23,641 bases of DNA, taken from assembly GCA_937897265.1 (NCBI GenBank), contig CALCPT010000484.1:1-23641 (forward strand). Direction: 5' to 3'. The position numbers were made by a program, and so were the translations under genes. Source of the stretch: an uncultured Alcaligenaceae bacterium. GTDB taxonomy: Bacteria > Pseudomonadota > Gammaproteobacteria > Burkholderiales > Burkholderiaceae_B. Shown here in pieces: positions 1 through 23,641 of this stretch (positions within the stretch are counted from its first letter, which is position 1; every line of letters begins with the position of its first letter). The notes under the pieces are model-generated. The model was not told where the DNA came from. It did no database searches and was given only the letters and a program-made list of their open reading frames with translations.

Positions 1-201
1 GACTTTGCACGGTCGCGTCAAGGCACGTAACGCCTCAATCACCGCCATCATTTCCATCCGGTTATTGGTGGTTAAAGGTTCGCCGCCGTGGAGTGTTTTT
101 TCAACGCTCCCTCGCTTTAACAAAACGCCCCAGCCGCCCGGACCTGGATTACCTTTGCATGCCCCATCGGTCCAAATTTCTACAGTGTCTTCAGTATTCA
201 T
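1..201 (-). CDS. rnhA: Ribonuclease HI, N-terminal part (cut by window edge)
   Basis: RNase HI removes RNA from RNA:DNA hybrids in the cytoplasm. Read on the minus strand from an ATG at 201-199, 67 codons are open to the window edge. They carry the family's first catalytic Asp in [15 protein letters not shown] (Asp12, E. coli Asp10) and the NNRMEMMA segment with the second catalytic residue (Glu50, E. coli Glu48). The third acidic residue lies beyond the edge. The gene follows a YafS-type methyltransferase on the same strand, an arrangement known from E. coli (yafS-rnhA, next to gloB). The 116 bases before the start hold no other gene I can support. The gene is not in the longest open frames because it is truncated; the protein match is strong. 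Confidence 0.95.
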
Positions 202-317
202 TACGTGCTTCTTTAGATTAATGTTCTGGTCACCACAGACAACGCGGCTGCTTGCAACACGGCAGGGTGTTCGCGTTGTTCATACTCCCAGGACGCGGAG
301 GATTTACGTGCATTTGG

Positions 318-1109
318 TTAAACAGCGTCGTTGAACGGTTTTGAACCAGCCTTTTGCTGCAGCGTTGCGCCCGCGGTCTGGCGCGCACCTTTGCGCAGGG
401 GTGCGGCACTTTTCCAGCGCGGCGTGATGAGACGCATACCAGCCACGCGTTTAACGGCTGACACAACATACACAGCGCCACAGACCGGCCACCAGCGGTT
501 ACCGGCGGCTTCGGCAAACGCAAAGCGATCTAGCCATTTTTGCGAACGAAGCGGCGGTGCGTAACAGCCAAAGTGCCCTAATTCGATTTCAAACGACAGC
601 AACTTGAGCCAATCCTTTAACCGAGGCAGCGACACTTGCGTCTGAAGCGGCTGCGGCAAGCAAGGCGCTAAATAAGGTATTCGATGGCGTACTCCCCAAA
701 GGCTCCAGGGATTAAACCCTGAGATCACGACTCGGCCCTCGGGCACCAGCACACGCTCAACCTCGCGCAAGACTTGATGTGGGTGAGCGCTTGCTTCTAA
801 GCCATGAGGCAAAACTAAAAGATCTACACTTTGCGAATCAAAAGGTAAAAACTCTGGTTCAGCCAACACCATGCCCGTCCAGTCCGCAGCAGGCAGTGCG
901 GGCAAATCGGCACCTGCGTAGGCCTTAAAGGGCATACGGTTGGTGCGTAAAAGATCAAGATTAGGTTGCCCCAACTGCAGCGCATGGTAGCCAAACACGT
1001 CAGCAACCATCTTATCGAAGCAAGTTTGCTCAAAGCGCTGCACATACTGGCCGAGTTCGCTTTGTCGCCACTGCTCAAAGTCTACAATAGGGGATTGTGG
1101 TTTTGACAC
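318..1109 (-). CDS. yafS: YafS-type class I SAM-dependent methyltransferase-like protein
   Basis: The 263-residue protein belongs to the methyltransferase-like family that sits beside rnhA and gloB in many proteobacteria; its substrate is not established. Visible hallmarks are the segment LPFDSQSVDLLVLPHGLE near residues 92-109, followed by a PEGRVVISGFNPWSLWG strand typical of Methyltransf_11 folds. The glycine-rich SAM loop (motif I) normally found near residue 60-80 is not recognisable, so cofactor binding is uncertain. The start is GTG at 1109-1107. The N-terminal sequence IVDFEQW with a long helix matches what I expect of the family, and the next Met is 33 residues further in. Only 13 bases separate this start from the divergent gloB start, so promoters must lie inside the two genes. 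Confidence 0.8.
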   Translation of the reverse strand: MSKPQSPIVDFEQWRQSELGQYVQRFEQTCFDKMVADVFGYHALQLGQPNLDLLRTNRMPFKAYAGADLPALPAADWTGMVLAEPEFLPFDSQSVDLLVLPHGLEASAHPHQVLREVERVLVPEGRVVISGFNPWSLWGVRHRIPYLAPCLPQPLQTQVSLPRLKDWLKLLSFEIELGHFGCYAPPLRSQKWLDRFAFAEAAGNRWWPVCGAVYVVSAVKRVAGMRLITPRWKSAAPLRKGARQTAGATLQQKAGSKPFNDAV

Positions 1110-1122
1110 GTGTTCTCAAAAA

Positions 1123-1941
1123 ATGAATAAAACTCAGCTCCATCCTGACTTTGCACAGCCAAGCCACGGCATCTCGCCGATCTCGGCTTTCAGCGACAAC
1201 TATATCTGGTTAGTCTCTAACGGGCGGCAAGCCTTGGTGGTTGATCCGGGTCAAGCCCAGCCAGTGTTACAAGTTCTTAAAGAACAGCAACTCTCACTGA
1301 ACGCTATTTTACTCACCCATCATCACGATGACCACGTTGGGGGAGTCGCTGAACTGGTTGCGCAAACGGGCGCTAAGGTTTGGGGTCCTGCCGGAGAAGT
1401 CTTGCCAGTTTGCGATGTGGCGTTGGTCGAAGGCGACACCTTCGAAGATACTTCGCTAGAGCTAAAACTTTCGGTTTTGGATATTCCTGGCCATACTGCG
1501 GGGCATATTGCATTTTTTGGTACTTTTGGCGCTACCCCTGTTGTGTTTTGTGGGGATACACTCTTTGCAGCAGGCTGTGGGCGCGTGTTTGAAGGAACCC
1601 CCGCCCTCATGGAAGCGTCGCTAGCAAAACTGGCAGCGCTGCCAGCGGACTCAAGGGTGTACTGCGCCCATGAGTACACGCTGTCAAACATGCGTTGGGC
1701 CTGTGTGGTTGAACCCGATAATGTTGCGCTACAAGCTTGGCAAGAGCACGCTAACGGGCAGCGCCAGTTAAACCAGCCTACCCTACCCAGCTCGATCGAA
1801 CTTGAGCTGGCCTGTAACCCGTTTTTACGCGTACGGCAGCCCAGTGTTGTGCAAGCCGCCAGCACCTGGGCGCAGCGCGAACTCACCTCTCCTGTTGAGG
1901 TGTTCGCAGCGCTCAGAGAGTGGAAAAACAATTTCCGTTGA
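1123..1941 (+). CDS. gloB: Hydroxyacylglutathione hydrolase (glyoxalase II)
   Basis: GloB hydrolyses S-D-lactoylglutathione to lactate and glutathione, the second step of methylglyoxal detoxification in the cytoplasm. The 272-residue protein has the metallo-beta-lactamase metal motif THHHDDH (residues 65-71), then GHTAGHI, the GDTLFAAGCGR segment and a C-terminal CAHEYT, which together supply the binuclear metal site. The C-terminal HAGH-type domain ends in REWKNNFR, as is typical. The N-terminus is about 17 residues longer than the usual start just before the SAFSDNYIWL strand, but no alternative in-frame start codon exists closer to it. It is divergent from the yafS-like gene and runs into mltD, an order also known in enterobacteria (mltD beside gloB). 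Confidence 0.95.
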   Translation: MNKTQLHPDFAQPSHGISPISAFSDNYIWLVSNGRQALVVDPGQAQPVLQVLKEQQLSLNAILLTHHHDDHVGGVAELVAQTGAKVWGPAGEVLPVCDVALVEGDTFEDTSLELKLSVLDIPGHTAGHIAFFGTFGATPVVFCGDTLFAAGCGRVFEGTPALMEASLAKLAALPADSRVYCAHEYTLSNMRWACVVEPDNVALQAWQEHANGQRQLNQPTLPSSIELELACNPFLRVRQPSVVQAASTWAQRELTSPVEVFAALREWKNNFR

Positions 1942-1946
1942 CCCTC

Positions 1947-3281
1947 ATGCGTTTTTTTCGTTTGTTGTGCGTGCTCAGTCTGCTGACCCTGGTTGGCTGC
2001 GCTGGCACAGACCAAAAAGGCCGTTACGTTGCTGAGGACACCTCGCGCACCATCGATTTGACGATCCCGCCGCTCGACGCCTGGGAGCGGATCCGTCGCG
2101 GCTTTGCCATACCCAACCTCAACACTCCCCTTTCGGCTAAATGGACAGCCTATTACGCCTCGCATCCCGAAGCGATGCAACGCATGGCCGAACGAGCCGG
2201 AAAATACCTGTATTACATCGTTGATGAGATCAACCGACGTGGCCTGCCCACCGAGTTGGCCTTACTGCCTTTTGTCGAAAGTGCCTACAACCCAGTCGCG
2301 TATTCAAGCGCCCGAGCCTCGGGGCTGTGGCAATTTATCCCCAGCACGGGTACCCAGTTCAAGCTTAAACAAGACTGGTGGCACGATCAACGGCGCGATC
2401 CAATCGCCTCGACCAACGCAGCTCTCGACTACCTTGAATACCTATTTGAATTTCAGGGCGACTGGTATCTGGCACTTGCCTCGTACAACTGGGGCGAAGG
2501 CTCGGTCAAGCGCGCAGTCACGCGCAATATGGCCATGGGCAAGTCAACCGACTATCTGTCGCTTAGTATGCCTAACGAGACCCTGAACTACGTCCCCAAG
2601 CTGCAGGCAATTAAAAATATCGTAGCCGACCCCGAGCGCTACGCTGTCGTGCTACCTCAAGTTGACAATAGCCCTTACTTTGTTGCGGTGCAAAAAAAGG
2701 TCAACATCGACTTCACGATTGCGGCACAACTCGCCGAAATGCCGATTGATGACTTTCACGCGTTAAACCCCTCATTTAACCAACCGGTCATTTCAGCTCA
2801 AGAAGAGCATGTCGTGATCTTGCCTCGCAACAAAGTTGATATTTTCAACGCCAACCTTTTGCAATATCAAGGCGAACTCTCATCCTGGAAAACCTACGAA
2901 GCCAAGCCGGGCGACACCTTTAGCTCAATTGCTGCCAAATTTGGGGTGGCCGAGGCCCGTTTGCGTCAGGCGAATCGCATCGAACCCAACGCGCGCGTCA
3001 CAGCAGAGCAAATCGTCATTATTCCTGGCCCAGCCGGACAAGGGCTACAGCTTGCGCCGCCAAGCGCCTCAGGGGTGCCACAAGTGGCAGGGCGACAACC
3101 CAATGCCACGGCCAGTCAACAAGTGCGTATCCATGTTGTACGCAAAGGCGAATCCCTAGAATCCATCGCGCGCCAATACAATACGACCATCGTGAACTTG
3201 CGCGCGCTGAACAGCCTAAAAACTGATACCGTTCAAGTCGGCGCTAAACTGCGGGTTCCGGGTACGGCCAATCGCAGCTGA
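1947..3281 (+). CDS. mltD: Membrane-bound lytic murein transglycosylase D
   Basis: MltD is an outer-membrane lipoprotein that cleaves peptidoglycan glycan strands, forming 1,6-anhydromuramyl ends. From the ATG at 1947 the 444-residue protein begins MRFFRLLCVLSLLTLVGC, a clean lipoprotein signal with lipobox LVGC (Cys18). The SLT domain follows, with catalytic Glu111 in LPFVESAYNP and the family segments ASGLWQFIPSTG and ALASYNWGEG. Two LysM peptidoglycan-binding repeats lie near residues 320-360 and 397-440. An in-frame GTG at 1920 would add nine residues before the signal peptide and overlap gloB by 22 bases; I prefer the ATG because the signal peptide fits best there, although neither start has a strong ribosome binding site. 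Length agrees with E. coli MltD (about 450). Confidence 0.93.
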   Translation: MRFFRLLCVLSLLTLVGCAGTDQKGRYVAEDTSRTIDLTIPPLDAWERIRRGFAIPNLNTPLSAKWTAYYASHPEAMQRMAERAGKYLYYIVDEINRRGLPTELALLPFVESAYNPVAYSSARASGLWQFIPSTGTQFKLKQDWWHDQRRDPIASTNAALDYLEYLFEFQGDWYLALASYNWGEGSVKRAVTRNMAMGKSTDYLSLSMPNETLNYVPKLQAIKNIVADPERYAVVLPQVDNSPYFVAVQKKVNIDFTIAAQLAEMPIDDFHALNPSFNQPVISAQEEHVVILPRNKVDIFNANLLQYQGELSSWKTYEAKPGDTFSSIAAKFGVAEARLRQANRIEPNARVTAEQIVIIPGPAGQGLQLAPPSASGVPQVAGRQPNATASQQVRIHVVRKGESLESIARQYNTTIVNLRALNSLKTDTVQVGAKLRVPGTANRS

Positions 3282-3336
3282 CGCTCTATCCGCTTTAGCA
3301 GATCCAGTTCGTTGACTTTTTATTTCTAGGATTTTT

Positions 3337-4122
3337 ATGGGCTTTCTTTCTGGCAAACGTATTTTAATAACAGGCGTCATCTCTAACCGGTCGATTGCCT
3401 ACGGCATTGCCAAAGCTTGCCACGAACAAGGTGCCGAACTTGCCTTCACGTACGTTGGTGAGCGCTTTGCAGAGCGGGTCACAGAATTTGCAGCTGATTT
3501 TGGCAGCAAGATTGTATTGCCCTGCGATGTCGCTGAAGACAGTCAAATCGAAGCCACCTTCACCGAGCTCGCCAAACATTGGGATGGCTTGGATGGTTTG
3601 GTTCACTCAATTGGCTTTGCTCCACGCGAAGCGATTGCGGGTGAGTTTCTAGACGGCCTTTCTCGCGAAGCCTTTCGCATTGCGCATGACATTTCGTCGT
3701 ACAGCTTTCCAGCCTTAGCGAAGGCGGCTCGGCCAATGATGCAAGGGCGCAATGGTGCCTTGATCACGCTCACCTATCTAGGTGCCGAACGCGTACTTGC
3801 TAACTACAACACGATGGGGCTGGCGAAAGCCTCACTTGAAGCCTCGGTACGCTACTTGGCCGCTAACCTTGGGCCAGAAGGCATTCGCGCCAACGGCATT
3901 TCAGCCGGTCCGATCAAAACACTAGCGGCAAGTGGCATTAAAGATTTTTCGAGTATCTTGAAATTTGTCGAAGCAAGTGCGCCCCTGCGCCGCAACGTCA
4001 CCATTGAACAAGTGGGCAACGTGGCCGCGTTTTTGCTATCAGATTTAGCCTCAGGTGTGACGGGCGAAATTCTGCACGTCGACTCGGGTTTTTCAAATGT
4101 CGTGGCAGGCCTCGTCGAATAA
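3337..4122 (+). CDS. fabI: Enoyl-[acyl-carrier-protein] reductase (NADH), FabI
   Basis: FabI carries out the last reduction of each fatty-acid elongation cycle, using NADH. The 261-residue sequence has the modified SDR nucleotide loop [14 protein letters not shown] (residues 12-25) and the active-site Tyr147, Tyr157 and Lys164 in [20 protein letters not shown], which has the diagnostic Y-x6-K spacing of FabI. It also has the substrate-loop segment [16 protein letters not shown]. Gly93 in the SIGFAP segment is the wild-type residue at the classic triclosan-resistance position. An AGGA ribosome binding site precedes the ATG by a few bases. It lies 55 bases after mltD on the same strand, so it may be co-transcribed, but I see no clear promoter or terminator between them. 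Confidence 0.97.
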
Positions 4123-4123
4123 A

Positions 4124-4139
4124 GCTTTGGTACCAAAGC
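4124..4139. repeat. Perfect 16-bp palindrome between convergent genes
   Basis: GCTTTGGTACCAAAGC reads identically on both strands and occupies almost the whole 17-base gap between the fabI stop and the stop of the MmgE/PrpD gene. It can form a 6-bp stem with a GTAC loop on either transcript. No run of T follows on either side, so it is at best a weak bidirectional terminator or a 3'-end stabilising hairpin. The palindrome is seen directly; the role is inferred. Confidence 0.45.
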
Positions 4140-5540
4140 CTACCGAGCACCCAACTGCAATATTTCAGCTGCACTATTCACGTTGGCCATATCTGAAGAT
4201 TTGGCCAACAATGATCGTGCACGTCGCTCGCCTAACACCGGTATGACCAACTCAAGAAACTTGGCTGCAAGTTGTTCGTCATTCATCGGATTGGTCACGC
4301 TGCCCGTTGCATCACGCGTGAAGTGTTCAACTTCGCAGCCATCGCGCAACCGAATCTTCACAACCGCTTGATTGTCTTGAAGCGCCGGATCTACGACTAC
4401 GTCAACACACTCTTGTAAGCCACGAACCGCAGGATCCAGGACACTCTCTAAAGTGCCTTGTGCAATGCCTGCTGCGCCATACACCAGACTTGCCCCCACC
4501 CAGTGATATAGGCTCACCTGAGCATCTAAAACAGTTTCGGGCAATTTGCGCCAACATAATGTCAACGCATCGGGGTGCACTCGCAGCGAGATTTGTGCAA
4601 TGTCCTGATGGCTGATCTTATGCGTGCGCTGCAAGTGCAGGCAAGCATCGATTGCTGGATGAACCACAATGCCGCAGGGATAAGGCTTGAAGGCATTGTT
4701 CAAAGATTCAAAGCGCTCTCCGAGTTGATCGCGTATCAAACTCGCATCATGGCCACCTGTCAAGACTTGCAGTAACCCGTTACGACCATCAATCGCAATT
4801 GCGCTGCACGCATAATTGGCAGCTGCCAGATGGGCCGCCACCACGCCATCACGCGCAGCGAGTCCTGGCACAAACGTGATGGCCATGCTGCCGTGTGCGG
4901 CGCGCAGACCACCTGCCTGACTTGCGGCGAGCCCGAGCGCAGACACCATTTGAGGCTGCGTCAAATTCAACAAGCGACCGACTGCAGCCGCAGCTCCGAT
5001 CGCCCCAGATAAGCCGGTCATGTACCAACCCATATTGGCGCCACCCGCCTTAATCGCGCAACTCACACGGCACTCTAGCTCGATGCCAATTGCAAGCGCG
5101 TTAAGCATTTGCTCACCGCTAACTGGCCGGTCGACCGAACCAAGCTGATACGCGGTGGCCAGTATGGCCGAAGCGACAGGCCCCGTCGGGTGGGTGATGG
5201 TTGAAAGATGCGTGTCATCATAGGTATGCGCTGAAGCGGCGAGACTACCGATCAGTGCTGCATCAGGTAGCGAGGTAGATTCGTAGCGACCTAAACTAGG
5301 CACCTCACCCGCCCCCATCGATAGCAAGCCTGTCACGGCAGCATCCACTGAAGGCATCAGTGCACCGCCCGTCGCACAAGCGACAAAGTTCAACCAAGCC
5401 CGCGAAGTATGCACGCGCACCGCCTCAGGCAAACTGCCCCAACTTTGCGCGCACGCATAATCTGCCATACATAGGGTCACTGGATCTGAGCTTGTGCGTG
5501 TCATATTGAAACCATTAATTGTGTCTAAACGGGCGACCAT
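4140..5540 (-). CDS. MmgE/PrpD family protein
   Basis: The family includes 2-methylcitrate dehydratase (PrpD), cis-aconitate decarboxylase and many uncharacterised dehydratase-like enzymes. The 466-residue protein shows family features: the segment SAHTYDDTHLSTITHPTGPV (about residues 102-121), the all-helical AIGIELECRVS region, the hydrophobic GLAASQAGGLR stretch, and the KPYPCGIVVHPAIDA segment. The exact substrate cannot be read from the sequence. Genuine PrpD normally sits with prpB and prpC, which are absent here, so a different carboxylic acid is likely. It is the last gene of an operon after an alpha/beta hydrolase (26-base gap). An internal ATG at 5504 (Met13, before TRTSSDPVTL) is an alternative start closer to the usual length; neither start has a strong ribosome binding site. 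Confidence 0.88.
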   Translation of the reverse strand: MVARLDTINGFNMTRTSSDPVTLCMADYACAQSWGSLPEAVRVHTSRAWLNFVACATGGALMPSVDAAVTGLLSMGAGEVPSLGRYESTSLPDAALIGSLAASAHTYDDTHLSTITHPTGPVASAILATAYQLGSVDRPVSGEQMLNALAIGIELECRVSCAIKAGGANMGWYMTGLSGAIGAAAAVGRLLNLTQPQMVSALGLAASQAGGLRAAHGSMAITFVPGLAARDGVVAAHLAAANYACSAIAIDGRNGLLQVLTGGHDASLIRDQLGERFESLNNAFKPYPCGIVVHPAIDACLHLQRTHKISHQDIAQISLRVHPDALTLCWRKLPETVLDAQVSLYHWVGASLVYGAAGIAQGTLESVLDPAVRGLQECVDVVVDPALQDNQAVVKIRLRDGCEVEHFTRDATGSVTNPMNDEQLAAKFLELVIPVLGERRARSLLAKSSDMANVNSAAEILQLGAR

Positions 5541-5566
5541 TTTCGGCGCCTGCGGTAAACAGTTTA

Positions 5567-6415
5567 TTACTCGCCCTCGATTCGCTTGAGGACTGGCAAT
5601 AGATATTTGCGAAATTGCGCCGGGTTTTCGCTCATCGGAAAATGTCCCACTTCGCGCATGACGGTCACTTCAGCGCCTGGTATCGACTCAGCTGTGCGAA
5701 GCGTATCTTCTGGCGTGCACGAAAAATCGTATTCGCCCGTCAATAAATAAAGCGGACATAAGTCGGTGCGGATACCTGTCAACTTGCCTCTCAAGTCGCT
5801 GTCAACCCGATAAAAATATAGGTCGCCCTTAAAAATACCAGGACCACCTTGCATGTATTGCCATAGCGTTTCATGGCGATGCACTGCTGGAGATTGTGGC
5901 GCGACTAAGCCCGACACCAACGCTGCACACACCTCACCGCCATGCACATCACCACGATGCAACCAAGAGGTGTCGTACCAAGGCTGCTGATGATCTGCAG
6001 CCTCAACACCGATCAAGGCACGAAATTTATCTGAATGAAGATGGGCGAGTTGCAAAACGATTCGCCCACCAATCGAACAGCCGATAACCACGGGGCATTC
6101 GAGCTCAAGTGCCGCGCAAAAGGCCATCACCGTGTCAACATACAGGGCCGTCGATAACTTATATTCTGTGTCTTGCCAGCCTTCGGGTGGATAAGACTTA
6201 CCATGCCAAGGCATATCAAACGCAAGCACACGATAGCGCGCGGTAATCTCAGGGTCATTCATCATATGGCGATACTGACGATTGTCAGCGCCCGCTGTGT
6301 GCAAGCAGACTAATGGAATCCCACTGCCCGCCTCTTCAAAGTACACACGGCATTGTTTGCCCTGAATCGCAAACGTTATGTAACGACCAACAATCGGTTC
6401 AAGTGTGACGCTCAT
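5567..6415 (-). CDS. Alpha/beta-fold hydrolase
   Basis: A 282-residue cytoplasmic hydrolase with the full alpha/beta-hydrolase signature: oxyanion strand LVCLHTAG, nucleophile Ser114 in the elbow GCSIGG, candidate acid Asp230 in LLTGEYDFSC, and catalytic His258 in EVGHFPMSENP. There is no signal peptide or membrane segment. Enzymes of this class cleave esters, enol-lactones or carbon-carbon bonds, and the substrate cannot be deduced here. The ATG overlaps the stop of the upstream SCP2-like gene by four bases (ATGA), and an MmgE/PrpD gene follows, so the three are translated as a unit and probably act on one organic acid or ester. Confidence 0.9.
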   Translation of the reverse strand: MSVTLEPIVGRYITFAIQGKQCRVYFEEAGSGIPLVCLHTAGADNRQYRHMMNDPEITARYRVLAFDMPWHGKSYPPEGWQDTEYKLSTALYVDTVMAFCAALELECPVVIGCSIGGRIVLQLAHLHSDKFRALIGVEAADHQQPWYDTSWLHRGDVHGGEVCAALVSGLVAPQSPAVHRHETLWQYMQGGPGIFKGDLYFYRVDSDLRGKLTGIRTDLCPLYLLTGEYDFSCTPEDTLRTAESIPGAEVTVMREVGHFPMSENPAQFRKYLLPVLKRIEGE

Positions 6416-6795
6416 GCCGCCACCTCACGTGGCGAGGCTAGCAAATCCTTAATAAATTGCAGGTGCGCCATCAGCGGGTGCAAATGCCCCTCGATTGTGA
6501 ACGCACGCCGTTTATTCAACGCCAGCAGATCATGCCAGCCAGCTGGCGGCGTAGCTAACCAAAACTTACTCCAGCCTTCAGCTGTCCCTTTGACTGAAAA
6601 ATCCCACGACTGTAATGCCACGCCACGCTCTACGATCTCGGCCACACGACCGTCACGAATCCGAACGATGACAGGAACGTCATCGAACTGCACAAGCATA
6701 TCGACCTGCACAGGGCGGGGCTTTGCAAAGGTTGACGCGGCCTGGGTAAAGCGCTGCAATAATTGCGCCCCAGTCGCAGCGGTGCTACGAGTCAT
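6412..6795 (-). CDS. SCP2 sterol-binding-domain-like small protein
   Basis: This 127-residue protein has the look of a stand-alone SCP2-type lipid or small-ligand carrier domain: a strand pair VIVRIRDGRVAEI, a segment FSVKGTAEGWSKFW, a linker around PPAGWHDLLAL, a strand FTIEGHLHPLMAHL and a final amphipathic helix. There are no catalytic motifs. It is the first gene of the operon with the alpha/beta hydrolase and the MmgE/PrpD protein, behind a near-consensus promoter, with a GAGG ribosome binding site eight bases before its ATG. The family call rests on pattern recognition of a divergent fold; a ligand-binding or substrate-presenting role for the following hydrolase is inferred. Confidence 0.65.
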   Translation of the reverse strand: MTRSTAATGAQLLQRFTQAASTFAKPRPVQVDMLVQFDDVPVIVRIRDGRVAEIVERGVALQSWDFSVKGTAEGWSKFWLATPPAGWHDLLALNKRRAFTIEGHLHPLMAHLQFIKDLLASPREVAA

Positions 6796-6852
6796 GTCTC
6801 ATCCTCTTATTTTTAAAAGTACCGCTTTCAAACGCAGCATCTCAGATGGGTG

Positions 6853-6881
6853 TTTATAGGGCGCGGCTAACCTGCTGTCAA
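6853..6881 (-). promoter_or_regulatory. Sigma-70 promoter of the SCP2-hydrolase-MmgE/PrpD operon
   Basis: On the minus strand TTGACA (6881-6876) is followed after exactly 17 bases by TATAAA (6858-6853). That is a perfect -35 box with optimal spacing and a five-of-six -10 box. Transcription would begin near 6846, giving a leader of about 50 bases before the ATG at 6795. The -35 lies directly after the yggU stop, so this operon can be expressed independently of the upstream transporter operon. Confidence 0.75.
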
Positions 6882-6882
6882 T

Positions 6883-7179
6883 TCACTTTTGCGTTGCCTT
6901 CAACAACCGCTCAACTTGCTCTAGCGTTGTGCCGCGCACCAATACTCGCTTTTGACGACTGGTGTGGCCAGTCAGTAATTCGATCTGCTTGCGCGGCAAG
7001 CTTAATTGATCTGCAAGCCAGGCGACTAAGGCTTCATTTGCACGATTTTCAAGCGGTGGAGCCTGCACTTGAAGCTTAAGTCGTTCGCCGTGCAAGCCCA
7101 CCACCTTTGAGACTTTCGCGCCAGGCTGGCAGTGCAGCGATAGCACTAGCCCGTCGATGGTCTCGGCGATCCAAGCCAC
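6883..7179 (-). CDS. yggU: DUF167 / YggU family protein
   Basis: A 98-residue conserved protein of unknown biochemical role. The family core is clear: LHCQPGAKVSKVVG, ERLKLQVQAPPLENRANEAL (the typical PP-x-x-x-x-AN-x-A motif), LSLPRKQIELLTG and a final SRQKRVLVRG. A longer open frame runs upstream to 7446, but there it is only a second reading frame of the transporter gene. The likely start is the GTG at 7179-7177, which overlaps the transporter's TAG stop by one base (TAGTG) and gives the family's usual length. It is therefore translationally coupled to the CHR transporter gene. No strong ribosome binding site is visible. Confidence 0.85.
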   Translation of the reverse strand: MAWIAETIDGLVLSLHCQPGAKVSKVVGLHGERLKLQVQAPPLENRANEALVAWLADQLSLPRKQIELLTGHTSRQKRVLVRGTTLEQVERLLKATQK

Positions 7180-7712
7180 TAATGAAGACCAAAAAAATGC
7201 ATCAAGAGCGCACCCAAACCGCCAGCGCCCAAAATCATAAAAACCGGATTCACTCGGGTGAACAGAATCGCTGCAAAGGTCGCGATTGCTAGAGTGATCG
7301 TTAAGGGCCCCACAACAGCCGCCTTCGCCACCGCGTACACGCCCGAGCACATCAAACCAATCGAGATGGGCTCGAGTGCATTTTGAACTGCGCGTCGCCA
7401 GGGACGCTCGCCAATTTTTTGCCACAGCCGCCCCATGCTCAAACACAGCACGCTAGACGGAATAAAAAACGCAATGAGCACAACGCCCGCGCCGAGCAAC
7501 CCGGCAAGCTGAAAACCAAATACCAGAACCATCATCATGTTTGGGCCTGGCGCCAACTGTCCAATACTGTAAATATGCACAAACGCAGTGTGATCAATAT
7601 TAAATTGCGCGGCGAGCACCGTCTGCATCTCAGGCAAAACAGCGGTGCCTCCGCCCACAGCCAAGACCGACAACATACCAAAGTTTAGAAACAGCTGAAG
7701 CAAGACACTCAT
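7179..7712 (-). CDS. chrA: Chromate (CHR) transporter family, second half-size subunit
   Basis: A 177-residue integral membrane protein with one CHR domain: LAVGGGTAVLPEM near the N-terminus, IYSIGQLAPGPNMMM with the QxxPGP motif, and five or six hydrophobic segments. Short CHR proteins usually occur as adjacent pairs that together make a functional transporter equal to full-length ChrA, exporting chromate; some members may carry other anions. An open frame extends to 7772, but the ATG at 7712 overlaps the stop of the first subunit by four bases (ATGA) and starts at MSVLLQLFLNFG, the typical beginning. Position after a SulP anion transporter suggests an oxyanion theme, although chromate specificity is not proven by sequence. 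Confidence 0.88.
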   Translation of the reverse strand: MSVLLQLFLNFGMLSVLAVGGGTAVLPEMQTVLAAQFNIDHTAFVHIYSIGQLAPGPNMMMVLVFGFQLAGLLGAGVVLIAFFIPSSVLCLSMGRLWQKIGERPWRRAVQNALEPISIGLMCSGVYAVAKAAVVGPLTITLAIATFAAILFTRVNPVFMILGAGGLGALLMHFFGLH

Positions 7713-8296
7713 GGTTGTTGTCCAGGCCGATACAGATATAAGCCAATCGGTACCATCACGATCAAGACCCACACTAGCGAAAGCTTGAATACGCTCATCA
7801 ACACAAACGTAGAAACGATCATCAGCAACGACTTCAGTCGAACAAAATGACGTTTACCAATCGTGTAGGTCACCGACGCTAGCAGCCCGGTTGCACCGGC
7901 GGCGATTCCGGCCAGCAGCACATTGATAAACGGATGCTGACCGCTGGCACTATAGGCAACCCCAACCACTAAGACAAAGGCGCCCCCCGGCAGCATCAAC
8001 CCGATGGCCGCCGCCAGCGCACCCATCGTGCCACGAAGTTGATCGCCGGCGAGTAGCGCGAGGTTGACTGAATTTAAGCCTGGCATTGTCTGACTGATGG
8101 CAAGGGTCGCCATAAAGCTATCAGCACTCAGCCATTGTCTCTTTTGGATTAACAGAATGCGCTCGTAGGCCACAATGCCGCCGCCAAAACTGACCGCGCC
8201 GATCAACAAAAATTCAAAAAAAATTTGCCATAGCGTGGGCCGTACTACAACGGGAACTGCGCTGGAATGCGCATTAGATGGGGCAGTCGTCGTCAT
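7709..8296 (-). CDS. chrA: Chromate (CHR) transporter family, first half-size subunit
   Basis: A 195-residue membrane protein with one CHR domain: a hydrophilic N-terminal tail of about 22 residues, then IGAVSFGGGIVAYER, the QTMPGLNSVNLA segment (QxxPG-type motif) and GLMLPGG, followed by several membrane segments and a short basic C-terminus. It forms a two-gene pair with the next CHR gene, overlapping it by four bases. The ATG at 8296 is eight bases after the stop of the CYTH-like gene, and no separate promoter is visible. The pairing is the known short-chain CHR arrangement; the transported anion is inferred from the family name only. Confidence 0.88.
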   Translation of the reverse strand: MTTTAPSNAHSSAVPVVVRPTLWQIFFEFLLIGAVSFGGGIVAYERILLIQKRQWLSADSFMATLAISQTMPGLNSVNLALLAGDQLRGTMGALAAAIGLMLPGGAFVLVVGVAYSASGQHPFINVLLAGIAAGATGLLASVTYTIGKRHFVRLKSLLMIVSTFVLMSVFKLSLVWVLIVMVPIGLYLYRPGQQP

Positions 8297-8304
8297 CGTC
8301 GCAC

Positions 8305-9300
8305 TTATTCCGGCCTGCCGTAGACCAGCGCAGTTTTAGTTGTGCCGCTGGCCAACCAATCGCCTATTGCCAACTGCAATTGTTTAAAAAACTTGTCAGC
8401 TTTTTTATGCGCTTGAAGGTCGCCACGGTTCTCATCGTTTACTCGATACGAATAGGCTAACTCACCAATAATCGGATCACCGACACTGCGCATCCAGATC
8501 GCGACCTCACAGTGTGCTTGAACGCCATCACCAAACACTAAGTTGCCGAGCGGCAAACATGCTTCAAGTACCTTGTTGGTACGTCCGCCCACGATCTGTA
8601 CTGGCAACTCGGGAGCAGCTTCAAGTTTTTTCAAATCGGGAAAGAATCCGATGACGCTTTGTAGCGTTCTGTCAAAGACTGAATTCAAGGGAACAGTATC
8701 TAAAATGGCATTGTTCGAATAGATCATTCTAGTCGTGCCTAACCCATCGCCTCGAAGGATTTCTTCTTTCAAGCGCAGCCGAACCTTAAGGGGTAAGGCA
8801 GACTTTGGGCTGTAGTGCAACGAGTCCTTTAGGGTGTGCGCTCGACACTTCAGGGTGACCTCACACCAGTCATCAACCCATACATTTTGGCGTGACTCGC
8901 GCACTCGTAAAATTAAGTTATTGCGCCTGAAATGCTCACCTGGCGTATCGTAAAAAAAGACATTGCGTAAACCCGTGTTGGCATTGTCAAGGTGAAAAAA
9001 TTCAACTCCAGATTTTTGGCAAAAAGCCACCAACAAGCTACTCAGCTGCATGATGCGACTGCGTCGGTCTAAGCCTTCAGGTTTCAGCAATAATTTGAAC
9101 TCCCGATTGGTAATTTTTTTATCGGGACCAAGTTTTTTGTCTGAACCAGATTTTTTATCGTGCAAAGAGTCTTTGGTAAGCTGCGCAGACACCTTTGTCT
9201 TCTTGAGATTTTTCAACGTCTTCGACTTTATCGCCTTCTCAGCCTTCTCAGCCTTCTCTGTTAGGGCAACAGCTTTGCTATGCGTTTTTTTAATAGTCAT
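8305..9300 (-). CDS. CYTH-like domain protein with lysine-rich N-terminal tail
   Basis: I do not recognise a named gene. The 331-residue product has two parts. Residues 1-66 are low complexity and very basic (about 19 lysines), built from E-K-A and D-K-K repeats. From about residue 66 the pattern resembles the CYTH/triphosphate-tunnel fold: REFKLLLKPEG (charged first strand), FFYDTPGEHFRRNNLILRVRES, WCEVTLKCRA, and late strands CEVAIWM and ELAYSYRV. CYTH enzymes act on triphosphates or polyphosphate, or make cAMP. The classic ExExK motif is not intact (E-F-K-L-L-L-K), so activity is doubtful. It starts two bases after the SulP stop and ends eight bases before the CHR transporter genes, so it belongs to that operon. 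Confidence 0.55.
   Translation of the reverse strand: MTIKKTHSKAVALTEKAEKAEKAIKSKTLKNLKKTKVSAQLTKDSLHDKKSGSDKKLGPDKKITNREFKLLLKPEGLDRRSRIMQLSSLLVAFCQKSGVEFFHLDNANTGLRNVFFYDTPGEHFRRNNLILRVRESRQNVWVDDWCEVTLKCRAHTLKDSLHYSPKSALPLKVRLRLKEEILRGDGLGTTRMIYSNNAILDTVPLNSVFDRTLQSVIGFFPDLKKLEAAPELPVQIVGGRTNKVLEACLPLGNLVFGDGVQAHCEVAIWMRSVGDPIIGELAYSYRVNDENRGDLQAHKKADKFFKQLQLAIGDWLASGTTKTALVYGRPE
9115..9160 (-). repeat. 18-bp-period tandem repeat within the CYTH-like gene
   Basis: About two and a half imperfect copies of an 18-bp unit start at 9115, 9133 and 9151, each opening with TTTTTT on the plus strand. On the coding strand they encode successive D-K-K blocks separated by short Gly/Ser/Pro linkers (about residues 48-62). 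Confidence 0.6.
9233..9259 (-). repeat. 9-bp tandem repeat encoding E-K-A
   Basis: Three adjacent copies of a 9-bp unit (GCCTTCTCA on the plus strand, the last copy with one change) encode E-K-A three-residue repeats at residues 15-23 of the CYTH-like protein. Such a short tandem array is prone to copy-number change. Confidence 0.65.
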
Positions 9301-9302
9301 GT

Positions 9303-10940
9303 TTACCGACTCGCAGCAAATAAGGCGCCAGATAGAGATTCAAAGTAGTTGCTGTCTGGCAACGTTTCAAAGATTCCTGCTTTGCGCAATTTAAGCAAGA
9401 CACGTTCGTTGGCCTCGCACAATAGCACTCTGACACCTCGTTTCTGCAACCCAGTGATTGCATCTTCGATGCACTGTAATCCTGTCACATCCATAAAAGG
9501 CACTCGCTGCAAACGCATGATCAACACCTTTGGATCGGTTGCGGTATCACGCAAGACACGCTCGAAATTGTCGACGGCACCGAAAAACATCGGGCCGTTG
9601 ATTTCGTACAGCAAGGTCCCAGCAGGCAAAGCTCCAAGACCCTGACTTGCCAGTTCAGGCTGTACCGAGACCTGATCCAATTGGCGCAATTCGACGGCCG
9701 CCGCCATGCGTCGTAAAAAATGCAAAATTGCCAGGATGACACCAACATTGACTGCCACCACCAGATCCACAAACACTGTCAACAAAAACGTGACGACTAG
9801 AATCGCACGATCCGCATACGGTGCTCGAGTCAGTACGCGCCCAAAACGGTGGAGTTCGCTCATGTTCCAAGCCACTACAAACAGAATTGCTGCCAGCGCG
9901 GCCAACGGGATGCTTGAAGCCAAAGGAGCTAGCACCAGCAGTACTGCAATCAGCGTCACCGCGTGCATGATCCCCGCAAGGGGGCTCGTCGCACCATTGC
10001 GGATATTAGTCGCGGTGCGCGCAATCGCTCCTGTTGCTGCAAACCCACCAAACAGGGGTGTCATCATATTGGCGATGCCCTGCCCCACAAGCTCTTGATT
10101 AGAATCATGTTTGGTGCCAGCCATCCCATCAGCCACCACCGCCGACAGTAATGACTCAATCGCGCCGAGCATTGCGATCGTGAAGGCAGGCCCAATCAAC
10201 GACAGCACTTGCGACAGACTTAAATCGGGCAACGCAAACGCCGGCAGGCCCTGAGGTACCCCGCCAAAGGCCGTCCCGATGGTCGCCACTCCCTGCAGTT
10301 GTAGCGTCGACTGCAACAATGTGGCCACGATCATCGCCACCAAAGGCCCCGGTATCTTTTTTAGTGCTGAGACCTTTGGAGAAAAAATCACAATCAACAA
10401 ACTTAACAGCGCAATCGCCAGTGTCGGTAGATGGGTTTGAGACAGCAGCGTGAGCTGGCCCCATAATTTTTCATGGAAGTGCTCAGCCGTAACTTTAGGC
10501 AACCCTAAAAAATCAGACCATTGACCAACAAAAATGATGACACCGATACCCGTGGTGAACCCCACAATCACGGGGGCCGGAATAAATTTGATGACCGCTC
10601 CCATTTTGGTCAGACCCATGAGCAACAGCATCACCCCGGCCATCAGTGTGGCAACCTGCAAGCCAGCCATGCCATATTTGGCGGTGATTCCGGCCAGGAT
10701 CACAATAAACGCACCGGTTGGCCCAGCGATCTGCAACCGAGAGCCGCCTAGCAAAGTGACTAGCCCGCCACCAATAATGGCGGTGTAGATGCCTTGCTCG
10801 GGTCGTGCCCCCGAGGCGATCGCAAAGGCCATCGACAATGGCAGCGCGACGATCCCCACCACGAGCCCCGCAACGATATTAGGGAGCCACTGATGACGGG
10901 CGTAAAGGCCAGCGCGATATCCTTCAATTACTGCAATCAT
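9303..10940 (-). CDS. SulP family (SLC26-type) anion transporter with STAS domain
   Basis: A 545-residue inner-membrane transporter. The N-terminal family signature LPNIVAGLVVGIVALPLSMAFAIASG and QGIYTAIIGGGLVTLLGGSRLQIAGPTGAF are clear, followed by about a dozen membrane segments. A cytoplasmic STAS domain runs from roughly residue 440 to 540 (PMFFGAVDNFERVL, then VPFMDVTGLQCIEDA). SulP proteins carry sulfate, bicarbonate, dicarboxylates or related anions; the substrate here is unknown. An open frame reaches back to 11069, but that extra sequence (with CCC and RNRR runs) is not family-like. The ATG at 10940 is preceded by GGAA at good spacing and begins the usual MIAVIEGYRAG. It is the first gene of the SulP-CYTH-CHR-CHR-YggU operon. 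Confidence 0.93.
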   Translation of the reverse strand: MIAVIEGYRAGLYARHQWLPNIVAGLVVGIVALPLSMAFAIASGARPEQGIYTAIIGGGLVTLLGGSRLQIAGPTGAFIVILAGITAKYGMAGLQVATLMAGVMLLLMGLTKMGAVIKFIPAPVIVGFTTGIGVIIFVGQWSDFLGLPKVTAEHFHEKLWGQLTLLSQTHLPTLAIALLSLLIVIFSPKVSALKKIPGPLVAMIVATLLQSTLQLQGVATIGTAFGGVPQGLPAFALPDLSLSQVLSLIGPAFTIAMLGAIESLLSAVVADGMAGTKHDSNQELVGQGIANMMTPLFGGFAATGAIARTATNIRNGATSPLAGIMHAVTLIAVLLVLAPLASSIPLAALAAILFVVAWNMSELHRFGRVLTRAPYADRAILVVTFLLTVFVDLVVAVNVGVILAILHFLRRMAAAVELRQLDQVSVQPELASQGLGALPAGTLLYEINGPMFFGAVDNFERVLRDTATDPKVLIMRLQRVPFMDVTGLQCIEDAITGLQKRGVRVLLCEANERVLLKLRKAGIFETLPDSNYFESLSGALFAASR

Positions 10941-11106
10941 GTCATTCCGATGAGAAGAAAGCACATCTGGAGGTTCTAGATCAGTATAGCTGCAACGATT
11001 GCGGCGATTCCCAAACCGGTTACAGCAGCAACGTCTTTCGTCAGTCTTGTATAAATCCATCCAAAGCACTACGCTCTAACTTTGACTTTTTTAAACACCA
11101 TATTCT
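10941..11106. other. Divergent intergenic region, SulP operon / amidase
   Basis: The 166 bases must hold promoters for both directions. On the minus strand a TATACT lies at 10986-10981, but no good -35 is found at 16-18 bases. The plus-strand amidase start has no visible Shine-Dalgarno sequence. I see no terminator, repeat or RNA gene. A short hydrophobic frame on the minus strand lacks an in-frame ATG and is not called. Confidence 0.3.
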
Positions 11107-12621
11107 ATGAGCCTACCTGAACTTTCTGCAGTCGAACTTCGCCGCCTGATTGGCGCTCGCCAGGTGTCACCCGTCGAGCTCATGGACGCCTGCATTGAAC
11201 GTATCGACGCGCTTAATCCCGCGATCAATGCGATCTGCGCCACTGACTTCGAACGCGCCCGTGCTAGCGCAAAGCAAGCCGAGTCTGCCGTCATGCGAGG
11301 CGAGGCCTTAGGCCCTTTGCATGGGCTACCGTTAGGTGTGAAAGACTTGCAAGCCACCAAAGACTTGCTCACCACGTACGGCAACATTGGGTTTCGCAGT
11401 AATGTGCCTGACCAAGATAACAGCCTGATTACCCGTCTGCGCTCGGCCGGTGCGATCGTGACCGCAAAAACAAACACGCCTGATATGGGTGCAGGCGCAA
11501 ACACGCGCAACGCAGTCTGGGGCGCGACTGGCAACCCTTTTAATCCAACCTTAAACGCCGGCGGCTCGTCGGGCGGCTCAGCGGCTGCTTTGGCGACCGA
11601 CCTGCTTCCGATCTGCACCGGCTCAGACACGGGTGGCTCATTGCGGATTCCTGCCGCACTTTGCGGGGTTGTTGGCATGCGTCCCTCACCAGGCATGATC
11701 GGCAATAATGCTCGTGCGCTCGGGTGGTCGGTGATTTCAGTGCTCGGCCCGATGGGCCGTGACGTCGCAGATACGGCCTTGCTATATTCAGCGAGCGTTG
11801 GGCGCGATGCGATGGATCCGCTTGTGTTTCCGAATGACCCCAAAAAGTTTTGGCCATTGCAACAGTTTGATTTATCCAAATTACGCATTGGTTACACCGA
11901 AGATTTCGGCGTCTGTATCGTCGACCAAAAGATCCGCAGAACGTTTCGCAAGCGGATTGAAGCCCTCTCGTCTTTGGTCGCAACCTGTGAGCCAATCGAG
12001 TTCAAATTAGGCGACCCAGATCGTGCCTTTGATATTTTGCGTGCCGAAAACTTTGTATCGTCGTTTGCACACACCTATCGCACAGCCCCTGAAACTCTTG
12101 GCCCAAATATCCGAGCAAACATGGAGATCGCTTCTGCGATTACGCTGGCTGACCGAGCCTGGGCGCACCTTGAGCAAACGAAGGTCACTCGTCAATTTGC
12201 AGCGGCCACTGAAAAATACGATCTGATTTTGTCACCTGTCGTACCTGTCACTGCGTTTCCTTGGACTGAACTTTATGCCGCTCAGGTAGATGGTCAGACC
12301 ATGCGTAATTATTATCACTGGCTGGGCTTGACGTATGTCGTAACGCTCGCGACCAACCCCACCATTGCCTTGCCATGTGGCACGGACGAACATGGGATGC
12401 CTTTTGGCCTGCAGATGTCAGGACGTTTATTTGGTGATGATCAGGTGTTGGCAGCTGCGCATGCCATTGAGCAGGCGTTTAAAGGCGACTCTACGCTTTG
12501 CCGACCCAAGCCCGATTTGAAGGCCCTACAGGTTGCGCGGCCAGAGCTCAAATCGATTGTGACGCATCCGCCTATTTATGGTTCGGGTACAGCGCTCGAC
12601 GCTTCGGCAGCGGCGGTGTAA
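11107..12621 (+). CDS. Amidase signature family hydrolase
   Basis: A 504-residue amidase-signature enzyme, which hydrolyses carboxylic amides or related bonds with a Ser-cisSer-Lys triad. The triad is intact: Lys79 in GLPLGVKDL, cis-Ser154 in the AGGSSGGSAAAL loop, and nucleophile Ser178 in GSDTGGSLRIPA. The spacings (75 and 24 residues) equal those of fatty acid amide hydrolase. There is no signal peptide, so it is probably cytoplasmic. It is not a GatA by context, because no gatB or gatC is nearby. The C-terminal region (PTIALPCGTDEHGMPFGLQMSGR) is typical of amidases annotated for aryl- or alkyl-amides. It is divergent from SulP and convergent with the BenE-type permease, so it appears monocistronic. 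Confidence 0.92.
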   Translation: MSLPELSAVELRRLIGARQVSPVELMDACIERIDALNPAINAICATDFERARASAKQAESAVMRGEALGPLHGLPLGVKDLQATKDLLTTYGNIGFRSNVPDQDNSLITRLRSAGAIVTAKTNTPDMGAGANTRNAVWGATGNPFNPTLNAGGSSGGSAAALATDLLPICTGSDTGGSLRIPAALCGVVGMRPSPGMIGNNARALGWSVISVLGPMGRDVADTALLYSASVGRDAMDPLVFPNDPKKFWPLQQFDLSKLRIGYTEDFGVCIVDQKIRRTFRKRIEALSSLVATCEPIEFKLGDPDRAFDILRAENFVSSFAHTYRTAPETLGPNIRANMEIASAITLADRAWAHLEQTKVTRQFAAATEKYDLILSPVVPVTAFPWTELYAAQVDGQTMRNYYHWLGLTYVVTLATNPTIALPCGTDEHGMPFGLQMSGRLFGDDQVLAAAHAIEQAFKGDSTLCRPKPDLKALQVARPELKSIVTHPPIYGSGTALDASAAAV

Positions 12622-12680
12622 TTGGCGGATAGGGTGCCGTGTCGGCAGCGAATACGCTTACAGCGTAAGGCGGGCTCAGG

Positions 12681-13841
12681 TTAAGGTGACTTGCGGTGAT
12701 GTAACGCCGCAGTCACCATACCAAGAGCTAAACCCCAGAAAGCACTGTTCAAGCCAAACAGCGAAAGCCCCGACGCTGTCACCAAAAACGTAATCACAGC
12801 AGCGTCACACTCGTTGGGTTCGCTGAGTGCCGTCGCCAAACCATTACCGATCGTGCCTAACAAGGCTAAGCCCGCGATGGTCACAATCAAGGCCTGCGGA
12901 AACGCGGCAAAAAGGCTGACAACTGTTGCGCCCAGCACACCTGTGACGACATAAAAACAACCCGCACACACTGCTGCAAGATAACGTTGTTTCGGGTCAG
13001 CGTCGGCGTCTTTGCTCATACACATGGCCGCGGTGATGGCTGCTAAATTAAATGAGAAACCGCCAAACGGTGCCAGTAACAAACCGGCAAGACCCGTGAA
13101 GCCAATCAACGGCGAAGCCGGTGTCGTATAGCCATTAGCGCGCAGCACAGCCAGCCCTGGAACATTTTGTGAAGCCATCGACACTATAAATAACGGGATC
13201 CCGACGCCAATCAGGCTTGTGACCGAAAAGGTAGGCGTCATCCAAAGGGGTTGCGCAAACGTGAGTGCGAAATGCTGCATCTGAAACAAACCTAGCGCAG
13301 CTGTTGCGCCGAGCCCAACAAAAAAAGTCAGCGGGACGGCATAGAGTGGCAGATAGCGTCTCGCAACGAGAAAGCAGGCAAGCATGATCCCGACTAGCGC
13401 GCCTTGTGTCGGCAACACCACAAATACGTCTACTCCAAAACGTAACAAAACTCCCGCCAACATCGCTGCGGCAAGCGTTTTTGGTACGTAACGCATCAGG
13501 CGTTCAAACAGACCAGAAAAGCCTGCAAGTGTGATGAGCAAAGAATTAAATAAAAAGATGCCGATCGCCTCAGACATGGATAACCCTGCGAGGCCCGTAA
13601 TCAATAACGCAGCACCCGGCGTTGACCAAGCAGTGAGGATCGGCTCTTTGAAATAGAGAGACAAACCAATGCAGGTAAATCCCATCCCAAGGCCCAAGGC
13701 CCATAGCCAAGACGAAATTTCAGCTGGCGTCGCGCCCGCCGCATGCGCGGCTTGAAAGACAATTGCGGCTGAACTGGTATAGCCCACCAGCACGGCGATG
13801 AATCCAGCAGACAGATGCGAGAGCCGAACTCGGCTCAGCAT
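12681..13841 (-). CDS. benE: BenE family (benzoate/H+ symporter type) transporter
   Basis: A 386-residue polytopic membrane protein with about twelve hydrophobic segments and family signatures: LSAGFIAVLVGYTSS near the N-terminus, KEPILTAWSTPGAALL (about residues 65-80), PLFIVSMASQNVPGLAVLRANGY, and APFGGFSFNLAAITAA. BenE proteins are proposed proton-linked benzoate importers, but most relatives are uncharacterised and no benzoate catabolic genes lie nearby. The ATG at 13841 follows the cyclohydrolase gene by 81 bases on the same strand. An imperfect hairpin (CAGAC...GTCTG, 13857-13877) lies just before it without a T-tract. The gene could be the distal member of a transcript from the ribA-like promoter, or independent. 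Confidence 0.9.
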   Translation of the reverse strand: MLSRVRLSHLSAGFIAVLVGYTSSAAIVFQAAHAAGATPAEISSWLWALGLGMGFTCIGLSLYFKEPILTAWSTPGAALLITGLAGLSMSEAIGIFLFNSLLITLAGFSGLFERLMRYVPKTLAAAMLAGVLLRFGVDVFVVLPTQGALVGIMLACFLVARRYLPLYAVPLTFFVGLGATAALGLFQMQHFALTFAQPLWMTPTFSVTSLIGVGIPLFIVSMASQNVPGLAVLRANGYTTPASPLIGFTGLAGLLLAPFGGFSFNLAAITAAMCMSKDADADPKQRYLAAVCAGCFYVVTGVLGATVVSLFAAFPQALIVTIAGLALLGTIGNGLATALSEPNECDAAVITFLVTASGLSLFGLNSAFWGLALGMVTAALHHRKSP

Positions 13842-13922
13842 TGCAGCACTGGAGAACAGACAACCGCTGTTGGTCTGCTTGGCACGTTAAACCCTGTGAG
13901 GTCTGTTAAGAAAGGCGAGACC

Positions 13923-14996
13923 CTAAAGCATGTGACCACTTTTAGTCGCTTTCGTGCGCAAGTAGCCATGATTGTGTTCGTTTGACGGAAAAATGTGAGC
14001 GACACGCTCAACCACTTCGATATTATGCTGAGCCAAGGCGGCGACTTTTAATGGATTGTTAGTCATTAACCGCACGCGCGTCACACCCAACAAACGCAGC
14101 ATTTGCGCAGCAGGCAAATAATTGCGCTCGTCTGAGTCAAAGCCCAACTGCAGATTGGCATCAACGGTATCAAAGCCAGCGTCTTGCAACTGATAGGCGC
14201 GCAGCTTATTCACCAAGCCAATCCCACGACCCTCTTGCGCGAGATACAGCAAAATCCCACTGCCAAACTTATTCATTTCGCTGATCGAACCTCGCAACTG
14301 ATTGCCACAGTCACAGCGTAACGACCCCATCAAATCGCCCGTAAAACACTCAGAGTGCAAACGAATCAATGCGGGAACCTCTGGATTTAGCTCACCGACA
14401 ATAATCGCCAAATGTTCGATACCACCATCACGCGGCCGAAAAGCCACCACGCGGGCATGCTCGGCGGCTTCGAGTGGCACGCGCGCTTCGCTGACCACAC
14501 GCAGAGAGTCGGCTGCAATATCCATGTAAGCATCGATTGCAGCCACGCTCACGTTCAAGGCGTCGGTCGCTGAACCAGCGGTCGCCACAATCGCGGCTGG
14601 CAACAAGCGTGAAAGTTTGGCTAGCATGACGCATGCTTGCTCGAGATGCCCCGCTGCTGAAATGTGCAACGCAGTCAAGTCGGGAGGCGTCTCAAGCGCC
14701 GAGAGCGGGTTTGCCAAGTAATCAATCACGGCCTTGTGCAGGCCGCCAGGCGCGCTCACCACACAGGCCTGATGATCACTTTTATCTAGCCCGAGGACAT
14801 TAGCACGTGTGCCCGTCATGACCAGTGCAACAGGTGAGTTAGACTCAGAGGCCAGCGCGCTCAGGCTTTCAACGCTGACGGCCTCGGCCGCGAGCATCAG
14901 GACACTGGCTTCACCAAGATGTACTCGAATACTCGCTCCGCGGCGTAGTTCGGAGATAACACGGTCAACTTCAATCAGGGGGTCTGTTTTAGACAC
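13923..14996 (-). CDS. ribA: GTP cyclohydrolase II with vestigial RibB-like N-terminal region
   Basis: GTP cyclohydrolase II opens GTP to 2,5-diamino-6-ribosylamino-pyrimidinone phosphate, the first riboflavin step. In this 357-residue protein the C-terminal domain (from about residue 175) is complete: zinc cysteines 217, 228 and 230 in HSECFTGDLMGSLRCDC, then LAQEGRGIGLVNKLRAYQLQD, and the active-site GFDSDERNY with Arg291. The N-terminal 165 residues resemble a RibB (DHBP synthase) domain in outline (VDRVISELRRG...LAAEAV), but the acidic DDEDRENEGDL-type loop is gone, so RibB activity is not expected. The GTG start at 14996 has a TAGG seven bases upstream. It is divergent from the RibD-type reductase gene, suggesting paired control. 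It may serve riboflavin synthesis or a dedicated secondary pathway. Confidence 0.88.
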   Translation of the reverse strand: MSKTDPLIEVDRVISELRRGASIRVHLGEASVLMLAAEAVSVESLSALASESNSPVALVMTGTRANVLGLDKSDHQACVVSAPGGLHKAVIDYLANPLSALETPPDLTALHISAAGHLEQACVMLAKLSRLLPAAIVATAGSATDALNVSVAAIDAYMDIAADSLRVVSEARVPLEAAEHARVVAFRPRDGGIEHLAIIVGELNPEVPALIRLHSECFTGDLMGSLRCDCGNQLRGSISEMNKFGSGILLYLAQEGRGIGLVNKLRAYQLQDAGFDTVDANLQLGFDSDERNYLPAAQMLRLLGVTRVRLMTNNPLKVAALAQHNIEVVERVAHIFPSNEHNHGYLRTKATKSGHML

Positions 14997-15007
14997 GTCG
15001 AGCCTAA

Positions 15008-15023
15008 CAATAAGTTTTTATTG
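15008..15023. promoter_or_regulatory. Inverted repeat upstream of the ribA-like gene
   Basis: CAATAA and TTATTG form a perfect 6-bp inverted repeat around GTTT, 11 bases before the ribA-like GTG start (leader of the minus-strand transcript). It contains the 10-mer AGTTTTTATT (15013-15022), which recurs at 15227-15236 in the right arm of the larger palindrome on the far side of the same intergenic region. A regulator site or leader hairpin is inferred. Confidence 0.4.
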
Positions 15024-15086
15024 GGGTTGTGACGAAATTTCAGCGTAAGCTGACACCTAGCTGAATAATCGCGCCGCTCGCAATTA

Positions 15087-15102
15087 TGCCATCATCGTGG
15101 CA
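15087..15102. promoter_or_regulatory. TGCCA-N6-TGGCA inverted repeat over a possible minus-strand -10 box
   Basis: A 5-bp inverted repeat with a 6-base spacer. On the minus strand the same bases contain TGGCATAAT, an extended -10 element, but no matching -35 box is seen. A protein bound here could control the ribA-like gene. It is short and could be chance. Confidence 0.25.
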
Positions 15103-15187
15103 ATATATTGGGGAATACACTTAGTTTGTAACAACTTTTTAAAGTTCCACCCTGTCTGATCCTCACACATTCTTCACCGTTGCTTTT

Positions 15188-15218
15188 TTGATCTTGTTAC
15201 CTAAGTCTGCATTATAAA
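15188..15218 (+). promoter_or_regulatory. Candidate promoter of the RibD-type reductase gene
   Basis: TTGATC (15188-15193) and TTATAA (15212-15217) are separated by 18 bases. The -10 box overlaps the left arm of the 22-bp palindrome at 15214-15235, which would place that palindrome where a repressor could block transcription. Boxes are seen; use as a promoter is inferred. Confidence 0.4.
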
Positions 15219-15235
15219 AACTAAGTAGTTTTTAT
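15214..15235. promoter_or_regulatory. 22-bp palindrome (operator-like) before the RibD-type gene
   Basis: Two perfect 10-bp arms (ATAAAAACTA and TAGTTTTTAT) flank a central AG. It overlaps the candidate -10 box and lies 32 bases before the ATG. There is no T-tract or GC-rich stem, so a terminator is unlikely; a dimeric regulator's operator is the simplest reading. No regulator gene is present in the window. Confidence 0.5.
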
Positions 15236-15267
15236 TAATTTTTCTCTCTAATGACTCTCGGTACCTC

Positions 15268-16038
15268 ATGAACGAAAGCGCGCAACAAGATTCTTGGCCA
15301 GACCTGCTTGAGGCCTTTGTTCGAGCGCCCACTCCGGTGCCGTCGGAGTGGGCGCCTGTCTTTGGCCCGTTGCGAACGGGTGCTTGCGATGCAATGATGG
15401 TAGTCGGTCAATTAGGTCAAACGCTGGATGGTCGCATTGCCACCGTCACCGGTCAGTCAAAATATATCAATGGGCCAGCTGGGCTCACCCATTTGCATCG
15501 CTTGCGAGCCGTTGTCGACGCTGTCGTCGTGGGCGTGGGCACTGCGACGGCAGACAACCCTCGCTTAAATGTGCGGCTTGTAGCTGGCCAACACCCAGCT
15601 CGGGTCGTCATTGATCCAAAGGCCCGCCTAGCACCCGACTCACTGGTATGGTCAAACGATGGCGCGCGTCGTCTTGTCATCGTTGCCGATCAGATCAAAG
15701 TCAACACACCACCCGAGGTAGAGGTCGTCTCGCTTGAAAGCAGCAACGGCCAACTCGCCCCTGCCGACATCCTCAAGGCTTTGTTTGAGCGCGGTCTCAA
15801 ACGTATCTTGATAGAAGGTGGGGCCGATACCGTTTCACGCTTTATGCAGGCCGGTTGCCTCGACCGCCTGCACGTTATTGTGGCGCCGATCATCATGGGC
15901 TCGGGTCGCCCCGGTTTTTCTCTGCCTGCGATCGAGCACATGGATCAGGCAGTCAGAATAAAAATGCATCCTCACCCGCTCGAAGATGAGATGCTCTTTG
16001 ATTGCGATCTATCAGCTCAACGCGTCAGAATCGTCTAG
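15268..16038 (+). CDS. RibD C-terminal-type reductase (pyrimidine reductase / DHFR-like fold), stand-alone
   Basis: The 256-residue protein matches the reductase half of RibD, which uses NADPH to reduce the ribosyl side chain of the diaminopyrimidine to ribityl. After a non-conserved N-terminus of about 45 residues come MMVVGQLGQTLDGRIATVTG, a YINGPAGLTHLHRLRA segment, VVGVGTATADNPRLNVR, HPARVVIDP, and the cofactor-loop strand ILIEGGADTVSRFM. The zinc deaminase domain of bifunctional RibD is absent. The gene is divergent from the GTP cyclohydrolase II gene, whose product is the expected substrate. Its last 27 bases overlap the 3' end of the convergent glycosyltransferase gene. The ribosome binding site is weak, and a six-codon frame (15251-15271) overlaps the ATG. 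Confidence 0.85.
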   Translation: MNESAQQDSWPDLLEAFVRAPTPVPSEWAPVFGPLRTGACDAMMVVGQLGQTLDGRIATVTGQSKYINGPAGLTHLHRLRAVVDAVVVGVGTATADNPRLNVRLVAGQHPARVVIDPKARLAPDSLVWSNDGARRLVIVADQIKVNTPPEVEVVSLESSNGQLAPADILKALFERGLKRILIEGGADTVSRFMQAGCLDRLHVIVAPIIMGSGRPGFSLPAIEHMDQAVRIKMHPHPLEDEMLFDCDLSAQRVRIV

Positions 16039-17100
16039 CTTCGCGCTGACGCAGATACGCTCAACAACTCCTTCAAACAAACGGGCGCAATCAGCCCACG
16101 AGGGTTGCTGCGCAGCCGCTAACAACGCACCTTGCGAGAGACTCTTGCGCAAAGCCTGATCTTGAATGATTTGACGCAAAGCGTTTAGCAAGCTGTTGAC
16201 ATCACCTGGCTCGGCCAACAAACCTGCGGTCGCTGGAACAGTATCTGGGATTGCACCCGCGGTGGTGCCAATGACCGGCAACCCATGCGCCAGTGCCTCG
16301 GCATACGCCATCCCGTAACCTTCAAAACGAGACGCCAGCACAAAGACATCAGCCTGCGCGTAGAGCGTTTGTAATTGCGCAGAGTCAATCGCACCCAGTA
16401 CGCGCACGCGGCTTGATAAGTCAAACCTATCGAGGTCGCGATGCAATTGCGCGACAGCTTCGGCATCACGCGTCAAGTCACCCGCGATTGTCAGGTGCCA
16501 CGACAACGCTGAGAGCTGAGCCAACGCTGGCAACAAGATGTCAAAGCCCTTGCGTTTCACCACAGACCCCACCGCTAATAACTGCAGCGGACCTTGCACC
16601 GTCGGCCTTGACACTTTTACAACACGATCCGTACCAGGCAAGATGCTTGTGATCGACTGGCGAGGCACTGCAAAATGTTCGACAACGTCATGCAATGTAG
16701 CGGGGCTGGTCACCACCACCCCCGAGGCGTGCGCAAGTGCTCGCCTCTCGGTGTCTTTGAAATGCGCCGACTGCTCAGCACTCAAGCCCGTCTCAAACGC
16801 AAGTGGGTGATGCACCAAGGCAATTAATGGATGACGTTGCCGTAATTGCGCGGCCACTTCGGGTAACACACCAAACGCCAAGCCATCGATCACCACTGGC
16901 AGACCGGGTTCAAGCGTCAGCAAGCTTTCACAGGCCTTTTGCCGCGTGCCAAGGTCTGGGTACGGAAATCCATCGCCCAGCCCAAGCACCTGCACCTGCC
17001 AGCGGTTCGCTCTCAAGCCGTCAATAATGTGACGATCATAGATATAGCCGCCTGTCGCCGTGAGCAAATCACCAGGTATCGCAAACACCAATCGCTTCAT
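16012..17100 (-). CDS. Glycosyltransferase family 4 (GT-B fold)
   Basis: A 362-residue retaining glycosyltransferase of the GT4 type, transferring a sugar from a nucleotide-sugar to an unknown acceptor. Features: an N-terminal acceptor-side loop with LLTATGGYIYDRHIIDGL (GG at 17-18), the mid-protein strand LLAVGSVVKRKGFDILLPAL with basic phosphate-binding residues, and the hallmark E-x7-E (Glu260, Glu268) in SRFEGYGMAYAEALAHGLPV. No membrane segment is obvious. A TTG at 17112 would add four residues; I chose the ATG at 17100, 23 bases after the PTPS-like gene. It is the third gene of the MDR-PTPS-GT4 minus-strand operon. Its 3' end overlaps the convergent RibD-type gene by 27 bases. Confidence 0.9.
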   Translation of the reverse strand: MKRLVFAIPGDLLTATGGYIYDRHIIDGLRANRWQVQVLGLGDGFPYPDLGTRQKACESLLTLEPGLPVVIDGLAFGVLPEVAAQLRQRHPLIALVHHPLAFETGLSAEQSAHFKDTERRALAHASGVVVTSPATLHDVVEHFAVPRQSITSILPGTDRVVKVSRPTVQGPLQLLAVGSVVKRKGFDILLPALAQLSALSWHLTIAGDLTRDAEAVAQLHRDLDRFDLSSRVRVLGAIDSAQLQTLYAQADVFVLASRFEGYGMAYAEALAHGLPVIGTTAGAIPDTVPATAGLLAEPGDVNSLLNALRQIIQDQALRKSLSQGALLAAAQQPSWADCARLFEGVVERICVSAKLDDSDALS

Positions 17101-17123
17101 GTTGTCGCTCAATCAACCGCCGT

Positions 17124-17522
17124 TCAAATTGCAGCCTCGTACCAGGCGCGAGCAACATGCGATTCAGAGATCGTAATGCGGATGGCGTGCAACTCTTTGC
17201 CATCGCGACCAAGCGTGCCCGAACGAGCCGCGCTTGCGAGTTGATCAAAAATATACTTTGTTAAAAACTCAGTCGTGGTGTTCATACCCTTAAACTCAGG
17301 ATGATCGTCCAGGTTTGAATAGTTCAGGGGCTTGAGCGTGTCTTTGAGCACATCAAGCGCACGACCGATATCGACAACAATACCGTTCTCATCTAAGGTT
17401 TTGGCAATGAAAGCCGCGTCAACCACAAAGGTGGCGCCATGTAAGGCTTGAGCGGGGCCGAACACTTGGCCACGAAAAGAATGGGCGATCATGATGTGAT
17501 CGCGAACTTCGACTGTAAACAC
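17124..17522 (-). CDS. 6-pyruvoyl-tetrahydropterin synthase / QueD family protein, altered metal site
   Basis: A 132-residue member of the PTPS/QueD superfamily (T-fold), whose enzymes act on dihydroneopterin triphosphate. Recognisable are IAHSFRG (His14), the LHGATFVVDAAF strand (His28), GIVVDIGRALDVLKDTL, LNYSNLDDHPEFKGMNTTTEF (the usual N-x-T-x-E helix) and the ESHVARAWYEA end with the conserved Glu. In canonical members the second motif is HGHNY and supplies two zinc histidines; here it is HGAT, so one ligand is missing, and the usual catalytic Cys is not seen. A changed reaction is likely. The GTG start is supported by AAGGAG six bases upstream. It lies between the MDR oxidoreductase and GT4 genes in one operon. 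Confidence 0.82.
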   Translation of the reverse strand: MFTVEVRDHIMIAHSFRGQVFGPAQALHGATFVVDAAFIAKTLDENGIVVDIGRALDVLKDTLKPLNYSNLDDHPEFKGMNTTTEFLTKYIFDQLASAARSGTLGRDGKELHAIRITISESHVARAWYEAAI

Positions 17523-17528
17523 AACGAG

Positions 17529-17534
17529 CTCCTT
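17529..17534 (-). promoter_or_regulatory. Shine-Dalgarno AAGGAG deciding the GTG start of the PTPS-like gene
   Basis: Read on the minus strand, AAGGAG ends six bases before the GTG at 17522-17520. It overlaps the TAA stop of the preceding oxidoreductase gene, which indicates translational coupling. It is among the strongest ribosome binding sites in the window and fixes the start. Confidence 0.8.
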
Positions 17535-18534
17535 AAGAGTAATGAATAAGCTGGCAAAGAATGCCGCTTGGTTGACCTAAAATTTGAGGTAACTGCTTGG
17601 GTAAATCGGCAAAGGCAACCGCTGGAGCAAGCAGTGCGTCAAGCCTTGCATCTTTTAAGAGTTCAAGCGCGACACCCAGCCGGCGACGGTACGTATAGCG
17701 CGGTCGGCGGGTTGCCGAGACGTGTCCAACCTGGCTCGATTGCAAACGCAATTGTTTGCTATGAAATGCTCCGCCCAAGGGTGCACCAACGATTTGGGTA
17801 CCGTACCAACTCAGCTCAAGTACCGTGGCCTCTTCGCCCGCAAGCCTAAGAGCGGTCACCAAACCAGCCGCCGAGGCGCTCGTATGAAATACTAGATCGC
17901 AATCGAGAGGCGCGGCTGCTTCGGTCGCAAACTTCACACCGAGTTGCGCTGCAAGCGCAGCGCGCTGCGGATTGATATCGACCAACGTAACGTCTGCGCC
18001 TGGCAGGTGACCGCATAAAAAAGCCACTAAACAGCCCAAGACGCCACCACCCACCACGGCAATTCGATCGCCCGGCCCAGGCGCAGCATCCCACACGGCG
18101 TTCAGCGCGGTTTCCATATTTGCTGCCAGCACCGCTCGCTCGAGTGGCACCCCCTCGGGTATCGCCATCACCGCGTCAGCGGCCAAATTAAAATAATCTT
18201 GATGAGGGCTTAGGCTGAATACGCAACGATTGAGCAGCTCAGGCGGGCCGCTTTGCACTCGACCCACTGAGGCGTAACCATATTTGACCGGAAACGGAAA
18301 ATCTCCGCCCATAAATGGTGCACGCATACGCGTAAATTCAGCCTCAGGGACTTTGCCGGCAAAGACTAAGGATTCGGTGCCCCGACTCAAGGCACTAAAT
18401 AGTGTGCGAACCCTAACTTGCCCAGCCTGCAGTGCAGGCAACGGCTCGGCGCGCAACTCGGCAACGCCGGCAGATACATACCACAGGGCCTGCGCCTGGC
18501 CTGATAATGACGCCTCAACGGCTGAGCTTGACAC
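17533..18534 (-). CDS. MDR-family (zinc-type alcohol dehydrogenase-like) oxidoreductase lacking zinc ligands
   Basis: A 333-residue medium-chain dehydrogenase/reductase. The nucleotide-binding Rossmann motif VVGGGVLGCLVAFLCG (GxGxxG at 162-167) and the following LVDINPQR (acidic end of strand 2, favouring NAD) are clear. The N-terminal catalytic domain has LFSALSRGTESLVFAGKVP where zinc enzymes have a Cys-containing CGxCGTD loop, and VKYGYASVGRV where they have GHE. Both catalytic zinc ligands and the four-Cys structural zinc lobe are therefore absent. The SRGTE motif recalls BchC-type and related biosynthetic members. The GTG start is supported by GAGG eight bases upstream. First gene of the operon with the PTPS-like and GT4 genes; substrate unknown. 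Confidence 0.85.
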   Translation of the reverse strand: MSSSAVEASLSGQAQALWYVSAGVAELRAEPLPALQAGQVRVRTLFSALSRGTESLVFAGKVPEAEFTRMRAPFMGGDFPFPVKYGYASVGRVQSGPPELLNRCVFSLSPHQDYFNLAADAVMAIPEGVPLERAVLAANMETALNAVWDAAPGPGDRIAVVGGGVLGCLVAFLCGHLPGADVTLVDINPQRAALAAQLGVKFATEAAAPLDCDLVFHTSASAAGLVTALRLAGEEATVLELSWYGTQIVGAPLGGAFHSKQLRLQSSQVGHVSATRRPRYTYRRRLGVALELLKDARLDALLAPAVAFADLPKQLPQILGQPSGILCQLIHYS

Positions 18535-18615
18535 GTAAAATCCTCGATTCTGTTGACTTTTGCGCGAACGCAGAGAAATTTCAAGTGTCTTCGTAACACC
18601 CTGAGCACTCTGCCC

Positions 18616-18645
18616 TATACTGCGCGAGCCTTGGCAAACAGTATA
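18616..18645. promoter_or_regulatory. TATACTG-N16-CAGTATA inverted repeat in a divergent promoter region
   Basis: Perfect 7-bp arms separated by 16 bases lie in the 164-base gap between the MDR and MdoH-like genes. Each arm includes TATACT, a good -10 box, one in each direction, so the repeat may mark two divergent promoters or a regulator site. No convincing -35 box pairs with either at 16-18 bases, and no terminator is seen in the gap. Confidence 0.4.
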
Positions 18646-18698
18646 AGTGAGTCAAAGGCCTTGATTCTGAAATATCAAAACCCGTCTCCCCAACCCAC

Positions 18699-20453
18699 AT
18701 GCTAACAGTCAGAAGAATTGTCTTTGGATCCCTTGCAACACTAAGCTTTGCAGCGATGCTCGGCCTGATGCATGCCGCGCTAAGCCCCGAGATGAGTAAT
18801 TGGGCTGCCTATAGCCTTCTCGTGCTATTCGCCGTGACTCTACCTTGGACCGTTGTCGGCTTTTGGAATTCGAGCATCGGATTCTTGGTCGGTTTAATCG
18901 CCCGTGACCCCTTGGCCGTCTTGCTGCCACTCAGCGCACGCGCAAGCATGACAGACCCGATCACCTCGTCTACCGCAGTGGTGCTTTGCATCCGAAACGA
19001 AACCCCCACACGCCTTGAACGCAATCTTGAAGCAATGATGCAAAGTTTGGCCGCCACAGGTTTTGGTCAACAATTACATGTTTATGTACTGAGCGATACC
19101 AATGATGAAGTTATCGCACAACAAGAACAACAATGCTTTACCGCAATGGCTACGCGCTGGGCATCGCGCCTCGCACTAACCTACCGTCGGCGTACTGACA
19201 ACAAGGGATATAAAGCCGGCAACATCGCAGATTTTTGCGAGCGTTGGGGACATCTGCATGATTTCGTGGTCACCTTAGATGCAGACAGCTTCATGACGGG
19301 TCGCGCCATTTTGCGTTTGGTGCGCATCATGCAGGCCAACCCAACGCTTGGCATTTTGCAAGGTCTGGTTGTAGGCTTACCCTCCACAAGCGGTTTCACT
19401 AGGCTGTTTCAATTTGGCATGCGCTTAGGCATGCGCTCGTACACAATGGGTTCAGCCTGGTGGCAAGCAGACTGTGGACCGTACTGGGGGCACAATGCAG
19501 CCATTCGCATCAAACCCTTCATCGAGCATTGTGAGTTACCTCAACTGCCTGATGACAAGGGCGTACCCAGACACATTTTGAGCCACGATCAAGTCGAAGC
19601 GGTGCTCATGCGACGTGCAGGCTTCGAGGTACGGGTGATTCCACAAGAGGATGAAAGCTGGGAAGAAAATCCACCAACCTTAATCGAATATATTCGTCGA
19701 GACCTGCGTTGGTGTGAAGGCAATTTGCAATACGTCCACTTATTAAGTCTGCCAGGCCTGAAGTTCTTAAGCCGTTATCAATTATGCATCGCCATCTTGA
19801 TGTTCTTAAGCTCACCGGCCTGGATTGCTTTGTTATTACTCTCGATCGTACTGTTGTGCTTAGCACCTACGCCAGCGGCATTTATGCATGAAGGGCTTGG
19901 CCTCACGCTGCTGAGCGTGACCCTGCTCATGTGGTACCTGCCTAAGATTGCCGGGGCACTTGATGTGCTGCTGCGCCCAAGCGAGCGGAAGTGTTTTGGT
20001 GGCGGCGTGCGCTTTGCTGTGAGCTTCACCTTCGAGATGATTTTTTCGCTTTTGATGACCCCGATCACTTGGTTAAATCACACCATTTTTATCGTGGGAC
20101 TGCTCTTTGGAAAAAAATCCGGTTGGACCGGTCAAGCGCGCGACGATCATTCAGTACCCTTGGCCGTTGCTGTGCGCCAGTTTTGGCCTCACACTCTGTC
20201 GGGTCTCGTGCTCGCGAGCGCCGTGTGGCACATCCATCCCACTAGTCTGCCCTACGCGCTCATTATGCTCAGTGGCTTACTTTTATCGATCCCGATCGCC
20301 GTGCTGACCTCATGGCCAAGTTTTGGTCGCTTATTGATCCGCTGGAAATTAGTCAGCCTACCTGAAGAAATTGCACCACCCGAAGCCTTAAAACCTCTTG
20401 AGCTTGAGGTCTTAAAGGTATCGCGCGAATCTGAAGATAGGCGCCAAGCATGA
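18699..20453 (+). CDS. MdoH/OpgH-like membrane glucosyltransferase (GT2)
   Basis: A 584-residue inner-membrane processive glycosyltransferase of the type that makes osmoregulated periplasmic glucan backbones from UDP-glucose. Two N-terminal membrane segments (about 8-28 and 37-67) precede a cytoplasmic GT2 domain with DTNDE, the metal-binding DAD (194-196), the catalytic SHDQVEA (Asp297) and R-x-x-R-W (334-338, within [13 protein letters not shown]). Several C-terminal membrane segments follow from about residue 360. The protein is shorter than enterobacterial MdoH (about 850), lacking most of the long N-terminal extension. The partner gene mdoG is not present. Its stop overlaps the ABC exporter start by four bases, so the two form one unit. 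No Shine-Dalgarno is visible before the ATG. Confidence 0.88.
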
Positions 20454-22249
20454 CGAACACGGGTCAGGGACACAGCCCCACCAAGTTCATTGCGCTGTAT
20501 ACCCGCGTGTTAACAATGTTAGGCTCAGATCGCAAGCTCGGTTGGACGCTAGCCGGCGCTAACGTCGTACTTGCGATGGCGATGTTTGGCGAACCGATTT
20601 TATTCGGCCTAGTCATTGATACGCTCTCACGCGCTTCGCTTGACGACCCAGCGAGCATCTGGCCCTCACTAGGGCCGTTACTATTGATATGGGTTGGATT
20701 TGGTTTATTCACAATTTTTTGTGGTGCGGCCATTGCCCTTTTGGCAGATCGCCTGTCACATCGACGCAGACATATGGTGCTGCGAGATTATTTCGAGCAT
20801 GTGCTGCAATTACCACTCGCGCAGCAAGCCGATACCCACTCTGGTCGCCTGATGAAAACGATGCTGCAAGGGACTGACGCCCTATGGTGGCTATGGTTAA
20901 GTTTTTTTAGAGATCACCTTGCCGCTGCTGTCGCACTCATTGTTTTGGTACCTGTCGCGCTTTATATTAATTGGCGACTCGCCCTAGTGCTCATCATTCT
21001 GTGCGTCGTGTTTGTTTGGCTGACACATTTTATCTTGCGCAAAACACAGGCTCTGCAACAGCAAGTTGAGGGACATCACTCTGATTTAGCTGAGCAGGCA
21101 TCCGACACTTTAGGCAATATCGCACTCGTGCAAAGCTTTGCTCGTATCGAACACGAAGTCAGCGCACTCAAAAATATCAGTCAACGCGTCTTGGGCGCTC
21201 AGATGCCGGTACTGTCCTGGTGGGCGCTCGTTAACGTGCTGACCCGCTCTGCAACGACCTTAAGCATTTTGTGCATCGTCGCGTTGGGTGCTTGGTTATT
21301 TACGAAAGGACAGACAAGTGTCGGTGCCATCGTCACCTTCATCTCTTTTTCAGGGATGGTGATTATGCGACTTGAGCAGATTGTCGGGTTTGTACATCGC
21401 CTAGCGATGGAAGCCCCTCGTCTACAAGAATTTTTTCATGTTCTGGATACCGAGCCATCGATACATGATTCCCCTAATGCAATCGACTTGGGGCGCGCTA
21501 AGGGCGCCATTGCCTTTGAAAACGTCACCTTTGCTTACGATAAAAAAAATCCAGCCGTCAAAAGTCTAAGCTTTACTCTGCAACCAGGTACAACTATCGC
21601 CTTAGTCGGTGCCTCAGGCGCAGGCAAGTCAACGGCCTTGAGCCTGCTGTATCGCGCCTTTGATCCACAGTCTGGTCGCATTACGGTGGACGGTCATGAC
21701 ATTCGTGACTTACAACTTGCGTCGCTACGTAGCAATATTGGCGTGGTGTTTCAAGAAGCGCTACTGTTCAATCGTTCAATCGCAGACAACCTAAAAGTTG
21801 GCCTACCCGAGGCAACTGACGCACAGTTACGTCAGGCTTGTGCAAGCGCGCAAGCGCTGGATTTCATTGAGCAACATCCGCAAGGGTTCGATACCAAAAT
21901 CGGCGAGCGCGGACGAGCGCTATCAGGCGGCGAGCGCCAGCGCTTATCCATTGCACGAGTCTTATTAAAAAATCCGCCAATCTTGATTTTGGACGAAGCG
22001 ACTAGCGCTCTGGATAGCGCCACAGAAACTAAGCTATTACAAGCCTTAGATGCGGTCACCAAAGACCGCAGTACGCTGGTGATCGCGCATCGACTGGCGA
22101 CTATCCGTAAAGCAGACAAAATTTTAGTGATGGATCACGGCACGATCGTTGAGGCAGGTTCTTTTGATGAACTGTATGCCCAAGGAGGTCGTTTTACTCA
22201 GTTGGTGAAAGAGCAATTTTCAGATGCCTTGGGAAACTTTATTTCATGA
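20450..22249 (+). CDS. NdvA/ChvA-like ABC exporter (fused permease-ATPase)
   Basis: A 599-residue half-transporter working as a homodimer in the inner membrane. The permease domain (residues about 30-320, five to six membrane segments) has the start [12 protein letters not shown]...[13 protein letters not shown] seen in beta-glucan exporters. The ATPase has Walker [10 protein letters not shown] (387-395), a [14 protein letters not shown]-loop, signature LSGGERQRL (491-499), Walker [12 protein letters not shown] (511-521) and an H-loop IAHRL. NdvA/ChvA export cyclic beta-1,2-glucan in rhizobia. Here it is coupled (ATGA overlap) to an MdoH-like synthase, so export of that enzyme's product is the natural inference; export of a small pterin-like product from the neighbouring genes is an alternative. 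Confidence 0.9.
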
Positions 22250-22332
22250 GCACAACAACTGAGCCGCCTGCCGCAGCGTTGAACGCTGATTTTCTCGCAC
22301 GCAGTTGCGAAACCTTACAGAGAGAAAGATGA
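22246..22332 (+). CDS. 28-codon small ORF coupled on both sides
   Basis: An ATG overlapping the ABC exporter's stop (ATGA) opens a 28-residue frame ([20 protein letters not shown], then CETLQRER). It ends with a TGA that overlaps the methyltransferase ATG (again ATGA). It has no recognisable domain or membrane segment; it is Thr/Pro/Ala-rich, then mildly amphipathic. It could be a true small protein, a translational bridge that carries ribosomes to the methyltransferase, or the remnant of a longer N-terminus. The exact double overlap is seen; a function is not claimed. Confidence 0.35.
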
Positions 22333-23174
22333 CTGGCTTTTCAGCTCAATGGCTTGCCTTACGCGAACCAGCAGATCACCGGGCGCGAGATCGCGCTTTA
22401 CAAAATAAAGTATGTGAGCAACTCGCGAACGTTGCGCGCGCTGAGCAGCGCGCCGTTCGTTTGATCGATCTTGGCTGTGGTTCGGGTTCAAACCTGCGTG
22501 CCTTGGCAACCTCACTACCGCCGCAACAACACTGGACCCTTGTCGATTACGATCCCTTGCTGTTGGCAGCGGCGCGCGCCGCGCTGATTGACTGGGCAGA
22601 TCAGGTGATCAGTGACAGTGCGATCCTGACTCTTCGTAAAAATAATAAAACAATCGAGATTGAGTTTGCTCAAGTCGATCTTGCACGTGACATCGAGCGC
22701 GTGCTTGCCTGGCCTGCTGATGTCATCACTGCCGCAGCATTTTTTGATCTGGTTGCTGAAACGTGGTTAGTACGCTTTTGTCAGGCGCTGCGCACAACGC
22801 TTTATACGGTATTGACCTACGATGGCTCTGAGCGATGGCTACCAGCGCATCGCGCAGACGCCTCAATATTGAAAGCTTTTCATGCTCATCAAAAAACCGA
22901 CAAGGGTTTTGGCGTAGCTGCAGGCCCAGAAGCTGCCACCATCATGCAGCGCGAGTTAATAGCACGCGGATTTCAAGTCGCGCTCGCACCTAGCCCCTGG
23001 CAAATCGATCAAACTGAAGCGACGTTCATACAAGCGTTGGCAACAGGTAGTGCCGCCGCAGTGCGTGAAACTGGCTTGCTCAGTGAACAAGACGTCGCGC
23101 AGTGGTTAGCGGCGCGCATTAGTGCGCAACACTGTACGGTGGGCCACTGGGATATCCTGGCTTCCCCAAGCTGA
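22329..23174 (+). CDS. Class I SAM-dependent methyltransferase
   Basis: A 281-residue protein with a clear SAM-binding motif I (VRLIDLGCGSGSN, Asp47 to Gly53), a strand-2 acidic end in WTLVDYDPLLL, and a motif-IV-like AAAFFDLVAETWL region. It would methylate an unknown small molecule or lipid-like acceptor; no further domain is visible. A TTG at 22305 would give eight more residues, but the ATG at 22329 has a purine-rich AGAGAGAAAG just upstream and is coupled to the small ORF before it. It is the last gene of the MdoH-ABC-smORF unit. Its TGA abuts the stop codon of the convergent FAH-family gene with no bases between. Confidence 0.85.
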   Translation: MTGFSAQWLALREPADHRARDRALQNKVCEQLANVARAEQRAVRLIDLGCGSGSNLRALATSLPPQQHWTLVDYDPLLLAAARAALIDWADQVISDSAILTLRKNNKTIEIEFAQVDLARDIERVLAWPADVITAAAFFDLVAETWLVRFCQALRTTLYTVLTYDGSERWLPAHRADASILKAFHAHQKTDKGFGVAAGPEAATIMQRELIARGFQVALAPSPWQIDQTEATFIQALATGSAAAVRETGLLSEQDVAQWLAARISAQHCTVGHWDILASPS

Positions 23175-23591
23175 TTAGCCGACGGTATTTTTTAAAGTGC
23201 CCACGCGCTCGATGATGACCTCAACCGTGTCACCTGACTTTAAAAATCTGGGTGGCTTACGGCTAAAACCAACGCCTTCTGGTGTGCCCGTTGCGATAAC
23301 ATCACCAGCACGAAGCTCAGTCACGCTTGACATGTACTCAATCAGTTTTGCCACTGAAAAAATCATTGTTGAAAACGATGCATGCTGCATCGCCTCACCA
23401 GACACTAAGGTCGTGAGCGAAAGCGCCTCGAGCGGGCCGACCTCATCCGGGGTCACTAAAGCTGGGCCAATTGAGCTTGAGCGAAAAAAGTTTTTACCCT
23501 GATCAAGAGTGCGTTGAAATTGATAGTCGCGTACTGAACCGTCCATGAAGCAGGTGTAGCCCGCAACATAATTGAGTGCGTCGGCAGCAGC
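23175..23591 (-). CDS. Fumarylacetoacetate hydrolase family protein, C-terminal part (5' end missing)
   Basis: Partial gene; 139 codons including the stop remain. FAH-family enzymes cleave or decarboxylate 2-oxo/beta-diketo acids with a divalent metal. The visible segments are the family's conserved second half: LNYVAGYTCFMDGSVRDYQ, QGKNFFRSSSIGPALVTPDE, LIEYMSSVTELRAGDVIATGTPEGVG and a final SGDTVEVIIERVGTLKN. The first apparent Met (23546) is internal; conserved sequence continues upstream of it to 23591, where sequencing adapter replaces the genome. The true start is therefore not in the window. It converges on the methyltransferase gene with abutting stop codons. Confidence 0.9.
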   Translation of the reverse strand, partial: AAADALNYVAGYTCFMDGSVRDYQFQRTLDQGKNFFRSSSIGPALVTPDEVGPLEALSLTTLVSGEAMQHASFSTMIFSVAKLIEYMSSVTELRAGDVIATGTPEGVGFSRKPPRFLKSGDTVEVIIERVGTLKNTVG

Positions 23592-23641
23592 AGATCGGAA
23601 GAGCGTCGTGTAGGGAAAGAGTGTCTTCGCCTGTGTAGATC
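23592..23641. other. Illumina TruSeq adapter contamination
   Basis: The last 50 bases equal the reverse complement of the TruSeq universal (P5) adapter: 33 bases of read-primer sequence beginning AGATCGGAAGAGCGTCGTGT (23592-23624), an 8-base index CTTCGCCT (23625-23632, complement of AGGCGAAG, which I recall as i5 index D505), then the start of the P5 flow-cell arm GTGTAGATC (23633-23641). This is library artefact, not organism DNA, and should be trimmed. Confidence 0.97.

Follow-up and report, generated by a model that had tools for sequence, protein, structure and literature searches.

Gene Content and Order of the Locus

The window, by which we mean the whole stretch of 23,641 nucleotides analysed here, carries eight neighboring genes between positions 13923 and 23174 (Table 1). 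A preliminary description had placed five of them, encoding a GTP cyclohydrolase II (GCHII), a RibD-type reductase, a PTPS-like protein, an MDR oxidoreductase, and a GT4 glycosyltransferase, in two facing transcription units, with a methyltransferase about 4 kb further on. All of them, including the methyltransferase, were found where that description placed them. The 3′ ends of the genes for the RibD_C reductase (+) and the GT4 (−) share 27 bases, consistent with the facing units, and the methyltransferase gene lies 3.8 kb past the MDR gene. The genes for an OpgH-like GT2 and a ChvA-like exporter, which the preliminary description leaves unmentioned, sit between the two. They are part of one syntenic block with the others, as the eight-gene order recurs in two loci of the same genus (L141 and L142) and in one of the same family (L143). 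Our favored reading, which we consider somewhat more probable than its alternatives taken together, is that the block is a PTPS-IV biosynthetic cluster making the product proposed below; its gene composition, synteny, residue changes, and the separate RibD are observed, whereas we infer every catalytic step as well as the product.

Table 1. Genes of the PTPS-IV block in the window
Feature	Position	Strand	Evidence
GTP cyclohydrolase II (GCHII)	13923-14996	−	PF00925 2.9e-58
RibD_C reductase, deaminase domain absent	15268-16038	+	PF01872 8.6e-41
GT4 glycosyltransferase, core cluster gene	16012-17112	−	PF13692, PF00534
PTPS-IV (FGPAQ) T-fold protein	17124-17522	−	PF01242; SCO6650 structure 3d7j match 2.2e-43
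Zinc-less MDR oxidoreductase	17533-18534	−	
OpgH/MdoH-type membrane GT2	18699-20453	+	NF003958 531 bits, cut-off 419
ChvA-like glucan ABC exporter	20450-22249	+	NF010178 848.3 bits, cut-off 733
SAM-dependent methyltransferase	22305-23174	+	Methyltransf_12

Features of the Encoded Proteins

The PTPS-like protein contains FGPAQ, which an earlier study gives as the signature of the PTPS-IV subfamily (PMC5445326). Across 116 aligned relatives the F, G, and A are invariant and the P and Q are each found in 114, and the neighborhood expected of the subfamily, PF00925 together with PF01872, is present in the window. The closest solved relative is SCO6650. The metal site is altered, as had been noted: in all 116 relatives the second His of the HGH motif and the catalytic Cys are both replaced by Ala, whereas all 13 QueD-type controls have His and Cys at these positions. 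The other two zinc His residues are retained in every relative, as is the T-fold Glu, through which these proteins hold the ring of a 2-amino-4-oxo pyrimidine or of a pterin. Assignment as QueD/PTPS-I, whose motif is CxxxHGH according to a 2016 review (PMC5041015), was rejected, the Cys being Ala and HGH reading HGA.

A function in coenzyme F420 synthesis was considered for PTPS-IV. F420 shares a RibD-derived precursor, and CofD is present in 4 of 16 PTPS-IV genomes; the same review also gives this role, as an unpublished statement (PMC5041015). However, CofD was not found in the other 12 genomes, among them the assembly that holds the window and G658, a genome of the same genus that is 100% complete, and a search of G000, G658, G691, and G664 returned no match to it. 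We therefore regard F420 as a highly improbable product.

The MDR protein carries the motifs SRGTE and PVKYGY, each residue of which is more than 95% conserved among 43 aligned sequences, at the positions where zinc-dependent relatives carry ligands, in keeping with its description as zinc-less. A fold search retrieved only the general zinc-type MDR fold, and BchC was discarded (TIGR01202, 31.2 bits against a cut-off of 291 in the scan of window proteins). Matches to the GT4 were generic and held no clue to its substrate. The methyltransferase gave a single weak PDB match, CalS10; it belongs to the family found directly after the GT4 at other loci. The OpgH-like GT2 also exceeds the cut-off of NF003962 (486 bits over 328), its best-scoring model, NF003963, falls below its own (689.5 vs 884), and no PDB sequence match to it was found. 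For the exporter, TIGR01192 scored 584.6, just under the cut-off of 585.4. Strong homologues of the exporter (727-944 bits) are confined to L141-L143 among the 116 loci, and it is a lineage-specific addition.

In the reductase only PF01872 was found, in agreement with the earlier reading that the deaminase is missing. Its nearest PDB chains are 2azn, named a putative 5-amino-6-(5-phosphoribosylamino)uracil reductase, and 6p8c, a 2,5-diamino-6-ribosylamino-pyrimidinone phosphate reductase.

Conservation of the Neighborhood across Phyla

We examined 116 PTPS-IV loci, identifying neighbor families by profile searches; 80 of these, the named loci, had the highest scores among at least 592 confirmed relatives and are a nonrandom sample. 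The loci come from Pseudomonadota, Actinomycetota, and Acidobacteriota, with one Longimicrobiales MAG. GT4 is encoded at 113 of them, MDR at 112, the methyltransferase at 108, the RibD_C reductase at 73, and GCHII at 60. The order is conserved as well. Of the 112 loci carrying both MDR and PTPS, 110 have the two genes adjacent and in the same orientation; PTPS is likewise next to GT4 in 109 of 113, GT4 is next to the methyltransferase in 102 of 107, and the distance between RibD_C and GCHII is no more than 600 bases in 32 of 36. Controls comprised 49 stretches (187 kb), 28 of them around other PTPS-family genes (≤3.3 kb each) and 21 around riboflavin-type genes. None of the 49 contained a match to the MDR, GT4, or methyltransferase families, and GCHII or RibD_C occurred in none of the 28. 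A class-level sample gave matches at E 1e-3 in 36 of 114 genomes, which were strong only in G068 (E 1e-40) and the window's assembly and weak in the remainder. The co-occurrence search proposed in the preliminary description thus found its families together across phyla in conserved order, and therefore these genes form one pathway.

Other neighbors vary. A CDP-alcohol phosphatidyltransferase is encoded at 72 of the 116 loci, a flippase at 58, a creatininase at 40, FkbM at 40, an OpgH-type GT2 at 38, and an LtaS/EptA-like protein, absent from the window, at 33; the last two almost never occur together. A model of the LtaS/EptA-like protein best matches MCR-1, PbgA, and LtaS, followed by many sulfatases, at TM-scores of 0.27-0.47 and with a pLDDT of only 68.5. 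The recurrence of the CDP-alcohol phosphatidyltransferase, flippase, OpgH, and LtaS/EptA-like families, together with that structural likeness, could mean that these proteins and ChvA build a glycolipid or glucan of the envelope and that the pteridine genes supply a redox cofactor for building it, outside the molecule itself. We judge this to be quite unlikely, given that conservation of the MDR-PTPS-GT4-methyltransferase core greatly exceeds that of every envelope gene and that 46 of the 116 loci have neither an OpgH nor an LtaS/EptA-like gene. A conserved core with variable envelope genes fits a small-molecule core that receives variable finishing steps.

The Cluster GCHII and Riboflavin Supply

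The window GCHII passes TIGR00505 (216.5 bits against 205.85) and falls below the cut-off of PRK08815 (295.6 against 464). Its zinc Cys residues, E53, and Y105 (E. coli numbering) are intact, and residues 54, 65, 67, 105, 126, and 128 are the same as in the E. coli enzyme. Pfam detects no RibB domain in it, in line with the earlier claim that a working RibB is missing. Alignment of 24 cluster GCHII N-termini with 10 RibBA N-termini (hhalign, probability 88%, E 3.3e-6) suggests, from this one profile comparison, that the N-terminus is a degenerate RibB remnant.

A scan of nine proteins of the window (13.9-23.5 kb) detected neither RibB, the RibD deaminase, RibH, nor RibE, as previously stated, and a riboflavin operon was accordingly rejected. 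The same genome encodes a complete RibD with RibE adjacent and, apart from that pair, RibBA with RibH; these genes lie on contigs C161 and C621 (RibB, RibE, and RibH were named by reading the sequence). The separate riboflavin genes that the preliminary description proposed to look for therefore exist, though the RibBA has lost its zinc cysteines. In the assembly of the window, as in two further genomes of the genus (100% and 99% complete), the search found one GCHII whose zinc site is intact, the cluster enzyme; the other GCHII match in these three genomes is a RibBA from which all three zinc cysteines are gone. The cluster GCHII of this genus therefore probably feeds riboflavin too and is probably not dedicated. 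In two purple sulfur genomes, a Pfam search turned up no zinc-intact GCHII at all, and hence absence by Pfam is no proof of absent activity.

These observations bear on the possibility that the GCHII is simply the riboflavin RibA of the genus, lying by chance beside a glycoconjugate cluster whose real pathway comprises the PTPS, MDR, GT4, methyltransferase, and membrane proteins. It would account for the enzyme being the only zinc-cysteine GCHII found in G000, G658, G691, and G664, where RibBA is degenerate, and for the 56 of 116 loci in which GCHII was not found, although locus ends cut off some of the missing genes and the GCHII may often lie elsewhere. We nevertheless find a chance association unlikely. 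Cluster GCHIIs occur in 60 loci from several phyla, and the 44 proteobacterial ones, including that of the window, form one tree group apart from E. coli-type RibA (support 93/99, marginally short of the level that the tool marks with a star). Vreelandella G698 has a cluster GCHII alongside an intact ordinary RibA, and RibD_C, a second riboflavin-type enzyme in addition to a full RibD, is present in 73 loci.

The dedicated, nonriboflavin pathway first envisaged is thus upheld in part: synteny and the full RibD elsewhere argue for a separate pathway, but its GCHII is probably shared. Likewise, the refuting case named in the preliminary description, namely, that this GCHII and reductase are the organism's only riboflavin enzymes, probably holds for the GCHII and does not hold for the reductase. 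For some Burkholderiales, the GCHII that serves riboflavin synthesis may have to be sought inside another cluster.

Residues 53 and 105 of GCHII and the Creatininase-Family Gene

None of the 15 loci whose GCHII has both E53 and Y105 intact contains a creatininase gene, compared with 36 of the 45 in which either residue is altered, counted over related rows with kinship ignored. Altered cluster GCHIIs thus usually travel with a creatininase-family protein, which is a new observation. The link held per locus and was weakened per genome, so that a clean one-to-one correspondence was rejected: in three of five Micromonosporaceae with intact residues the genome encodes a close creatininase outside the locus (234-262 bits), and two of nine altered genomes without a locus creatininase have none as strong anywhere. 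Identification of the creatininase as MftE was also dismissed, all ten proteins tested scoring under the 172-bit cut-off (best 143.7). Neither the locus in the window nor the rest of its assembly yielded a creatininase-family gene. SCO6655-like GCHIIs, in which Tyr105 is replaced, are reportedly FAPy-forming; the window enzyme has Tyr.

Proposed Pathway

The window appears to hold one version of a multiphylum cluster that diverts the first riboflavin intermediate into a compound that is probably sugar-bearing and exported or envelope-bound. Judging by family and intact residues, GCHII would convert GTP to 2,5-diamino-6-ribosylamino-pyrimidinone phosphate, which the deaminase-less RibD_C protein would reduce to the ribityl compound with the 2-amino group retained. 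PTPS-IV, with its incomplete zinc site and ring-gripping Glu, could act next, modifying the ring or its side chain together with the MDR, and the GT4 and methyltransferase would attach a sugar and a methyl group. Polymerization, export, or envelope attachment may fall to the OpgH-type GT2 and ABC transporter, a role that the LtaS/EptA-like protein, CDP-alcohol phosphatidyltransferase, and flippase might play in other lineages. Two GCHII chemistries are conceivable, complete deformylation and release of FAPy followed by a creatininase-family deformylase, and in the window's genus the same enzyme probably supplies riboflavin as well.

More broadly, and only tentatively, we propose a widespread pathway to an envelope- or lipid-linked, glycosylated, methylated diaminopyrimidine or pterin, in which GCHII would have switched chemistries more than once, readably at residues 53 and 105, and would be the cell's only GCHII in the window's genus, tying the product to riboflavin supply. 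Residues 53 and 105 offer a testable rule separating two kinds of GCHII, and a conserved neighborhood that combines enzymes of riboflavin, pterin, sugar, and lipid metabolism suggests a putative molecule of many environmental and soil bacteria.

Comparison with Known Systems

The toxoflavin pathway reuses GCHII, a RibD-type enzyme, and a methyltransferase, all of which have counterparts here, but its RibD-like protein has a deaminase domain. Only PF01872 was found in the window protein, and the PTPS, MDR, and GT4 are extra; a toxoflavin-type cluster was rejected. The GT2 and exporter resemble OpgH (MdoH)/ChvA glucan systems in that both exceed curated NCBIfam cut-offs; unlike those systems, the pair is embedded in a PTPS-IV block. 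The BrbF/ArfB formamidases (PMC9478397) have a parallel in the creatininase-family gene that adjoins altered GCHIIs at many loci related to this one; the window differs, in that no such gene was found in it or in its assembly.

A search of open-licence literature found no description of the whole cluster, yet its neighborhood had been partly noticed before, and the word "undescribed" in the preliminary description was too strong. Cluster 62 of the 2017 AGeNNT study is PTPS-IV with FGPAQ and with PF00925 and PF01872 as neighbors, as in the window. PF00925 is labeled FolE2 there, which is a mislabeled GCHII, and the MDR, GT4, and methyltransferase that the window adds are, like the creatininase, unmentioned in its accessible text (PMC5445326).

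The nearest solved protein, SCO6650 (3d7j), is of the same PTPS subfamily as the window protein. A Streptomyces locus (L089) encodes MDR, PTPS, GT4, methyltransferase, RibD_C, and GCHII together, as the window does, but has Met105 in its GCHII and a locus creatininase, where the window has Tyr105 and no creatininase. SCO6650 and SCO6655 of Streptomyces coelicolor have reportedly been studied by the Bandarian laboratory, and the proposed pathway would provide a frame for the orphan SCO6650 structure and for the PTPS-IV subfamily.

Gene Content and Conservation of the Cluster

All genes named in the preliminary description were found at the coordinates it gave, in an assembly of 3.75 Mb and 728 contigs that is 89% complete. 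Its block was drawn too narrowly, as the genes continue past the MDR gene with a GT2 and an ABC exporter (Table). To place the block among its relatives, the genomes of named species were scanned with an alignment of PTPS-IV, which gave at least 592 confirmed relatives among at least 598 matching stretches, and the best 80 were kept. Together with the window, the locus of genome G068 (L034), and 34 loci from taxon samples (26 phylum, 5 family, 3 order), these make up a set of 116 loci, in which neighboring families were called by profile searches at 30 bits.

Table. Features of the window and of one related locus
Feature	Sequence	Positions	Content
Divergent run beyond the MDR gene	window	18699-23174	OpgH-type GT2, ChvA-like ABC exporter, methyltransferase
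Piece at the contig end	window	23175-23546	FAH-family hydrolase piece, directly after the methyltransferase, opposite strand
Gene adjoining the GCHII gene	window	12681-13841	BenE-like multi-pass membrane protein (named by eye)
Two neighboring reading frames	window	7179-8296	resemble a split transporter pair of the chromate type (identified by eye only)
Part of the G068 locus	L034	6845-10548	PTPS-IV, GT4, and methyltransferase beside an apparent FolE2 and another PTPS-like gene (both identified by eye)

The gene-neighborhood search that had been proposed finds the cluster genes recurring together. In the 116 loci (80 of them the best of at least 592), the counts are lower bounds because many loci stop at contig ends: GT4 is present in at least 113, MDR in at least 112, the methyltransferase in at least 108, RibD_C in at least 73, a CDP-alcohol phosphatidyltransferase in at least 72, GTP cyclohydrolase II (GCHII) in at least 60, a flippase in at least 58, creatininase and FkbM in at least 40 each, an OpgH-type GT2 in at least 38, and an LtaS/EptA-like gene in at least 33. 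Gene order is conserved in this same set of best and sampled loci: where MDR and PTPS are both present (112 loci), they adjoin on the same strand in 110; PTPS adjoins GT4 in 109 of 113, and GT4 adjoins the methyltransferase in 102 of 107. No MDR, GT4, or methyltransferase gene was found in 49 control stretches (187 kb; 28 around other PTPS-family genes, 21 around riboflavin-type genes). Control matches to GCHII (11), RibD_C (8), and flippase (2) were confined to the riboflavin-type group of 21, where one stretch (L168) overlaps a cluster. The distribution is patchy: 27 of 398 sampled phylum genomes, 6 of 61 family genomes, and 4 of 150 order genomes carry the cluster, each count including the window's assembly. 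MDR, GCHII, and RibD_C were not found in L034, which may be a variant supplied by another kind of GTP cyclohydrolase.

The window's eight-gene order is repeated in two loci of the same genus (L141, L142) and one of the same family (L143), and strong homologues of its exporter occur in these three only among the 116 loci (80 being the best of at least 592). The OpgH-type and LtaS/EptA-like genes seem to substitute for each other. In that set, 37 loci have only the former, 32 only the latter (>100 bits), 46 neither, and one (L130) both, where ∼11 with both would be expected under independence (38 × 33/116), kinship ignored. A model of the LtaS/EptA-like protein, of modest quality (pLDDT 68.5), best matches MCR-1, PbgA, and LtaS, then sulfatases, with every TM-score <0.5; we read it as a predicted membrane protein of the alkaline-phosphatase superfamily that may transfer lipid headgroups. 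Taken with the CDP-alcohol enzyme, it suggests an envelope destination.

The PTPS-IV Protein

Among solved structures, the window PTPS protein has its best match in SCO6650 of Streptomyces coelicolor (3d7j, E 2.2e-43), in which zinc is reportedly absent. Without exception, the 116 PTPS-IV sequences (counting the window's) have Ala in place of the catalytic Cys and HGA in place of HGH, and they keep two of three zinc-site His residues as well as the Glu predicted to bind the ring; Cys and HGH are present in 13/13 QueD-type controls. The window protein also contains FGPAQ, the PTPS-IV signature printed in PMC5445326.

GCHII and Riboflavin Supply

Separate riboflavin genes, for which a check had been suggested, do exist in the window's assembly: a complete RibD of 403 aa, which carries deaminase motifs, lies beside RibE on contig C621, and RibBA-RibH lies on C161 (RibB, RibE, and RibH named by reading the sequences). 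Because of this full RibD, the cluster RibD_C is an extra copy. The preliminary description would be refuted, by its own account, if the cluster GCHII and reductase were the organism's only riboflavin enzymes; this is not the case for the reductase and probably is for GCHII. In the window's assembly, its same-genus genomes G658 (100% complete) and G691 (99%), and G664, the sole other PF00925 match is a RibBA that has lost the three zinc cysteines, and the same is seen in G700 and G704. Among 15 genomes with a cluster GCHII (14 of 24 searched with PF00925, plus the window's assembly), six showed no second GCHII whose zinc site is intact; the other nine have another strong match (>180 bits), and the further copies in G697 and G698 (one each, the only ones of these nine genomes inspected) are both intact. 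The window GCHII is thus probably common to the cluster and riboflavin. PF00925 searches found no intact-zinc GCHII in Thiorhodococcus minor (L166, G708) or Lamprocystis purpurea (L164, G709), isolates that presumably make riboflavin, so another, unrecognized GTP-opening enzyme or route may exist. We note that the genomes of L154-L157 and L165 (Xenophilus, Variovorax, Derxia) have a RibBA with a degenerate GCHII domain (4/4) and otherwise only weak GCHII matches (54-58 bits); the zinc motif is intact in the one inspected, that of L165 (Xenophilus).

Cluster GCHIIs are of two types. E53 and Y105 (E. coli numbering) are present in 15 of 60, with creatininase in none of these 15 loci; the other 45 are altered (A/S at 53, or H/M/Q at 105), with creatininase in 36. 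Met at position 105 of SCO6655 is said to give the formyl intermediate AFRPP, and we infer a role for residue 53 as well. The creatininase-annotated BrbF of Sinorhizobium deformylates AFRPP, according to PMC9478397. At the genome level (22 genomes), seven of nine altered-GCHII genomes without a locus creatininase have a strong one elsewhere (216-266 bits), including G540, where one TGA is reported in the match, yet the frame is open for 358 aa; none was found genome-wide in G582, and G713 has only weak matches (55 bits). Among nine intact-residue genomes, four Burkholderiaceae and one Micromonospora gave no creatininase at E 1e-10, one gave a 104-bit match, and three Micromonosporaceae have a creatininase (234-262 bits) that shares 52-58% identity with those of the actinobacterial clusters. 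We regard the rule linking residues 53 and 105 to creatininase as suggestive rather than settled. The tree of GCHIIs places the window clade among the 44 cluster enzymes of proteobacterial origin (93/99) and away from E. coli-type RibA, and the actinobacterial cluster enzymes form separate groups.

Relation to Known Systems

PTPS-IV was tied to F420, as unpublished, in a 2016 review (PMC5041015). CofD was found in 4 of 16 PTPS-IV genomes and not found in the other 12, among them that of the window and both same-genus genomes. The pathway had been called undescribed, and for the whole cluster no description was found in the open-licence literature searched; PTPS-IV with GCHII and RibD_C neighbors was already printed in 2017, with the GCHII taken for FolE2 (PMC5445326). 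On these grounds we class the window as a variant of a cluster type that had been noticed in part: it has the same core, no creatininase found, an intact GCHII that probably serves riboflavin too, and an added exporter.
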